64,000 bases of DNA from Pseudomonadota bacterium (GTDB lineage Bacteria > Pseudomonadota > Gammaproteobacteria > Steroidobacterales > Steroidobacteraceae), in NCBI GenBank assembly GCA_025355105.1, contig JANYAE010000081.1:62001-126000 (forward strand), in the 5' to 3' direction. A model generated the notes under the pieces. The model saw nothing but the letters and a program-made list of their open reading frames with translations, had not been told where the DNA came from and made no database searches. The translations under genes were made by a program, and so were the position numbers. Below, piece after piece: positions 1 to 64,000 of this stretch; within the stretch, counting starts at the first letter, position 1; each line of letters begins with the position of its first letter.

Positions 1-417
1 GACCTGGCGCACCCAGCCCTCGAAATTCGCCGCAAGCAGCTCGCGCACCGCGGGATCCGGCTCGTGGAGTTCGAGCGCGAGCGAGCCGATCGGACAGCCG
101 TAGGTGCAGTCGGTGGACGCGAGCGCGCGACGGTAGGCCGCGAGCAGCGCGAACACGCGCTCGAGCGGATCCGCGACGCCCTGCCAGGCAGGGGCCAGCA
201 GCATCGGCTCGATGCCGTCGCGGTAGCTTTCGAGCACCGCCAGCAGCAGGTCCTGCTTCGTCGGAAAGAAGTGATAGAGGCTGCCGGAGTGCGCCTCAGC
301 GCGCTGCAGGATGTCGGCAATCGAGGTTGACTGGTAACCCTTGCTCGCAAAGAGCTCGAGCGCGGCGAACAGGATTCGGCTGCGGGTGGCATCGACGGCA
401 GGGACTTGATTGATCAT
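1..417 (-). CDS. TetR/AcrR-family transcriptional regulator (3' end outside window)
   Basis: The first 139 codons are visible on the minus strand and the reading frame runs off the window edge. The N-terminus starts MINQVPAVDATRSRIL and continues into a TetR-type helix-turn-helix with the typical FASKGYQSTSIADIL and SGSLYHFFPTKQDLL segments (about residues 20-55). The start of the ligand domain, with a CTYGCPIGSLA stretch, follows. TetR proteins are DNA-binding repressors released by small ligands. The start codon (415-417) lies inside a 20-bp palindrome, so autoregulation is likely. It is divergent from the Crp/Fnr-like gene at 613. The ligand is unknown. Confidence 0.9.
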   Translation of the reverse strand, partial: MINQVPAVDATRSRILFAALELFASKGYQSTSIADILQRAEAHSGSLYHFFPTKQDLLLAVLESYRDGIEPMLLAPAWQGVADPLERVFALLAAYRRALASTDCTYGCPIGSLALELHEPDPAVRELLAANFEGWVRQV

Positions 418-423
418 TCAAGT
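404..423. promoter_or_regulatory. Palindromic TetR-type operator 1
   Basis: The sequence ACTTGATTGATCATTCAAGT is a near-perfect 20-bp palindrome centred on TGATCA and it covers the start codon of the TetR gene. This size and symmetry are typical for TetR dimers. A second copy follows 33 bp away. Binding by the adjacent TetR protein is inferred. Confidence 0.65.
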
Positions 424-436
424 GCAGCGTATCAGG

Positions 437-456
437 ACTTGAGTGATCAATCAACT
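437..456. promoter_or_regulatory. Palindromic TetR-type operator 2
   Basis: ACTTGAGTGATCAATCAACT repeats the consensus of the palindrome at 404-423 with imperfect symmetry. The 33-bp centre-to-centre spacing is about three helical turns, so two dimers would sit on the same face. It lies between the divergent TetR and Crp/Fnr-like genes and could control both. Confidence 0.6.
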
Positions 457-612
457 GATGCGTGGACGACCGCGGTCAGGCCGCCGTGTCCTGTCCGGCC
501 GGTCTGCGGAAATCGCATTGGGGGCGGGCGCTCACCTCGCGTAGGTCGCGGCGACAGGCACAGGCACAGGGACAACCCGGCGCAGCGCAGTACCGCGCAA
601 CAAGGAGCTAGC

Positions 613-1848
613 ATGAACACCGGGCTCTTCCTCCGCCACGTGAAGGCGGCACGTATACCGTTGCTGATCGCGGTGGCCGGGCTGCTCCTGACCATCTGGG
701 TTGACCAGATCCGCGAGCTCTATTTCCTGCTCGCCGCGGCGCATGGCGAACTGGGCGTCAAGGTTGGCGCGGCGCCGACAACCCTCCTGCTCGGCGTCTC
801 CGTTTGGCACTCGGCGCGTTCCGTCGATCGGGTCCGCGTGCCGGCCATGCGGGCGCTTGGCGAGCCCGCCGGCGAGGCCTCGCGCAGCTGGTTGCCGCGA
901 ATTCTCGGTGCCAGCGTGCCGGCGCTCATGTTCGCGGGCGTCGTCGAAGCCCTGAACGATCGCGGGCTCGGTGAGGATGCCGCGCAAGTCTCCTGGACAA
1001 TGCCGGTCCTGTTCGCGCTGACCGCGGCGGGGTTGTTCGCGCTGTTCGTCGTCCGGCGTCGCATCGGCCGGCGGCTCGGCTTCCTCTGGGCGGCGAAGCC
1101 GTCCACGGACCCGGTGGTGTCCGACTGGTCGGAACTGCCGCCGTACGTGCGGCGGATCAATCGCGCGGTGACGCTGGCCAACGTCGCGGCGCTCGAGCGC
1201 GTGCCGCTGCGTCTCGGCGACATGCTCTACGAGCCGGACCAGCGGCAGTCGCATGCCTATTTTCCTGTCAGCGTCGTGGTTTCCCTCCACTATGGGATGG
1301 ACTCGGGCGCCGCGGCGGAGACGGCCGCAGTCGGCAACGAAGGCGTCGTCGGGGTGACGCTGTTCATGCATGGGGAAAGCACCGCCGGTTCAGCGGTCGT
1401 GCAGATTGCCGGCGAAGCCTACCGGCTCGGTGCCGCGGCCCTGAAGCGCGAGTTCGATCGTGCCGGAGCGATGCAGCGGCTGTCGCTGCGCTACATGCAG
1501 GCGCTGGTCGCCCAGACCACGCAGACGGCAGTCTGCAACCGGCATCATTCGGTCGAGCAGCAGCTGTGCCGCTGGCTGCTCGGCATCCTCGATCGTGTGC
1601 CCTCCGGGGAAGTCGTCGTGACCCAGGAGATGATCGCCGGCGTACTCGGCGAACTCGGCGTGCGGCGCGAGAGCATCACCGAGGCAGCCGGGGCGCTGCA
1701 GCGGGCGGGCTTGATTCGCAATCGTCGCGGGCACATCACGGTGCTGGCGCGCGGCGGTCTCGAGCAGACGGCTTGTGAGTGTCATGACATCGTCGCCGCC
1801 GAGTCGCGCCGCCTGCTGCCGGCGCGACTGCTGCAGACGCGTGCCTGA
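613..1848 (+). CDS. Crp/Fnr-family regulator with N-terminal membrane domain
   Basis: A 411-residue protein. ATG 613 is chosen because AAGGAG precedes it. The first ~150 residues contain about four hydrophobic segments (near residues 14-32, 55-75, 98-118 and 130-150). From about residue 180 the protein matches a proteobacterial Crp/Fnr subfamily: a cyclic-nucleotide-binding-like barrel (DMLYEPDQRQSHAYFPVS, AVGNEGVVGV), a dimer helix (TAVCNRHHSVEQQLCRWLL) and a C-terminal winged helix (MIAGVLGELGVRRESITEAA, GLIRNRRGHITVL). Family members are normally soluble and about 230 residues long, so the membrane half is an unusual addition. The frame is open throughout with no sign of a joining error. 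The gene is divergent from TetR with shared operators. The effector is unknown. Confidence 0.85.
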   Translation: MNTGLFLRHVKAARIPLLIAVAGLLLTIWVDQIRELYFLLAAAHGELGVKVGAAPTTLLLGVSVWHSARSVDRVRVPAMRALGEPAGEASRSWLPRILGASVPALMFAGVVEALNDRGLGEDAAQVSWTMPVLFALTAAGLFALFVVRRRIGRRLGFLWAAKPSTDPVVSDWSELPPYVRRINRAVTLANVAALERVPLRLGDMLYEPDQRQSHAYFPVSVVVSLHYGMDSGAAAETAAVGNEGVVGVTLFMHGESTAGSAVVQIAGEAYRLGAAALKREFDRAGAMQRLSLRYMQALVAQTTQTAVCNRHHSVEQQLCRWLLGILDRVPSGEVVVTQEMIAGVLGELGVRRESITEAAGALQRAGLIRNRRGHITVLARGGLEQTACECHDIVAAESRRLLPARLLQTRA

Positions 1849-2034
1849 CAAGCGGCATCGCGGCCACGGTCGCGCCGCGGCTCTGACCGCCGTGGTCGGC
1901 GGAGACGGTGCTGCGCCGGACTGCCTGCCGTGCGGCCGACAGCGCCGGCGCAGCCCCGCCGGGTTCATTCCGGACGCTGTCCCGGCCTTCCCGCGGCAGG
2001 GGGCTGATGCGCCCGGGCTCCCGGATCCCGTCGT

Positions 2035-3444
2035 TCAGCGCAGCGCCACCGTCTGGTGCTTCCACGCGCTGTCCTGCCAGCGTTCGAAGTCCGGCAGCAG
2101 CTCCGGCGCGCTCGCCTGCCGGTCGGCCACCAGCGTATCGAGCCGCAGCACCTCGAAGCGCCGCCGGAAGTGCCCGTCCGCGCGCACTTCGCGCGCGACC
2201 AGCATCCGCTTGGCGCCCGGCGTCCAGCCGGCGAACTCCACGTAGCCGAGGTCCGGGTTGCTGGTGCCGGGCGGTAACACGTCCACCGTCCAGCCCTGCG
2301 CGCCCTTGCGGAATACCCACAGCTCGCGCCACGTGTCGAGCGGCTGGACGGCGAGGGCGAGCGCCGTTCCCGCCGAGTTGCTACGCGCCGATGCCGTCCA
2401 GACGGTGCCGTAGGTGCAGCGCTTGAGCAGCGGATTGCTGACCGGGTGGCGCGTGTCCTCGAGCGTCACGCAAGTCTCGCCCGGGGCGCCCGGCGCGGTC
2501 GCGACTGCGAGCTTGCCGGTGGCGCGCGTCGTGAACTCCGCCGCCCAGCGCACCGTGCCGACGCGCACTGCGGCGTCGGTGTACTCCGACTGCGCCTCCT
2601 CACCGAGCTCGGCCGTGCTGACCGCGCTGAGCTCCTGCATTGCGCGCTGTGCTGCGGCCTGGGTCGGCTCGCCGCGCCGCGCCTGTTCGAAGGCAACCGC
2701 CGACCAGACGCCGGCACGGCGCGCGTGCAGGCGGCTTGCGAGCTGCGCGTCGAGACCGGTCGCCGGCACGCGGTCGAGCACGGTCGCGCGCCACAGGTCG
2801 AGCTGGTAGCGGTCCGACGGCCCGATTCCGGGGTCGACGCACTCGTGGCGCGTGAGGCCGAGCGCGGCGCGCGCCTGCTGGTCCGGCTCGGCGCCGGGCA
2901 TGGCGAGCACGCGGCGGAACATCTCGCCGTCGTAGCAGATCTGCACGTGGCCGTTGCGGTCGAAGCTCTTGACCTTGAGACCGTACTGGGCGGCAACCTC
3001 GAGGTGCGCGGCAAGCGCCGGGTCCCTGGCCTTCGCCTTGTCGTTCGACGCGCGGCGCGCAAGCCGCTCGGCCATCGTACCGACCGCGTCGAGCGGCTCG
3101 GCGGTCAGCGACTCGGCCGGCGCCGCCCGCAGGTAGGCCGCGGCGTAGCTGATGCCGAGCGCCTCCGAGCCCGGTGCGTCGCGCAGGAAGCGGACCACCG
3201 CGAGCAGTCCCGGCGCCTCGCCAGGCGAGAGCGTCACGCGACGCACCTGTACGGCGCGGATGTAGCCGCCGCGCTCGCGGCGGTGGTCGTAGACCTGCAG
3301 GTACTCGCCGCGCTGGCCGCGGATCTCGAGCACGTCACCCTGCCAGAGCACGGCCTGCTGCGTGGCAGAGTCGCGGGCCGAGGCGCGCAGCGACGCCTGG
3401 TCCTGGATCACGATCGCAAGAGTCGTCACGGTTGCGGGCAGCAT
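2035..3444 (-). CDS. Hypothetical protein with N-terminal SH3-like domain
   Basis: A 469-residue protein. The N-terminus (MLPATVTTLAIVIQDQASLR) leads into an SH3-like segment of about residues 10-75 (LWQGDVLEIRGQRGEYLQVY, GGYIRAVQV), as in bacterial SH3 modules that bind cell-wall or protein ligands. The rest has a cysteine pair around RHECVDPG and a C-terminal region with DTWRELWVFRKG and PDLGYVEFAGW, possibly a beta-rich domain. Its ATG shares one base with the stop of the SPFH gene upstream (TGATG), which indicates translational coupling. The first residues are only weakly signal-like. Function unknown; it probably works with the SPFH protein. Confidence 0.75.
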   Translation of the reverse strand: MLPATVTTLAIVIQDQASLRASARDSATQQAVLWQGDVLEIRGQRGEYLQVYDHRRERGGYIRAVQVRRVTLSPGEAPGLLAVVRFLRDAPGSEALGISYAAAYLRAAPAESLTAEPLDAVGTMAERLARRASNDKAKARDPALAAHLEVAAQYGLKVKSFDRNGHVQICYDGEMFRRVLAMPGAEPDQQARAALGLTRHECVDPGIGPSDRYQLDLWRATVLDRVPATGLDAQLASRLHARRAGVWSAVAFEQARRGEPTQAAAQRAMQELSAVSTAELGEEAQSEYTDAAVRVGTVRWAAEFTTRATGKLAVATAPGAPGETCVTLEDTRHPVSNPLLKRCTYGTVWTASARSNSAGTALALAVQPLDTWRELWVFRKGAQGWTVDVLPPGTSNPDLGYVEFAGWTPGAKRMLVAREVRADGHFRRRFEVLRLDTLVADRQASAPELLPDFERWQDSAWKHQTVALR

Positions 3445-4718
3445 CACTCTTCTCCCTTTGTGCCGGCACGCGGCGTGGCCGTCGTGCCGGCGGTCGTGCC
3501 ACCCTTCGCGCCGAGCAGGATGGCGCCAATGAATCCGCCGTCCCGCGGCGGCGGCGCGATGATCACTTGGATCTTGTCGGACAGCTTGTCGGCCAGCGTC
3601 TTCTCGATGAGCAGCGGGTAGCGCTGGATCAGCGCGCCCTCGCGCTCCATCTGGCCGGTGGTGACCTGGCCGACCTTTTCGAGGCGGTAGACCTCGGCGT
3701 CGGCGAGCTTCTGGCGCGAATCGGCTTCGCCAGTGGCCTCGATGCGCCGCGCTTCGGCCGCGCCCTCGGCGCTGCGGATCCGCGCGACCTTCTCGGCCTC
3801 GGCCTCGAGCCGGCGCTGCTGGATCTGCTTCTCCTTGAATGGCAGCACGTGCTTCATGGCTTCCTCCTGCGCGCGGGCGGCGATGATCTGTTCCTGCGCC
3901 GAGGCTTCGGCGGCCTTCTGGCGCCGCACCTTGTCGGCCTCGGCATCGAGCTCGGTCTCCTTGACGCGTTTGTCCTTGAGTTCGAGGGTGAAGCGCATCT
4001 TCTCGGTCTCGAGCTCCTCGGCGAGCAGCCGGTCCATGCCGCGCCGGTAGTCGGCGGGCAGGTCCACCTTGCCCATCTCGACGCCGCGCAGCACGAGGCC
4101 GGCCGCGGCGAGCTTCGGCTTCAACTCGTTCTCGATCGCCTGCTGGATCTCGACGCGCTTGCTGGAGAAGATCTCGCGCACCGTGTAGCGCGCGAACAGC
4201 TTGTAGATCACGCCCTGCACTGCCGGGCGGACGACTTCGGCGCTGATGTCGTCGGGGAGTTCGCGCGACACCTCGGCGATGCGCCGCGGGTCGATCGCGT
4301 AGCGCACCGTGAGGTCGACGCCAATTGACAGCCCCTCGACCGACTGGAATGGCGACTCGCCGGTCGCGTTGGCGCTCTCGCGCGGCCGGTAGACCTGCTC
4401 GCGGGTCTCGAAGCGCCGCACCTGGTGCAGGCCCGGCAGCGCGAACAGGATGCCGGTGTTGAATTCGCGCGTGCTGCCCGTGAAGCGGTTGCTGCGCACC
4501 AGCAGTTCGCCGCGGCCGACGGACTGCACCGGCGGGTGGCTGCCGATCGCGTAGCCGGCGATACCGAGGGCCGCGAGGACGATCAGTCGATTGCGGGCGC
4601 GGCGCGAGGCTGCGGCGAGCGCCCGGGCACCGCCGGCGGTGAGCTGGCCGAGACGCGTGGCGGGCAGGATCACCAGGGTCCGGAGGACTTCCTTGACGAC
4701 TTCGAGGCGGTCGGACAT
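3444..4718 (-). CDS. SPFH/Band 7 (prohibitin-like) membrane protein
   Basis: A 424-residue protein. ATG 4718 is preceded by GGAGATCC. One hydrophobic segment (about residues 38-55, RLIVLAALGIAGYAIGS) anchors it. The Band 7 domain follows (LLVRSNRFTGSTREFNTGIL, VDLTVRYAIDPRRIAEVSRE, AVQGVIYKLFARYTVREIFS). A long Ala/Glu/Arg coiled coil comes next (AEADKVRRQKAAEASAQEQI) and then a Gly/Thr-rich tail. SPFH proteins form cage-like oligomers at the membrane and scaffold proteases or lipid domains. The gene is the promoter-proximal member of a coupled pair with the SH3 gene and is divergent from the response regulator at 4931. Confidence 0.9.
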   Translation of the reverse strand: MSDRLEVVKEVLRTLVILPATRLGQLTAGGARALAAASRRARNRLIVLAALGIAGYAIGSHPPVQSVGRGELLVRSNRFTGSTREFNTGILFALPGLHQVRRFETREQVYRPRESANATGESPFQSVEGLSIGVDLTVRYAIDPRRIAEVSRELPDDISAEVVRPAVQGVIYKLFARYTVREIFSSKRVEIQQAIENELKPKLAAAGLVLRGVEMGKVDLPADYRRGMDRLLAEELETEKMRFTLELKDKRVKETELDAEADKVRRQKAAEASAQEQIIAARAQEEAMKHVLPFKEKQIQQRRLEAEAEKVARIRSAEGAAEARRIEATGEADSRQKLADAEVYRLEKVGQVTTGQMEREGALIQRYPLLIEKTLADKLSDKIQVIIAPPPRDGGFIGAILLGAKGGTTAGTTATPRAGTKGEE

Positions 4719-4930
4719 GGCACGGATCTCCGCTGATGCTCGGCCGGGAGGCGGGTGAGGGCAGGAACGGCGCCCGGCGATCCATCGTTCCGGGAGCGAT
4801 TCTTCGGCGCGGGCGGCGGAGCGCTCAATGTCGCCGGCAGGGCACTTCATTCCGCCCCCGGAAGAAACCTTCACGACGCCGGACGTGGCGCCGGCTGATA
4901 ATCGGGGGTGGAGGCAGTCGGGAGCCGGCT

Positions 4931-5617
4931 ATGGCGCGGGTCGCGGTGATCGAGGATGACGTGCCAACGAGCAACCAGCTCCGCGGCTGGATCGAGGCCG
5001 CACGGCCCGGCGTTCGCGTCGATCAGTGGTTCAGCCACGACGCCGCCGCCGCGGCGATCGGCCGTGAGCACTACGACGTGGTCGTGCTCGACATCGAACT
5101 CGGCCGCGAGCGCCACGCCGGCGTTGCGCTGATCAACGCCATCAACAAGCGTCGCGGCACACCCGTGCTGGTGGTTTCCGGCATGCCGGCGAGCATCTAC
5201 CGCAGCATCATGAAGGCGCTTGACGCCTGGGACTACCTGCAGAAGAGCGACTTCGGCGAGACCGAGTTCATCGAGACCTTCCTCGAGGTGCTGCGCGCGG
5301 CGGAGCGCGCGCCAGGCAGCGCGCCGCCGGCCGCGAGCGAGCTGTCGATCGACCCGCTGCACCAGGCCTCGCCGACCTGGCGGGGCGAGCGGATCAATCT
5401 GCCGCTGACGGCGCAGCGGATCCTCGACGTGCTGCACCGCAAGCGCGGCCAGGTGGTCTCGTACGAGGACCTCTACCTGGTGGTGAAGAGCGGCCGCAAT
5501 CGCGACAACGTCCGCAAGCACGTCAGCACGATCCGCGACGCCTTCCGCGAGATTGACCCGGCCTTCGACGGTGTCGAGAACGTGCCGATGCGCGGCTTTC
5601 GCTGGGTGGTCCCATGA
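4931..5617 (+). CDS. OmpR-type response regulator
   Basis: A 228-residue protein. The receiver domain (about residues 3-125) shows the acidic pocket VIEDD, the phospho-acceptor Asp in VVLDIEL, the Ser of VVSGM and the Lys of LQKSD. The output domain (about 140-228) is a winged helix (LPLTAQRILDVLHRKRGQVV, NVRKHVSTIRDAFR, MRGFRWVVP), so it is a DNA-binding transcription factor. The stop overlaps the start of the histidine kinase gene (ATGA), marking a co-translated pair. The first ~40 residues of the longer open frame upstream of ATG 4931 look non-coding. Confidence 0.92.
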   Translation: MARVAVIEDDVPTSNQLRGWIEAARPGVRVDQWFSHDAAAAAIGREHYDVVVLDIELGRERHAGVALINAINKRRGTPVLVVSGMPASIYRSIMKALDAWDYLQKSDFGETEFIETFLEVLRAAERAPGSAPPAASELSIDPLHQASPTWRGERINLPLTAQRILDVLHRKRGQVVSYEDLYLVVKSGRNRDNVRKHVSTIRDAFREIDPAFDGVENVPMRGFRWVVP

Positions 5618-7680
5618 TGTGGCTCTGGCCGCGGGGCGTACCGTTGCGGCTGCGGGTCTTCTTCCGCGGCGCGTTCCTGCTGCTCGCGCTGGCGACGCTC
5701 GGGCTCGCGCTCAGCATGCTGCGCGAGGAGAAGCAGCTCTCCTACCGCAGCTACGGCCAGGTCTTTGCGAAGAACGTCGACGAGATCGCCGCCCGCCTGC
5801 AGCACCCGACCGGGCAGCTCGCGCTCCTCAACCCGGACGCCGGCGGCGGCGCGACGACCCCGCTGCGGCCGCTCGTGCTGCCTTTTGCCGGCATCGACTT
5901 CGACGACCGCGCCAAGGCGCAGCAGGCGGTCGAGATGGCCGGCTGTCTCGTGGCGTATCCAGGGGCGGCCGAACTGTGCGTGTCGGTCGGCAACAGCCCG
6001 GCGGCCGGCGGCTTCCTGTATGCGGTCGGCAGCTTCGTCAGCGGACCGCTGATCGAGCATGTGGCAGGCGATCTCGACCTTGGCGCGGCGCACCGCCTCG
6101 GCGTCGAGGTGTCGCTACGCGGGCGCAGCTACCGCTGGCTCGCGCCGCTCGAAGTGGCGCGTCACCCGAAGCAGGTCGCGGTCCACGGCCGCCTGACCGG
6201 CTTCGAGCAGGATGACGACGGCCGCCTCGCGCGCCGGCCGAACAAGGAATTTCGCGGCTGGCTGTGGCAGGACGTGCGCTGTTTGGACGCGGCGGCGGCG
6301 GCCAGCGCCGCCGAGCCGTGCCCGCGGCGCTCGTTCTACTCGGTGCGGCTCCCGGTCGACGTGTTCCGCGAGGATCTCTACCAGAACCCGCGCGTCGTCT
6401 GGCCACCGCGCGACCTGGCTGCGGTGCGGGTGCGTGTCACGGTACTCGGCCCCGGCGACGCCGGCGTGCTCTTTGACAGTAACGCGGCAGGCGCCACGCC
6501 GCCATTCGCGCTGGCCGACCTGCGCAGCGAGCTGCTCGTCGGCGAGCGGCTCACGATCCGCCGGCTGAACGGGGACGGCGCGCGGCAGGTGATCACGCTC
6601 GCCAACGACGGCGAAGGCGGCGGCGCGCCGCCGCCATTCCTCGACCGGCTCATCCGCCGCCTGCCGGTCGACGGAGGTGACCGGCCGCTTGAGACCGCGC
6701 GGCGCATCGCGACGCCGCTTGGTGACTATGAGCTGCGGCTCACCGCTGATCTCGCCGGCGTCGACCGCGCCATCGGCACGGTTGCCGGTCGCCTCTACTG
6801 GTTCGTGGCGGCAATGCTGGCGGCGATCCTGCTCACCTGGCTCGCGATCGAGGCTCGCATCATCCGGCGCATCACGCTGCTGACGACACGTGCCGCGGCG
6901 GTGCGCAAGTCGGTGCGCGGCGCCGAAGGCCTGATCGAGCACGACCTCGGCAGCCTACGCGGCCGCGACGAGCTCGGCCTGCTCGCCGGCGTGCTCACCG
7001 ACCTCCTGCAGCGGGTCAACGAGGACGTGAAGCGCGAACAGATTCGCGCCGACCAGGAGAAGGACCTTTGGCAGGCAGTCGGCCACGAGATCATGTCGCC
7101 GCTGCAGTCGCTGCTCGCGCTGCACGCGCGGCCGGAGGACCTCAGCCGGCGCTACATCGAGCGGATGCAGCAGGCGGTACGCGTCCTCTACGGCCATGCC
7201 TCGCCGAGCGAGGCGATCCTCTCGGCAACGCTCGAGGTACGGACACTTGACGTCGAGGCTTTCCTCGCCCACGTCGCGCGCAATGCCGCCGACGCCGGTA
7301 TCGAGGGTGTCGAATACACGGGCGAGGGCACGCCGCTGATCGTCAAGGCCGACGAGCACTCGCTCGAGGACGTCGTTACGCACGTGCTCGCCAATGCCGC
7401 GCGCTACCGCCGCCCTGGGTCGGCGATCCGGATCCGGCTCGGGCAAGCGGATACGGCGGCCGAGGTCCGGATACGCAACGACGGCCCGCCGATCGACGAT
7501 CGCCTGATCGGGCGGATCTTCGAGTACGGGGTCACCGGTTCCGCGGAGGGCGGCACCAGCGGCAGTCGTGGCCAGGGACTGTTCGTCGCCAAGACCTACA
7601 TGGCGAAGATGGGCGGCACCATCGAGGCGCGCAACGTCGATGGTGGCGTCGAGTTCATCCTCAAGCTCGTGGTCGCATGA
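5614..7680 (+). CDS. Sensor histidine kinase, partner of the 4931 regulator
   Basis: A 688-residue membrane kinase overlapping the response regulator by 4 nt. TM1 lies at about residues 10-35 and TM2 at about 395-418, bracketing a ~360-residue periplasmic sensor of no recognised family. HAMP-like and coiled segments follow. The phospho-acceptor His is in VGHEIMSPLQSL (about residue 490); this box is a variant of the usual HELRTPL. The ATPase has an N-box (HVLANAARYRRPG), a G1-like PPIDDRLIGRIFEYG and G2 GQGLFVAKTYM. It should phosphorylate the adjacent OmpR-type regulator. The stimulus is unknown. It is convergent with the broken barrel-protein gene, with 5 nt between stops. Confidence 0.92.
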   Translation: MMWLWPRGVPLRLRVFFRGAFLLLALATLGLALSMLREEKQLSYRSYGQVFAKNVDEIAARLQHPTGQLALLNPDAGGGATTPLRPLVLPFAGIDFDDRAKAQQAVEMAGCLVAYPGAAELCVSVGNSPAAGGFLYAVGSFVSGPLIEHVAGDLDLGAAHRLGVEVSLRGRSYRWLAPLEVARHPKQVAVHGRLTGFEQDDDGRLARRPNKEFRGWLWQDVRCLDAAAAASAAEPCPRRSFYSVRLPVDVFREDLYQNPRVVWPPRDLAAVRVRVTVLGPGDAGVLFDSNAAGATPPFALADLRSELLVGERLTIRRLNGDGARQVITLANDGEGGGAPPPFLDRLIRRLPVDGGDRPLETARRIATPLGDYELRLTADLAGVDRAIGTVAGRLYWFVAAMLAAILLTWLAIEARIIRRITLLTTRAAAVRKSVRGAEGLIEHDLGSLRGRDELGLLAGVLTDLLQRVNEDVKREQIRADQEKDLWQAVGHEIMSPLQSLLALHARPEDLSRRYIERMQQAVRVLYGHASPSEAILSATLEVRTLDVEAFLAHVARNAADAGIEGVEYTGEGTPLIVKADEHSLEDVVTHVLANAARYRRPGSAIRIRLGQADTAAEVRIRNDGPPIDDRLIGRIFEYGVTGSAEGGTSGSRGQGLFVAKTYMAKMGGTIEARNVDGGVEFILKLVVA

Positions 7681-7685
7681 GGCCG

Positions 7686-8289
7686 CTAGCGGAACGTCCA
7701 AGTGAAGCCGATCGACAGCAGGTCCGGGTTGGGCCGGCCGCCGTGAAGCGCTCGTACTCGGCGCGCAGCGCAGCCGAGCCGAGCTTCAGCTGTACGCCGG
7801 CGCCGCCGGCGAGACCGGTGTCGGTCCGATCCGCGCGAAACGGAAGGTTGACGCAGACGAGCGTGCAGATCGTGGGCAGGACGCCACTGACGGTGCTCTG
7901 GATCCGTGCCACACGGAGCTTGACGTCGACGACGACCGGGATCGGCAGGTAGAGGAGGCCGAAGGCCGCCGCGCCCCGCATTTTGACGTCGACGACGTTG
8001 CCGTCGCTCGCGGTCGGGTCGCCGAAGTCCATGTACGCGAGCTCAAGCCCGAGGCTCGAGAGTGGTCGCACGCCGACGATGGCCTTGTAGGCGCCGTGGT
8101 TCTCCTTGAACTTCGCAGCGCTGAACGCCGACCCGTCCGCCTCGACCTGCGCCTGGCCGACCGCGCCGCCGAGATACGCTCCGAGCAGCGCGTCGGCGGC
8201 CGCCGGCGGTAGCGGCAGTCCTGACGACGCGAGCAGCGCGGCCGCGAGCGCCGCCGGCCGGGAGGCGTTGTCTGTGTCGCGAAGTCCAT
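7686..8289 (-). pseudogene. Outer-membrane beta-barrel protein, broken by two frameshifts
   Basis: The central ~150 residues read as a small OmpA-like barrel (GAYLGGAVGQAQVEADGSAF, LGLELAYMDFGDP, FGLLYLPIPVVVDVKLRV, TGLAGGAGVQLKLGSAALRA). At the 5' end a good CAGGAGG site is followed by ATG 8289, but that ATG is one frame off from the signal-like SRPAALAAALLASSG; the shift falls near 8262. At the 3' end the frame passes into the kinase gene, whereas a one-base shift near 7735 gives the proper barrel ending NPDLLSIGFTWTFR with stop at 7686-7688. Two compensable indels in ~200 codons mean either a recent pseudogene or sequence errors. Nothing else interrupts it. Confidence 0.75.
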
Positions 8290-8416
8290 CGCCGACCTCC
8301 TGTCGATTGCGCGGGAGCGCAGGCGCTCCCAGGGCGTGTCAGACGCTCGGACGTTGACAAGCGGGCGGCGCGCGCCGGACGGCCGCCGCCTGCCTGACCG
8401 GGCAGCTCACGCGCTT

Positions 8417-12823
<4,407 letters not shown>

Positions 12824-13113
12824 CACACCTCCGCACAGGCCGTGTCCGCCACGCGGTTGCGCGACAGGCTGCCTCGGCCAAGACGCCTCCACGGACGCGG
12901 GTCCGAGTACGAGTCAGCCTTACGGGTTAGCGGCGTCGCCCGGCGGTCCTTAAGAACGAATTTCGTCGGCGCCCGCCGGCGAGCAGGGCACGGCCAGATC
13001 TCTCATCAACAATGAGACATAACTGTATGTTTACATGTGAGATAATAGCCATGAACCGCGGCCCAAGTCGCGGCCATACCTGCTCCTGGTCCGGCGTGAT
13101 CCTGGCTGCGGTG
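12824..13113. promoter_or_regulatory. Intergenic promoter region with AT-rich island and inverted repeats
   Basis: This 290-bp gap upstream of the hybrid kinase contains an AT-rich island at 13001-13050, very unlike the GC-rich surroundings. It has an inverted repeat TCTCAT-CAACA-ATGAGA (13001-13017) and a second short dyad ATGT-TT-ACAT nearby. TGAGA recurs at 13037-13041. I see no consensus sigma-70 pair with proper spacing. A regulated promoter for the minus-strand kinase is the likeliest use. Confidence 0.4.
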
Positions 13114-13593
13114 TCAGCTGGAAGCGCCGAACATTCCGGCCGCGGCCGGCGCGGATAGGTACTCCACCTGAATGGCGGCCTCGAACAGCATCCGCTGCGC
13201 GGCGACGTAGTAGTCGCTCTCGAGGCGGTCGCTGAGGTCCGGCGCCGGCGCCGCGACGCCGCGGATGCCGCTTTCGATGATCGCGCGGGCGTCGTCCGCG
13301 ACCGGGAAGACCGTGGCGACCAGCCACTGACCGGCAACCTGCTGGCCGCGCCGGACGGCGTCGTAGATCGCCGCGCGCGGCGCCATCTCGATCCACAGGT
13401 AGCGCTGTGGCCGGTTCCAGCGCCAGGCCTCGTTGCAGACGCCCCGCGCCAGCTTGTTGCACGCCATGGCAATGCAGGTGCCGTCAGCCGTCACGATCGC
13501 GGCGGCGGCGTTGGAGTACGGATCCAAGGTATTCGCCTTGGCGAAGTGCCGCAGCTCAAGGTAGATCTGCGCGAGATTGTCCTGCAGCGCCAT
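13114..13593 (-). CDS. dCMP/cytidine-deaminase-fold protein lacking the zinc site
   Basis: A 159-residue protein that follows the deoxycytidylate deaminase pattern end to end: DPYSNAAAAIVTADG, MACNKLARGVCNEAWRWNRP, AAIYDAVRRGQ, then ARAIIESGIRGV. The catalytic motif that should read WxEHAERNAIY reads WIEMAPRAAIY, so the zinc His and the catalytic Glu are gone. The FPCADCARAII motif reads FPVADDARAII, so both zinc Cys are gone. The remaining scaffold is well kept, which suggests a conserved non-catalytic role (ligand binding or regulation) rather than decay. ATG 13593 is assumed. It sits alone between the hybrid kinase and the TonB receptor, all on the minus strand. Confidence 0.75.
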   Translation of the reverse strand: MALQDNLAQIYLELRHFAKANTLDPYSNAAAAIVTADGTCIAMACNKLARGVCNEAWRWNRPQRYLWIEMAPRAAIYDAVRRGQQVAGQWLVATVFPVADDARAIIESGIRGVAAPAPDLSDRLESDYYVAAQRMLFEAAIQVEYLSAPAAAGMFGASS

Positions 13594-13731
13594 GGGTGCC
13601 GTCCGCGGGCCGTGGCGCCATGGTACGCGCGCCGGGCGACGACGGAGCGGCGCCTCGCCGCTGTGCCGGCCGGGGCCGGCGACAGCGCGAGCAACCGTCG
13701 CGAAAAGGGGCCACTCGATCGGTTCCCCCTG

Positions 13732-13759
13732 CGCCCGGAGCCCGGTCGGGCTCCGGGCG
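13732..13759 (-). terminator. Strong hairpin downstream of the TonB receptor gene
   Basis: CGCCCGGAGCCCG and CGGGCTCCGGGCG form a perfect 13-bp inverted repeat separated by GT, starting 8 nt after the receptor stop. No T-run follows, as is usual in GC-rich genomes, so termination is inferred from position and stem strength. Confidence 0.6.
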
Positions 13760-13766
13760 CGTCGCT

Positions 13767-16700
13767 TCAGAACTTGGCAGTGAACGCCACGAATATCTGC
13801 CGTCCGAGCGTGTCGTAGGTCTCGAAGGTATTGTTCGCGCCGCCCGCGACGATCTCGCTCGTCACGATCGGCGGATCCTTGTCGAGCAGATTGTTGATGC
13901 CGGCGCGCACGGTGATGCCGCTGCTCACGTTCCAGGCGAGCGACAGGTCAAGGTAGTTGAACGACGGCAGCCGCGCGTTGAAGTAGTTGATGCCGGGGCC
14001 GCCGGTGACCTGGTTCACGAAGCTGCGGCCGAACAGCAGCGGATTGCCGCTGTTGTTGTCGAGCGACACCGGGCCGATGTAGCGCCAGTTCAGCGTCACG
14101 TCGACGTCCCACGGCGTGACCCAGGTGGTGCGGACCACGTGTCGCCAGCGCGGGTTGACGGTCGCGCACAGCGACCCGTACAGCCCCGCGCAGTCGTAGC
14201 TCGGCGAGCCGGGGTAGGGCGTCGTCTCGTTCGACAGCAGCAGCGCGCCGTTCATCGCGAACTGCAGCGTGCCGGCGCGACCGCCGAGCGGCAGCTTGTA
14301 GGCGGCCTGGATATCGATGCCGTCGGTCTTGACGGCACCGATGTTCAGCGCCGTCTGCACGATGTAGCCGCCGCCGGCGACGGTGTTGCCGGTCAGGCCG
14401 CCGTCGGCCGGGTTGCGGACGATCTTGCCGCAGAAGAACGGATCGCCGGTGCTGAGGCAACCCTGCAGCAGCAGCCCCGGCGGGATTGCGCCGACCTCGT
14501 CCTTCAGCTTGATGCGCCAGAAGTCGATGCTGCCGGTGAGGTTCGGGATGGAGGTCGGCGTGAGCGTCACTCCGAAGCTGATCGAGTCGGCCCGCTCCGG
14601 CCTCAGGTTCTGATTGCCGCCAAGCTCCTGCGACAGCTGGTTGGCGGTGGCTTGCGGGACCTGACCGGAGTTGTATTGCGCCGCGGTCATGCCGGTGCGC
14701 AGGCACTGCTGCAGGGTCGCCGCCACGATGCCGGTGATCTCGTTCGGCGCGCAGGGATCGTCGCCCGAGTTGATCAGGCCGACGATCGCCGGGTTAAAGA
14801 GCTCGATCAGGTTCGGCGCGCGGATGGCGCGCTGCCACGATGCGCGCAAGCGCAGGTCGGCGATCGGTGCGTACTGCACCTCGAACTTGCCGGTGCTGAC
14901 CTTGCCGGTCGTCGTGTAGTCGGACTCGCGAAAGCCGGTGTCGAAGACGAGGCTCTTGATGCCCGGCTTGTCCTCCGCCAGCGCGCCGCCGAGCTCGATG
15001 AAGCCCTCGTCGAGGCTGTAGCCGCGATGAATGGGCGCCGCCGCGCCGCCGAAGCCTGACAGCAGGCCGCTGACCTCGCCTGAATCCGGCTCGTAGGACC
15101 AGACCTCGGAGCGGTGCTCGTAGCCGAGATTGACCGACAGGCCGTTCGCGGCGAACGGCGAACGGATGCCGTAGGTGCCGAGGTCGCCGGTGACGTCGGC
15201 GTGTGCCGTGCGCTGCGTGAGCGTGCCGTAAGCGGTGCCATTCAGGTAGAGGTAGTTGAGTGCGCCGCCCGTGACGCCGCCGTCCTTGAAGATGTTGTAC
15301 GGCACGCAGTTCAGGTCGGTGCCCTTGACCACCGAGACGCACACCGGGTTGCCGGACGCGTCCTGGGTGACCTGCAGCGCATTCGTGATCGACTGGAAGT
15401 TGAGGTACTGCTTGTTCGAGTTGAAGAACGTCGTGTAGTAGTACTGGCCATAGGCGTCGTAGTTCCAGCCGGTCGCGATGCTGCCCTTGTCGCCGAGCAC
15501 CGCGCGGTAGTTGGTGTGCTCGTAGTAGGACTCGCGGCCGCCGCCCTCCGTGTTGCGCCGGCCGATCTCGACGTTGGCGCTGACCGAGCCCGGGGCCGCG
15601 GCATCCGCCGCGATTTGCTGCGGCGTGCAGAGGATCGCAGCCTCCTGGGCGCTGAGCAGCGGGTTGCTGCAGTTGACGTAGTAGCCGCCCCTGCCGCTCG
15701 GGTCGAGCGGATTGCTGAAGCGAAACAGCGCCGATGGCGCGATCTTCTGGTCCGTGCGGTCGTTCATGTACGACATCTCGGCGTACGGCTTGAAGTGCTC
15801 GTTGACGTCGACGTGCGCGAAGAAGCCGGCGTTGTAGCGAAGGTCGTCGCGGCCGTTGTAGATGTAGGGTTGCGAATTGAAGATCGCCGGCGGGTTGGTC
15901 GGCACCGAGTTCCACGGCACGAACTGGTCGCCGAGCACCGAATAGCGGACGCCGCCGAAGCGGAAGGAGTTCGAGTTGCTCGAGCCAGAGCAGCCGGCGC
16001 CGCTGACGTTGCCGCTCGCGTCGGTGACAGCGTTCAGCTGGCAATCGCCGAAATCGCGGTTGCCGCTCGGCACGGGGGCGGCGGTCAGGTAGCCGAAATA
16101 GCCGGTGACGTTGCCCCGACCCTCGGCGATGCTGGTGCCGAACGTGACGTTGAACGAGCGGTTGACGCCGTCGCGGATCGAGCCGGTCGGCGGCGTGTAG
16201 CCGGCCTGGGTCGCGAGGTCGGCGACGAAGCTGTTGTGCTGGTTGTGCCAGTTTTCGCCGTACTGGCCGTCGACCTGCACCCCCTCGAAGTTGCGGCGCA
16301 TGATGAAATTGACGACGCCGGCGATCGCGTCGGAGCCGTAGGTCGAGGAGGCGCCGCCGGTCACTACGTCGACGCGCTCGATCAGCGCGGTCGGAATCTG
16401 GTCGAGGTCGGCCGCCGGGTTCGGGTTCGCCGTATTCGGGTCACCCGCGCCGAGGCGCCGGCCGTTGACCAGCACCAGGGTGCGCTGCGGTCCGAGGCCG
16501 CGCAGGTCGGCCGTCGCAAGGCCACCGGCGGTCGTCAAGCCGCTGGTACGGCCGTTAAAGTCGCTGAACGAGTTATTGAAGTTCTGCGGCAACTGCATGA
16601 TCACGTCGCTGACGTCAACCTTGCCGGCCTGCTGGATGTCCTTCTGCGTCACGACCTGAATCGGGCTGGTGCTGGTCATGTTCGGCAGCGTGATGCGCGA

Positions 16701-16856
16701 GCCGGTGATCACCACCTCCTCGAGCACGGCGCCCTCGGCGGAGGTCTCGGCTGGCCGCTGCTGCTGCGCGAGCGCGCCGGTCGCGCCCAGCGCGAGCAGC
16801 GCCGCGAGCAGTGCGCGGGCGCTGTGGCCGTGCATCATTCCCCACTTGTTATTCAT
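13767..16856 (-). CDS. TonB-dependent outer-membrane receptor
   Basis: A 1029-residue protein. ATG 16856 is preceded by GGAGG. The signal peptide (ALLAALLALGATGALAQ) is followed by a plug domain with a TonB-box-like EEVVITGSRI, DVSDVIMQLPQNF, LRGLGPQRTLVLVNGRRLG and VERVDVVTGGASSTYGSDA. The 22-stranded barrel then ends in GRQIFVAFTAKF with terminal Phe. These receptors import scarce ligands (siderophores, B12, glycans or peptides) using TonB-ExbBD energy. The long barrel and absence of a neighbouring degradation cluster leave the substrate open. A strong hairpin follows the stop. Confidence 0.95.
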   Translation of the reverse strand: MNNKWGMMHGHSARALLAALLALGATGALAQQQRPAETSAEGAVLEEVVITGSRITLPNMTSTSPIQVVTQKDIQQAGKVDVSDVIMQLPQNFNNSFSDFNGRTSGLTTAGGLATADLRGLGPQRTLVLVNGRRLGAGDPNTANPNPAADLDQIPTALIERVDVVTGGASSTYGSDAIAGVVNFIMRRNFEGVQVDGQYGENWHNQHNSFVADLATQAGYTPPTGSIRDGVNRSFNVTFGTSIAEGRGNVTGYFGYLTAAPVPSGNRDFGDCQLNAVTDASGNVSGAGCSGSSNSNSFRFGGVRYSVLGDQFVPWNSVPTNPPAIFNSQPYIYNGRDDLRYNAGFFAHVDVNEHFKPYAEMSYMNDRTDQKIAPSALFRFSNPLDPSGRGGYYVNCSNPLLSAQEAAILCTPQQIAADAAAPGSVSANVEIGRRNTEGGGRESYYEHTNYRAVLGDKGSIATGWNYDAYGQYYYTTFFNSNKQYLNFQSITNALQVTQDASGNPVCVSVVKGTDLNCVPYNIFKDGGVTGGALNYLYLNGTAYGTLTQRTAHADVTGDLGTYGIRSPFAANGLSVNLGYEHRSEVWSYEPDSGEVSGLLSGFGGAAAPIHRGYSLDEGFIELGGALAEDKPGIKSLVFDTGFRESDYTTTGKVSTGKFEVQYAPIADLRLRASWQRAIRAPNLIELFNPAIVGLINSGDDPCAPNEITGIVAATLQQCLRTGMTAAQYNSGQVPQATANQLSQELGGNQNLRPERADSISFGVTLTPTSIPNLTGSIDFWRIKLKDEVGAIPPGLLLQGCLSTGDPFFCGKIVRNPADGGLTGNTVAGGGYIVQTALNIGAVKTDGIDIQAAYKLPLGGRAGTLQFAMNGALLLSNETTPYPGSPSYDCAGLYGSLCATVNPRWRHVVRTTWVTPWDVDVTLNWRYIGPVSLDNNSGNPLLFGRSFVNQVTGGPGINYFNARLPSFNYLDLSLAWNVSSGITVRAGINNLLDKDPPIVTSEIVAGGANNTFETYDTLGRQIFVAFTAKF

Positions 16857-17275
16857 CGTCGCCTCCGTTGTTGTGCGCCGGCTCCCCTGACCTGCGTCCC
16901 GTGGTGTGCGATCTCGTTGCGAATCGGCCACGCCGAACGCGACGGTCGTCATCGACGCTGGGTCTGCGGGTACCGGTCGAATGGCGGCGGACGATACGCC
17001 GCGGGTTCCCGGGCGCGCGCTGGATGTGACGAACGCGCGCGCCGCAATGCCGAACCGAGCGGCGACGCGGACGAAAATCCGGCCTGAGCCGCCGCCTTGG
17101 GACGTACCGCGTGGCGCGGATCCGGCTCAGGGCAGAATGCGGTGACCGCGCGGCTGTTGCGTTTCGGGCGCAGTCGGGGACGCGGTAGGGAACGATGGCG
17201 CGCGCGGCCGCGCGGGCGCCGTGACGGGTCCGTCGCGCCGCCCGCGGCCCCGGCTAGGGCTGCCGAGTCAGCGCC
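16857..17275. other. Intergenic region without recognisable gene
   Basis: About 420 bp between the receptor start and the UrcA stop, presumably holding the receptor promoter. The open frames crossing it are low-complexity Arg-rich shadows. I see no hairpin or clear operator. Confidence 0.5.
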
Positions 17276-17647
17276 TCAGGTGGCGCCGCCCATGGCGCGT
17301 GCGCGATGGAGAGCGCTCAGTCGCTCGTTGTGCACGGCGACCACGGCGTTCTCGAGCGTCTCGTGAAAGCACACCTCGGCGCGCACCACGCGACGCAGCT
17401 CGCGCGAGGCGCTGTCGTCGCAGATCTGGTGCGCCGCGGCGGACAGTCGATGGAGCAGTGCCTGCATGCCGGCGTCGGACGTGAGGTTGAGATCGCCGTA
17501 CGGGACGTGGATGGCGACGGGCACCTCGCCGGCCGTCGCGGCGCCACCTAGGCCTGCCGCGGCGAGCGTCGCTGCGAAGAGCCCCGCGCGAAGAGCGTCG
17601 GCGCGCCACGCCCGGCTGTCGGCAGAAGTGGAAATCGAAGCGTTCAT
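17276..17647 (-). CDS. UrcA family protein
   Basis: A 123-residue secreted protein. The signal peptide (about residues 20-40, RAGLFAATLAAAGLGGAATA) precedes the UrcA core: VPYGDLNLTSDAGMQALLHR, SAAAHQICDDSASRELR, and a late VCFHETLENAVVAVHNERL segment. One cysteine lies in each half (HQICDD and AEVCFHE), probably a disulfide. Function of the family is unknown; members are small periplasmic proteins. The ATG overlaps the stop of the upstream gene (ATGA) and is served by a GGAGG inside that gene, so the two are co-translated. A second UrcA gene lies at 21290. Confidence 0.85.
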   Translation of the reverse strand: MNASISTSADSRAWRADALRAGLFAATLAAAGLGGAATAGEVPVAIHVPYGDLNLTSDAGMQALLHRLSAAAHQICDDSASRELRRVVRAEVCFHETLENAVVAVHNERLSALHRARAMGGAT

Positions 17648-18729
17648 GGAGGTCCTCCGGGGAGAGGTGAGGCCTGGTCACGGCGCGCGGCGGCGGCGCG
17701 ACCGTCAACCGGCCGGCCATCGAGCAAGGGCCGGCCACGTGACTCGAAGTGGAGCGTGAGGCTGCGGCTGCGCAGGTGGCCGAACGACGCTCGGCCGCGC
17801 AGGTGCGGCACGCGCCAGAACACCTGGCTGCCGCGCCGCACCAGATGGCCGCGCACGTGGTGGAGCCGCGGCGTGCGGCGCGGGTCGGCGTGCGGGCCCG
17901 CGCTGCTCGAATACGCGCTCATGACCGGGACTGCGAGTTCGACGTGCTCGAGCAGCGCCGGCCGGCCGGCGCGCGCACGGCGGCGGTTGAGGCGGGCGAA
18001 GTCCGCTCGCCGCTGCGGCAGCTGCGTCCGCGAGCTGAGCAGCAGGCACAGCGCGAACAGCACCGGCAGGTCGGTGCCGACGGCGGCCAGTGAATTTCCC
18101 AGTACCGATTTGCGCAAGGCCGCGCTTGTGCATTCCTGCCGGTAATAGGCGGCCCACGCGTCGTCAAACCGAAAGCGCAAGCAGCGCAGCAGGCTCGAAA
18201 TGGCCGGGTCGTCGATCACGAGGCTGGCCGCGCCGCCGGCGTAGACCTCGGCGACGTTGCCGACGGGCACGTCCTCGGCATCGAGGTCGAACTCGGTCAC
18301 GAGCGGCGCGAGGCACACGTCGCCGTCCTCCTCGGCGGGGCCCCAGAAGGTCCGCGCGCAGCCGCGGCGCCCCGAGCCGTCCGTCGTCACGTAGATGCCG
18401 GCACGCATCGCCGCTGCTCCGCCGCGGCCGGCCGCGAGTCCGAGGCCGAGCGCGGCCGCAACCGTTTCGAGCCGCGGTGCGTCGAGCCACTCCACCCAGA
18501 GCGTGCGTGCCGGGATATGGATGAGATCGAGACAGGCGCCGAGCCGATCTCCCTCAGCGTACGCAAGCGACGTGCAGACGCGGGTCAGCGGATCGGTCAG
18601 CACGAGGCGCAGCGGGCAGTCGAGGACGGCCGCCGCATAGTCCGACGGTCCGGGCAAGCGCAGGATCTCGGTGCCGCGGGCGATGAGCAGCGGTGCGCGG
18701 GCCTGCACGATGCGGTCGAGGAGTCTCAC
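17644..18729 (-). CDS. Hypothetical protein upstream of urcA
   Basis: A 361-residue protein starting at GTG 18729 (weak ribosome site). I do not recognise a named domain. The C-terminal third has a basic segment RLHHVRGHLVRRGSQVFWRV followed by PHLRGRASFGHLRSRSLTLHF, a pattern I associate with some prophage-linked hypothetical proteins; this is recollection, not a search result. There is one hydrophobic stretch (DLPVLFALCLLL) and there are several Cys residues. It overlaps the UrcA gene by 4 nt. Function unknown. Confidence 0.65.
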   Translation of the reverse strand: MRLLDRIVQARAPLLIARGTEILRLPGPSDYAAAVLDCPLRLVLTDPLTRVCTSLAYAEGDRLGACLDLIHIPARTLWVEWLDAPRLETVAAALGLGLAAGRGGAAAMRAGIYVTTDGSGRRGCARTFWGPAEEDGDVCLAPLVTEFDLDAEDVPVGNVAEVYAGGAASLVIDDPAISSLLRCLRFRFDDAWAAYYRQECTSAALRKSVLGNSLAAVGTDLPVLFALCLLLSSRTQLPQRRADFARLNRRRARAGRPALLEHVELAVPVMSAYSSSAGPHADPRRTPRLHHVRGHLVRRGSQVFWRVPHLRGRASFGHLRSRSLTLHFESRGRPLLDGRPVDGRAAAARRDQASPLPGGPP

Positions 18730-18842
18730 GGCAACGCCGAGACTCCGCCGGCGCGTCGTCGTCCGCTACCGAAATGGGACCAACCGCCCCGGGCCGCAGG
18801 CGAGCCACCCTGCCGGCAGGACGAAGCGCCGGACCGAGGCCG

Positions 18843-19643
18843 CTAGCTGGGTGCTCGCGGCCGCACGAGCGTCGGGCGCAGCAGCTCCTGGATGCGGCTG
18901 CGGTAGGACTGGCCGGAGCGACAGATGGCCCCACCGGCGAGGCGCACGACATACGCCCCGTTGAAGTCGTTCTCGATCGACTCGACGCGACACAGGTTGA
19001 TGATGACCGACTTGTGGATTCGGGCGAATCGCGTCGGATCCAGGGTCTGTTCGAGCGCGGAGATCGCCGCGCGGTGGCACAGGCTCCGCTTGCCGACGTG
19101 AATGACGACATAGTTGCGGGCGGCCTCGACGTAGTCGATCGAGTGGAAGTCGACGAAGATCCAGCGCCCGGCGTCCTCGACGAACAAGCCGTCCAAGCGG
19201 CCGGCCGATGGCGGCGGCGTGCTGCCCATGAGCTGCCGCCAGGCGGCCACCAGCTCCTCGCGCGTCGTCGTGCCGCCGCGCTCGAGCGCGAGGCGCAGCT
19301 TGCCGAGCGCGCGCGCGAAGCGCTCCGGCGTGCACGGCTTGAGCAAGTAGTCGACTGCGTCGCGCTCGAAGGCCGCCGCCGCGTAGGTCTCGTAGGCGGT
19401 CATGAAGATCACCGCAGGCAGCTCCTCTGGCTCGAGCGCGGCGAGCACGTCGAGGCCGCTCATGGCGCCGAGGTGGACGTCGAGGAATACGAGGTCCGGT
19501 GCCAGCGTCCGCAGCAACTCGATGGCCTCGGCGCCGCTTTGCGCCTCGCCGACGATCTTGATGTCTGCATGGGCCGCGCACAGTTGCCGCAGTCGGTTGA
19601 TCGAGTGCTCCTCGTCGTCGATCAGGAGGGTGCGGGTCTTCAT
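18843..19643 (-). CDS. LytTR-family response regulator
   Basis: A 266-residue protein. The receiver (about 1-120) has LLIDDEEH, phospho-acceptor Asp in LVFLDVHLG, Thr in FMTAYE and Lys in YLLKPCTP. The C-terminal LytTR DNA-binding domain (about 165-260) shows IDYVEAARNYVVIHVGKRSL, FARIHKSVIINLCRVESIEN and CRSGQSYRSRIQELL. It overlaps the kinase gene upstream by 4 nt (ATGA) and is almost certainly its partner. LytTR regulators bind paired direct repeats upstream of target promoters. Confidence 0.93.
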   Translation of the reverse strand: MKTRTLLIDDEEHSINRLRQLCAAHADIKIVGEAQSGAEAIELLRTLAPDLVFLDVHLGAMSGLDVLAALEPEELPAVIFMTAYETYAAAAFERDAVDYLLKPCTPERFARALGKLRLALERGGTTTREELVAAWRQLMGSTPPPSAGRLDGLFVEDAGRWIFVDFHSIDYVEAARNYVVIHVGKRSLCHRAAISALEQTLDPTRFARIHKSVIINLCRVESIENDFNGAYVVRLAGGAICRSGQSYRSRIQELLRPTLVRPRAPS

Positions 19644-20809
19644 GCCGGACGCGCTCCGCTCGCGACCGAGCGTTCCAAGAGCGGCATGCGCACGGTGGTG
19701 ACATAGCGGCCGGGTTCCGGCATGTGCAGCGTCACGCTGCCGCGGTCGCCGAACAGCGTCCGCAGCCGCTCGGCGACGTTGCGCAGGCCGACGCCGGGCG
19801 TCGGCGCCGGCTGGCCGGCGGGGGCGATCCAGCCGGGGTTGGAAACGCGGATCTCGAGGGTCGTCGCGGCGACCACCGCCTCGATGCGCACGTGCACCGG
19901 GCCGTCGTGCTTGCGCAGCCCGTGAACCACGGCGTTTTCGATGATTGGCTGCATGACGAGCGCCGGCACCAGCGCCTCGGCGGCGCCGGTCGCGATGCCA
20001 CGGTCGTGGGACAGGCGCTGCGGAAAGCGCATCTCCTGGATCTCGATGTATTGCTCGAGGAGCTCGAGTTCGCGCGCCAGCGAGACATACTGCGTCGCGC
20101 CGTCGTTGAGGATGCGCCGCAGGAGGTCCGCGAAGCGGGTCACCATCGTCTGTGCGAGACGCGGCTGTGATTCGATCAGCGACACGATCGTGTTGAGCAC
20201 GTTGAACAGGAAGTGCGGATTCAGCTGGTTGGTCAGCGCCTGCAGGCGCGCGTGCACGGCCTCGCGCTCGACGTTGGCGCGCGCGACGCGCTCGCTGCCG
20301 AGGTCGCGGTACGTCTTGACGCCGACGACGACGCCGAGGCACACGGCGTAGTTGAGCGCCATCGCCGCGGTGCTCGCAATCCACACGGCGATGCCCTCGC
20401 GTGTCGGCGACAGCAGCGAGATCGCGACGCCGGCGGCGATTTCGCGCTGTTGCATGATCAGCGCGGCGGTCACGAGCGCGGGCCGGGCGAGTGCCGAGAA
20501 GGCGATTGCGACGATCAGCTGGCCGGCGATCCGCAGTCCGGCGGGGCGGGCGCCGCTGCCGATGCCGACCGCGAGCCGGCAGGCGATCACCAGCGCGGGC
20601 AGCAGCAGCGCGAACTGCACTGCGCGACTCGACGGCGGCGCGACCTGAATGTCAGCGCTCGCGATCCGCCACGCCTCCATGTTCATGACCTCTATGAGGA
20701 ATACGCACAACCAGCACAGCGGCGCGAAGGTCAGGATCGCGCGCCACCAGCTGCGCGCCGCCGCGCGGGCGGCCGCGGGATCCGGAGGCATTTGCACGGC
20801 GGCGCTCAA
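19640..20809 (-). CDS. LytS-type sensor histidine kinase
   Basis: A 389-residue membrane kinase. The N-terminal half has about four hydrophobic segments (for example AILTFAPLCWLCVFLIEVMN and AVQFALLLPALVIACRLAVG). The phosphorylation domain of the His_kinase type has ALTNQLNPHFLFNVLNTIV with the acceptor His in NPHFLFN. The ATPase has PIIENAVVHGLRKHDGP and PGVGLRNVAERLRTLFG. The start is uncertain: TTG 20809, GTG 20797 or ATG 20791 are all in frame and none has a strong ribosome site. It forms a coupled two-gene operon with the LytTR regulator. Confidence 0.9.
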   Translation of the reverse strand: MSAAVQMPPDPAAARAAARSWWRAILTFAPLCWLCVFLIEVMNMEAWRIASADIQVAPPSSRAVQFALLLPALVIACRLAVGIGSGARPAGLRIAGQLIVAIAFSALARPALVTAALIMQQREIAAGVAISLLSPTREGIAVWIASTAAMALNYAVCLGVVVGVKTYRDLGSERVARANVEREAVHARLQALTNQLNPHFLFNVLNTIVSLIESQPRLAQTMVTRFADLLRRILNDGATQYVSLARELELLEQYIEIQEMRFPQRLSHDRGIATGAAEALVPALVMQPIIENAVVHGLRKHDGPVHVRIEAVVAATTLEIRVSNPGWIAPAGQPAPTPGVGLRNVAERLRTLFGDRGSVTLHMPEPGRYVTTVRMPLLERSVASGARPA

Positions 20810-21289
20810 GCCGGGAGTACCTGGATCATCGGGCCTCGCCTGCGCGGCGGATGGGTGCGTGAGGATTGCAGCTGCTTCGCCACGGGCGGCGGACGTTCTC
20901 GATCCGCGCGCGGCCCGGCGGCCCGCGCCGTCTCGGGGGCAGTGTTGACGTCGTCGCCGTCCATCGTATTCAAAATCGGACGAAAGTTCCGTTGCGAGGG
21001 ACGAACGTGGCTCTGGCCGGGACGAAACGTGTTGCCGCCGCGCACACGCCTGCTAGTGTCGACCGAGTGCGGCGCAGCAGCCGCGGCAAGTTAGTCGGCG
21101 CCGGAGGCGCCAGGCGGCGTGCCATGAACCAAGACGCCCGTCGTTGCGTCCTATCCTAGGACGGCCGGCCCTGGGAGGTGCGCGGGCATGCGGCGAAACG
21201 CCGGTAGGGTGCGACGAATCGGGCCGGCGGCGCATCGGTGAAGAATATGATCAGGACGGCCGCACGCACGGCGGCCTGGGGAGATGCCA
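20810..21289. other. Divergent intergenic region
   Basis: About 480 bp between the kinase and the second UrcA gene, which diverge, so promoters for both should be here. A short dyad GTCC-TATCCTA-GGAC lies near 21148-21162. I find no coding sequence with family character. Confidence 0.45.
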
Positions 21290-21757
21290 ATGAGATCCTT
21301 CGCGGCTTTGCCGATGACGGCCTGGCTTCCCATCCTGGCCGCGATCGCAATGGTGCCGGACTGTGCGGTCGCGGCCCCACCTGAAGGCCTGATCGCGGGC
21401 GCCGCGCACGCGGCAGCGATCCGGTCCGGTAATGGCAGCGCGCCGCCCGGCGAGCCGCGCATGATCCGCATCGCCTACCACGATCTGGACATCGCGACGC
21501 CTGAGGGTATTGCGGCGCTCTACGTGCGAATCCGCCGCGCGGCCGTCGAGGTCTGCGACGCAGGCCGGCCGCTGACCGGCACGCGGATGATCCGGCCGGA
21601 AATGGAGGCCTGCGTGCGCCGTTCCGTGGTCGCGACCGTCCGGCAAATCGGTGTCCCCGGCCTCGCCGCGCTGGACGCCGAGCAGCAGGTGCTGAGTGTG
21701 GAGGCGGCCGCCCGGCCGAGCTGCGACGCCCCGGTCCGCACCAAGATCATCATCTGA
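21290..21757 (+). CDS. UrcA family protein (second copy)
   Basis: A 155-residue secreted protein. ATG 21290 is preferred over ATG 21284 because GGGGAG lies 6 nt before it. After a signal peptide (AWLPILAAIAMVPDCAVAA) comes the UrcA pattern IRIAYHDLDIATPEGIAALY, RIRRAAVEVCDAGRPL and MEACVRRSVVATVRQIG. It resembles the protein at 17276 in domain but is longer and diverged. Together the two genes flank the LytTR two-component pair and the hypothetical gene. Function unknown. Confidence 0.85.
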   Translation: MRSFAALPMTAWLPILAAIAMVPDCAVAAPPEGLIAGAAHAAAIRSGNGSAPPGEPRMIRIAYHDLDIATPEGIAALYVRIRRAAVEVCDAGRPLTGTRMIRPEMEACVRRSVVATVRQIGVPGLAALDAEQQVLSVEAAARPSCDAPVRTKIII

Positions 21758-22067
21758 AGCGTCGCTGCCGCCCGGCGACTACCTGCGGCGATTGACCGAT
21801 CGCCGCCAACAGGCGTCGGTTCCGGCGTCCTGACGACGAACGCGCAGGGAAGCGCGGACCCCGCTGAGAAGGCTGCGCGGCAGAGGATCTGCGGCCCAGT
21901 CACCAAGGCTCAGGCCGCTCGCGGAGCCGTTGACGGAGGGTGGCTGCGAATTTCTGTACGAACGCGTCGATTATTCAGCTGACGCTTGCGCAGCAGTCGC
22001 CGCTACGCATCACCCGATGCCGACTGCCGGGAGCCACGCAGCCTGCCCTGTCGAATGCGCCCCGATC

Positions 22068-23156
22068 ATTGGGACGCGACGACACAAGGTGCACGGCTCG
22101 CTCTACCGCTGGCTCGAGCAAGCTGCGATCGAGGTGAACCAAGTCTGGAACTGGGCGAACTCGACCAGCGCGAAAGCCGCCTGCCCGTTCGCTGCCCCGC
22201 CGAAGTGGCTGACGGGCTTCGACCTTTGCAAGCTGTCGGCCGGTGCCTGCCGTGAGTTCGAGTGCATCGGCGCCGACACGATCCAGCGCGTGAACTGCGA
22301 GTTCGCGACCAGACGCAGACAGTTCCGCAAGGTCCGTCTGCGCTGGCGCGTGAGCCGGGGACCGAAGCGGTCGCTCGGCTGGGTGCCCTTCAAGGCCGCG
22401 AGTCTCCGAAGGCACGGCAAGCACCTGCGGTTGTGCGGCCAGACCGTGCGGGTGTTCGAGTCCGGCCGGTTGGCTGGCGTCACCTGCTGGCGCGACGGGT
22501 TCTTTGCACAGGGCTCGGTTGGCGACTGGTGGCTGTGTTTGCCCGTGCTTCTGCCGCAGGTGGAGCTAACGGCGGCGCCTCGCGAGGCCGTTGGCATCGA
22601 CCTGGGCCTCAAGGACACGGCGGTCACGAGTGATGGGGATCGCCTCGCCGCCGGCCGCTGCTACCGGGATCTCGAATCCCAGATCGCCCAGGCCCAGCGC
22701 CGGGCCCACAAGCGACAAGCCAAGCGACTGCACCGGCCCGCCGCCAGGCGGCGGGCCAACGCCATCCACCAGTTCACGAGGAGCCTCGTCGCCCAGCACC
22801 AGTCGATCTACATCGGTGACGTGAGCAGCTTGAAGCTGGCCAAGACGCGGATGGCGAAGTCCGTGCTCGACAGCGGCTAGGGCCTGCTCAGAACGCAGCC
22901 GCAGTACAAGGGCCAGCAGGCCGGCAGACTCGTCCAGGTCGTCGATGAGCGTTACAGCACGCGAACCTGCAGCAGCTGCGGAGCCCTCACCGGTCCCGCG
23001 GGTCTGGACAGGCTCGTCGTAAGACAGTGGCAGTGCCCTGGGTGCGCTGTGACCCAGGACCGCGACGTCAACGCCGCGAAGAACCTGCTTGCCGTCGGGG
23101 TGAGGTCAAGGACCCTTGCCGGTCCGCCACCCGCCGTCCGCGGGGTCGCGGCATGA
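22068..23156 (+). mobile_element. tnpB: TnpB/OrfB-type transposase of the IS200/IS605 group, interrupted by TAG
   Basis: The translation matches TnpB throughout: SLYRWLEQAAIEVNQVWNWA, LRWRVSRGPKRSLGWVPFKA, RuvC-I AVGIDLGLKDTAVTSDG, the bridge-like AQRRAHKRQAKRLHRPAARR, RuvC-II region IYIGDVSSLKLAKTRMAKSV, a zinc ribbon with CSSCG and CPGC, and RuvC-III QDRDVNAAKNLL. A TAG at 22878-22880 interrupts SVLDSG*GLLRTQ where relatives have Trp, so TGG to TAG is the simplest change. The same frame then runs to TGA 23154. No ATG lies near the expected start (ATT 22068 or GTG 22089). No TnpA lies beside it. Ends of the element were not identified. Confidence 0.85.
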
Positions 23157-23254
23157 GCACCTGCGACACCGTCGCCAAACCGGCGAGGCCCGTGTACGGT
23201 ATCGCCGCGTGACCCGGTGCCGCAGCGCACCGTTCCGGTACGCGGGGGATAACA

Positions 23255-23818
23255 ATGCGAAGGACATCCTGGGGTTCAGTTGCCGGCGTCCTGGCGCTCG
23301 TGCTGAGCGCATGCGCCACGCCGGCGACCGGCATCGTCGAGCTTTCGGCTGACAGCTATCGGCTGACGCGAGTTGACGGCGTCGGCCGGTACCCGGACGC
23401 GGCCGCGATGAAAGCGGCGCTGGTGGAGGAGGCGAACGCCTTCGCCAGGCGCCAGGGCAAGGTCGCCGTGCCGATGGCCAGCCGCGAGGAGGCGATGCGC
23501 GCCGGGCACCTCATGACCGCCGAGCTCGAGTTCCGCCTCGCCGCTGCCGGCGAGGTGGCGGCGATCGCAGCGACACCTGCGGTCCTGCCCTCGGTGCCCG
23601 TTGTCAAAAGCGCCGCGGCCGCGCCCGTTCTGCCGGCGCCAGCTGCCGCGCCGGCGCTGCCGGCTCCGACGGCGGCGTCGGCGCCGCCGTCCGTGGCGCC
23701 GGACATGAAGGCAAGCCTCTACAACGAGCTGATCATGCTCGACGACCTGCGCAAGCGCGGCATCCTGACGGACGCGGAATTCCAAGCGCTGAAGACCAAA
23801 CTGCTCGCCGGAAAGTGA
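23255..23818 (+). CDS. Lipoprotein with C-terminal SHOCT domain
   Basis: A 187-residue protein. The signal ends in a lipobox (LVLSAC), so it is probably an inner- or outer-membrane lipoprotein. The middle carries a Pro/Ala linker (about residues 105-150). The C-terminal ~35 residues form a SHOCT motif (LYNELIMLDDLRKRGILTDA, EFQALKTKLL), a short helical oligomerisation module. Residues 30-100 contain ALVEEANAFARRQGKVAVPM, typical of small lipoproteins that precede SHOCT. No operon partner is evident; the TnpB remnant is just upstream. Confidence 0.85.
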   Translation: MRRTSWGSVAGVLALVLSACATPATGIVELSADSYRLTRVDGVGRYPDAAAMKAALVEEANAFARRQGKVAVPMASREEAMRAGHLMTAELEFRLAAAGEVAAIAATPAVLPSVPVVKSAAAAPVLPAPAAAPALPAPTAASAPPSVAPDMKASLYNELIMLDDLRKRGILTDAEFQALKTKLLAGK

Positions 23819-23898
23819 GCGTCGAGCGGCGCCTGGCGCGCAGCACCCGTGCCGCGCTCATGCCGCACCGTGGTCGCTGAGCGCCGGCGCGGCAGGCC

Positions 23899-25282
23899 AT
23901 GAGTGCCGCGTCCCGTGCATCCGGGCCGGCGCTGATCCCGCTTGCGTGGCCGCTCTTCAGCGAGCTGCTGCTGGGCATCGGAGTCGGCCTCGTCGGCCTC
24001 GCGCTCGCGTCGCGCATGTCGGAGGCAGCTTCCGGCGCGTTCGCACTCGCCAACAGCGTGCAGGCGACTTTCTTCCTGCTGCTGCGCGTCGTCAGCCTGG
24101 GCGTCAGCGTCACCATCACTCAGGAGCTGGGTGCGGGCAATCGGGCGCTGGCCGACGCGACCGCACGCGCCGCGCTCGGCGCCAGTACTTGGGTGGGGCT
24201 GGCGACGGTGCTCGCGGTCGCGAGTGGTGCCCGGCCGTTGCTGACGCTGCTCAGCGCGCCGGGCGACGTCCTGCCGCTGGCCACGCCTTACCTGCAGCTG
24301 CTCGCTCTCGCCCTTGGCGTCGACGCCTACAACGCCAGCATGGCCGCAGTCATGCGTGCGCACCTGCGGGCCCGCGACGTGCTGCTCAACATCCTGTCGA
24401 TGCACGCCCTGCACCTGCTGCTGTGCTGGCCGCTGATGCGAGGCGTAGGACCGCTGCCGGGCCTCGGCCTGCCTGGCTACGCGCTCGCGATGCTGGCGAG
24501 CCGCGGCTTCGGCATCGCCTGTCACCTGCACCTGTGGCGCCATCGCCTCGCTCTCGTGCCGCGCCTGCGGGATTGGTGGGCGCTCGAGCGGCAGCGGCTG
24601 CGGCCGGTGCTGCAGATCGGACTTCCCGGCGCCGCGGAGGGCCTCGCCTACCGGCTCGCGCTCATGTGCACGATCGCTGTGGTCGCGCATGGGCACCACG
24701 GCGCTCGCAACGCAGGCCTACGCGATGCAGCTGACCTACTTCACGGTGCTGCCGGGACTGTTGATCGGGCTCGCGACCGAAATCGTCGTCGGGCGCCTGG
24801 TCGGTGCGGGCCGGCTCGCCTAAGCCCGCCGCCGCGCACGCCGCAGCCTGGGCCTCGGCCTTTGCGTCTCCACCGCCGCCGCGGTGGTCGCGGCGCTCAC
24901 GGCCCGCTGGACGCTCACGCTGTTCACCGCCGACGCGGAGATTCTTGACAGCGCCTGCCGCCTGCTGTGGCTGACGGTGCTGCTCGAGCCCGGACGGACC
25001 TTTAATCTCGTCGTCATCAATGCGCTGCGCGCGACCGGCGACGCGCGTTTCCCGGTGGCAGCCGGCATCCTGTCGATGATTGTCGTCATGGCAGGCGGCG
25101 CGTGGCTGCTCGGCGTCCACTGGGGCCTCGGCCTGGCCGGCGTTTGGATGGCCTACGCGGCCGATGAGTGGCTGCGGGGCATCGTCATGGCGGTCCGTTG
25201 GCAGCGCGGCGCGTGGGCGCGGCACGCACGGGCGTCATTCGTTCGTGTGCGCTCAGGCAAGGAAGGCTCGGCGTTGCGATGA
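23899..25282 (+). pseudogene. MATE-family efflux transporter, frameshift plus nonsense
   Basis: Two fragments in different frames make up one multidrug/Na+ antiporter-like protein of ~460 residues. From ATG 23899 the first ~262 codons read LIPLAWPLFSELLLGIGVGL, SGAFALANSVQATFFLLLRV and SMHALHLLLCWPLMRGVGPL. Near 24685 the frame changes (one base gained or two lost), continuing as MGTTALATQAYAMQLTYFTV and LATEIVVGRLVGAGRLA. TAA 24821-24823 then interrupts that second frame. After the TAA it continues LGLGLCVSTAAAVVAALTAR and NALRATGDARFPVAAGILSM to TGA 25280. Loss of function is likely unless the sequence is wrong. Confidence 0.85.
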
Positions 25283-25298
25283 GCGTTCGATCCGGCGT

Positions 25299-25877
25299 TC
25301 AGTGGCCGCGCAGCGAGGTGCCGCCACGCTCGGGCCTCGCCCGGCACTCGCTCACGAGCACGGCGAGCGCCTGATGCAGCTGGTAGCGGACGGACGAATC
25401 CGGCACGTACAGCACGAGTGGCCTGCCGGCGGCGTCCGCCGACGGCCGGCGCTCGATGACCAGCGATGGCGGACCGGCGACGGGCCCGGTGTGGAGTCCG
25501 GTGACCAGCGACCAGTTGACGTCCTCGGCAGCGCCCTGACCGGGGCCGCCGCCGACATAGAGCGTTCCCTCGCAGCTGTACGCGGCGTAGCGCGTGATCG
25601 CCGAGTCGCGACCCGGTGCATCCTTGCGAACGAGGCCGCTGCGGAACAGATAGCCGACGAGCTGATTGAGCTCGCTCAGGTGCGGCACGTAGTAATAGGA
25701 ATAGCTCTGAGCGTCGCGCGTCGTCGTGTCGCCGGCGGCCGGGACGCGCGACACCGGCGGGACGTCCGCCTCGCAGGGCACCGCGACGGCGAACGTGAGG
25801 AGGACGGCGAGGCATTCGGCGAGCCCTGCGCGGCGACGGGTGTCGACACCACCGTGAATTCCCTGCGCTGCTGCCAC
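25299..25877 (-). CDS. Hypothetical secreted protein
   Basis: About 192 residues from GTG 25877, chosen because GGAGAG lies just upstream; GTG 25901 is possible. A signal-like segment (CLAVLLTFAVAVPCEAD) precedes a mature domain with SYSYYYVPHLSELNQLVGYL, YAAYSCEGTLYVGGGPGQGA and PLVLYVPDSSVRYQLHQALA. I do not recognise the family. It is convergent with the broken MATE gene. Confidence 0.6.
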   Translation of the reverse strand: MAAAQGIHGGVDTRRRAGLAECLAVLLTFAVAVPCEADVPPVSRVPAAGDTTTRDAQSYSYYYVPHLSELNQLVGYLFRSGLVRKDAPGRDSAITRYAAYSCEGTLYVGGGPGQGAAEDVNWSLVTGLHTGPVAGPPSLVIERRPSADAAGRPLVLYVPDSSVRYQLHQALAVLVSECRARPERGGTSLRGH

Positions 25878-26357
25878 CTGAGCTCTCTCCGTTCCTGCCA
25901 CCGAGGGCGCAATCTATGCGACAGGCGGCGCCGGAACTGTGACCGGGCTAGAGGGACCGATCGGTCGGCGGCTATTGTTAAGATCACACGAACGGTCGCT
26001 GCCAGCGACGCGTGCCCGTGTGGGCGCCTGTTGCGCGGGCAGCGCCCGGTACGACACGGCGTCGCCCGCTGTCGGCGCTGGCACGGTTGACGCCGTCGAG
26101 GTGCCTGCGCACCTCAGACCCGCTGGCGCCCGGGCGCCGGCGCGACTCAGGCGGCTTTCGCGGCGCATGGCAATGGTTTCGGCAGCCAGGCGGATCCTCG
26201 AGCCGCGCGGCGGCCGCAGGGGTATAGAGTGTCGGGGGCGTCCGGTGCGTCGCCGAGGCTCTGGTGAGCGACCGCGCCCGATTCGTGGCGACGGGGCGGC
26301 GTGGAAGCTGCAGCGATTCCGGGTTCAGCCGCCGCGCTGCGCGCGCGGGAGGCCGGG
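25878..26357. other. Divergent intergenic region
   Basis: About 480 bp between the secreted protein and the HDOD gene. An AT-richer patch around 25973-25990 (CTATTGTTAAGATCACAC) is the only visible promoter-like feature. No coding sequence is convincing. Confidence 0.4.
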
Positions 26358-27275
26358 ATGCAGGGGCAGGGGATGCAGGACTCGAAGGTACGCGACCTGG
26401 CCGCCCATGCGGACCAGCTGCCCCTGCTGCCATCGGTTGTCGTGCGGGTGCTCGCACTCGACTCGCGCAGCGACCGCTACTTCGACGAACTCGTGGCGCT
26501 CGCGGAAGAGGATCCGACCTTTGCGGTTCGCCTGATCCGGGTCGCGAACGCGCCGCTGAGTGCGCCGTCGACGCCGATCGTGACCGTCCGGCAGGCCGTG
26601 GTCAGGATCGGAGCCCGCGAGTGTGCCGCTCTGGTGACCTCGGTGGCCGTCTCGCGGGTGTTCGTGCCACGCACGACCGCGCAGCGCAGTCTTTGGGTGC
26701 ACGCGTTGCAGGTCGCGGTCGCGGCACGCACGATCGCGGGCCTCAGCCTCGGCGGCGCGCTGGTTCCCGGGCACGCCTACCTCGCGGGACTACTGCACGA
26801 CATCGGACGCTTCGTGATGTTCGAGGCGGCAAACGAGGATCTCGGCCGGGTCGACGAGACACACTGGGTGACGCCGGAAGAGCTATTGCACAACGAGCGC
26901 CAATTGCTCGGCTACGACCACGTGAAGCTCGGACTTCTGGTCTGCCGGCGCTGGTCGCTGCCGCCGGACATTGCCGAGGTGATCGCGCTCCACCATGACT
27001 ACGGACTGGCCGCGGCGCGTCCGGTCGCCGCGCCGGCGGAGTTGATTCGCGCGGTGCAGATGGCGGATCTGCTCAGCGTGCGGCTGATGTTGACGCCGGA
27101 TTTCGCGGACCGCGAACCGGAGGACATCGCGCGCGATTTGGCGCACCACTGCATGCGGACCGAGTGGCCGCAGCCGCCGGTGTCACCCAGCGTGCTGGCG
27201 CAGCGCGTCGCGGCGATCCGCGACGAGGCGGCGGCGCTCGCCGAGAGCCTGCTCGGCCCGCACCCGGTCGCCTGA
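26358..27275 (+). CDS. HDOD-domain protein
   Basis: A 305-residue protein. ATG 26358 has GGGAGG 6 nt upstream; longer in-frame starts lack one. The HDOD domain spans about residues 10-215 (LPLLPSVVVRVLALDSRSDR, EDPTFAVRLIRVANAP, VTVRQAVVRIGARECAALV, AGLLHDIGRFVMF, LGYDHVKLGLLVCRRWSLPP). It keeps an HDIG motif, unlike many HDOD proteins that have lost the metal site. The family acts as cytoplasmic signalling adaptors or phosphodiesterase-like regulators, often with chemotaxis or c-di-GMP systems. It stands alone and is convergent with the SPOR-like gene. Confidence 0.9.
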   Translation: MQGQGMQDSKVRDLAAHADQLPLLPSVVVRVLALDSRSDRYFDELVALAEEDPTFAVRLIRVANAPLSAPSTPIVTVRQAVVRIGARECAALVTSVAVSRVFVPRTTAQRSLWVHALQVAVAARTIAGLSLGGALVPGHAYLAGLLHDIGRFVMFEAANEDLGRVDETHWVTPEELLHNERQLLGYDHVKLGLLVCRRWSLPPDIAEVIALHHDYGLAAARPVAAPAELIRAVQMADLLSVRLMLTPDFADREPEDIARDLAHHCMRTEWPQPPVSPSVLAQRVAAIRDEAAALAESLLGPHPVA

Positions 27276-27286
27276 CGGCCAGGCGG

Positions 27287-28030
27287 TCAGCCGCCGGCAC
27301 CGGACGGCAACACGATTGAGGTGATGCCGACCCGGGCGGCGAAGGGCTGGATCTCCGCGGACCGCGCCTGGGCGTATTCCGCGTCGGTCACCGGCACGGC
27401 GATCGCACCGCTGAAATAGCTTGCCGCCTCGTCCATCGCGGCTTTGGCGGCGTCCCGATCGGAGAAGAATCCGAGCCGCAGGCCGTGCCAGACGTGTCCG
27501 CCGCGGTGCGCGGAGACGGCGTACAAGGTGTGGTCGTCGAACAGCGTCAGCGGCGGCACGTGGGCCAGGTCGATCGGCGTCGGCGACCACAGCAGTTCGA
27601 CCGCGAAGCCATGCGCACCGCTTGTGCCGGCGAGCTCTGCGCGGCGCGCGGTCCGGCCATGGTGTGGCTGTCCCTCGTGAGCAGTCCCGTGCTCGACGGC
27701 GAGCGACGATGGCGGACGCGGCATGAGGCGAACGCCACGGACCGTGGCCTGTGGATAGTGCGGCTGTACGACGCGCAGCACCTCGGCCGCCGTTCGCACC
27801 GATTCGAAGTAGCCCAGCTGGATGCGCACGTGAGCCGCGCCAGCGACCGCGAAAGGTTCGCAGAACACGCGCGCGCCGACCACCGGCGGCAGGCGCGGCA
27901 GCGGCGTGCGAAGCGGCATCGCGCTCATTGCCAGCGTGATGACGTAGCGGATCGACATCTGGCCGGCAGCCGGCGAGGGGCCGGGTGCCGCTCCAGGCGC
28001 GGCCCGTTCCAGAATGTCCAGCGCATGCAC
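27287..28030 (-). CDS. SPOR-like domain protein
   Basis: A 247-residue protein starting at GTG 28030 (start uncertain; ATG 27958 is possible). Two SPOR-like units can be seen: an N-terminal one (FAVAGAAHVRIQLGYFES, EVLRVVQPHYPQATVRGVR) and a C-terminal one (TLYAVSAHRGGHVWHGLRLG, FFSDRDAAKAAMDEAASYF, GAIAVPVTDAEYAQA). The second unit is clearly related to the C-terminus of the 936-residue protein at 50088, which has HALRLGFFSDEGPAEAV. No signal peptide is obvious. SPOR-type folds bind denuded peptidoglycan, but that is only a fold analogy here. Confidence 0.7.
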   Translation of the reverse strand: MHALDILERAAPGAAPGPSPAAGQMSIRYVITLAMSAMPLRTPLPRLPPVVGARVFCEPFAVAGAAHVRIQLGYFESVRTAAEVLRVVQPHYPQATVRGVRLMPRPPSSLAVEHGTAHEGQPHHGRTARRAELAGTSGAHGFAVELLWSPTPIDLAHVPPLTLFDDHTLYAVSAHRGGHVWHGLRLGFFSDRDAAKAAMDEAASYFSGAIAVPVTDAEYAQARSAEIQPFAARVGITSIVLPSGAGG

Positions 28031-28256
28031 CTGCCACCACCGGGGCCAGCAACTGGCCGGTTTACGATTCAGGGAGGATGCGCCGGGCGACGGCGATCCA
28101 CTGTCCGGGCTCGGACAGCTTTCGCCTCAGGGTGTCGGCGGTGCTGCGGCGCGGGCGATACGGGCTTGTGCCTAGTGCTGCGGTGCAAGAGCGCGGTTGT
28201 GACGCGCCCGACGCTCGATCCCCCGGCCGCTCAGGGGCACCTTACGTGACCTCGGA

Positions 28257-29435
28257 TCAGCCGGCGGCGAACAGGCTGCCGATGGTGTTGACGGCGCGGT
28301 CGGCCTCGGCCCGGTCGGGCACTGTCGCCTCGTCGTCGAAGCCGTAGTAGTCGCTGTCGCCGAGCGCCTGAAACACGAAGCCGTCGCGCCGCGGCACGAA
28401 GGCGACGTTTCGGTACACGAGGCCGTAGCCGACCTCGGCCTGCGGGATGACGCGAGCGAGCTGGCCGCGGACCGGCGTCAGCGAGTGGTCGCCGAACAGC
28501 GCGCGGGCGCCGTAGCCGGTGGCGTTGATGACGGTGCGCTGCCTGAGCCGGGCAAGCTCGGCAGGCGAGTGAAACTCGGCGACCTCGATCTGCCCGCCGT
28601 TCGCGAGGAAATCGCTCACCAGCATGCGCGAGTAGCCCGCGATGTTGAACATCAGCATCGAATGCCGGCGCAGCGTCCGGTTGCCGAATTCATGCAGGCC
28701 GGGACCGAAGTCCTCCGCAGCGGTTGACAGATCGGCGACGCGCCCGGACAGCTCGGCGAACCGGGGCCGGCCGTCGTCGGCGCGCGCGATCTCGCGTCGG
28801 CCCGGCGCGCCATCGCGGACGTAGTAGTTGTCGATGAACTCCACCGGCGTGCCCGGCAGCCCGAGCAGCGTCTGATAGGTCCGGTAGGACTGCCGCGTCA
28901 TGCGCTCCCAACGCTCCTGAAATGTCGGCGTCGCATGCTGCTCGAGGCAGATCCGCGAATCCGGGCTCCACACGCCGGTGGCCAGTGAGGAACGCACGTT
29001 CGGCGGCAGGTCCTTGGCGTAGATTACGACGCGCGCGCCGGCGCGCTGCAGGAGCAGCGCCGAGGTCACGCCGAGCGCACCGCAGCCGAGCACGGCGACC
29101 TCACGCCGTCCGGCCGCCATCGCCAGCTCCACCGCGAGCGCGCTTGAGCCCCACGACAGCGACCAGCCGCTGCCGCCATGGCCGTAGTTGTGGACGACGG
29201 TAGTCGTGTCCACCTGCTCCACTTCGATGCGCGGGCCCTGCGGCCGGAACGGGCGCGTGCAGACCGTGACGGCGGTGATCCGGTCCGGGCTGGCGCGCAG
29301 CCGCGGCAGGTTGAGCGGCGGGGCCGGCGGAGGGCGTCGGTTCGCGATGCCCACGCCGCAACCCTCGATGGCGGCGAGCAGCATGGCGGCCCCTGCCCCG
29401 GCGAGCAGCCGGCGGCGTCCGATCGGTTGCGGCAT
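28257..29435 (-). CDS. Tat-exported D-amino-acid-oxidase-like flavoprotein, circularly permuted order
   Basis: A 392-residue protein with a twin-arginine signal (IGRRRLLAGAGAAMLLAAI) followed by EGCG, which could also be a lipobox. Mature residues about 60-105 carry FRPQGPRIEVEQVD and VVHNYGHGGSGWSLSWG, which in D-amino-acid oxidases form the C-terminal end. The FAD Rossmann motif VAVLGCGALGVTSALLLQRA follows at about residues 112-135, then the substrate domain (GVWSPDSRICLEQHATPTFQ, EFIDNYYVRDG) and INATGYGARALFGDHSLTPV. It ends in VPRRDGFVFQALGDSDYYGF. The usual order is therefore rotated. Predicted to oxidise a D-amino acid or amine in the periplasm. It is divergent from the DUF2189 gene. 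Confidence 0.82.
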   Translation of the reverse strand: MPQPIGRRRLLAGAGAAMLLAAIEGCGVGIANRRPPPAPPLNLPRLRASPDRITAVTVCTRPFRPQGPRIEVEQVDTTTVVHNYGHGGSGWSLSWGSSALAVELAMAAGRREVAVLGCGALGVTSALLLQRAGARVVIYAKDLPPNVRSSLATGVWSPDSRICLEQHATPTFQERWERMTRQSYRTYQTLLGLPGTPVEFIDNYYVRDGAPGRREIARADDGRPRFAELSGRVADLSTAAEDFGPGLHEFGNRTLRRHSMLMFNIAGYSRMLVSDFLANGGQIEVAEFHSPAELARLRQRTVINATGYGARALFGDHSLTPVRGQLARVIPQAEVGYGLVYRNVAFVPRRDGFVFQALGDSDYYGFDDEATVPDRAEADRAVNTIGSLFAAG

Positions 29436-29616
29436 GGGAAAGCGCTCCGGGTGGTCGGCGACAGGCCGCTAGAGATACCCGAAATCCGCACCGAAAGTCA
29501 CCGCCGATTGGTCCCGACCTGCGCTGGTGGCGGGCCGAGGGCTGCGCTACGCTGCGCCGACCACTGCGCTGCGGCTGCCCCTGCGGGCCCGTGCGACTGA
29601 CGACCGGAGAAGCCGC

Positions 29617-30390
29617 ATGAGCGGACAGAACCTGCCCAGCGAGATGTTGCCGTTCGTCGCGCCGTGCAGAGCGCTCGACGCCGGGGCGCCGCTACGCTGG
29701 TTGCGACTCGGCTGGCGCGACCTGATCGCGGCACCGCGCCAGAGCCTTGCTTTCGGGCTCGGGATCGCGGCGCTGAGCGCGCTGGTCTCGGGCATCGCGC
29801 TGCGCTTCGGCACCGGTTGGCTGCTGCTCGTGCTGCTGTCCGGTTTCGTATTCGTCGCGCCGGTCCTGGCGATGGGCCTCTACGTCATCAGCGCCGCCGT
29901 CGAGCGCCGCACCGTGCCGTCGCTCGGCGGCTGCCTCGCGGCGGCGCGCCGCGACCTCGGCGATGCGCTCGTCTACTCGCTGATTCTGATGGTCATCTGC
30001 CTCGTCTGGGTGCGGGCAGGCAGCGCAGTCGAAATCTTCTTCCCGGAGCAGGCGGTCCCGACGCGGCTCGAGCTGCTGACTTTCCTGGCCATCGGCAGCG
30101 CGGTCGGCAGCGTTTTTGCGCTCGTGGCTTTCGCCGCGAGCGCGTTCTCGCTGCCAATGCTGGTCGACCGTCGCACGGACGCGATCACCGCGGTCGTGAC
30201 GAGCGTCAACGCGGTGCTGCGCAACAAACGCGTGATGCTGTTGTGGGCGCTGCTGATCGTGGTGTCGGTCGCGATCGGCTTCGCGACGGCGCTCGTCGGA
30301 CTGGCGATCACGATGCCGGTCATCGGCCACGCGACCTGGCACGCTTACCGCGAGACCATCGACGCGTCCGGCTGGCCGGGCAAGCCCTGA
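29617..30390 (+). CDS. DUF2189-type integral membrane protein
   Basis: A 257-residue protein. ATG 29617 follows GGAGAA. About six hydrophobic helices are visible (for example LAFGLGIAALSALVSGIALR, GWLLLVLLSGFVFVAPVLAM, DALVYSLILMVICLVWVRAG and VMLLWALLIVVSVAIGFATA). The pattern RWLRLGWRDLIAAPRQSLAF near the N-terminus and MPVIGHATWHAYRETID at the C-terminus are typical of DUF2189 proteins. Function unknown. It is followed closely by a convergent BON lipoprotein gene. Confidence 0.85.
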   Translation: MSGQNLPSEMLPFVAPCRALDAGAPLRWLRLGWRDLIAAPRQSLAFGLGIAALSALVSGIALRFGTGWLLLVLLSGFVFVAPVLAMGLYVISAAVERRTVPSLGGCLAAARRDLGDALVYSLILMVICLVWVRAGSAVEIFFPEQAVPTRLELLTFLAIGSAVGSVFALVAFAASAFSLPMLVDRRTDAITAVVTSVNAVLRNKRVMLLWALLIVVSVAIGFATALVGLAITMPVIGHATWHAYRETIDASGWPGKP

Positions 30391-30429
30391 TCGGCGGCGG
30401 CCGGCCGGCGCGGCGCGCCGGATGGCGGC

Positions 30430-30756
30430 TCAGCGCGAGGTGTTCGTGAGACCGATCAGGTTCACCACCCGGGCGGTGCCCGCGGCCTGCGCGGCCACCG
30501 ACTCGGCGAGCCGGCGCTCATACTCGGAGTTCACCTGCCCTGAGAGCGTGACGAGGTGACCGTGCACCTGCACGTACAGAATGTTCGGCGGGCGCAGCTC
30601 CGGATACGCGGCGAAACGCCGCTCAACTTCAACGCGGATGGTGGTCTCCTCAGGGCACTCACGGTAGCCGCACTCGCCGTGTGTCGCGCAGCCCGCGCTC
30701 GCGCACAGAAGCGTCGTGGCCAGCACCAGCGCGCCCGCTCGTCGGAACCTGCCCAT
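30430..30756 (-). CDS. Small BON-domain lipoprotein
   Basis: A 108-residue protein. ATG 30756 follows GAGGAG. Lipoprotein signal with CASAGC lipobox. The BON domain (about 45-105) reads TTIRVEVERRFAAYPELRPP, ILYVQVHGHLVTLSGQVNSE and AAGTARVVNLIGLTNTS. BON domains bind phospholipid or envelope components and occur in osmotic-stress proteins such as OsmY. Cysteines in HGECGYRECPE after the lipidated one may form a disulfide. Confidence 0.9.
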   Translation of the reverse strand: MGRFRRAGALVLATTLLCASAGCATHGECGYRECPEETTIRVEVERRFAAYPELRPPNILYVQVHGHLVTLSGQVNSEYERRLAESVAAQAAGTARVVNLIGLTNTSR

Positions 30757-30907
30757 GGAATGCTCCTCGCCGCATCGACTCGGCGATCTTAGCGCCGCAG
30801 CGCGCCGCGTGCCCGCAGGAGGTGTGAGCTCGAGGACGAGCCGGACCGATGCGGCGCGGTACTCGCGCGACTGCGGCGGTTCGCTCGGGCCTGAGGCGCG
30901 CGCGGAA

Positions 30908-31135
30908 CTAGCCGCGCGCGGCATGAGCCGCGCAGCCGCTCGACGCCGCGAGATAGCGGTCGTGGAGCCGACACAAGCCGTCGGCACCGCGTACCGAGCC
31001 GTCCATCGAGCCGAGCGCGCTCAGACCCGGCAGGCGGGCTTCCACCTCGCGCGGCGCAGTGGCGAAGTGCTGGCACGTTCGGCAGGTGGCGGGCGTCGAG
31101 TCGCCGCGCCCGCCCGATGCGGCGATCGCGATCAC
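30908..31135 (-). CDS. Small cysteine-containing protein coupled to the YeiH-type transporter
   Basis: A 75-residue protein from GTG 31135, overlapping the transporter stop (GTGA). It has a CRTCQHF motif (CxxC), then PREVEARLPGLSALGSMDGS, VRGADGLCRLHDRYLAASSG and a last Cys near the C-terminus. The four Cys and conserved-looking DGLCxxHDRYL pattern resemble small uncharacterised proteins of gammaproteobacteria that may bind a metal; this is from memory. Translational coupling suggests a shared role with the transporter. Confidence 0.65.
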   Translation of the reverse strand: MIAIAASGGRGDSTPATCRTCQHFATAPREVEARLPGLSALGSMDGSVRGADGLCRLHDRYLAASSGCAAHAARG

Positions 31136-32535
31136 TGGCCGAGCCGCGTCCAGAAGTCGCCGAACACCTGGGTCGAGAGAACGTAGCCGAGCACGAGGTT
31201 CACGGCGACGCCGGCGCTGAAGGCCACGAAGGGACGCGCACCACCACGGATCAGGTCGCGAAAGCGGGTCGTGAGTCCGATGCTGAGGAACGTGAAGATG
31301 AAGGCCCAGACGCGCAGCACCTGCAGCGGCGCGACCAGCGTGGGCTGCACGACCTTCCTGTAGTCCGCGTAGCTGTAGCCGCTCGCGGCAATCGTCACGA
31401 TGACGGAGGCGACGAGGAAGCCGAGCACGAACTTCGGGAAGCGGCGCCAGATATCGCCGGCGTCCGGGCGAGTCGTGACGGCGGTCCGCTCCCAGCGCGT
31501 GGTGGCGACGATCGCGAGCACGAAGGCCCAGATGCCGATCCACACGTCGCGACCTATGACTTTCATCAGCGTGAAGGCCTGTACCGCCGCGTCCGGCGAG
31601 CCGTCGATGCCGGCCACGTGACCGGCGTAGCCGGCGTAGGCCTGCGCGGCCGCTAGCCCCGCGGCGTCGGCGAACTCCGAGGTGCCGATCCAGGCGCCGG
31701 CAACACCGGTCGACAGGCCGAGGTTCTTGGCGAGCAGCGGCAACAGGAAGATCGTCGCGATCGCCCACAGGATCACGATCGAGATGGCCACCGAGGTGTG
31801 CTCCTTGCGCGCGCCGACCGCGCCAGCGGTGGCGATCGCGCCGGAGACGCCGCAAACCGCGCCGCCCGTGCCGAGCGTCGCGGCGAAGCGGCGGTCGAGG
31901 CCAAGCCGCACCGCGGTGTAATAGATCACGCCGAAGGTCACCAGCGATACGATTCCCGCCTGCACGATCGCGACCGGACCGGCCCAGGCGATCAGCGCGA
32001 GGGGCACGCCGGCACCGAGCAACACGATGCCCACCTTGATGTAGAACTCGACGCGCAGTCCCGCCCCGGCCCACTTCGGCACACCGACGGTGTTTGATAC
32101 CAGCAATCCGAGTACCAGCGCGACCAGCGGCGGCTCGAGGTTGTAGCGCGCCGCCTGGTCCCACTGGCCGAGCACGTACAGCAGCAGCGCGACAACATCG
32201 AGCGCCGTGAACGAGCCGAGAAACTCGGCCACGCGAAAGCCGAGCGCGCGGACGCCGAGGCCGAAGAGCAGCGTCCAGACTGCGAACAGCGCCAGGTATT
32301 GCGTCGCATGCTCGCGCAGCTGCGCCGCCGCCTCGGCAACGGTGTGCCACTTCTGCGGCGCGATCGCCAGCCACCGGATGCTGCTGCCGGCTGCGACCAG
32401 GCCGATCGCCGCGAGCACGAGGCCGAGACCGATCCAGATCGCGAGCCAGTCTTCTTTGCCAATGAGTTCGCCGAGCGCCGACCGGCGCGTCTCGCGCACG
32501 ATCGGTAGCGGCAGGCTCTCCACTCGCTCCGACAT
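31132..32535 (-). CDS. YeiH-family putative sulfate exporter
   Basis: A 467-residue membrane protein. ATG 32535 follows CAGGAGG. About 11-12 hydrophobic helices are visible. Family hallmarks are ALVLGLLVSNTVGVPKWAGA, LRVEFYIKVGIVLLGAGVPL, GTGGAVCGVSGAIATAGAVG and FADAAGLAAAQAYAG. YeiH (UPF0324) proteins are annotated as putative sulfate exporters; the substrate is not settled by sequence. The N-terminal ~60 residues extend beyond the classical YeiH core. It is the first gene of a coupled pair with the small Cys protein. Confidence 0.88.
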   Translation of the reverse strand: MSERVESLPLPIVRETRRSALGELIGKEDWLAIWIGLGLVLAAIGLVAAGSSIRWLAIAPQKWHTVAEAAAQLREHATQYLALFAVWTLLFGLGVRALGFRVAEFLGSFTALDVVALLLYVLGQWDQAARYNLEPPLVALVLGLLVSNTVGVPKWAGAGLRVEFYIKVGIVLLGAGVPLALIAWAGPVAIVQAGIVSLVTFGVIYYTAVRLGLDRRFAATLGTGGAVCGVSGAIATAGAVGARKEHTSVAISIVILWAIATIFLLPLLAKNLGLSTGVAGAWIGTSEFADAAGLAAAQAYAGYAGHVAGIDGSPDAAVQAFTLMKVIGRDVWIGIWAFVLAIVATTRWERTAVTTRPDAGDIWRRFPKFVLGFLVASVIVTIAASGYSYADYRKVVQPTLVAPLQVLRVWAFIFTFLSIGLTTRFRDLIRGGARPFVAFSAGVAVNLVLGYVLSTQVFGDFWTRLGQ

Positions 32536-32761
32536 ACAGCCTCCTGCGTTCGGCGGCAGCGCGGTTGCTGCCTGGACTCGATCGGCAGGGCCGCGACCGG
32601 CCCTGATCGAGACGGCAGTGTGTCGTTCGCCCGGTGTCCCGCGAACTAACTTTTTGGAAGAACGACCAAACCACAACATGCCGTCGCACGCCCGGTCGCA
32701 GCCAGGCGTCCGCCGCACTATCATCGGCAGCGCGACGGCGCCGCGCCCGCGGGAGGCGCTT

Positions 32762-33168
32762 CTGGACGACCCCTTCTGGCTGTAGCGCTTCGTCACGGCC
32801 CAGGCGCCGGCGATCGGTGGAGTCGAGCCGGAGCGGCGGACCGGTCGAAAGACGAGCCGCTGGAAGTGGTACGTCTTCCCGCAGCTGGCCGGGCTCGGAT
32901 CCAGCGTGACGTCCGTGCGCTACCCGCTCGGATGGTTGGCGGAGGCGAGCGCCTAGCTCGCGCACCCAGTCCAAGGGACGCGCCGGCGCGGGTGCACGGC
33001 TATGCTGACGATGCTAAGTTCCGCTCGTCGATGACGCTGTTCGCGAGGGCGGATTCCGCGGAGCCGCAGCTTCACGAGGCGCTCGCGCGATTCCTCGTGG
33101 GCAGTTGGGATCCGGCGACGCTCGCCCGACTCGAGCGGCAGGGCGCCCGGGTGCTCAGGGCGCGAGCC
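32762..33168 (+). pseudogene. DUF1810 family gene remnant
   Basis: Pieces of a DUF1810 protein are recognisable: GRKTSRWKWYVFPQLAGLG and SSVTSVRYPLGWLAEASA, then in another frame VHGYADDAKFRSSMTLFARA and EALARFLVG with WDPATLARL. The damage is a CTG at the expected start (a GGGAGG lies upstream), TAG at 32783 (DPFWL*RF), TAG at 32954 (SA*LAHP), and loss of ~20 residues plus a frame change near 32985. No arrangement of starts yields a full protein. The 3' end, taken as about 33168, overlaps the convergent pdxH gene. Confidence 0.75.
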
Positions 33169-33790
33169 GCTCCCGCCGCCACGCAGCACCGTCGCGCCGG
33201 TAGCGCAGCCGATCGTGCAGCCGCGACGGGCGGCCCTGCCAGAACTCGTAGCTGTCGGGCACGACGCGGTAGCCGCCCCAATGCGGCGGTCGCGGCGGGC
33301 TCAGCATGAAGCGCGCGGCGTACCTGGCCGCCTGGGCCACCAGTACGGCGCGCGAGCCAATCACCTCGCTCTGCGGTGAGGCCCAGGCGCCGATCCTCGA
33401 ATCGAGCGGCCGCGAGGCGAAATATTCGTCCGACTCGGTCGCCGCCGTGTGCTCGGCGCGTCCCTCGATCCGCACGACGCGCTCGAGCTCGGCCCAGTGA
33501 AACTGCAGCGCCAGCCACGGGTTGTGTTCGAGCTCGCGGCCCTTGCGGCTGTGGTAGTTCGTGTACCAGACGAAGCCGCGCTCATCGCAGCCTTTGAGGA
33601 GCACGATGCGGGTCGATGGTCGCTGGTCGGCGCCGACCGTCGCGACCGTCATCGCGTTGGGATCCGGTAGCTCGCCACTCACCGCTTGTTCGAGCCAGTG
33701 TCGAAAGAGCGCGAGCGGGTCAGCCGCGCAATGGCTCTCGTCCAGCGCGTCGCGCTCGTACGATCGGCGAAGTTCCGCGAGTCGGTCCAT
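33155..33790 (-). CDS. pdxH: Pyridoxamine 5'-phosphate oxidase
   Basis: A 211-residue FMN enzyme of normal family length that oxidises PNP/PMP to pyridoxal 5'-phosphate in the cytoplasm. Motifs: [86 protein letters not shown] and the C-terminal [18 protein letters not shown] with RERLAP. ATG 33790 fits the family N-terminus; the frame is open to 33805 but without a better start. It is monocistronic here. Confidence 0.96.
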
Positions 33791-34158
33791 CACGCGCGCC
33801 TGCAACCGGTGGGCGCCATTCTAGCGTCGCGTGGCACCGATGACGCACTGCGATCAGCGCAACCGCGGGCGGCGCTGTCGCGCCTGCCGGTCGCAGGGGT
33901 CTCGGTTTGCCGCAGCGCGGTCGCCGCGCTCGGGTTGCCCCTTGCACGCGACGTGTCCGGGCTGCACAGGCGCCCGCCACGAATCCATCACCACGCGACG
34001 CTCGCCCGATGAATCGTCGCGACGGCAATCGGCGCGACGACGTTGCGGGAGGGCGAATCGATCGGGCCCGCGCTGACGATCCTGGCGGGCTTTGCGCTCT
34101 TCGGAGTTACGCTCTGGGCGCTGCGACGTCGCCATGCCGCCGCGGGACGGCGTCCGGG
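33791..34158. other. Intergenic region with a possible membrane-peptide remnant
   Basis: About 370 bp between pdxH and the CZB gene. On the plus strand one frame (34012-34162) reads GPALTILAGFALFGVTLWAL followed by RRR and a Gly/Arg tail ending at TAG 34160, which looks like a single-span membrane peptide. The frame begins right after a TGA and has only TTG 34051 as a start. It may be a decayed or frameshifted small gene. Confidence 0.3.
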
Positions 34159-34503
34159 TTAGCCGCAGAGTTTTCGTGCGGCCGCGATGGCGGCGACGGT
34201 CTCCTGGCTCTGCGCCTGGAACGGTCCACTGAGCAGCTTCTCGGCGTCCACGGGCTTGCCGGCGTTCACGGCGGCTGCCACCTGGCCGGCCGCGGCGTGA
34301 AAGGCGCGGTGCGCGCTGACCACCTTCTGGAACTCGGGCTTCGCACCGAAACGAGCGCGGCCTTCGCCGCTCAGCCATTGGCCGAGTTCGCACCTCGTGT
34401 CGAGCGCGATCGACGAGGAGTCGAGCGTGTCGCCGCGCGAAATCGCGGCCTTCAGCTTGACGCGCCACTGCGTGTGGGAATCGATCGCAGCGCCAAGGTC
34501 CAT
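34159..34503 (-). CDS. Stand-alone CZB (chemoreceptor zinc-binding) domain protein
   Basis: A 114-residue protein consisting of a single CZB domain. Zinc ligand candidates follow the 3His/1Cys pattern: His in DSHTQWRVKLKAAI, Cys in DTRCELGQWLSGEG, and two His in SAHRAFHAAAGQV. CZB domains sense zinc and hypochlorous acid in chemoreceptors and diguanylate cyclases; here no output domain is attached, so it may act in trans or buffer zinc. ATG 34503 is chosen. Neighbours give no clear partner. Confidence 0.88.
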   Translation of the reverse strand: MDLGAAIDSHTQWRVKLKAAISRGDTLDSSSIALDTRCELGQWLSGEGRARFGAKPEFQKVVSAHRAFHAAAGQVAAAVNAGKPVDAEKLLSGPFQAQSQETVAAIAAARKLCG

Positions 34504-34643
34504 AACGGCGTCCTCTGCTCTTTCACGATAGGAGCAGCCGTTATAGCGGTTATCGCCGCGAAATCTTAAGGTCCCACCGCCGCCGTCGGGCGATCGAGAA
34601 TCATTCCGCTCGGTGCGAGGCGCAGCGCGCCGAGTCGTCGGAG

Positions 34644-35066
34644 TCAGTGGTCCCGGTCGCCGTGGTCGTGGTCCTTGTTGTGCCCTTCATGGCGGCCGCG
34701 GTCATGGTCCTCGTCCCTGTCCCGGTCATGCTCGCCATGACGGTGGCGTGCCACGTACTCGTTGTTGTACCAGTCGTCGCGGACGAAGTAGACCGGGCGG
34801 CCGCAGGCGTTGTACTCGCGGCAGTGCTTCTTCCAGTGCTTCTCGTGCCCCGGCGGCACGTGCAGGTAGATCGGCGCCACGTCCCGGTATTCAGGAGCGC
34901 GCTCGATGACCACCGGTCGTCCGTAGACGAGCGGCGGCGGCACGTTGCCGATGTCGATCTGGCCGAAGAAGCCAGGCTGCCCGACGCTGATCGACACTGC
35001 GACGTCGCCGGCGATTGCCGGGGCACAGAGCGCCATGAGCGCCGTGACCAACAGGATCTTCTTCAT
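34644..35066 (-). CDS. Secreted His/Asp-rich protein
   Basis: A 140-residue protein. ATG 35066 has GGAG 8 nt upstream; ATG 35072 is also in frame. The signal peptide ends near MALCAPAIAG. The mature part has ISVGQPGFFGQIDIGNVPPP, PIYLHVPPGHEKHWKKHCRE and YFVRDDWYNNEYVARH, then a tail of ~35 residues nearly all His, Asp, Arg and Glu (for example HGEHDRDRDEDHDRG). This resembles a common proteobacterial periplasmic family. The tail is likely metal binding. Three 11-bp direct repeats lie 40-72 nt upstream of its start. Confidence 0.8.
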   Translation of the reverse strand: MKKILLVTALMALCAPAIAGDVAVSISVGQPGFFGQIDIGNVPPPLVYGRPVVIERAPEYRDVAPIYLHVPPGHEKHWKKHCREYNACGRPVYFVRDDWYNNEYVARHRHGEHDRDRDEDHDRGRHEGHNKDHDHGDRDH

Positions 35067-35105
35067 GCGCATTGCTCCAGCGTCGATGGTCTTCACCCTA
35101 TCGAC

Positions 35106-35138
35106 CGGCCGCTGAACGGCCGCTGAACGGCCGCTGAA
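35106..35138. repeat. Three tandem 11-bp direct repeats
   Basis: CGGCCGCTGAA occurs three times in perfect tandem (35106-35116, 35117-35127, 35128-35138), a GCTGAAC core every 11 bp. One-turn phasing is the layout used by OmpR/PhoB-family regulators. The repeats sit upstream of the His/Asp-rich gene, so a regulatory role is plausible. Confidence 0.6.
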
Positions 35139-35173
35139 CCGGAGCCGCCGTCGGTGGCCCACGCTGCGGTGCA

Positions 35174-35389
35174 TCAGTTTGGACGGCTCAGCCGGGGGGG
35201 CCGGCAGTACAATGCGGTCGCCGAGCCGGATGCCGCTGCGCCAGCCGGGGAGCAGGCGCTCGTTCTGGACTTGGGTCTCGATGTCCCCGAATTTGAGCAG
35301 GCGCCCCTCGGTCGTGTAGCTCGCTGGCCGGATGACCGCCCGGCGACCGCCGCGATCGCTATCGCGGCAATGATGGGCTGGATGCGCAT
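35174..35389 (-). pseudogene. Possible frameshifted small secreted protein
   Basis: From ATG 35389 a signal-like MRIQPIIAAIAIAAVAG is followed, after a one-base shift near 35340, by VIRPASYTTEGRLLKFGDIE and NERLLPGWRSGIRLGDRIVL. A run of seven G (plus strand) near 35194 then separates this frame from a short ending PRLSRPN with TGA. The joined product would be about 70 residues. I do not recognise a family, and the homopolymer makes sequencing error possible. Confidence 0.35.
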
Positions 35390-35626
35390 CGCAGCGGGAG
35401 AGCGAAGGGCGGCCCACGAGGTGCCGCACCCCGGAGAGTGCCCATCCCGCAGTCGAGCAGTCGGCGCGTCGCGGCGGGTCGGCCCCCGGGTGCGCGCAAC
35501 CCCGGCGCCCGGCATGCGACTGTCCTTCGGCCGTTGACTTCAATAGAGTCCACCTTGGAACCCGGCCGGGCGCATGCGGACCGGTGGCCAGGGCCGGCCG
35601 GAACCCGAGCGAGGAGCATCGCCAGG

Positions 35627-36067
35627 ATGGGTGACGTTGCCAGTCTCGTGAGCGGTGCTTTGCGCCACAAGCTGACCGAACATGGCGCGGGTTCCCTGAG
35701 CCGTGTGGAATGGCAGCTGCTGCGCGTCAGCACGTTGCTGCACGCGCTCGACGACCAGTCGCTCGAGCGTCTGCTCCGTGACGCGCCATTGGCCGAGGTG
35801 ACCGGTATCGCCGATGGGCTAGAGGCGATCGGCGCACCGCAGGCCTCGACGCTCGTGCACTACACTGCGCGCGAGATCGGCGCGTCGAACGCCCCGGGTT
35901 TCGGCTCCGAGCGCGAGTTCGCGATCACCGAGATCGCCGAACGGTTGGTCGAGGCGTTGGCGCCGATGCGTGCTGGCGTCGAGGCGCAGCTCCTCGAATT
36001 CGCGTTCAGGCAGCCGGAGCTCATGCCGGAAGACGCGGCGCCGCCGCCGGCGCGGGCCGCCGACTAG
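35627..36067 (+). CDS. Hypothetical protein
   Basis: A 146-residue, probably cytoplasmic, helical acidic protein from ATG 35627 with GAGGAG upstream (spacing is long). Segments: LSRVEWQLLRVSTLLHALDD, GLEAIGAPQASTLVHYTARE and AITEIAERLVEALAPMRAG. The middle part is weakly reminiscent of DMP19/DUF4375 proteins, but I would not assign it. It is convergent with the ketopantoate-reductase-like gene. Confidence 0.7.
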   Translation: MGDVASLVSGALRHKLTEHGAGSLSRVEWQLLRVSTLLHALDDQSLERLLRDAPLAEVTGIADGLEAIGAPQASTLVHYTAREIGASNAPGFGSEREFAITEIAERLVEALAPMRAGVEAQLLEFAFRQPELMPEDAAPPPARAAD

Positions 36068-36079
36068 CGGCACCCAGGA

Positions 36080-37018
36080 TCAGCGCGCGGTCGCGGCGAG
36101 CCGCGCCCGTCGCGCCTCGTACGCCGCGACATGCAGGTACGCGACCCGCAGCAGCGACGGCGAGCGCTCAGGACGCGAGCCGCGACGCAGCAGGTCGGCC
36201 AGCACGTGGTCGGCTTCGGTCGGCCCGCCGCGCTCGATGTCGCGCAGCATCGAGGCGGCGAACGCGGAACCGGGTGTCGTCAGCAGGGCCACGTTGCGGC
36301 GACGAGGCGCCGCGCGCAGCGCGAATCCATGCTCGCGTGCGATCTCGTCGCATTCATCGAGCAAGGCGATCGCGAGGTCAGCGCCGCCGGTGGCGACGAT
36401 ATCGCCGATGTTGGTGCGCATCAGGCACGTGATGCCGGCGAGCGTCGAGATCAGGACCCACTTCTCCCACATCTCGTGCAGGATCGCGGTGCTGAGGCGC
36501 GATTCGAAGCGGGTGCCGGCGAAGGCCTCCTCGATCGCGGTGACGCGCTGCGACCGCGCTCCGTCGCGCTCGCCGAAGGAGATGAAGTGCGCGTCGTTGA
36601 GGTGCTCGATGTGGCCGCCTTCGCCCAGCGCGGCGGAGATGACGCACTGACCGCCGAGCACCGTGCCCTGGCCGAAGCGCTGCTCGAGGAGATCGAGGTG
36701 CCGCATGCCGTTGAGGAGTGGCAAGATCACCGTCTCCGGTCCGACCGCCGGCGCGACCGAGCGGATCGCATCCTCCAGGTCGTAGGCCTTGCAGCTGAGG
36801 AGCACGACGTCGAAGCGCTTGCTGAGGCCGTCGGCCGCGACGGTCGGCGGCCGGAGGTGGCGGTAGTCCCCGGTGGCGCTGTGGATCGTGAGCCCGCTCG
36901 CCGCGAGTTCAGCCGCACGCCGCGGGCGCACCAGGAACGTCACGTCGCGCCCGGCCTCGAGCAGTCGCCCGCCGAAGTAGCCGCCGATCGCGCCGGCACC
37001 GACGATGAGAATGCGCAT
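36080..37018 (-). CDS. 2-dehydropantoate 2-reductase family protein
   Basis: A 312-residue NADPH-dependent reductase. The Rossmann motif ILIVGAGAIGGYFGGRLLEA is at the N-terminus. VVLLSCKAYDLEDAI and VILPLLNGMRHLDLLEQRFG belong to the N-domain. The catalytic Lys is in EMWEKWVLISTLAGITCL, and the C-domain helical part includes GSAFAASMLRDIERGGPTEA with a conserved acidic residue. The family (ApbA/PanE) makes pantoate for coenzyme A, but genomes often carry extra paralogues of unknown substrate. No pantothenate genes are adjacent, so PanE itself is not proven. Confidence 0.9.
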   Translation of the reverse strand: MRILIVGAGAIGGYFGGRLLEAGRDVTFLVRPRRAAELAASGLTIHSATGDYRHLRPPTVAADGLSKRFDVVLLSCKAYDLEDAIRSVAPAVGPETVILPLLNGMRHLDLLEQRFGQGTVLGGQCVISAALGEGGHIEHLNDAHFISFGERDGARSQRVTAIEEAFAGTRFESRLSTAILHEMWEKWVLISTLAGITCLMRTNIGDIVATGGADLAIALLDECDEIAREHGFALRAAPRRRNVALLTTPGSAFAASMLRDIERGGPTEADHVLADLLRRGSRPERSPSLLRVAYLHVAAYEARRARLAATAR

Positions 37019-37339
37019 CTACGGACTCCCGAAAGTCGTTCGGGGCGAAGCGCCGCCTGGCTTGCACGGCCGGTACCGCCCGGCCCCATAATATAGGCGC
37101 TCGTGACGGGGCGAACCCGCCCGGCGCAGCCTGCGCCCGCGGCGACCGGCAGGCGGGCTGGCTGTGGCGCCTGTCGCTTCCCCCTGCGCACTTCGCGGCG
37201 CGCTATTTGCGGCTGCGAGCGGTCGGCTCGCGGAACCGTGGCCAGCGCGGTTAGTCTCACTCCTCGGCCCGCTGCGGCCTGGGCAGGTTGTCAGGCGGCG
37301 GCTGTCAGGGCATGGCGGCGATCAGGAAGGAGGAACGAG
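37019..37339. other. Divergent intergenic region
   Basis: About 320 bp. On the minus strand CCTATATTATGG (37086-37097) offers a TATATT-like -10 element for the reductase gene; no good -35 is visible. Nothing else stands out. Confidence 0.4.
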
Positions 37340-37684
37340 ATGATCAAACGCACAGCAGCGGTGGCAACCGTCGTCGTTGGCGTGTTGCTGGCGGTGGCGC
37401 TGCCGGTCGGTGCGCGCGCGATGAGCGCGGAGCCGGGCGCGGCGGCGGCGCCAGCCGCGTCCGGCGGCGGCGAAACGCTGAAGGAAGACGCCAAGGACGT
37501 GGGTCGCAGCGTCAAGAAGACGGCGAAGAAGGTGGGCCACGAGACCGCGCACGGTGTTCGTAAGGCTGCCAAGGCCACGGCGCATGGCGTCAGCAAGGCT
37601 GGGCACGCGATCGAGCGTGCCGCCGAAAAGACCGAGGCGAAACTCGACAGGTCCGAGGCGGCCTCGAAGAACGCGCCGAAGTGA
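37340..37684 (+). CDS. Secreted Lys/Ala-rich protein, histone-H1-like composition
   Basis: A 114-residue protein from ATG 37340 with AAGGAGG upstream. A signal peptide (VVVGVLLAVALPVGARA) is followed by an Ala/Gly stretch. The mature part is dominated by short Lys/Ala/His-rich heptad-like repeats (KDVGRSVKKTAKKVGHETAH, GVRKAAKATAHGVSKAGHAI). The composition recalls histone-H1-like or LEA-like proteins, but export argues for an envelope role. A strong hairpin follows the stop. Confidence 0.75.
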   Translation: MIKRTAAVATVVVGVLLAVALPVGARAMSAEPGAAAAPAASGGGETLKEDAKDVGRSVKKTAKKVGHETAHGVRKAAKATAHGVSKAGHAIERAAEKTEAKLDRSEAASKNAPK

Positions 37685-37693
37685 CCGGCGGCG

Positions 37694-37716
37694 GGCGGCG
37701 CACCTGGTGCGCCGCC
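37694..37716 (+). terminator. Hairpin after the Lys/Ala-rich gene
   Basis: GGCGGCGCACC and GGTGCGCCGCC form a perfect 11-bp inverted repeat around a single T, 10 nt after the stop codon. No T-run follows. Termination is inferred from position. Confidence 0.55.
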
Positions 37717-38008
37717 TGCGTCAGCACCGCGCATGGACCGGCACTCGGCGTGGCGTCGGGACGGGCGCCGATCGAATGCGGATCGCGCGGCACTGCGAGC
37801 GGCGCGCTCTGCGACCCGACCTCGCGCGGTCTCGCAAGCGCCGCACCGCTGCGCGTGCCGCAGTGGTGTCGTCCACCCCGGCACGCTGCCGAACGAATAC
37901 GACGCCGAGCCACGTCGCGGCCACACCAGCGTCCCGCGCGGCAGGCGTATTGCCGCTTCGCGGGCTGCCCGTAGTACCCTCGGGCACCGGCCGCCACAGG
38001 AGCCTGCC
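37717..38008. other. Intergenic region before the clostripain-like gene
   Basis: About 290 bp. The frame of the protease gene is open through it, but the residues are Arg-rich and no ATG with a ribosome site occurs. The protease start at TTG 38009 is therefore preferred, and this region presumably holds its promoter. Confidence 0.4.
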
Positions 38009-40021
38009 TTGACGTCGTTCCCGACCTGCCGCGCGCTGTGCGCTCTGTTGCTCTGCGTGACCTTGCTCGGCTCTGAGCGCGCGACTGCGGACGGCCCGGC
38101 CGCCATCGCCGACTGGACGCTGCTCGTCTACCTGGACGCCGACAACGACCTCGAGCGGCCGATGATGCGCAACCTCAAGGAGATGCTCGCGGTCGGAAGC
38201 ACCGACCGGGTGCAGATCATCGTGCTCGCGGCGCGCAGCCCGGAGAGCGTGGGGCTCTACAGTGACGAGCCGGTCGGCGGCCTGCCGGACTGGAGCACGA
38301 CCAAGCTGCTGCGCGTCGAGCGCGGGCGGCTCACCGAACTTGCCGACTGGGGTGCCGCCGACGGCGCCGATATGGGCGACAAGAAGACGCTGGCGCGGTT
38401 CCTGGCGACCGCGACCCGAAGCTTCCCGGCGAAGCGCTACGGGCTCATTTTCGGTGACCACGGCATGGCCTGGGCCGGCATCGCCGTCGTCGAGTCGCGC
38501 GACGACGATGCGCTCACGATCGACGAGGTGGCGGCGTCGCTGGCGGCCGTGCAGCCGGCCACCGGCCGCTTCGAGCTGGTCGGCTTCGACGCGTGCCTGA
38601 TGGCGAATCTGGAGGTCGCGAGGACGCTCGCGCCTTACGCCCGCTACCTCGTCGCCTCGGAGGAGATCGAGCCTGCCGACGGCTGGGACTACCAGGCGCT
38701 GCTCGCGCGGCTGACGCGTGCGCCGGCAATGGACGGGGCGGCGCTGGGCCACGTGATCGTCGACACCTATCGTGATGCGTTCGCGACCTCCACGCTTCAC
38801 GAGATGCAGGAGAAGGCGCGGGCGGCGACTCTGACACTGGTCGATCTCGACCGGATGGCGGCGGTAGACCAGGCGGTCATCGGTCTCGGCACGGGCATCG
38901 ACGCGCTGCTCGCGCGCGGCAAGCGCGAGGCCTGGCTGCGGCTCGCGCGCGCGCGGCACGAGGCAGAAGAGTTCGGCCGTTCCGCGGCGCCTCCGAAGGA
39001 GGGCGTGTCGTCCGGCATGGAGGTCTATGACCTGGTCCAGCTCGCCGAGAAGATCAAGGGCCAGGCCGCGGATGCCGCCACCGGCGCGGTGGCCGATGCG
39101 GTGATCGCGGCCGTTCGCGGCGCCGTGAGCTACGACTATCGCGGCCCGGCCCGCCCGCATGCCAATGGCCTGTCGGTATTCTTCCCCCCGAACCAGGCGA
39201 CGCTCGCCGACCGCGGCCGCAACACCAAGCGGTCCTACGACCGCCTCGATTTTTCGGCGGCACCGCAGAACCGCTGGTATCCGTTCCTGGCGCGATACGC
39301 AGCGTTCCCGGCGAGCCCCGACGAGCGCAATCGTCCGAAGCCGGCGATCGACGCGCCGGCCGCGAGCGGGCGCATGGCCAGCAAGGACCGGCACGTCAAG
39401 ATCCACGCGCAAGTGCACGACGATGAGATTGAGGAGGCGAGCTTCGTCCTATCGCGCCTCGAGGGCAGCGAGGAGATCGTCATGGGCTCGGTGCCGGTGC
39501 GGCCGGGCAGCGCCGGCGCGCTCGACGAGGAATGGGACGGCGCGTGGTTCTCGATCGGCGACCAGCAGCTCGATCTCATCGCGCCGATCACGAGCTTCGA
39601 GGAGCTCGGCGACGACGGCCACGAGGACCTGTACTGGGCCACCGTGCCGGCGCAGCTGCAGGTCGCCGGTACCGATAAGTGGCTCGACGTGACGCTCAAC
39701 TTCGTACTGGATTTCGCCGACGACTCCGAGGACGTCGGCGGCGATTTCATCTACGCGGTGCTGTACACGCGCCACGGCCCGCGCGAGATCGACCTCGAGG
39801 AAGGCGACGCGCTGCGCATGGTTTACCAGGTGATCGACGCCCGCGGCAACGAGCGGCTGCGGCCGGTCGAAGACGACGCTCAGGTGATGCACCTGCACAA
39901 CCTCGAGGACCTCAAGGTCGAACGCAGTCACGTTCCGAGCGGCCGCTACCAGGTCGGGTTCGTCGTCACGGACTTCGACGGCAAGGTGTCGGAGAACTTC
40001 GTCGCGGTCGAGGTCGAGTAG
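38009..40021 (+). CDS. Secreted clostripain-family (C11) cysteine peptidase
   Basis: A 670-residue protein. TTG 38009 is chosen because GGAG lies 6 nt upstream and a signal peptide (ALCALLLCVTLLGSERATA) begins there. The peptidase domain shows WTLLVYLDADNDLERPMMRN, the catalytic His in GLIFGDHGMAW (about residue 150) and the catalytic Cys in ELVGFDACLMANLEVA (about 195). Clostripain-type enzymes cleave after Arg or Lys. The C-terminal ~250 residues form a beta-rich region (HVKIHAQVHDDEIEEASFVL, YQVGFVVTDFDGKVSENFVA). It is followed after 4 nt by a trypsin-like protease gene, so the two proteases form an operon. Confidence 0.92.
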   Translation: MTSFPTCRALCALLLCVTLLGSERATADGPAAIADWTLLVYLDADNDLERPMMRNLKEMLAVGSTDRVQIIVLAARSPESVGLYSDEPVGGLPDWSTTKLLRVERGRLTELADWGAADGADMGDKKTLARFLATATRSFPAKRYGLIFGDHGMAWAGIAVVESRDDDALTIDEVAASLAAVQPATGRFELVGFDACLMANLEVARTLAPYARYLVASEEIEPADGWDYQALLARLTRAPAMDGAALGHVIVDTYRDAFATSTLHEMQEKARAATLTLVDLDRMAAVDQAVIGLGTGIDALLARGKREAWLRLARARHEAEEFGRSAAPPKEGVSSGMEVYDLVQLAEKIKGQAADAATGAVADAVIAAVRGAVSYDYRGPARPHANGLSVFFPPNQATLADRGRNTKRSYDRLDFSAAPQNRWYPFLARYAAFPASPDERNRPKPAIDAPAASGRMASKDRHVKIHAQVHDDEIEEASFVLSRLEGSEEIVMGSVPVRPGSAGALDEEWDGAWFSIGDQQLDLIAPITSFEELGDDGHEDLYWATVPAQLQVAGTDKWLDVTLNFVLDFADDSEDVGGDFIYAVLYTRHGPREIDLEEGDALRMVYQVIDARGNERLRPVEDDAQVMHLHNLEDLKVERSHVPSGRYQVGFVVTDFDGKVSENFVAVEVE

Positions 40022-40025
40022 GCAA

Positions 40026-41129
40026 GTGGATGCTGAGGTAGGCGGCGGAACTCGCCGGCGTTCGCAGCCGGCCTGGCGGCAAGCGCTGCTCGCGATCGTC
40101 GCGGTGACGAGCGCCTGGTCGCAGACGGTCGCCGCCGACGATTTGGAGCTGCGCTCCCCGTCCGTGCTCGTCGAGGTGGCTCCGGGCGCGGCGCCGGATC
40201 CCGGCGCGACGGCCGCCTCGGGCGACGGTCGCGGCTTCGGCGGCAGTGCGGTGCGTCCGGGCGAGGCCAGCTGGCAGGCGGAGATCTACCGCGAGATCAG
40301 CGAGGCGCTCTATGCGCAGCACCGCAAGCGGCATCCGCAAGACGCGCACGCGCGCTGGGAACTGCAGCACTTTTGCGGTGGCGCGCTGATCGCCGAGAAC
40401 TGGGTGCTGACGGCCGCCCACTGCGTGCAGGTCGAGCCGGGGCTAGCGCCGCTGCTGAAGGACCAATTCGGTCGCAACCGCGACGAGGTGACGGTGTCGC
40501 GGCGCAACGGGATCAGCCTGTCGCGCTGCGTCGACGCGGGGCTGGTGGTCGACACCTTCCGCGTCCGGCTCGGTGGCGATGACCTGCGCGACGGCGATGG
40601 CATCACGTTCCGGATCGACTGCGCGGTCGTGCACCCCGGTTGGGAGCCGAGCAAGCCGCACCACGACGACATTGCGCTCGTGCACTTCGTCGCCGACGGC
40701 CTGCCACCGTCGCGGGACCCGAAGCGCATCCGGCCGATCCGGCTCCCCGACGACCCGGCGCTCGCCACCGGCACGCCGGTGACGGTCACCGGCTGGGGCA
40801 AGACCCAGCCGGTCGACGGTTTCGCGCCGGCAGCGCGGCTCACGCAGGTCGCGCTGCAGGTCCGCGATGGCGCGGAGTGCGTGAGCAAGCTCGGTGTGCC
40901 GGCCGGCGACGTTCCGGCAGCAGTGATCTGCGCCGGCGCGCCGCAGAGCAAGACCTGCCTCGGCGACAGCGGCGGGCCGCTGGTGCTCGCGCACGGCAAG
41001 CCGAACTACGTGCTCGGCATCGTCAGCTGGGGCAATGGCGACTGCCGTGCCAACGACAAGCCGGGCGTCTATACGCGGGTCGCCGCCTATCGGGACTGGA
41101 TCGACGATGTGTTGAACGCGCCGCCCTGA
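40026..41129 (+). CDS. Secreted trypsin-like (S1) serine protease
   Basis: A 367-residue protein starting at GTG 40026. A signal segment (ALLAIVAVTSAWSQTVAAD) precedes a ~60-residue pro-region. The catalytic triad is visible: His in WVLTAAHCV (about 132), Asp in HHDDIALVHF (about 215) and Ser in CLGDSGGPLVLAH (about 314). VTVTGWGKTQ and PGVYTRVAAYRDWID complete the chymotrypsin fold. It lies 4 nt after the clostripain gene and may be activated by it or activate it; that is inference. An inverted repeat lies downstream. Confidence 0.94.
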   Translation: MDAEVGGGTRRRSQPAWRQALLAIVAVTSAWSQTVAADDLELRSPSVLVEVAPGAAPDPGATAASGDGRGFGGSAVRPGEASWQAEIYREISEALYAQHRKRHPQDAHARWELQHFCGGALIAENWVLTAAHCVQVEPGLAPLLKDQFGRNRDEVTVSRRNGISLSRCVDAGLVVDTFRVRLGGDDLRDGDGITFRIDCAVVHPGWEPSKPHHDDIALVHFVADGLPPSRDPKRIRPIRLPDDPALATGTPVTVTGWGKTQPVDGFAPAARLTQVALQVRDGAECVSKLGVPAGDVPAAVICAGAPQSKTCLGDSGGPLVLAHGKPNYVLGIVSWGNGDCRANDKPGVYTRVAAYRDWIDDVLNAPP

Positions 41130-41152
41130 ATCGGCTGCGCGCGCATCGAACG

Positions 41153-41186
41153 CCCCGTCACGTCGGCCGGCGCCGGCGCGACGGGG
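41153..41186. terminator. Candidate bidirectional terminator
   Basis: CCCCGTC and GACGGGG flank a GC-rich palindromic centre (GCCGGCGCCGGC) between the convergent trypsin-like and small lipoprotein genes. No T-run is present. Confidence 0.45.
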
Positions 41187-41196
41187 TTGCTCTCGT

Positions 41197-41433
41197 TCAG
41201 AGCTTGGGGCCGCCACCCAGCGAGCCGTTCTTGCTCGCGTCGGCCGGGGCCGCGGCGTCGGCGGCCGGTGCCGTCGCGGGAGCCGCAGTCGTCGCGTCGG
41301 CAGCAGGCGCCGCGGCTGGCGTCGCCGCCGCCGGCGCAGCAGCCGGAGCCGGCGGCTCGGACTTCTGGCCGCAGGCCGAAAGCGCGATGGCGGCAGCGAC
41401 GACGCTGGCCGCGGTGATGATCGTCTTATTCAT
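41197..41433 (-). CDS. Small Ala/Pro-rich lipoprotein
   Basis: A 78-residue protein from ATG 41433. The signal MNKTIITAASVVAAAIALSA ends at a Cys lipobox (ALSAC). The mature part is a low-complexity Ala/Pro chain (for example ATPAAAPAADATTAAPA) ending SLGGGPKL. Such proteins are common envelope spacers of unknown role. Confidence 0.8.
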   Translation of the reverse strand: MNKTIITAASVVAAAIALSACGQKSEPPAPAAAPAAATPAAAPAADATTAAPATAPAADAAAPADASKNGSLGGGPKL

Positions 41434-41469
41434 TCGCAAGTCCCCCGTCCCGGTAGTGGGCGACCGAGA

Positions 41470-43461
41470 CTAGACGAAACCGAGTTGCCTTAGCAATTCG
41501 CGGAAGGCTGGCAGCGCCCGCACCGGATCGAGCAGCGGGTCGGTGTTGAGATACACGAGGCCCGAGTCACCGAGCGTTCGCGCGCGGACGAGAAGGCTCA
41601 TCGCGGCCTCGCGCTCACCCCACTGCGATCGTACCTGGGCCTGCTGGTAAAGCACGGCATCGCCGAGTTCGGTGATCAGCGCCTGCATGGCGTCGCGCGC
41701 CGCGGCCTCGTTGCCGAGCTGACGCTCGGCGATCGCCAGGCCGGCGAGGTGCGGGCGCCGGTGACGTTCCTGCAGGTAGGACTCGCGCGCCTCGCGGGTA
41801 CGGCCGAGCAACACGAGCGCATCGCCGATCCCGCCGCGCCCGCCCGGCAGCTTCGGGTTGAGGACGAGCGCCCGATCGATGGCGGCGATCGCGTCGGCGT
41901 AGCGGCGGGCGGCGTACAGCACGTCGCCGAGCGCGCGGTGCATCAGCGGATTGAGCGGATCGAGCCGCACCGCGGTCTGCATCGCCGGTTCCGCTTCCGC
42001 GCCGCGTCCGGTCGCCGCACAGTAGAGCGCGAACCGTCCCATCACCTGTGCGTCGCCCTCGCCGTGCCGGCGCGACAGGTCGTAGGGTTCGCGCGCGCCA
42101 CGCACGTCGAGCCGACCCTGGAACAGCACATAGGCGAGCGTCGACTGTGCATCGGCAAGGTCAGGCGCGAGCTGCGTCGCCGTGCGGGCGGCGCGCTGCG
42201 CCTGGTCGTAGAGCTCGGCGGTGTGCGCCGCATCGGCGTACTGGTTTGCGATCGTCAGCAGCGATCGCGCCCGGCCGGCGTGCGCCGATGCAAAGCGCGG
42301 ATCCGCCGCGATCGCCTTCTCGAATTCGACGAGCGCCTGTCGGTCCTCGGCCTCGCCGTCCGCCTGGTTGTAGAGCGCGCGGCCGCGCAGGTAGGCGTCG
42401 AAGGCGGCGACGCTGGTCGTGCCGCCGGACGCGGCCTCCGGTGGCGGCGCGTCGGGGACACCCCCGCGTGCGTTGCCGAGTTCGCTGGTCAGTGCCGAAG
42501 CCACGGCCGCCGCGATCTCGCTCTGTACGGCGAAGATGTTATCGATCGGGCGGTCGAAGGTCTGCGCCCAGCGGCTGAAGCCGGAAAGACCGTCGATCAG
42601 CTCGGCGGCGATGCGAAACGTGGACCCCGAGCGGCGCACGTTGCCGTCGAGCAGGTACGCCACGCCGAGCGTCCTTGCGATCGCGACCGCGTCGGCCGTC
42701 GCACCACGGAACGAATCGGAGGAAACCTGCGCGATCACGCGCAGCTGGCGGTTGCGCACCAGCGCCGAGCGTATTTCCGCGGCGAGGCCGTCTGAGAAGT
42801 AGGCCTGGCCCGGATCGCCGCTCAGGTTGGCGAACGGCAGCACCGCGACCCCGTTATCCTTGGCGGTGTCGCCCGCGGCGCGGGCTCGTCGCCAGGCGAG
42901 CCAGCTGCCGCTGCCGACCGCCGCGGCCACCGCGATGCCGCCGCCCGCGATGAGCAGTGCGCGACGTGAGGTCGAAGTCGCGCGCGCCGGCGACGACAGC
43001 GGCGCCGGGGCGGCTGACAGCGGGCCGTGGATCTCGCGCACGGCCTGCACCACCGCCTGGAACTCCCGGGCCTGCAGCTTGCCGTGCCATTTCGATAGGT
43101 CGATGAACAGATACTGCCGGAAGCCGAGCGGCGGGTCAGAGCCGTCGAGCGACACCGGCACGAGCCGAGTCTGGTCGCGGCCAACGGCTGCCTCATCGCG
43201 GACCCAGTGGGAGGCGAGCGCGTGCTTGGACCAGAGCACGACGACGACCGAGGCCGACTCCAGGGCTTGCTCGGTCTTCGTGGCGTAGGCGGCGCCGGCG
43301 ACGATCAGGCCGTCCCACCAGACCTCGAAGCCGGCCTGCTCGAGCCCGTGCACGACCTGCTGAGCCCGGCCGCGGTCCTCGTGCGCATAGCTGACGAAGA
43401 CGCTGACGGAACGCCGCTCGTCAGGGTGCGGGGCATCAGGTCCGGGCATGTCGGATCTCAC
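41470..43461 (-). CDS. TIR domain, membrane helix, TolB-like domain and TPR protein
   Basis: A 663-residue protein; GTG 43461 or ATG 43449 could be the start. The TIR domain (about 17-140) has SVSVFVSYAHEDRGRAQQVV, GFEVWWDGLIVAG and the likely catalytic Glu in SHWVRDEAAVG. One membrane helix is near 167-187 (ALLIAGGGIAVAAAVGS). A TolB-like/FlgO-like domain follows (GVAVLPFANLSGDPGQAYFS, DGLAAEIRSALVRN, GVAYLLDGNVRRSG). C-terminal TPRs occupy about 360-640 (ADPRFASAHAGRARSLL, ALGDVLYAARRYADAIAAID). The arrangement resembles CadC/adenylate-cyclase-type sensors with TIR replacing the usual N-terminal domain. Role unknown: NAD cleavage or scaffolding. Confidence 0.9.
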   Translation of the reverse strand: MRSDMPGPDAPHPDERRSVSVFVSYAHEDRGRAQQVVHGLEQAGFEVWWDGLIVAGAAYATKTEQALESASVVVVLWSKHALASHWVRDEAAVGRDQTRLVPVSLDGSDPPLGFRQYLFIDLSKWHGKLQAREFQAVVQAVREIHGPLSAAPAPLSSPARATSTSRRALLIAGGGIAVAAAVGSGSWLAWRRARAAGDTAKDNGVAVLPFANLSGDPGQAYFSDGLAAEIRSALVRNRQLRVIAQVSSDSFRGATADAVAIARTLGVAYLLDGNVRRSGSTFRIAAELIDGLSGFSRWAQTFDRPIDNIFAVQSEIAAAVASALTSELGNARGGVPDAPPPEAASGGTTSVAAFDAYLRGRALYNQADGEAEDRQALVEFEKAIAADPRFASAHAGRARSLLTIANQYADAAHTAELYDQAQRAARTATQLAPDLADAQSTLAYVLFQGRLDVRGAREPYDLSRRHGEGDAQVMGRFALYCAATGRGAEAEPAMQTAVRLDPLNPLMHRALGDVLYAARRYADAIAAIDRALVLNPKLPGGRGGIGDALVLLGRTREARESYLQERHRRPHLAGLAIAERQLGNEAAARDAMQALITELGDAVLYQQAQVRSQWGEREAAMSLLVRARTLGDSGLVYLNTDPLLDPVRALPAFRELLRQLGFV

Positions 43462-43681
43462 GTCTGACTGAACGCCGGGGAGCTCGGGTGGCCAGCAGGA
43501 AGGCGCCGCCGCACGGCCATGCTACGGATACCGTCCCGGGTGGGCAACCGCCGGGCCACCCGGCGCGGCGTCGCTCGCCTGCCGCGATCTAGCTGATGGT
43601 TTTCCGAGGCTAGACGCGGTGCGGCCTGCGGAGTGAGTCTGTAGCTCAGGAAACGGAACGCCGCCGGCACCGGAGATCGTC

Positions 43682-44158
43682 ATGAGGCACCCCGTCACAC
43701 TGCTCACGCTGCTGGGCCTGCTGGGCCTGCTGGCCGCCTGCACGCCGGATCCGGTGCACTCGGCCGCGGAGTTCCGGCTCCCGACCGGCAATCCGGAGGC
43801 TGGGCGGCGCGCTTTCGTCGATCTGCGCTGCTACGTGTGCCACCAGGTGAAGGGCGTCGATGTCCGCTTCGCGGGCACGGCGGCGGCGAGCGTCGAACTC
43901 GGCGGCAAGGTCAGTCGCGTCAAGAGCTACGCCGAGCTGGTCACCTCGATCATCAACCCGACGCACAAGATCCCGCCGGGGAGCTCGGCGCGCGAGGCGG
44001 CGCCGGCCGGCGAGTCGCTGATGACCCTTGCCGGCCTCAACGACGTCATGACCGTGAAACAGCTGGTCGACCTGGTCGCGTTCCTGCAGCCGCAGTTCAA
44101 GGTTGAGCCGCCGAAGGCGGACCCGTACACCTACCGCTACCACTACTACTACCACTGA
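43682..44158 (+). CDS. Lipoprotein cytochrome c
   Basis: A 158-residue protein with a lipobox (GLLAAC) and one heme-c motif CYVCH (about residue 57) in a class I-like fold. Candidate axial Met residues are in SLMTLAGLNDVMTVKQLVDL. Ends in an unusual aromatic/His tail, DPYTYRYHYYYH. It probably shuttles electrons at the outer face of the inner membrane or at the outer membrane. No oxidase or reductase is adjacent. Confidence 0.9.
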   Translation: MRHPVTLLTLLGLLGLLAACTPDPVHSAAEFRLPTGNPEAGRRAFVDLRCYVCHQVKGVDVRFAGTAAASVELGGKVSRVKSYAELVTSIINPTHKIPPGSSAREAAPAGESLMTLAGLNDVMTVKQLVDLVAFLQPQFKVEPPKADPYTYRYHYYYH

Positions 44159-44198
44159 GGCACCGCGGCGTCGGTTCAGATCGCCACACGCGCTCGCT

Positions 44199-44966
44199 TC
44201 AGTCCTGGTAGGACGGATCCTTGCCGTCGAGCATCTGCCGCAGGTCGCGGAAATGAGCGAAGGCTGACTCCCGGTACGGCTCCCAGCCGCGCGCGGTCTT
44301 CTCGGCGAGCTCGTCGCTCAGAACGTTGAGCGGTTGGCCGGTGGCGTACGCGAGTAGCAGCGTCCTGGCCGCGCGCTCGAGGAAATAGAGATCCTCAAAG
44401 GCCTCGGCGACGCTGCCGGCAGTGACCAGCACCCCGTGGTTGCCCATGATCATGCAGTTCTTGTCACGGAGCGCGGCCGCGAGCCGCTCGCCCTCGGCGT
44501 GCTCGTCGGCGATGCCGCCGAAGTGGCGGTCGATCGCGACGCGGTTGAAGAAACGTGCGGTGTTCTGGTCGATCGGCTTGAGCGTCGGGTCCGCCAGTGT
44601 CGCGAGCGCGGTGGCGTAGGGCGGATGCACGTGCAGCACGCAGCGCGCGTGCGGCACGAGCGCATGGATGCGGCCGTGAATGCACCACGCGGACGGATCG
44701 GGCGCGTCCGGACGCGACATCGTCTGCTCGTCCCCGCTGTCGAGCAGCAGCAGGTCGCTGGCCCGGAGCAGGCCGAAATGCTTCCAGCGCGGGTTCATCA
44801 GGAACCGCTTGCCGTCCGCGGACACGGCGAGGCTGAAGTGGTTGCCGACCGACTCGTGCCAGTCCATCTGGACGGCCAGCCGGAACGCCGCGGCGAGATC
44901 GGCGCGAAGCGCCGTCATGTCCGCCGCATCTCTTGCCTGCGACCTGAAATCCGCGACCGTGTGCAT
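44199..44966 (-). CDS. Class II aldolase/adducin family protein
   Basis: A 255-residue metal-dependent aldolase-like protein from ATG 44966. It shows WHESVGNHFSLAVSADGKRF, the His pair of the zinc site in CVLHVHPPYATALATL, and the later His in MIMGNHGVLVTAGSVAEAF. Family members cleave sugar phosphates or decarboxylate; the substrate is not evident. A Rieske ferredoxin gene lies 53 nt upstream on the same strand, so a shared operon is likely. Confidence 0.9.
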   Translation of the reverse strand: MHTVADFRSQARDAADMTALRADLAAAFRLAVQMDWHESVGNHFSLAVSADGKRFLMNPRWKHFGLLRASDLLLLDSGDEQTMSRPDAPDPSAWCIHGRIHALVPHARCVLHVHPPYATALATLADPTLKPIDQNTARFFNRVAIDRHFGGIADEHAEGERLAAALRDKNCMIMGNHGVLVTAGSVAEAFEDLYFLERAARTLLLAYATGQPLNVLSDELAEKTARGWEPYRESAFAHFRDLRQMLDGKDPSYQD

Positions 44967-45019
44967 CGCCTGTTCCCCGCCAGTTCCGCGCCTCGCCCGA
45001 AGCGCGCCTCGACCCGATC

Positions 45020-45367
45020 CTAGACCTCGACCTTGACCGCGCCGTGATCGATCTTGACCTTGTAGGTCTTGAGCGCCTTCTCTCCACGCACGACGTTGAG
45101 CAGCTGGATGCCCGGCGGGAAGTTCGCCCAGTCGATCACCTCGCCAGTGCGGATGTCGAAGCGCGCATGGTGAAATGGGCACTGCACCTTGCAGCCGTCC
45201 AGTATCTTGCCCTTGCCGAGCGGTGCAAACAGATGCGTGCAGGTCGCCTGCGTCGCGTAGAAACCGTCGTCGAGGTGGTAGACGAGGATCCTCACGTCGC
45301 CGACCGCGAAAGCCTTCATCTTGCCGGTCGCGAGTTCCTCGACCTTGCAGACCGTGTGCATCGTCAT
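45020..45367 (-). CDS. Rieske [2Fe-2S] ferredoxin
   Basis: A 115-residue single Rieske domain. Cluster ligands are Cys-His in ATCTHLFAPLG and Cys-His in VQCPFHHARFDIRTGEV. Its size fits the ferredoxin components of dioxygenase systems (NirD/BphF type). No oxygenase lies beside it; the downstream gene is a class II aldolase. ATG 45367 or 45361 may be the start. Confidence 0.92.
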   Translation of the reverse strand: MTMHTVCKVEELATGKMKAFAVGDVRILVYHLDDGFYATQATCTHLFAPLGKGKILDGCKVQCPFHHARFDIRTGEVIDWANFPPGIQLLNVVRGEKALKTYKVKIDHGAVKVEV

Positions 45368-45591
45368 GGCAGTACCCCGAGTGGTTCGGTCGGCGTGCAG
45401 CGTGACGCCAGCCGTGAGTATGGCCTCTGCCCGCCGTCGATCCTAGTCGGCCGGCCGCGTGAGGATTTCCGGCCTGCGCCGGCGGATGCCGCCGGTTCCC
45501 GGCCGGTTACCGGTGCCGCCAGCGCAGCGGCCCGATCGGATAGAGTAGGCCGCTCCACCTCCCCGTCACTCCGGACCTTCCGAGGCTTCGC

Positions 45592-47283
45592 ATGGGTCAC
45601 CCCGCACGATCTTGGGCCCCGGTTCGCCGCTGGCATGCGTTGCTCTGTGCGCTTGGCGCCGTCGGCGCCATCGCGGCGGACGGCGCAGCCGCGCCGCGCG
45701 CGGCGCCGGGCGAGGAGATGTACAGCGCAAGCGCCGGCGGGGCCGTGCATGCCCCCGCGGCCGCGCCGAACCGCCGACCTGGCGAAGGTGAGGGGCCGTT
45801 CCGCCGGCTCGTGGTCCGCGGCGCGACTTTGATCGACGGCACCGGTGCGCCGCCGATTGGACCGGTGGACATCGTCATCGAGAACGATCGCATCGTGCGC
45901 GTGGCGAGCGTCGGCTACCCGAAGGTTCCGATCAGGGAGAGCGGCCGGCCGGAGAAGGGCGACCGTGAGATCGACGCCACCGGCATGTACGTGCTGCCCG
46001 GCTTCGTCAACGCGCACGCGCACATCGCCGACGCGACCCAGGGCAAGGTCGGCGAGGTGCCGCCGGCCGAGTACGTTTACAAACTCTGGCTCGGCCACGG
46101 CATCACGACCGTACGCGAGGTCGGCGCGTACAACGGTCTCAAGTGGACGCTCGAGGAACGTCGCCGCAGCGCCGCGCACGAGATCGTCGCGCCGCGGATC
46201 GCCGTCTACGCCGGATTCCCAGTCGACGTCAACGTCCCGGGCGGCGTCAAGAACGCGGAGGAGGCGCGCCGCTGGGTGGACGCGATCGCCGACGCCGGCG
46301 CCGACGGCATCAAGTTCCTCGGCTCGCCACCCGCGATCATGCAGGCGGCGCTCGCCGAGGCGAAGCTCCGGCACCTGCGCACCGCCTGCCACCACGCGCA
46401 GCTCGCGGTGGCGCGCATGAACGTGCTCGACACCTCCGGCTGGGGTCTGACGAGCATGGAGCACTGGTACGGGCTGCCGGAGGCACTGTTCGTCGACCGG
46501 CGGGTGCAGGACTACCCGGCCGACTACAACTACAACGACGAGTCGAATCGCTTCGGCCAGGCCGGGCGGCTGTGGGAGCAGGCCGCGCCGCGGGGCAGCG
46601 AGGCGTGGAACGCCGTGATCGGCACGCTGGTCGACCGCGACTTCACGATCGTACCGACCTTCACGATCTACGAGGCCAGCCGCGACCTGATGCGCGAGGC
46701 CCGCGCCGAGTGGCACGACGCGTACACGCTGCCGACGCTGATGCGCTGGTACGCGCCGAACCGCGAGGCGCACGGCGCCTACTGGTTCAGCTGGACGACC
46801 GCCGACGAGATCGCCTGGAAGAAGAACTATGCGATCTGGATGTCATTCATCAACGACTTCAAGAACGCCGGTGGCCGCGTCGCGGTCGGCGACGATGCGG
46901 GCTTCATCTACAAGCTGTTCGGCTTCGCCTGGGTGCGCGAGCTGGAGCTGCTGCAGGAGGCCGGCTTCCACCCGCTCGAGGTCGTCCGCTCGGCGACGCT
47001 GTCAGGCGCGGAGCTGCTTGGCCTGTCCGATCGCATCGGCTCGGTGGAGGCCGGCAAGGTGGCGGACCTCGTGATCGTGCCGGAGAACCCGCTGGCGAAC
47101 TTCAAGGTGCTGTACGGCACCGGGGCGCTCAAGCTCGACGACGCGAGCCGAACGCCGGTGCGGGTTGGCGGCGTGCGCTACACGATCCACGACGGCATCG
47201 TCTACGATGCGCCGGCGCTGCTCGCGGACGTGCGACGCATGGTGGCCGACGCCAAGACGCGCGAGGCCGCCGCCGCCCGCTGA
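45592..47283 (+). CDS. Secreted amidohydrolase-superfamily enzyme
   Basis: A 563-residue protein from ATG 45592 with a signal-like segment (RWHALLCALGAVGAIAADG). Metal ligands follow the superfamily: His-x-His in FVNAHAHIADATQ, a candidate carboxylated Lys in DGIKFLGSPPAI, His in LRTACHHAQLAVA and SMEHWYGL, and Asp in VAVGDDAGFIYKLFG. The beta-sandwich parts (TLIDGTGAPPIGPVDIVIEN, SVEAGKVADLVIVPENPL) are present. It resembles imidazolonepropionase-like periplasmic hydrolases; substrate unknown. It is convergent with the zinc metalloprotease, 7 nt apart. Confidence 0.92.
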   Translation: MGHPARSWAPVRRWHALLCALGAVGAIAADGAAAPRAAPGEEMYSASAGGAVHAPAAAPNRRPGEGEGPFRRLVVRGATLIDGTGAPPIGPVDIVIENDRIVRVASVGYPKVPIRESGRPEKGDREIDATGMYVLPGFVNAHAHIADATQGKVGEVPPAEYVYKLWLGHGITTVREVGAYNGLKWTLEERRRSAAHEIVAPRIAVYAGFPVDVNVPGGVKNAEEARRWVDAIADAGADGIKFLGSPPAIMQAALAEAKLRHLRTACHHAQLAVARMNVLDTSGWGLTSMEHWYGLPEALFVDRRVQDYPADYNYNDESNRFGQAGRLWEQAAPRGSEAWNAVIGTLVDRDFTIVPTFTIYEASRDLMREARAEWHDAYTLPTLMRWYAPNREAHGAYWFSWTTADEIAWKKNYAIWMSFINDFKNAGGRVAVGDDAGFIYKLFGFAWVRELELLQEAGFHPLEVVRSATLSGAELLGLSDRIGSVEAGKVADLVIVPENPLANFKVLYGTGALKLDDASRTPVRVGGVRYTIHDGIVYDAPALLADVRRMVADAKTREAAAAR

Positions 47284-47290
47284 GCCGCCG

Positions 47291-49849
47291 CTACCAGGCG
47301 GCGCCGGCGAACCAGTCGTCCTCGCCGCCGCCGATCGGCATGCCAGGCGGCGGCGCGGGGTGGCCGGCGTCGCGCTCGGCCAGCCCCTTGAAGCGGTCCA
47401 CGACCGGGCTCAGCAGGATGTCCGCGTAGTAATGCGCCTGCGCGAGATCCTCGGCCTCGCCGTGGGTCACGACCTTCAGCTGTCTGCCGAGGTCGGTGAG
47501 GGCGCCCTCGATCACCGCCGCGGCCGTCGGCGACAGTGCCTTGTCGGTCATCGAAATCGCCAGCTGCGTCACCAGGCGCGCGCGAAGCGTGCGTTTGACC
47601 GCCGCGGCGTGCCCGGCGCCAGGCCCGTCGGCGTAGACGCGCTGGATCGTGGTCGCGAGCAGCTCAGGCAGCCGCAGGTCGCCGGCGTGGCCGCCCTGCG
47701 CGAGCACTCGATTCAGCCGCGACGGCTCGAGCAGATCGCGGAACACGACGTCGGCGGCGGCGGCCGCCGCGCTCTCGAGCCGAAACGCGGGCGAGCGCGT
47801 GTCGCCGAACACCTCGATCTCGTACTGGCGGTCGCGCGGGTTCGGCGAGCCGGCCGAGAGCAGCGCGAGGAGTGCGTCGGGCAGGTCGAGCACCGCCGGC
47901 TCGAGCGTGTCGAGGAGCGCGGCGAGCGCGCGGCGCTGCTCGGTACCCGGCACCGGCACCGACGCGGTCAGGCCGTCGCCGTTGACCGCATAGCTGAAGT
48001 CCGCGCCACCGATCTGCTTCGACACGGCGTCCACCTCGTAGCGGTGGAACAGGTATACCGGCACGATCACGCGGCGCAGGTCCGCGAGCGGCGCACCAGC
48101 CGGCAGATTGCCGAGGCCGAAGCGACGCAGCGCAAGCTCGCGCACGGCGAGCACGTGGCGCAGCTCCGCGACCGGCTCCGCGCCGTCATCCCAGAGTGCG
48201 CCGCGGGCGTTCGAGGAGCCCGTCGGCCGCGCGTCCTCGTCCGCCACGAAACGCTGGCCGCGCGCATAGCCGTCGCGGATGATCCGCTCGAGCGTGGCGG
48301 CCTGATCTTGGCCGGGCGGCGCCTCGTCGTACAGCCAGCGGATCGCGAACCGGTCCCAGCTACCGATCCCGGCCTTGTACGCGTCGGCGAAATCGAGCCG
48401 GCCGTCGACGATGCGCACGCGCGGTGCCGGGTAGTCCATCACCGAGGCGCGGTCATCGTAGCTGCTGCCGGCGAAATTGTGCTCGAGGCCGAGCGCATGG
48501 CCGGTCTCGTGCACCGCGAGTTGCCGCAGGCGCGCGAGCGACACCTCGATCGGGTCATTCGGGCCGCCCTTTCCGGTCTGGCCGGCGCCGACCAGTGCCT
48601 CGAAGATCAGCCGGTCCTGGCGGACCCGCAGCGAGCCGAGCAGCACGGCGCCCTTGACGACCTCGCCGGTGCGCGGGTCGAGGATCCCCATGCCGTAGGA
48701 CCAGCCCCGAGTCTGCCGATGCACCCAGTTGATGACACTGTAGCGTGCATCGAGCGGACTCACGCCCTCCGGCAAGACCTCGACGCGAAACGCATCGATG
48801 AAGCCGGCCGCGTCGAAGGCCTCCGCCCACCAGCGCGCGCCCTCGAGCAGCGCCGAGCGCACCGGCTCAGGTGCCGCGCGGTCGACGTAGAAGACGATCG
48901 GCTTCACGACCGGCGAGCGTGCCGCGGCCGGATCGGTCTTCTGCAGGCGGAAGCGGTGCGCGAGGCGGTAGACCGACGGCGCGCCAAGCGGTGTCGCGTA
49001 GTCGGCAACGACATTCGCGATCGGGCCGGTGCGCGGATCTGCCGGCCGCGGCGCAAAGCCGGGCTCGGGGAGCTTGATCAGCGAGTGGTGCGCGACCAGG
49101 GTCACGAGGTGGGCGTCCGGGACGATGTCGCGCACCTCTGAGCCCGGCTTGTCGCTCGCGAAGGTCTGGTGCGCCTCAAACTCGAGGTTTTCGGGAAACG
49201 CCTGCGTCTCGCCGACGTCAGGGTAGGTGAGTCCGGCGTCGAGCCGAAAGTCCCCCTGCTTGGCGCCGGTGAGCGCGTCGCCGACGCCGACGGCGTCGCG
49301 CGTCAGGAAGCTCGACAGGTCGACGAGCACGGTGCCGTCGGCGTCCTCGGCGAGCACGGCGCCCGACCAGACCAGCGACGGCGCGAACGACTCGCGCACT
49401 GCGGCTCGTTCCGCCGCGCTGCCGCGCCCGGCGCGGAATGCGGTGTTCTCGAATTCCACGTAGACGTTCTTGCCGGCTCGGCGAACCGCCATCAGTTGCG
49501 TCTCTGCCGCCACCGACCGGTCGAGGCCGACCGGCGCTGAGCCGAGACCGCTGCGCAGGTAGGCCTGATAGAGGAAGCGGCCGAGCTCGCCGTCGCCGCC
49601 GGCAGGGCGCAGTGCGAGCAGCACACGGCCGCCCTTGCGATCGAGGTACGCCGTGAGCAGGCCGTCGCGGCGCTCGAATCCGGCGACGAGCTCGCGGATC
49701 GTGCGTGGCGCGCCGGCCTCCTTGGCAGCCTCGGCATCGCTGCCGCTCGTGCGCGATCCGGCCAGGGCAGTCGGCAGGCTGAGGCCGACCGCGATCGAGG
49801 CCATTCCGGCCAGGACTGCGAGCGAGCGCCCGAAGTTTCGATTCCACAT
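47291..49849 (-). CDS. Secreted zinc-dependent metalloprotease (DUF5117/DUF4953 type)
   Basis: An 852-residue protein. ATG 49849 begins a signal peptide (SLAVLAGMASIAVGLSLPTA). The zinc motif is HExxHxxGxxHN: LAVHETGHALGLEHNFAGSS (Glu in HETGH), with a Met-turn-like SVMDYPAPR. N-terminal propeptide-like regions (DUF5117 type) include ARSPVVKPIVFYVDRAAPEP and the C-terminal ~250 residues are helical. Members are periplasmic or outer-membrane-associated peptidases of uncertain substrate. The ribosome site is weak. Confidence 0.92.
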   Translation of the reverse strand: MWNRNFGRSLAVLAGMASIAVGLSLPTALAGSRTSGSDAEAAKEAGAPRTIRELVAGFERRDGLLTAYLDRKGGRVLLALRPAGGDGELGRFLYQAYLRSGLGSAPVGLDRSVAAETQLMAVRRAGKNVYVEFENTAFRAGRGSAAERAAVRESFAPSLVWSGAVLAEDADGTVLVDLSSFLTRDAVGVGDALTGAKQGDFRLDAGLTYPDVGETQAFPENLEFEAHQTFASDKPGSEVRDIVPDAHLVTLVAHHSLIKLPEPGFAPRPADPRTGPIANVVADYATPLGAPSVYRLAHRFRLQKTDPAAARSPVVKPIVFYVDRAAPEPVRSALLEGARWWAEAFDAAGFIDAFRVEVLPEGVSPLDARYSVINWVHRQTRGWSYGMGILDPRTGEVVKGAVLLGSLRVRQDRLIFEALVGAGQTGKGGPNDPIEVSLARLRQLAVHETGHALGLEHNFAGSSYDDRASVMDYPAPRVRIVDGRLDFADAYKAGIGSWDRFAIRWLYDEAPPGQDQAATLERIIRDGYARGQRFVADEDARPTGSSNARGALWDDGAEPVAELRHVLAVRELALRRFGLGNLPAGAPLADLRRVIVPVYLFHRYEVDAVSKQIGGADFSYAVNGDGLTASVPVPGTEQRRALAALLDTLEPAVLDLPDALLALLSAGSPNPRDRQYEIEVFGDTRSPAFRLESAAAAAADVVFRDLLEPSRLNRVLAQGGHAGDLRLPELLATTIQRVYADGPGAGHAAAVKRTLRARLVTQLAISMTDKALSPTAAAVIEGALTDLGRQLKVVTHGEAEDLAQAHYYADILLSPVVDRFKGLAERDAGHPAPPPGMPIGGGEDDWFAGAAW

Positions 49850-50037
49850 GTCGGTTAAGATCTCCCAACCCACGATTTGAAGAGCCCGCCGCCGACCGGG
49901 ACGCGCCGCCGCCGAGCCGTCGCGGCTCGACCTGGCGGCGGCGACGTGTGACATAACGACGCGCCGCCACCCAGATCACGACCTATCGTGCGCGGCCCGT
50001 CGCCGTTCAGCGACCGGCGTCACCCTACCATTTGACG

Positions 50038-50053
50038 CGATTCGACAGAATCG
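50038..50053. promoter_or_regulatory. Short inverted repeat upstream of the 50088 gene
   Basis: CGATTC-GACA-GAATCG is a perfect 6-bp dyad about 35 nt before the TTG start, right after TTGACG (50032-50037). It may be an operator over a promoter; the -10 element is not clear. Confidence 0.3.
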
Positions 50054-50087
50054 ACGCTGACCGACCATATATCGCGGTGGGCAGGGC

Positions 50088-52898
50088 TTGGATCCAGACA
50101 GCACTGATCGGGGCGCCGGAGACCTCTGGGATCTCACCATCGACGACCTCTTCTCGTCGTCGGACGCGGCTGCGTCCGCGTTGTACGCGGCCATTCCGGG
50201 GCCGTTCGCGGTCGATCTTTGCGCCTCGGTCGAGCCTGCCACCAAGATCGCCGCGATCTTGCGCGACTTCGAGCAGCTTCACGTCTATCAGGTCACCGAC
50301 TGGAAGGACGAGCAGCTCGTCTTCCGGCTGCGACTCGGGCCGATCAGTTCGGAACTCGAGGCGGACGCGATCCTCTCGATCGTCCGCCGTGACTACCCGG
50401 AGGCGACCACGGTGCCGGTGTCGGACGACGACCTGCGCATGATCGCGCTCGTCGCCGGATCGGGAACGGATCGACAGCCGAAGTCCGCGCCCGACGCGCG
50501 CGCACCATCCGCAGCGAAGGCGGACCCACAGTCGTCGCCGCAGCCCTTGCCCGCCGCGCCGAAGGCTGCGAGCGCCACGGTGGTCGCGTCGGCGGCCGCC
50601 GCGCCTCAGCCCACGAACCGGTCGCCCACGACGGCGGCGGTGGCGGCGAGCGAGGATGTGCCGTTCGACCCGGATACGACCGTGGTCGAGGAAACCATCG
50701 ACCTGGCTTCGGTGTTTCGCGACCTCGCGTCCGAGCTCCTGAGCCCGAGGGCGCGCAAGTCGGCCGCCGCGCCGGCGTCAACGCGGCTGGCCGAGGCTAC
50801 GGCCGAGTTGGCACCTGTGCTGGCGGCGCCGCGGCCCGCAAATCCGGCGCCGGCGGTCATCGAGCCCGGAGCCGCGCCCGCGGCGGCGCAGCCGGCGATG
50901 TTGCCGCCCGTGCTTTCCATCGACGCCGTGGCGCGGCCGCCGCGCGAGCGTGTCGGACGACGGGGGGCCGCCACGGAGCCTTCGTCGACGTCACGTCATG
51001 CTGGTCCGCCCGAGTCTGCCGCGAAGCCTGCTGGCGAACGTCCCACGCCGCCCGTGCTGGTCGCGGAGCCGTCCGCGGCCGCGGCGCCGAAGCACCCGCC
51101 GGCGCCGGTCGCGAGCCGGTTGACTGCGGAGCAGCCGGCGCCGGCTGCGCGGTTGCCGACGCCGTTGACACCGCCACCGCTCGTGGCACCTTCGGGCGTG
51201 CCGGGCGTGCCGGGCGTGCCGGCGGCGCCGGCATCGCTGCCGCGGACCGCTACGTCGGTCGCGCCGACAGCCACCGCGAAGGCCGCCGTCGCCGCGACGA
51301 ACGACGCCCGCGTCATTTCACCGGCCGCGCCGATCGAGCCTGCCCGGCCACCGGTCTCAGCGGCCGTCGCGCCGCCAGCTCCGCCTCGGCCGGCGCAGCC
51401 CGCGGCTCCGCCAGGGCCCGCGCCCTTCCAGCGCAGCGTGCCGCCGCCGGCTGCGACGCCGACGCGCGCGCCAGATTCGCCGCGAGTCGCGCTGCGCGGG
51501 ACTCCGGCGGAGCCGATCAGGGCTCCGCTCACCGCCGCGAAGGCGGAGGCGGCACCTGTCTCACCGGGGTCGCCCGCGGTGCTCACGCTGGCGGCGGAGC
51601 CGCCGACGGCGCCGGACGTCGCGGGATGCGCACCGTCCGCTGCTCGGACCGCGTCGCCGATGGCTGCAGCGGTTGACGGCGACGACTTCGAGCTCGAATT
51701 GCTGCCGGATGATCTCGAGCTCCGGGGCGCGGTGGCCGCGGCAACGGCCCCGGTGCCGGCGAGCTCGCCGGCCGGCGCATCGGCCGCCGTGACTCCGTCG
51801 CTCGTGCTTGAGCTCGTCCCTGATGAGCCACGACCGCTCGTGGCCGCGCCGAGCGATGACGTGAAGGCGCAACCGCCGGCCCCCGTGGTGCCACCAAAGA
51901 CCGTAGCGGTCCCGGTCAGAGTACCGGCAAAGCCCGCTGCCCCCGTGCCCGTGATCGCCAAGGCCGCAGCCCCCGCCGCGCCGCCGCCACGCCCGAGCAG
52001 TTCCTCCGCGATGCCCTCCAAGCTCGCCGCTGCCGCGCCGGCCCCGGCCGCTGAGCCGGCGGCGAAGGCTCCAGCCGCGGCGCTACCGAAGGCGGTCGAG
52101 AAGCCGGCGCCGTCGCCGGGTCGCTTGACTCAACCGACACCTGCGTCATCCAGAGTGACGCCGCCTGCCGCATCGCCAGGTGCTGGTCGAACGCCACCGG
52201 TCGCGAGGCCCGCCATGCCCGCGGCGGCCCCGGTCGCGCGTGCCGCACAGCCGCCGGCCACGGGGCCATCAAAGCTCGCTGCAACCGCTGCAACCGCCGC
52301 AACCGCTGCGCCGAAGCCGGCCGAGCGCACCGCGAGGCCGGCGATGGCGAGCAAGCAGCCGAGTCCCGCGGCCAGCGCGCCGAGCCCGGCCGCCGCCGCC
52401 GCCGCGACGGCAAGCGTCACCGCGCCGATGATCGACAGCACGCAGACGATGCGTGCGCTGATCGTGCCGCAGGACCCGTCGGCTCCGACCGAGAAGCTCC
52501 TCGTGATCCAGCTGGTGCTCTCCGAGCAGGAGATCGCGCCGGAGAGCGTGCCGGACCTCGCGATCTTCAAGGAATACCGGCTGTACTCGGCAGTGGGGCA
52601 CCACGAGGGCAAGGTGCTGCACGCTCTGCGGCTCGGCTTCTTCAGTGATGAGGGCCCGGCCGAGGCCGTGGCTGGTTACCTGCGCGCGTTCTTCGACGCG
52701 CCAATCGTCACACGAATCAGCACCGAGGAGCGCGAGCGCTTCGCGCACCGGCGCCTGTCGGCCAAGAAGGGGACCGGCGAGACCGGCGTGCACGCGCGGA
52801 TCGAACTCGCGAGCACGCCGTCGGCGCCAGCCACCTCGCTCGCGGACCTGTCGGCTCGCACCCGCATCGGCAGCGCCAAGTCCGGCCAGGGACGCTAG
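50088..52898 (+). CDS. Very long Pro/Ala-rich protein with SPOR-like domains at both ends
   Basis: A 936-residue protein starting at TTG 50088. A SPOR-like N-terminal unit (about 35-125) reads FAVDLCASVEPATKIAAILR, HVYQVTDWKDEQLVFRLRLG and DYPEATTVPVSDDDLRMIAL. A ~620-residue Pro/Ala/Val low-complexity linker with collagen-like GVPGVPGVP follows. It contains two acidic islands, at about residues 190-225 (FDPDTTVVEETIDLASVFRD) and 525-545 (GDDFELELLPDDLELRG). The C-terminal SPOR-like unit (about 795-890) reads LLVIQLVLSEQEIAPESVPD, IFKEYRLYSAVGHHEGKVLH and ALRLGFFSDEGPAEAV. The same unit occurs in the protein at 27287. No signal peptide or TM helix is seen. Function unknown. Confidence 0.8.
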   Translation: MDPDSTDRGAGDLWDLTIDDLFSSSDAAASALYAAIPGPFAVDLCASVEPATKIAAILRDFEQLHVYQVTDWKDEQLVFRLRLGPISSELEADAILSIVRRDYPEATTVPVSDDDLRMIALVAGSGTDRQPKSAPDARAPSAAKADPQSSPQPLPAAPKAASATVVASAAAAPQPTNRSPTTAAVAASEDVPFDPDTTVVEETIDLASVFRDLASELLSPRARKSAAAPASTRLAEATAELAPVLAAPRPANPAPAVIEPGAAPAAAQPAMLPPVLSIDAVARPPRERVGRRGAATEPSSTSRHAGPPESAAKPAGERPTPPVLVAEPSAAAAPKHPPAPVASRLTAEQPAPAARLPTPLTPPPLVAPSGVPGVPGVPAAPASLPRTATSVAPTATAKAAVAATNDARVISPAAPIEPARPPVSAAVAPPAPPRPAQPAAPPGPAPFQRSVPPPAATPTRAPDSPRVALRGTPAEPIRAPLTAAKAEAAPVSPGSPAVLTLAAEPPTAPDVAGCAPSAARTASPMAAAVDGDDFELELLPDDLELRGAVAAATAPVPASSPAGASAAVTPSLVLELVPDEPRPLVAAPSDDVKAQPPAPVVPPKTVAVPVRVPAKPAAPVPVIAKAAAPAAPPPRPSSSSAMPSKLAAAAPAPAAEPAAKAPAAALPKAVEKPAPSPGRLTQPTPASSRVTPPAASPGAGRTPPVARPAMPAAAPVARAAQPPATGPSKLAATAATAATAAPKPAERTARPAMASKQPSPAASAPSPAAAAAATASVTAPMIDSTQTMRALIVPQDPSAPTEKLLVIQLVLSEQEIAPESVPDLAIFKEYRLYSAVGHHEGKVLHALRLGFFSDEGPAEAVAGYLRAFFDAPIVTRISTEERERFAHRRLSAKKGTGETGVHARIELASTPSAPATSLADLSARTRIGSAKSGQGR

Positions 52899-52932
52899 CG
52901 TCCGAGCGTCGGCGGCGCGTGTCTGGACGCGC

Positions 52933-53403
52933 TCAGCGGCCGCGTTGCCCGGTCTCATTCACGTGCGTCAGGCCGGTTGGGCCGATGCCCGTGATCTGCA
53001 CGATGACTTCGTCGCCCTTCGCACCGTCGTAGTGAACGTGTCCGGCGTGGTGCACCACAAAGCTGCCGGTGGGCAATGGTGTCGTTGCGTCGCGGTCCCA
53101 TTTCGATCCGGCACCAACCCACCAGGTCCCCTTCAGCACGACGACGTAGCGCGTCTCCGGATGGAAGTGCGGTGCGCTGAACGTGCCGGGCGCGAAGCGT
53201 ACGCGCACGACGTACGGCTTGCCGGCGACCTTCGGGTCGCCCTCGATCACCGCGACCTCAAGGCCCGGGCTCGCCGGGTCAGATTGCCACCTGACGTCCT
53301 CCGCGCGAACGATGCGCATCACGTCCGCGGGTGGATCGGCGTCGATCGGTGCGGACGCGGCGGCCGCCACCACGCACACGCTGAGCAGAATCACGTTCTT
53401 CAT
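52933..53403 (-). CDS. Secreted cupin protein
   Basis: A 156-residue protein with a signal peptide (MKNVILLSVCVVAAAASA). Cupin motif 1 is visible as FSAPHFHPETRYVVVLKGTW (His, His, Glu ligands) and motif 2 as SFVVHHAGHVHYDGAKGDEV. A single-domain metal-binding beta-barrel, probably DUF4437/cupin_2-like, in the periplasm. It lies 57 nt downstream of another cupin gene on the same strand, so co-transcription is likely. Substrate unknown. Confidence 0.85.
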   Translation of the reverse strand: MKNVILLSVCVVAAAASAPIDADPPADVMRIVRAEDVRWQSDPASPGLEVAVIEGDPKVAGKPYVVRVRFAPGTFSAPHFHPETRYVVVLKGTWWVGAGSKWDRDATTPLPTGSFVVHHAGHVHYDGAKGDEVIVQITGIGPTGLTHVNETGQRGR

Positions 53404-53459
53404 TTGCAGTCACCTCGGGCGGCATGTGCCGCGACAGTGGGGCCCGGTGCCGGCGTCGG

Positions 53460-54140
53460 TCAGCGCGTAACCCGGTCGATCGCAAGCGTCGCGCGCTCGT
53501 CGAGACCCTCGCCACGCCACAGGTAGAGCGCGAGCAGCGGTGCGGTCGCGGTGCGCATCGCGTGCGGCTCTCCGCGTGCGTGGAAGATCCCGTCGCCGGG
53601 CCGGCGGGCCTCGAAGTCGCCGTGGCCGCGCTGCCAGTCGGCGTCGCCGGAGAGCGGCACATAGAGCTCCTCTGCGGCGTGCTGGTGCGACGGGTAGTGC
53701 GTGTCGGGCCCGAGCAGCAGCACGCCGCCGGCCAGCGCCGTGCACGGGATCGGCCCGCAGCGCCCGAATAGCTCACACCAGCCGTAGCGCTCGAGGAACG
53801 TGCGCGGCACGTCGCCGGTACGATAGCTCTGGCGCCAGCAGAGCTCGCCCGCGGCATCGGCGATGGCGCAGGCGAAACGACCGACGGGGCCGGCCGGCGC
53901 CCGGGTTGCCGACGCTCGGAGCCAGCGCAGCACCTCGAGGGACGCCGGCGTCACGCCGCGAACAGCCGCGGGCATCGGCCAGTCCACCAGAAAGCGCGCC
54001 GCCTCAGGCACGCCGGTGGCCTCGATCAAATCGCGGCCGCTGCCGAGGATGCCTGCCCAATCTGCCACTTGCCGCTGCCCCCGGGGAACAAGAGCCGGGC
54101 CTGCCGTGCGCCCGGCCCGGAACGATACTTGGTCGCGCAC
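53460..54140 (-). CDS. Cupin protein of the DMSP-lyase family
   Basis: A 226-residue protein starting at GTG 54140 (start uncertain). The C-terminal cupin shows metal ligands in DTHYPSHQHAAEELYVPLSG (His, His, Glu, Tyr) and His in FHARGEPHAMRT, then LLALYLWRGEG. This pattern fits the dimethylsulfoniopropionate lyase Pfam family, whose non-marine members have other, mostly unknown roles. I infer family only, not DMSP cleavage. It is divergent from the ECF sigma gene. Confidence 0.75.
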   Translation of the reverse strand: MRDQVSFRAGRTAGPALVPRGQRQVADWAGILGSGRDLIEATGVPEAARFLVDWPMPAAVRGVTPASLEVLRWLRASATRAPAGPVGRFACAIADAAGELCWRQSYRTGDVPRTFLERYGWCELFGRCGPIPCTALAGGVLLLGPDTHYPSHQHAAEELYVPLSGDADWQRGHGDFEARRPGDGIFHARGEPHAMRTATAPLLALYLWRGEGLDERATLAIDRVTR

Positions 54141-54240
54141 GCGAGGGCACGCACGACCTGGCGGACGGTCGCCGCCAGGGGGCCGCTGAAAATCGTCGCC
54201 GCGGGCCCAATATCCACCCCGCCCGGGCGTCTATCCGGGT

Positions 54241-54825
54241 ATGAACTCCACGGTGGCCTCGCCCCGCATGACCAACCTTGACGATGCGCGGATCACCGCC
54301 GCGGTGAGTTCGCAGACACCGCCCCTGCGCGCGCTGCTGCGGCGCGAGGTCGGCGACCTGGCCGACGTCGAGGACATCCTGCAGGAGACCTTCTCCGAGC
54401 TGGTCGCCGCCTACCGGCTGATGCGGCCCGTGGAGCACGTCGCGGCGTGGCTCGGACGCGTGGCCCGCAATCGGGTCATCGACCGTTTCCGCGCGCGCGC
54501 GCGCCACGCCGAAGTCGTCGGCGAACTCGCGGATCCGGAGGTCGCGGCCGAGCGTGTGCTCGGCGAGTGGCTGCTGCCGGGCGGCGAAGGCCCCGAACGC
54601 GCCTACGCACGCGAGCTGCTTGCCGAGGAACTCGGCGCGGCACTGGACGAGCTGCCCGCCGAGCAGCGCGAGGTCTTCGTCGCGCACGAGCTCGACGGCA
54701 CAAGCTTTCGCGAGCTCGCCGCGGCGACCGGTGTCGGCGTCAACACGCTGCTGTCGCGCAAACATTCGGCCGTGCGGCAGCTGCGCCGCCGCCTGGCCGC
54801 CGTCTACGAGGAACTGGACCAATGA
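54241..54825 (+). CDS. ECF-type sigma-70 family RNA polymerase sigma factor
   Basis: A 194-residue protein from ATG 54241. Region 2 (about 30-85): LADVEDILQETFSELVAAYR and AWLGRVARNRVIDRFRARA. Region 4 (about 130-185): LDELPAEQREVFVAHELDGT, FRELAAATGVGVNTLLSRKH and AVRQLRRRLAAV. No anti-sigma with a zinc motif is adjacent; instead a small membrane protein gene starts 12 nt after the stop and probably modulates it or is its target. Confidence 0.92.
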   Translation: MNSTVASPRMTNLDDARITAAVSSQTPPLRALLRREVGDLADVEDILQETFSELVAAYRLMRPVEHVAAWLGRVARNRVIDRFRARARHAEVVGELADPEVAAERVLGEWLLPGGEGPERAYARELLAEELGAALDELPAEQREVFVAHELDGTSFRELAAATGVGVNTLLSRKHSAVRQLRRRLAAVYEELDQ

Positions 54826-54836
54826 GGAGTCATGCG

Positions 54837-55166
54837 ATGAAGCGAATCTGGATCCTGCGCGCGGTCAAGATCGGGGTGTTCACCATCGTGGCGGTCGCGG
54901 TACTGGGCTCGGTGGTGATGGCGTTGTGGAACTGGCTGCTGCCGCCGCTGACTGGCTGGCACGCGCTCGGCTTCGGCCAGGCGCTCGGCCTGCTAGTGCT
55001 GTGCCGGATCCTGTTCGGCGGCCACGGCCGGGGAGGTGGCCACTGGCGGCATCGCCTGCGCGAGCGCTGGGCGGCGATGTCACCTGAAGAACGCGAGCGC
55101 CTGGGCGCGAGCTTCGGCCGGCGCTGCCGGGGCGCGGACGAGTCCGCCGCGCCACCCGCGGCCTGA
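54837..55166 (+). CDS. Small membrane protein paired with the ECF sigma factor
   Basis: A 109-residue protein. ATG 54837 is preferred since GAGGAG lies 7 nt upstream; ATG 54822 overlaps the sigma stop. Two hydrophobic segments (VKIGVFTIVAVAVLGSVVMA, LGFGQALGLLVLCRILFGG) enclose LWNWLLPPLTGW. The C-terminus is Arg-rich (HWRHRLRERWAAMSPEERER). Similar small proteins commonly follow such sigma genes in proteobacteria. Anti-sigma function is possible but unproven. Confidence 0.82.
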   Translation: MKRIWILRAVKIGVFTIVAVAVLGSVVMALWNWLLPPLTGWHALGFGQALGLLVLCRILFGGHGRGGGHWRHRLRERWAAMSPEERERLGASFGRRCRGADESAAPPAA

Positions 55167-55175
55167 CGGCCTACC

Positions 55176-55198
55176 GGCCGGCGCGCTTAGCGCCGGCC
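55176..55198. terminator. Hairpin between convergent genes
   Basis: GGCCGGCGC-GCTTA-GCGCCGGCC is a perfect 9-bp stem with a 5-nt loop. It spans the stop codon of the NYN gene and lies just after the small membrane protein gene, so it could terminate both. Confidence 0.55.
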
Positions 55199-55906
55199 AT
55201 CGCGCACCAGCATCGCCTTGTCGCGCTTCTCGATGTCGAACAGTTCCGTTGCCCGCACGAGGTCGCTCAGCTTCGAGTAGCCGTAGCTGCGTGGGTCGAA
55301 CTCGGGCGCCTGCTTGGTGATGATCGTGCCGACGCTGCCGAGGTGTGCCCAGCCCGAATCGTCCGAGGCGGCGTCGATCGCCTGACGAATGTGGTCAAGC
55401 AGCTCGGTATCCTGCTGCAGTTCGCGCACTGTCCGCTGCTTGCGGCCCTGGCCCGTGGCCGGCGTCGCCGAAAACACCTCGGTGTAAATGAAGCGGTCGC
55501 ACGCCGCGACGAATGGCCGTGGCGTCTTCTCCTCGCCAAAGCCGTAGACGCGCTTGCCGGACTCCCGCAGCCGCGAGGCGAGCTTCGTGAAATCGCTGTC
55601 GCTGGACACCAGGCAGAAGCCGTCGAGGTGCCCGGCGTACAGCAGGTCCATTGCATCGATGATCATCGCGCTGTCGGTCGCGTTCTTGCCGCTCGTGTAG
55701 GCGAACTGCTGGATCGGCTGGATCGAGTGGTCGAGCAGCACGGCCTTCCAGCCGCCGAGGCTTGGCGTCGTGAAGTTGCCGTAGATGCGTCGGACCGTCG
55801 CAACCCCGAACTTCGCCACCTCGGCGAGCAATCCCTTGACGATCGCCGGATTGGCGTTGTCGGCGTCGATCAGGACCGCCAGTCTGCTGTTGATCTCGTC
55901 GGACAT
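55187..55906 (-). CDS. NYN-domain protein with C-terminal OST-HTH/LOTUS domain
   Basis: A 239-residue protein from ATG 55906. The NYN (PIN-like, LabA/DUF88) nuclease domain covers about 8-150, with Asp residues in RLAVLIDADNANPAI, NATDSAMIIDAMDLLYAGHL and FCLVSSDSDFTKLASRLRES. The C-terminal OST-HTH/LOTUS domain (about 165-235) has LLDHIRQAIDAASDDSGWAH, LGSVGTIITKQAPEFDPRSY and YSKLSDLVRATELFDIE. The combination suggests an RNA-binding endoribonuclease in the cytoplasm. Confidence 0.92.
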   Translation of the reverse strand: MSDEINSRLAVLIDADNANPAIVKGLLAEVAKFGVATVRRIYGNFTTPSLGGWKAVLLDHSIQPIQQFAYTSGKNATDSAMIIDAMDLLYAGHLDGFCLVSSDSDFTKLASRLRESGKRVYGFGEEKTPRPFVAACDRFIYTEVFSATPATGQGRKQRTVRELQQDTELLDHIRQAIDAASDDSGWAHLGSVGTIITKQAPEFDPRSYGYSKLSDLVRATELFDIEKRDKAMLVRDGRR

Positions 55907-56049
55907 CGAATCTCCCGTCGGCCCGCGGCGCTCGTGGCTTGCGCAGCGTACGGCCGGGCGCCGCGGCCGTCGAGCGGCATTCACGTAGCGGACCCCCGGT
56001 CAGGCCGCCGGTCGCCGCGACATTCGCCGGTGCGCAAGCCGCGGCGTGT

Positions 56050-57129
56050 TCACGGCACGAACTGCCGCGCGTGCAACACATCCCATGCGGCGAGGGCAGG
56101 CTTCGGATTGAAGTTGCTGTCCGTGAGCCCGATCTGCGCGAACAGCGGCAGGTTGGGTGGCACCGGCGGCGGTATGGTCGTGAGGTCGACGTCGGCGAAC
56201 TCCAGCTGCAACACGCCGCGCGCCGCGATGCTGTCGAGGAGCGTCGCGTGACGTGCCACGTATCGTGCCTGCAGGTCCGGCGTCGACTGGACCGTGCCGA
56301 CCGCGGCACTCGTCCAGCCGCCCTCAACCACCATGACCGGCAGCGTTCGGCCGTTGAGGAGGCGGCTGTAGTAGTTGCCCGGCAGGTCCTCCGGTTGCGC
56401 GAATGCGAAGTACGGATACGAGGACAGCCCGAGCCACTCGGCGAACGGGAAGTCGGCGAAATCCTGCTCGACGCCCTGGTAGACGCCGCCGGTGCCGAGC
56501 AGGCCCCACGCCGTCTCGACCTGCACGCTGGCCATGAGCGGCGCCGTGTTGCCGGCGGCGCGCAGGTCCGCTGCCGCGGCGTTCGCCGCCTGCACGACCG
56601 CAGCATAGAGCGGCGCCGGGGCCGCGACCCGGATCAGGTTGGTCTCGGCGACCAGCCCGAGGTAGTCGGGGTTCAGCTTGCGGACCACGGCGAGCAGATA
56701 GCTGCGGTAGGCCTGCTGCACGGCCGGTTCGCTGATGCTGCGACCGAGCGCGCGCAGTTGCGGGGCCTCGTGGCCGCGCGACAGCCCGTCGGTCAGGTCC
56801 GCCATGAAGTAGAGCTTGAGGCCCTTGCTGCGCAGGTAGCTGACGAGCTGCACCTTGTCGCGATCGAGGATCGCGTCCGGCGCCATGCCGGCGAGCAAGT
56901 CGGTCCATGGCAGCTCCTCGTGGATCGCGGCGAGTTCCGCGCGCGGGCTCCACAGGTCGATGCCCTGCAGCACCGCCGCCGCCGTCGGGCGCGGCGGGTT
57001 CGGCGAGAATCCCATCATCCAGCTGCGGGTGGCCGGCGCGCCGGGAACGGACATCGCCGGTGACGAGCCGCCGCCGCAGGCGAAGAGCGTGGCGATCAGG
57101 GGCGCAGCAAGTCCACGGGTGAGCAGCAT
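56050..57129 (-). CDS. Glycosidase-like TIM-barrel lipoprotein
   Basis: A 359-residue protein. The signal ends at a lipobox-like TLFACGGG. The body resembles a clan GH-A TIM barrel: DLWSPRAELAAIHEELPW near the start, candidate acid/base Glu in YLGLVAETNLIRV (about 160) and candidate nucleophile Glu in LPVMVVEGGWTSAAVGT (about 270), with FAEWLGLSSYPYFAFAQPED between. No carbohydrate genes are adjacent, so the substrate is unknown. The enzyme assignment is inference from these motifs. Confidence 0.7.
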   Translation of the reverse strand: MLLTRGLAAPLIATLFACGGGSSPAMSVPGAPATRSWMMGFSPNPPRPTAAAVLQGIDLWSPRAELAAIHEELPWTDLLAGMAPDAILDRDKVQLVSYLRSKGLKLYFMADLTDGLSRGHEAPQLRALGRSISEPAVQQAYRSYLLAVVRKLNPDYLGLVAETNLIRVAAPAPLYAAVVQAANAAAADLRAAGNTAPLMASVQVETAWGLLGTGGVYQGVEQDFADFPFAEWLGLSSYPYFAFAQPEDLPGNYYSRLLNGRTLPVMVVEGGWTSAAVGTVQSTPDLQARYVARHATLLDSIAARGVLQLEFADVDLTTIPPPVPPNLPLFAQIGLTDSNFNPKPALAAWDVLHARQFVP

Positions 57130-57204
57130 CTTTCGTTCCTTCGAACCGTGGCCTGCATCCTATTGGGGCTGGCCCGCCGCCGTAAACGGCCGCGGCATCG
57201 CGGC

Positions 57205-57945
57205 TCAGCGGGCATCGTGCAGGATGAGGCCGAGCGTGCAGCGCTCGCCCCGGCGGACGCGGCTCACGCCGTGCCGCAGCCGCACGTGATGGACACGGCG
57301 TGCACCGCGCACCGGCCGCCGGTCGACGGCGAAAATCACGGCCTCGCCGCGCGCCAGCGGCACGACCGCGCCGCGCGACTGCGCGCGCGGGCGCTGCTCG
57401 GTCAGCAGGAACTCGCCACCCTCGAAGTCGGCGTCGGGCGCCGACAGCAGGATCGCGACTTGCAGCGGGAACGCCTCGCCGCCGTAGAGGTCCTGGTGCA
57501 GGCAGTTGTAGTCGCCCGGCCCGTAGCGCAGCAGCAGCGGGGTCGGCCGCGTCTGCCCGGCGTCGCGGCAGCGGGCGAGGTACTCAGCGTGGAGCGCCGG
57601 AAAGCGTCCCTCGCGCCCTGCCAGCGCCTGCCAGTGGTTGGCCAGTGGCGCGAGGAATTCGTAGAACACCGCGCGCATCGTCGCGACCGGCTCCGGCAGC
57701 GGGTAGGCGAAGTAACGGTACTCACCGCGGCCGAAACCATGGCGCGCCATGACCACGCGGCTGCGGAACAGGGCCTCGTCCGCGTAGCTAGCGCGCAACG
57801 CCGCGCATTCGGCGGCCGAGAGCAGCGTGCCGGCGATCGCGTAACCATCGGCGTCAAGGTCCGCGCCGATCTGCGTCCAGTCGAGCGCCGCGACACGCGC
57901 CGCGAGCTTGGCGCCGGCGGCTGGCGCGAGCGCGGTGTCCTGCAC
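57205..57945 (-). CDS. 2-oxoglutarate/Fe(II) oxygenase of the Oxygenase-NA family
   Basis: A 246-residue protein from GTG 57945. The iron site HxD is in YGPGDYNCLHQDLYGGEAFP; the distal part reads DFEGGEFLLTEQRPRAQSR, with a His in RVHHVRLRHGVSRVR and LGLILHDAR at the end. This is the signature of the Pfam Oxygenase-NA family, proposed on sequence grounds to demethylate damaged nucleic acid as AlkB does. Cytoplasmic. It stands alone. Confidence 0.88.
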   Translation of the reverse strand: MQDTALAPAAGAKLAARVAALDWTQIGADLDADGYAIAGTLLSAAECAALRASYADEALFRSRVVMARHGFGRGEYRYFAYPLPEPVATMRAVFYEFLAPLANHWQALAGREGRFPALHAEYLARCRDAGQTRPTPLLLRYGPGDYNCLHQDLYGGEAFPLQVAILLSAPDADFEGGEFLLTEQRPRAQSRGAVVPLARGEAVIFAVDRRPVRGARRVHHVRLRHGVSRVRRGERCTLGLILHDAR

Positions 57946-58151
57946 GTCATGCTCCTGCGGGCGGTGCCGTTTACCGCCGGCAGAGCCTAGGGCAGCCCGC
58001 TGGCCACGACACTCCGACTCTTGCGCTCGATGCCAGGCGCGCGTTCACCGGCCGACCGGCTGGCGCGGTGCCGGGCGAGCGCAACGCGGCACGGTCGGCG
58101 CCGCGCTGATCCGTTACAGTAGCCGCCGCCACCCATTGCAGGGCTGAGTTC

Positions 58152-59360
58152 ATGCGGACGCTGCTGGCGCTGACGGTTCTTCTGCTGCTGCCGACCGCGA
58201 CGCCGGCGGCACCGGGCGTCGGCGCGGGCGCCGGTCCGGTGCAGCACGTGTTCGTCATCGTGCTCGAGAACCAGGGCTACGACGTCACCTTCGGCGCGCA
58301 CTCGCAGGCGCCGTACCTCGCCGCAACGCTGGTGCGCAGCGGCGTGCTGCTGACGCAGTACTTCGGCATCGGGCATTTCAGCCTCGACAACTACCTGGCG
58401 ATGATCAGCGGTCAGGCGGCGAGCCCGGAGACTCGCGACGACTGCGAGAACTTCGCCGAGTTCGCCGCCACCGGCACCACCGCGGACGGCCAGGCCATCG
58501 GCCGCGGCTGCGTGTACCCGGCGGCGATCCGCACGTTGCCTGATCAGCTGCTGTCGCTGCACAAGAGCTGGCGCGGCTACATGGAGGACATGGGCAACGA
58601 CCCGGCGCGCGAGGCGGCGAGCTGCGGCCATCCCTTGCTCGGCGGCGCCGATCTCACCCAGTCGGCCGAGCCGCCGTCGGCGGACGCGCCGGCGGGCGAT
58701 CAGTACGCGGCGCGGCACAACCCGTTCGTGTACTTTCACTCGATCATCGATTCGGCGGAGTGCGCTCGCAACGTCGTCAACCTCGAGCGGCTGACGCAGG
58801 ACCTGGCCGCGCGGCAGACGACGCCGAATTTCGTGTTCATCTCGCCGAACCTCTGTCACGACGGCCACGACGCGCCGTGCACGAATGGCGAGCCGGGCGG
58901 CCTCAAGTCCGCCGACGCGTTTCTGCGCCGATGGGTGCCGCGGATCATGGCCTCACCGGCCTACCGCCAGGGCGGGCTGATCGTGATCACCTTCGACGAG
59001 GGCGAGGCGCAGGTCACGCCGAACCCGGCCGGCGGCAAGATTGCCAGCTACGACGGTGCCAAGTGCTGCCACCAGCAGCCGGGCCCGAACCTGGCGCCGT
59101 TCCCGCAGACCGCGGTGGACCGCGACTGGACGTTCCGGTTCAAGGACTTCGGCGGCGACCGGGTCGGCGCAGTACTGGTATCGCCGTTCCTCAAGGGCGG
59201 CGAGGTTTCGAGGACGCCGTTCAACCACTATTCGCTGCTGAAGACGCTCGAGGACCTCTACGGCACCGACGGCCACCTCGGCTACGCGGGCCAGCCCGGG
59301 CTGGTCGGCTTCTTCGAGCGCGGCGCCTCGGACCTGCCGGCGCTCGAGCGCGCCCGCTGA
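58152..59360 (+). CDS. Secreted phosphoesterase-family protein
   Basis: A 402-residue protein with a signal peptide (LLALTVLLLLPTATPAAPG). It has the PF04185-type core: VFVIVLENQGYDVTFG, GIGHFSLDNYLAMISGQAAS, HNPFVYFHSIIDSAECARNV, SPNLCHDGHDAPCTNG and GLIVITFDEGEAQ. Such enzymes are metal-dependent acid phosphatases or phospholipase-C-like. A Glu, Asn and several His and Asp residues form the likely metal site. It is convergent with the esterase gene. Confidence 0.9.
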   Translation: MRTLLALTVLLLLPTATPAAPGVGAGAGPVQHVFVIVLENQGYDVTFGAHSQAPYLAATLVRSGVLLTQYFGIGHFSLDNYLAMISGQAASPETRDDCENFAEFAATGTTADGQAIGRGCVYPAAIRTLPDQLLSLHKSWRGYMEDMGNDPAREAASCGHPLLGGADLTQSAEPPSADAPAGDQYAARHNPFVYFHSIIDSAECARNVVNLERLTQDLAARQTTPNFVFISPNLCHDGHDAPCTNGEPGGLKSADAFLRRWVPRIMASPAYRQGGLIVITFDEGEAQVTPNPAGGKIASYDGAKCCHQQPGPNLAPFPQTAVDRDWTFRFKDFGGDRVGAVLVSPFLKGGEVSRTPFNHYSLLKTLEDLYGTDGHLGYAGQPGLVGFFERGASDLPALERAR

Positions 59361-59384
59361 TCCAAGGCGGCAGACGCACCACCG

Positions 59385-60353
59385 TCAGTGGCGCGGCGGC
59401 GACGGCTGCCAGTCGCCGAACAGGAAGATCAGCGCGCCCGGCAGGCGCTTGGCCCACGCGTCCTCGTTGTGCGCGGCCTCCGGGTCGACCACAAATCGAA
59501 TATTCGAGTCGTCGTAGCCTGCCGCACGAAAGTTCGCCTCGACGCTGCGGATCAGGCTGATCATCCGTGCGACGATTTTCGGATCGTCGCCCTCGCGGCC
59601 GCCGAAGCCGAAGAACACGCGCACCGGCAGCGCGACCAGCGGGCTCGTGTCGCGCACCAGCTGGCCCATGCCGATCCACATCGTCGGGCTCTCGACGAGG
59701 CCGTAGCCGAAGACGTTCGGTTTGGCGAGCAGCGCGTAGAGCGCCGCGACGCCGCCGTAGGACGATCCGCCGATGCCGGTGTTGTCATGGCCGGTCAGCG
59801 TGCGGTAGCGCGCGTCGACCAGCGGCATCACCTCGTCGGTGAGGAAATCCGGAAAGCGCCGGCCGGCCGGTTCCGCCATCGTCGGATTGCCAACGTAGTC
59901 CTTGTAGGGCAGGTACTCCTTCGGCCGTTCCTTGCCGGCGTGATCGACGCCGACGACGATCAGCGGCGGCAGCCGCTTTTCGGCGACTAGCCGGTCCACG
60001 GTCTCGTCGGCACCCCACTCGCGGTGACTGACGTCCGACAGGCAGGCGTCGAAAAGGTTCTGGCCGTCCAGCATGTAGAGCACCGGATAGCGCCGCTCGC
60101 GATTCTCCGGCAAGTCGTAGCCTGCCGGCAGGAGGACCCTGAGCGTGCGACTGTTGCCGAAGATCCGGCTCCGCAGCCGATGCAGGCGCAGGTCGCCGGT
60201 CACGGTGGAGCGGCAGGCAGGCGGTGCATGGACGAGCCCGCGCATGGGCGAGGGCTGCGCGGCCGCAGATCCGCCGGTGGCGAACATCCCGAGCGCGAGC
60301 ACCGGCAGGGTGACGCGCCGGCAAGTCCGGGCGAGCAGCGAGCGAATCAGCAT
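59385..60353 (-). CDS. Secreted alpha/beta-hydrolase esterase
   Basis: A 322-residue protein from ATG 60353 with a signal peptide (VTLPVLALGMFATGGSAAAQ). Esterase/Fes-like fold: LRVLLPAGYDLPENRERRYP, VLYMLDGQNLFDACLSD, PPLIVVGVDHAGKERPKEYL, the nucleophile Ser in GIGGSSYGGVAALYALL and the catalytic His in DPEAAHNEDAWAKRLPGAL. It is similar to enterobactin/trilactone esterases and to feruloyl-type esterases; substrate not determinable. Confidence 0.9.
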   Translation of the reverse strand: MLIRSLLARTCRRVTLPVLALGMFATGGSAAAQPSPMRGLVHAPPACRSTVTGDLRLHRLRSRIFGNSRTLRVLLPAGYDLPENRERRYPVLYMLDGQNLFDACLSDVSHREWGADETVDRLVAEKRLPPLIVVGVDHAGKERPKEYLPYKDYVGNPTMAEPAGRRFPDFLTDEVMPLVDARYRTLTGHDNTGIGGSSYGGVAALYALLAKPNVFGYGLVESPTMWIGMGQLVRDTSPLVALPVRVFFGFGGREGDDPKIVARMISLIRSVEANFRAAGYDDSNIRFVVDPEAAHNEDAWAKRLPGALIFLFGDWQPSPPRH

Positions 60354-60632
60354 GGGCAGACCCCACGGGATGGCTGAGGCGAACGGCGCCCGTCGCCGCG
60401 TGGCGTGCGCTGGGTTGCGACTGCGCGCTCGAATGATAGGGGAGCCGACGTCCGGCGCGCGCGGTGCGATCCAGTATGAACCGGTGCCTCGTCCGAGGTA
60501 GCCCTCGTAACTTGAGGAAACATATAATAGTTTGTCACTTGAGCGGGATGAGGAGGGCACACGCGGAGTAGATTGGCAGGGCCGCCCGGCGATGACGGCG
60601 ACCGACACAAGACGACTTCCCAGGGGGACAAC

Positions 60633-61193
60633 ATGGTCACACTCGCACAGTTATGGATCCCGGTGCTCGGCGCGGCGCTCGCCGTGTTCGTGCTGAGCAG
60701 CCTCGTGCACATGGTCTTCAAGTGGCACAACGCCGACTACCTCAAGCTCGGCAACGAGGACGAGGTGCGCGGCGCCATCCAGAAGCTCAACCCGGCGCCC
60801 AGCCAGTACCTCGTCCCGCACTGCCCGGACCCGAAGTCGCTGCAGCTGCCGGAAGTCCGCCAGAAGTTCGTCGACGGGCCGGTCGGCTTCGTCGTGCTCC
60901 GCCCGCGGGGCCTGCCCGGCATCGGCCCGCAGCTCGGCCTCTGGTTCGCCTTCACGCTCGCGGTCGCGCTGTTCGCGGCCTACGTCACGTCGCGCACACT
61001 GCCGGCCGGTGCGGCGGGGCTCGGCGTGTTCCGCCTCGCGGCGACGGTGGCCTTTCTTGCCTTCGCCGGCGGGGCGGTGCCGAACGGCATCTGGATGGGA
61101 AAGCCATGGCGCAGCGTCGCCAAGGAGCTGCTGGACGGCCTCCTCTACGCGGTCGCCGTCGGCGCGGTGTTCGCAGGTCTCTGGCCGCACTGA
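60633..61193 (+). CDS. Hypothetical membrane protein
   Basis: A 186-residue protein from ATG 60633 with AGGGGG upstream. Four hydrophobic segments are visible (VLGAALAVFVLSSLVHMVFK, LGLWFAFTLAVALFAAYVTS, FRLAATVAFLAFAGGAVPNG, LLYAVAVGAVFAGLW), with a soluble region HNADYLKLGNEDEVRGAIQK in between. I do not recognise a named family. The upstream gap (60354-60632) has an AT-rich patch with TATAAT at 60523-60528 and CTTGAG repeated at 60511 and 60538, probably its promoter. Confidence 0.75.
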   Translation: MVTLAQLWIPVLGAALAVFVLSSLVHMVFKWHNADYLKLGNEDEVRGAIQKLNPAPSQYLVPHCPDPKSLQLPEVRQKFVDGPVGFVVLRPRGLPGIGPQLGLWFAFTLAVALFAAYVTSRTLPAGAAGLGVFRLAATVAFLAFAGGAVPNGIWMGKPWRSVAKELLDGLLYAVAVGAVFAGLWPH

Positions 61194-61311
61194 ACGCCCG
61201 CGAGCTGCCGGTCCTCGAACGCCCGCTTGCCGCGGTCGCTGGCCTGCGGCGTGCCGATCTGGCACCGTGGCGGGCAGGGGGCGGCGCTGCCGCGGGGTTT
61301 GAGGCCTGAAC

Positions 61312-62169
61312 GTGCTGATCCGCGTCAACATCGCGCTTGTCGTGCTGTTCCTCGTCGCGATGGGTGCGATCGGCTGGGAGGCCTCCTCGATGCTTCGCGC
61401 CAATGCGCGCAACGAGGCGCTGCGCGAGGCCGGCCTGATGATGGGCAGTGCGCTCGCGATCCGCGCCTACACCTCCAGCGAGATCGTGCCGCTCCTCAGC
61501 GCGTCGATGCAGAGCAGCTTCCTGCCGCAGAGCGTGCCGTCCTACGCCGCGACCCAGAATTTCCTCAAGCTGCGGTTGGACCACCCCGAGTACGCCTACA
61601 AGGAGGCGACGCTCAACCCGACCAACCCGCGTGACCGCGCCGCCGACTGGGAGGCGGACATCGTGCAGCGTTTCCGCAACGATCCGGCGGTGGCCGAGGT
61701 CTCCGGCGAGCGCGACACGCCCATGGGCCGCTCGCTCTACCTCGCGCGGCCGATCCGCGCCGGCGCGGCGTGCATCGCCTGCCACGGCCTGCCGAGCGCG
61801 GCGCCGCAGACGCTCATCGAGCGCTACGGCACGAACAACGGCTTCGGCTGGCAGACCGGTGAGATCATCGGTGCGCAGCTCGTGTCGGTGCCGATCGCGA
61901 CGGCCACCGACCGCGCCGACCGGCGCCTAACGTCGTTCATGGCGCTTGCTGCGGCCACGTTCGCCGCGCTGCTGGTCGCCGTCAACGGCGTCCTTTACCT
62001 CGTGGTGGCGCGACCGCTGCGGCGCACGGCGCGGATCGCCGAGCGGCTGAGTCGGGGCGAGCCGTCCGACGAGGCGTTCCCTACCGGCGGCGAGCTCGGC
62101 ACCCTCGCGCGCGCCTTCGCGCGCATGCGCACGAGCCTCGAGAAGTCGCTCGCCTTGCTGGGGTCCTGA
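61312..62169 (+). CDS. DUF3365 heme-sensor membrane protein with HAMP domain and no output domain
   Basis: A 285-residue protein from GTG 61312. TM1 at about 5-25, then a periplasmic DUF3365 (Tll0287-like) domain of ~180 residues (SSFLPQSVPSYAATQNFLKL, YAYKEATLNPTNPRDRAADW, MGRSLYLARPIRAGAACIAC) with one CIACH heme-c motif. TM2 is at about 205-228 and a HAMP domain follows (VARPLRRTARIAERLSRGEP, TLARAFARMRTSLEKSLALL). The protein ends right after HAMP. The TIR gene begins 4 nt later, so signal output probably runs through that protein. Confidence 0.9.
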   Translation: MLIRVNIALVVLFLVAMGAIGWEASSMLRANARNEALREAGLMMGSALAIRAYTSSEIVPLLSASMQSSFLPQSVPSYAATQNFLKLRLDHPEYAYKEATLNPTNPRDRAADWEADIVQRFRNDPAVAEVSGERDTPMGRSLYLARPIRAGAACIACHGLPSAAPQTLIERYGTNNGFGWQTGEIIGAQLVSVPIATATDRADRRLTSFMALAAATFAALLVAVNGVLYLVVARPLRRTARIAERLSRGEPSDEAFPTGGELGTLARAFARMRTSLEKSLALLGS

Positions 62170-62173
62170 AGCC

Positions 62174-62866
62174 GTGCGCCGGGAAGTGTTCGTCAGCTAC
62201 TCGCAGCCGGACCGGGACTGCGCCTTCGAGCTCGTCGCGCGCATCGAGGCGCACGGCATTCCGGTGTGGATCGCGCCGCGCGACGTCGCGCCGGCCGCCG
62301 ACTGGGCCGCGGAGATCATCGACGCGATCGCCGCGTCGCGCGTCATGTTGCTGATCCTGTCCGCGCACAGCAACGACTCGCCGCAGGTCCGCCGCGAGGT
62401 GGAGCGCGCGGTCAACCGGCAGGTTCGCATCCTGCCTTTTCGCATCGACGACGTGCTGCCGTCGAAGAGCCTTGAGTACTTCCTGAGCTCGCAGCATTGG
62501 CTCGACGCGTTCCCGCCACCGCGGGAGCCGCATTACGTCCGGCTGTGCGCGACGCTCGATGCGATTCTCGGTGCCGGCGCCGTGGCTTCCGCCGCGACGA
62601 CCGGCGCGCTTGCGCCGCTGGCCGCCGACGCCGGCCGGCGCACGGCGAAGCTGGTCGCGCTGATCGACGACGGAGCCGTCGCCGAGGTGACGTCGCGGCT
62701 CGCCGAGCACGTCGGGCCGGTCGCGAAGCTGCTCGTGCGCCGCGCGGCACCTGCCGCCACGAGCGTCGGGGACCTGGCGCGGTTGGTGGCGACCGAGATC
62801 GGTGGCGAGGCTGCGCGCCGGGAATTCGTCGCGAGCTGCGCGCGCATCGAGAGCGATCGCCACTGA
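62174..62866 (+). CDS. TIR-domain protein with C-terminal GPxAK-type domain
   Basis: A 230-residue protein from GTG 62174, 4 nt after the heme-sensor gene. The TIR domain (about 1-135) shows EVFVSYSQPDRDCAFELVAR, HGIPVWIAPRDVAPAADW, MLLILSAHSNDSPQV and the likely catalytic Glu in RREVERAV. The C-terminal ~65 residues (RLAEHVGPVAKLLVRRAA, VGDLARLVATEIGGEAARRE) match a small module seen at the ends of bacterial Ser/Thr kinases and cyclases. It is soluble. It may hydrolyse NAD or act as an adaptor for the membrane sensor. Confidence 0.88.
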   Translation: MRREVFVSYSQPDRDCAFELVARIEAHGIPVWIAPRDVAPAADWAAEIIDAIAASRVMLLILSAHSNDSPQVRREVERAVNRQVRILPFRIDDVLPSKSLEYFLSSQHWLDAFPPPREPHYVRLCATLDAILGAGAVASAATTGALAPLAADAGRRTAKLVALIDDGAVAEVTSRLAEHVGPVAKLLVRRAAPAATSVGDLARLVATEIGGEAARREFVASCARIESDRH

Positions 62867-63121
62867 GCCCGCGGCCGCCAGCAGCGTGCGACGAGCAGGC
62901 ACGTCAGGACGGCGTTGCTCGGTGCCGAGGGAATCGGTTGCGTCGGGATGGGCCGGTCGGTCGCGCGGAACCGCGGTCGGCAGGCTCGCGCCGGCGCGCG
63001 GGGATTCGTGGGCCGCGGCCCGCCGCGCAGCCGGCGAAAATGCCGCGACGCGGCCCACCGACTACCGACCGCGCCGAATCCGCCATCGTCGCGTCCGTGA
63101 CCGCCGACGCAGGAGATTCCG

Positions 63122-63514
63122 ATGACCCGCAGACTGATCAGCTCAGGCTCCACGTTCGAGGAACGGATCGGCTATTCGCGCGCGGTCGTCGACGGCGAGT
63201 GGGTGTTCGTCTCGGGCACCACCGGCTTCGACTACGCGGCGATGACGATCTCGGACGACCTGCTGGTGCAGGCCGAGCAGTGCCTGCGCAACATCGAGGC
63301 GGCGCTGCGCAGCGCCGGCGCGAGCCTCGCCGACGTCGTTCGGGTCACGTACATCCTGCCGCGGGCGGCCGACTTCGAGCCCTGCTGGCCGGTGCTGCGG
63401 CGATTCTTCGGCGAGATTCGCCCGGCCGCGACGATGATCTCGGCCGGGCTCGCCGACCCGCGCATGAAGATCGAGATCGAAGTGACCGCGCGCCGCCGCA
63501 CCACCTCGGCCTGA
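63122..63514 (+). CDS. Rid-family (YjgF) protein without the RidA arginine
   Basis: A 130-residue protein from ATG 63122. Rid fold signatures: GEWVFVSGTTGFDYAAM, QAEQCLRNIEAALRSAGASL, DVVRVTYILPRAADF and KIEIEVTA at the C-terminus. The RidA active-site Arg (PARxxV) is replaced: the sequence reads RPAATMISAGLADPRM. It should therefore belong to one of the Rid subfamilies not expected to deaminate imines like RidA. Role unknown. A 255-bp gap upstream shows nothing recognisable. Confidence 0.88.
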   Translation: MTRRLISSGSTFEERIGYSRAVVDGEWVFVSGTTGFDYAAMTISDDLLVQAEQCLRNIEAALRSAGASLADVVRVTYILPRAADFEPCWPVLRRFFGEIRPAATMISAGLADPRMKIEIEVTARRRTTSA

Positions 63515-63607
63515 CGCGCGTCGGCGGCGGCGGTCGCGGCGCGAACGGACCGTGCGGCGTCGCTCCCGGAGTAGCATCGCGGCCGGCACCGTTGCTATGC
63601 TGGCGCT

Positions 63608-63799
63608 GCTCGAGGTGCCGGCCCGCGTGACGCGGGCCGGAGAATTGGGAAGCCGGTGAGATGCCGGCGCTGCCCCCGCAACGGTAATGGAGCGACGAGC
63701 TCGGCGTGATGCCACCAGGGTTGCCCTGCAACCTGGGAAGGTGCCGAGCCGGTCCGACCAACGGTCGACCACTCCACAGCCCGGAAACCAGCCTCGAGC
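63608..63799 (+). ncRNA. Cobalamin (B12) riboswitch
   Basis: A complete aptamer on the plus strand. P1 is closed by GCTCGAGG (63608-63615) pairing with CCTCGAGC (63792-63799). Conserved core elements are visible: GGGAAGCCGGTGAGATGCCG (63648-63667), CTGCCCCCGCAACGGTAAT, CTGGGAAGGTGCCGAG and the B12 box AGCCCGGAAACCAGCC (63778-63793). A GC-rich hairpin GGCCCGCGTGACGCGGGCC lies in the P2 arm. Such elements turn off cobalamin uptake or synthesis genes when adenosyl- or methylcobalamin is abundant. The controlled gene lies beyond the window. Confidence 0.95.
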
Positions 63800-63932
63800 G
63801 GTTGGCCGATGGATCGCGGTGGGCGATCGCTGGCGGATTGTGGCGCCCGCGTGCGGCGTGCCGCAGCCTCCCGCGAAGACCTCCCTTGATCCGTCGAGCG
63901 CTTGTCACGCGTTCGGGACACGGGGAGTGATC

Positions 63933-63998
63933 ATGCCGGCGATTCAGCGGTTCTTCAGACTTCGGCCGGTAACAAAGGCGCGCTCGCATGTCGCGTGA
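63933..63998 (+). CDS. Short ORF between the riboswitch and the next gene, possible leader peptide
   Basis: ATG 63933 with GGGGAG upstream encodes a 21-residue basic peptide (MPAIQRFFRLRPVTKARSHV plus Ala) and ends at TGA 63996-63998. It overlaps the ATG at 63988 that may start the next gene. It could be a real leader that couples translation to the downstream gene, or chance. No family is known to me. Confidence 0.35.
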   Translation: MPAIQRFFRLRPVTKARSHVA

Positions 63999-64000
63999 GG
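63988..64000 (+). CDS. Start of a riboswitch-controlled gene (cut by window end)
   Basis: ATG 63988 begins M-S-R-E and runs off the window. AAAGG lies about 10 nt upstream. By position it is the first candidate gene under the B12 riboswitch, commonly a TonB-dependent B12 receptor or cobalamin-synthesis gene. Four codons cannot identify it. Confidence 0.3.

Follow-up and report, generated by a model that had tools for sequence, protein, structure and literature searches.

D-Amino-acid oxidase (DAAO) is a textbook flavoenzyme, and in both DAAO and D-aspartate oxidase (DASPO) the FAD motif comes first in the chain and the RPxRP/HNYGHGG block last. The open frame on the minus strand at 28257–29435 of the window, by which we mean the whole 64,000-nucleotide stretch analysed, encodes 392 residues in which this order is reversed. 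Is this a genuine rearrangement of a DAAO-type chain, and what might such an enzyme do? We think it highly likely that the protein arose by natural circular permutation of a chain related to DAAO and DASPO, that it is one of the FAD (DAO) oxidoreductases, and that it leaves the cytoplasm in folded form via the Tat pathway, probably lipid-anchored and facing the periplasm. It is most likely a periplasm-facing FAD amino- or hydroxy-acid oxidoreductase.

Layout of the gene and protein

The features discussed below, all on the minus strand, are as follows.

28257..29435, minus strand: whole gene, permuted DAAO/DASPO-like FAD oxidoreductase, 392 aa
29445..29448, minus strand: GGAG, likely ribosome-binding site, proposed from the sequence
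29358..29435, minus strand: residues 1–26, twin-arginine signal ending in Cys26, possible lipoprotein anchor (from the sequence)
29112..29279, minus strand: residues 53–108, strand–strand–strand–helix block that is C-terminal in DAAO/DASPO (canonical profile match)
29253..29255, minus strand: Arg61, equivalent of the carboxylate-binding Arg283 (DAAO) or Arg278 (DASPO) (alignment rows)
29172..29192, minus strand: residues 82–88, HNYGHGG (sequence; His82, Tyr84 and His86 in 121/121 permuted rows)
29070..29087, minus strand: residues 117–122, GCGALG, FAD Rossmann motif (sequence)
28260..29111, minus strand: residues 109–392, FAD-binding and substrate domains, which come first in DAAO/DASPO (model superposition)

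From the N- to the C-terminus the chain comprises the Tat signal, a linker, the block containing TRPFRPQGPRIEVEQ and HNYGHGGSGWSLSWG, the GCGALG motif and the rest of the FAD enzyme. The GGAG ends nine bases 5' of the ATG. GRRRLL at residues 6–11 is followed by a hydrophobic stretch, with Cys26 the last residue of the signal, and the secondary structure predicted for the block is of strands at 53–63, 69–75 and 78–84 and a helix at 94–107. The positions of TRPFRPQGPRIEVEQ (residues 60–74), HNYGHGG (82–88) and GCGALG (117–122) agree with the motif order that the initial annotation had read from the DNA, and GCGALG fits the GxGxxG pattern of an FAD-binding site.

The rotated chain order

Four approaches were unbiased with respect to order: the match to Pfam DAO (PF01266), a phmmer search of PDB sequences, the scoring of rotations and a canonical profile run against 398 genomes. 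PF01266 scores 79.2 bits on the window protein (cut-off 27.9), placing it in the superfamily, and does so in two swapped stretches, profile positions 301–353 lying N-terminal to positions 2–298. The best phmmer match is the D-amino acid oxidase 7ct4 (E 1.6e-16), with query residues 58–108 aligned to chain residues 325–375 and query 110–328 to chain 23–241. Since PF01266 and 7ct4 both align in swapped order, a chance arrangement is ruled out. All rotations of residues 50–392 were scored against a profile of eight canonical-order bacterial relatives. The native order gives two separate matches, 79.1 bits (profile 3–193) and 42.3 bits (profile 259–311 on residues 53–106), while rotation at 109/110 gives a single co-linear match of 130.7 bits covering profile positions 3–311 of 314; the lowest-scoring rotation reaches 54.6 bits. 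A profile built from seven of these eight relatives aligns co-linearly with pig DAAO and human DASPO (E 1e-59 to 1e-65).

The fold predicted for residues 109–391 is that of DAAO. Residues 111–391 of the model superpose on pig DAAO 1–269 and residues 109–390 on human DASPO 2–263; with sequential alignment of the whole chain, the TM-score of the AF2 model against these two enzymes is 0.53–0.55. The place of residues 53–108 in the fold is predicted from model confidence together with the sequence match. Circular permutation of a DAAO-type chain, as the initial annotation had proposed, is strongly supported by the swapped PF01266 and 7ct4 matches, the rotation scoring, the superposition and the tree described below. 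That annotation had also held that the chain ends at the strand preceding the RPxxP segment. It does end short of the RPxRP segment, but the end follows a helix (375–386) and not a strand: the RPxRP strand (53–63) sits at the new N-terminus, and the helix that precedes it in the canonical order lies near the end of the chain. The rearrangement would have turned the former C-terminal block, with its carboxylate-binding RPxRP and HNYGHGG loop, into the N-terminus; the helix that once closed the chain would continue without a break into the opening Rossmann strand, and both new termini would fall behind the helix near pig residue 270.

Relatives and their distribution

The search for homologues with the same order, which had been suggested as a check, recovered relatives from many genomes. 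Relatives of the window protein (P0001) occur in 19/196 genomes of the window's order and 20/398 Pseudomonadota genomes, the window's own genome being included in both counts. The distribution is patchy, since 2/8 of the same-genus genomes listed, own included, carry the gene. A profile search of genome contigs with alignment A1 gave at least 558 related stretches, and chain order was examined in the best 80 of these, which come from Xanthomonas, Dyella, Sphingobium, Caulobacter, Bradyrhizobium, Gluconobacter, Acidobacteria, Opitutales and others. Seven plasmid records match P0001 at E <=1e-3, five of them permuted and two canonical (L111 and L112).

A 121-row alignment was prepared from 123 sequences (the window, L010–L110 and L113–L133, the canonical L111 and L112 being left out) after L066, in which no motif-bearing frame exists, and L083, where the contig starts inside the gene, had been dropped; L011/L063 and L095/L118 appear to be duplicate fetches. 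Extraction required the FAD motif to follow HNYGHGG, so this set serves as a check of conservation and not as a blind test of order. Arg61, His82, Tyr84, His86 and the FAD-motif Gly119 are identical in all 121 rows. By a simple pattern the rows fall into subgroup A, which includes the window (mostly CxRPFRxxGPR), B (mostly GLRPYRPSGF-like) and C (mostly GVRPYR-like); L032 and L082 are labelled B by this pattern, yet L082 falls within A on the trees.

With canonical profile A3, for which the five best candidates per genome were scored, 90/398 Pseudomonadota genomes gave matches. Two or more matches were found in exactly the 20 genomes that carry a permuted gene, and these are 20 of the 21 best A3 genomes; the other 70 genomes have one match each, and in the five of these that were read (L167, L169, L170, L171 and L172) HNYGHGG was absent every time. 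A single canonical query, run with no positive control, found nothing in the 398 genomes. Canonical forms do exist in the phylum: a relative in the canonical order, with HNYAHGG, was found in Burkholderia glumae. The nearest unpermuted bacterial relatives that we found (Streptomyces L111 and L137, Tsukamurella L136, B. glumae L173 and others) have the same motifs, but with the FAD motif first. A duplicated intermediate would carry the motif twice in one open frame; none was seen among 155 motif-bearing frames of at least 200 aa in the fetched loci, overlapping fetches being counted twice.

Several records merit comment. L086 (CAMCRC010000026.1) is a subgroup A gene in a metagenome bin titled Klebsiella pneumoniae, a name that may be wrong. 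The 11.85-Mb Nonomuraea record NZ_LT559118.1 (L108) is filed as a plasmid yet is chromosome-sized. The Mesorhizobium copy (L134:3001-4064) is annotated as a pair of overlapping FAD-dependent oxidoreductase genes, as though a frameshift at the FAD motif had split it, and the copy in genome G596 (L146 and L147) is likewise in two pieces. The window's own genome (G000) is rich in DAO-family genes, with 59 matches at E <=0.001, several in frames of at least 800 aa.

Could the order be an artefact, either of two gene fragments wrongly joined in assembly or of gene decay? In favour of this, the window belongs to a 142-contig draft assembly. The identical order nevertheless recurs in relatives from many sequencing projects, among them plasmid records deposited as complete and genomes in a single contig, and the frame is open with its motif residues conserved. 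Relatives of the same order in so many genomes rule out misassembly or a pseudogene, and we give either virtually no chance. Assignment to a different family of DAO enzymes, for example that of D-amino-acid dehydrogenase (DadA) or of glycine oxidase (ThiO), is likewise very improbable. The NCBIfam models for DadA and ThiO do hit the stretch around the FAD motif, with 28.1 and 21.3 bits; these scores lie far below the respective cut-offs of 383 and 250.8 (TIGR02352), and the structures of DAAO and DASPO are clearly nearest by both sequence and fold. No NCBIfam model reached its cut-off among the 25 matches listed of 36, and the annotated records consulted name the gene only 'FAD-dependent oxidoreductase'.

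The export signal

The Tat signal that had been recognized at the N-terminus proved to be conserved across the permuted relatives. A simple pattern finds it in 115/121 permuted rows (88/90 in A, 26/26 in B and 1/5 in C), and Arg7 and Arg8, ahead of the hydrophobic stretch, are invariant in the 62 rows of alignment A2. The two signal-less A rows are L064, whose frame is cut by the start of the contig, and L123, where a stop codon lies shortly before the domain. A cysteine at the lipobox position is present in 62/90 A and 24/26 B rows, so that by this loose pattern 86 of the 121 rows have both signal and cysteine; 26/90 A rows score for Tat and have no lipobox cysteine. The window's lipobox, I-E-G-C, is non-standard in its unusual acidic residue at −2, and Cys26 is conserved in near relatives.

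In subgroup C, L133 and L144 have Tat signals. In L108, L109, L110, L132 and L143 the RPxRP block is preceded by no more than a short segment, which lacks a twin arginine; the start codons of L108 and L143 were chosen within longer open frames. Since some permuted relatives have no signal, permutation does not need export. L108 (Nonomuraea gerenzanensis), L109 (Bradyrhizobium elkanii) and L110 (Rhizobium ruizarguesonis) share the permutation, the arginine and HNYGHGG with the window protein, but differ in having no signal, in keeping the tyrosine discussed below and in having a thiamine-diphosphate enzyme gene downstream. To our knowledge, pig, human and yeast DAAO have no Tat signal.

Active site and substrate

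The substrate α-carboxylate is bound by a tyrosine and an arginine, Tyr228 and Arg283 in DAAO and Tyr223 and Arg278 in DASPO (PMC8260693). At the position of Arg61 an arginine is found in every one of the permuted rows and in 7/8 canonical rows. In pig DAAO, Tyr224 and Tyr228 (numbering counted from the printed alignment) stand directly before I-I-P. The Tyr228 column, which depends on the MAFFT alignment, holds tyrosine in 22/26 B, 5/5 C and 6/8 canonical rows and in 4/90 A rows, where serine (49) and asparagine (16) prevail; in the window the residue is Ala345, so this second carboxylate contact is missing. Four residues earlier, the Tyr224 position is Tyr341 in the window and tyrosine in 64/90 A rows.

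With the counterpart of DAAO Tyr228 lost in subgroup A, the substrate there probably differs; with Ala345 in the window and tyrosine in so few A rows, DAAO activity itself is doubtful. The window's subgroup probably acts on a different acid and not on a standard D-amino acid, though probably still on an α-amino, N-substituted or α-hydroxy acid. The protein is distinguished from human DASPO (PDB 6rkf) by its chain order, its Tat signal and the loss of the Tyr223 equivalent in its subgroup, and from pig, human and yeast DAAO (PDB 1an9, 2du8 and 1c0k), in which the RPxRP/HNYGHGG block is C-terminal and Tyr228 is present. From what is known of the DAO superfamily and of Tat, FAD would be bound in the cytoplasm and the folded enzyme then exported, with Cys26 probably lipidated. 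Arg61 would hold the substrate carboxylate, hydride would pass from the substrate α-carbon to FAD to yield an imino or keto acid, and the reduced flavin may be reoxidized by O2 or by a periplasmic carrier.

Neighbouring genes

Genes flanking the one in the window belong to the HDOD, SPOR-domain, DUF2189, BON and Cons_hypoth698 families and suggest no operon. Neighbour clustering and Pfam scans of flanking proteins yielded no general operon partner. These neighbours cover 71/80 loci, the target being uncalled in eight and L066 having no target ORF; Pfam on 115/121 immediate neighbours longer than 130 aa found HATPase_c, the commonest family, six times, Beta-lactamase (serine hydrolases) four times and TonB receptors four times. 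The serine hydrolases probably correspond to a single cluster of four Dyella neighbours, of which L038 was scanned by name; in Dyella japonica a beta-lactamase-family hydrolase gene lies 3' of the permuted gene. Two near relatives, L028:4591-5901 and L029:4348-5631, have a divergent neighbour, an M20 peptidase in L028 with a 75% identical gene in L029; no M20 peptidase is among the window's immediate neighbours.

A signal-less permuted gene stands directly upstream of a thiamine-diphosphate enzyme gene in L108, L109, L110 and L134 (Mesorhizobium onobrychidis), spanning two phyla. The thiamine-diphosphate gene is annotated in L109 and L110, where an FAD-binding oxidoreductase gene also precedes the permuted gene, and is assigned by motif in L108. 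The permuted and thiamine-diphosphate genes may form a small mobile pathway.

On a Kozakia baliensis plasmid (L114:446-5526) genes for a serine hydrolase, an alpha/beta hydrolase, the permuted oxidoreductase and a small cytochrome c run in one direction, with a TonB receptor gene nearby.

Electron acceptor and origin

In a careful tree of 32 permuted and nine canonical proteins, all 32 permuted proteins lie on one side of a branch with 100/100 support, opposite the canonical-order bacterial DAAO-like proteins, and a quick tree of 45 permuted and eight canonical proteins gives the same split. A single permutation event fits these trees, which were built without eukaryotic DAAO. The Tat label requires three changes on the careful tree, by which count two histories tie: a single gain at the permuted root followed by two losses, and three separate gains.

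Two further proposals bear on the electron acceptor and on the origin of the signal. It is possible, if short of probable, that the protein is a periplasmic dehydrogenase passing electrons to cytochrome c or quinone and not an oxidase making H2O2. The K. baliensis run of genes, in which the cytochrome c gene begins 5 bases downstream of the permuted gene, favours this, and in acetic acid bacteria periplasmic oxidations usually feed the respiratory chain. A search for CxxCH ORFs on the same strand within 1–1.5 kb at 79 loci, however, turned up two ORFs, neither of which is clearly a cytochrome c, and no acceptor motif is known. The initial annotation had linked permutation to Tat export. That link is at best a possibility, and the two may or may not share one origin: there are signal-less permuted relatives in Rhizobium, Bradyrhizobium, Nonomuraea and other genomes, and the Tat histories tie at three changes. 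In its stronger form, permutation was selected for enabling Tat export, the two arising together and the signal being lost later in some cytoplasmic branches; we regard this as somewhat unlikely. Every A or B protein on the careful tree, 25 in all, scores for the signal by the simple pattern, the Tat-bearing L144 and L133 lie inside subgroup C with L144 branching first, and one stem gain with two losses is no longer than any other history. Three independent gains are equally short, though, support within subgroup C is moderate (95/74 and 83/23), and signal-less permuted proteins retain the permuted order. Canonical-order DAO enzymes may likewise be exported; no Tat signal before the FAD motif was seen in the eight DAO matches viewed in the own genome (L001–L008 of 59).

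A fuller scenario, which we think distinctly improbable as a whole, is that one ancient event permuted DAAO and added the Tat signal, founding a widespread branch of lipid-anchored periplasmic flavoenzymes, and that the window's subgroup then lost the tyrosine, took up a new acid substrate and came to use a periplasmic electron carrier in place of oxygen.

Implications

Other proteins are known to be circularly permuted in nature. In the open-licence literature searched we found no description of a permuted or Tat-exported DAAO; a 'D-amino acid oxidase' appears by name among proteins released by Asaia bogorensis (PMC12502724). The chemistry and fold of DAAO and DASPO are known, and this widespread permuted, mostly exported branch appears to be undescribed. 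Profile searches built for co-linear domains break proteins of this kind into pieces or score them too low.

A natural permutant kept in many proteobacteria and acidobacteria is a natural experiment on a two-domain FAD fold with new ends, and it can inform whether new ends ease the export of a cofactor-loaded enzyme. Loss of the tyrosine contact extends the experiment to changes in substrate choice. The branch also suggests that chemistry involving D-amino acids or similar compounds takes place on the periplasmic side.
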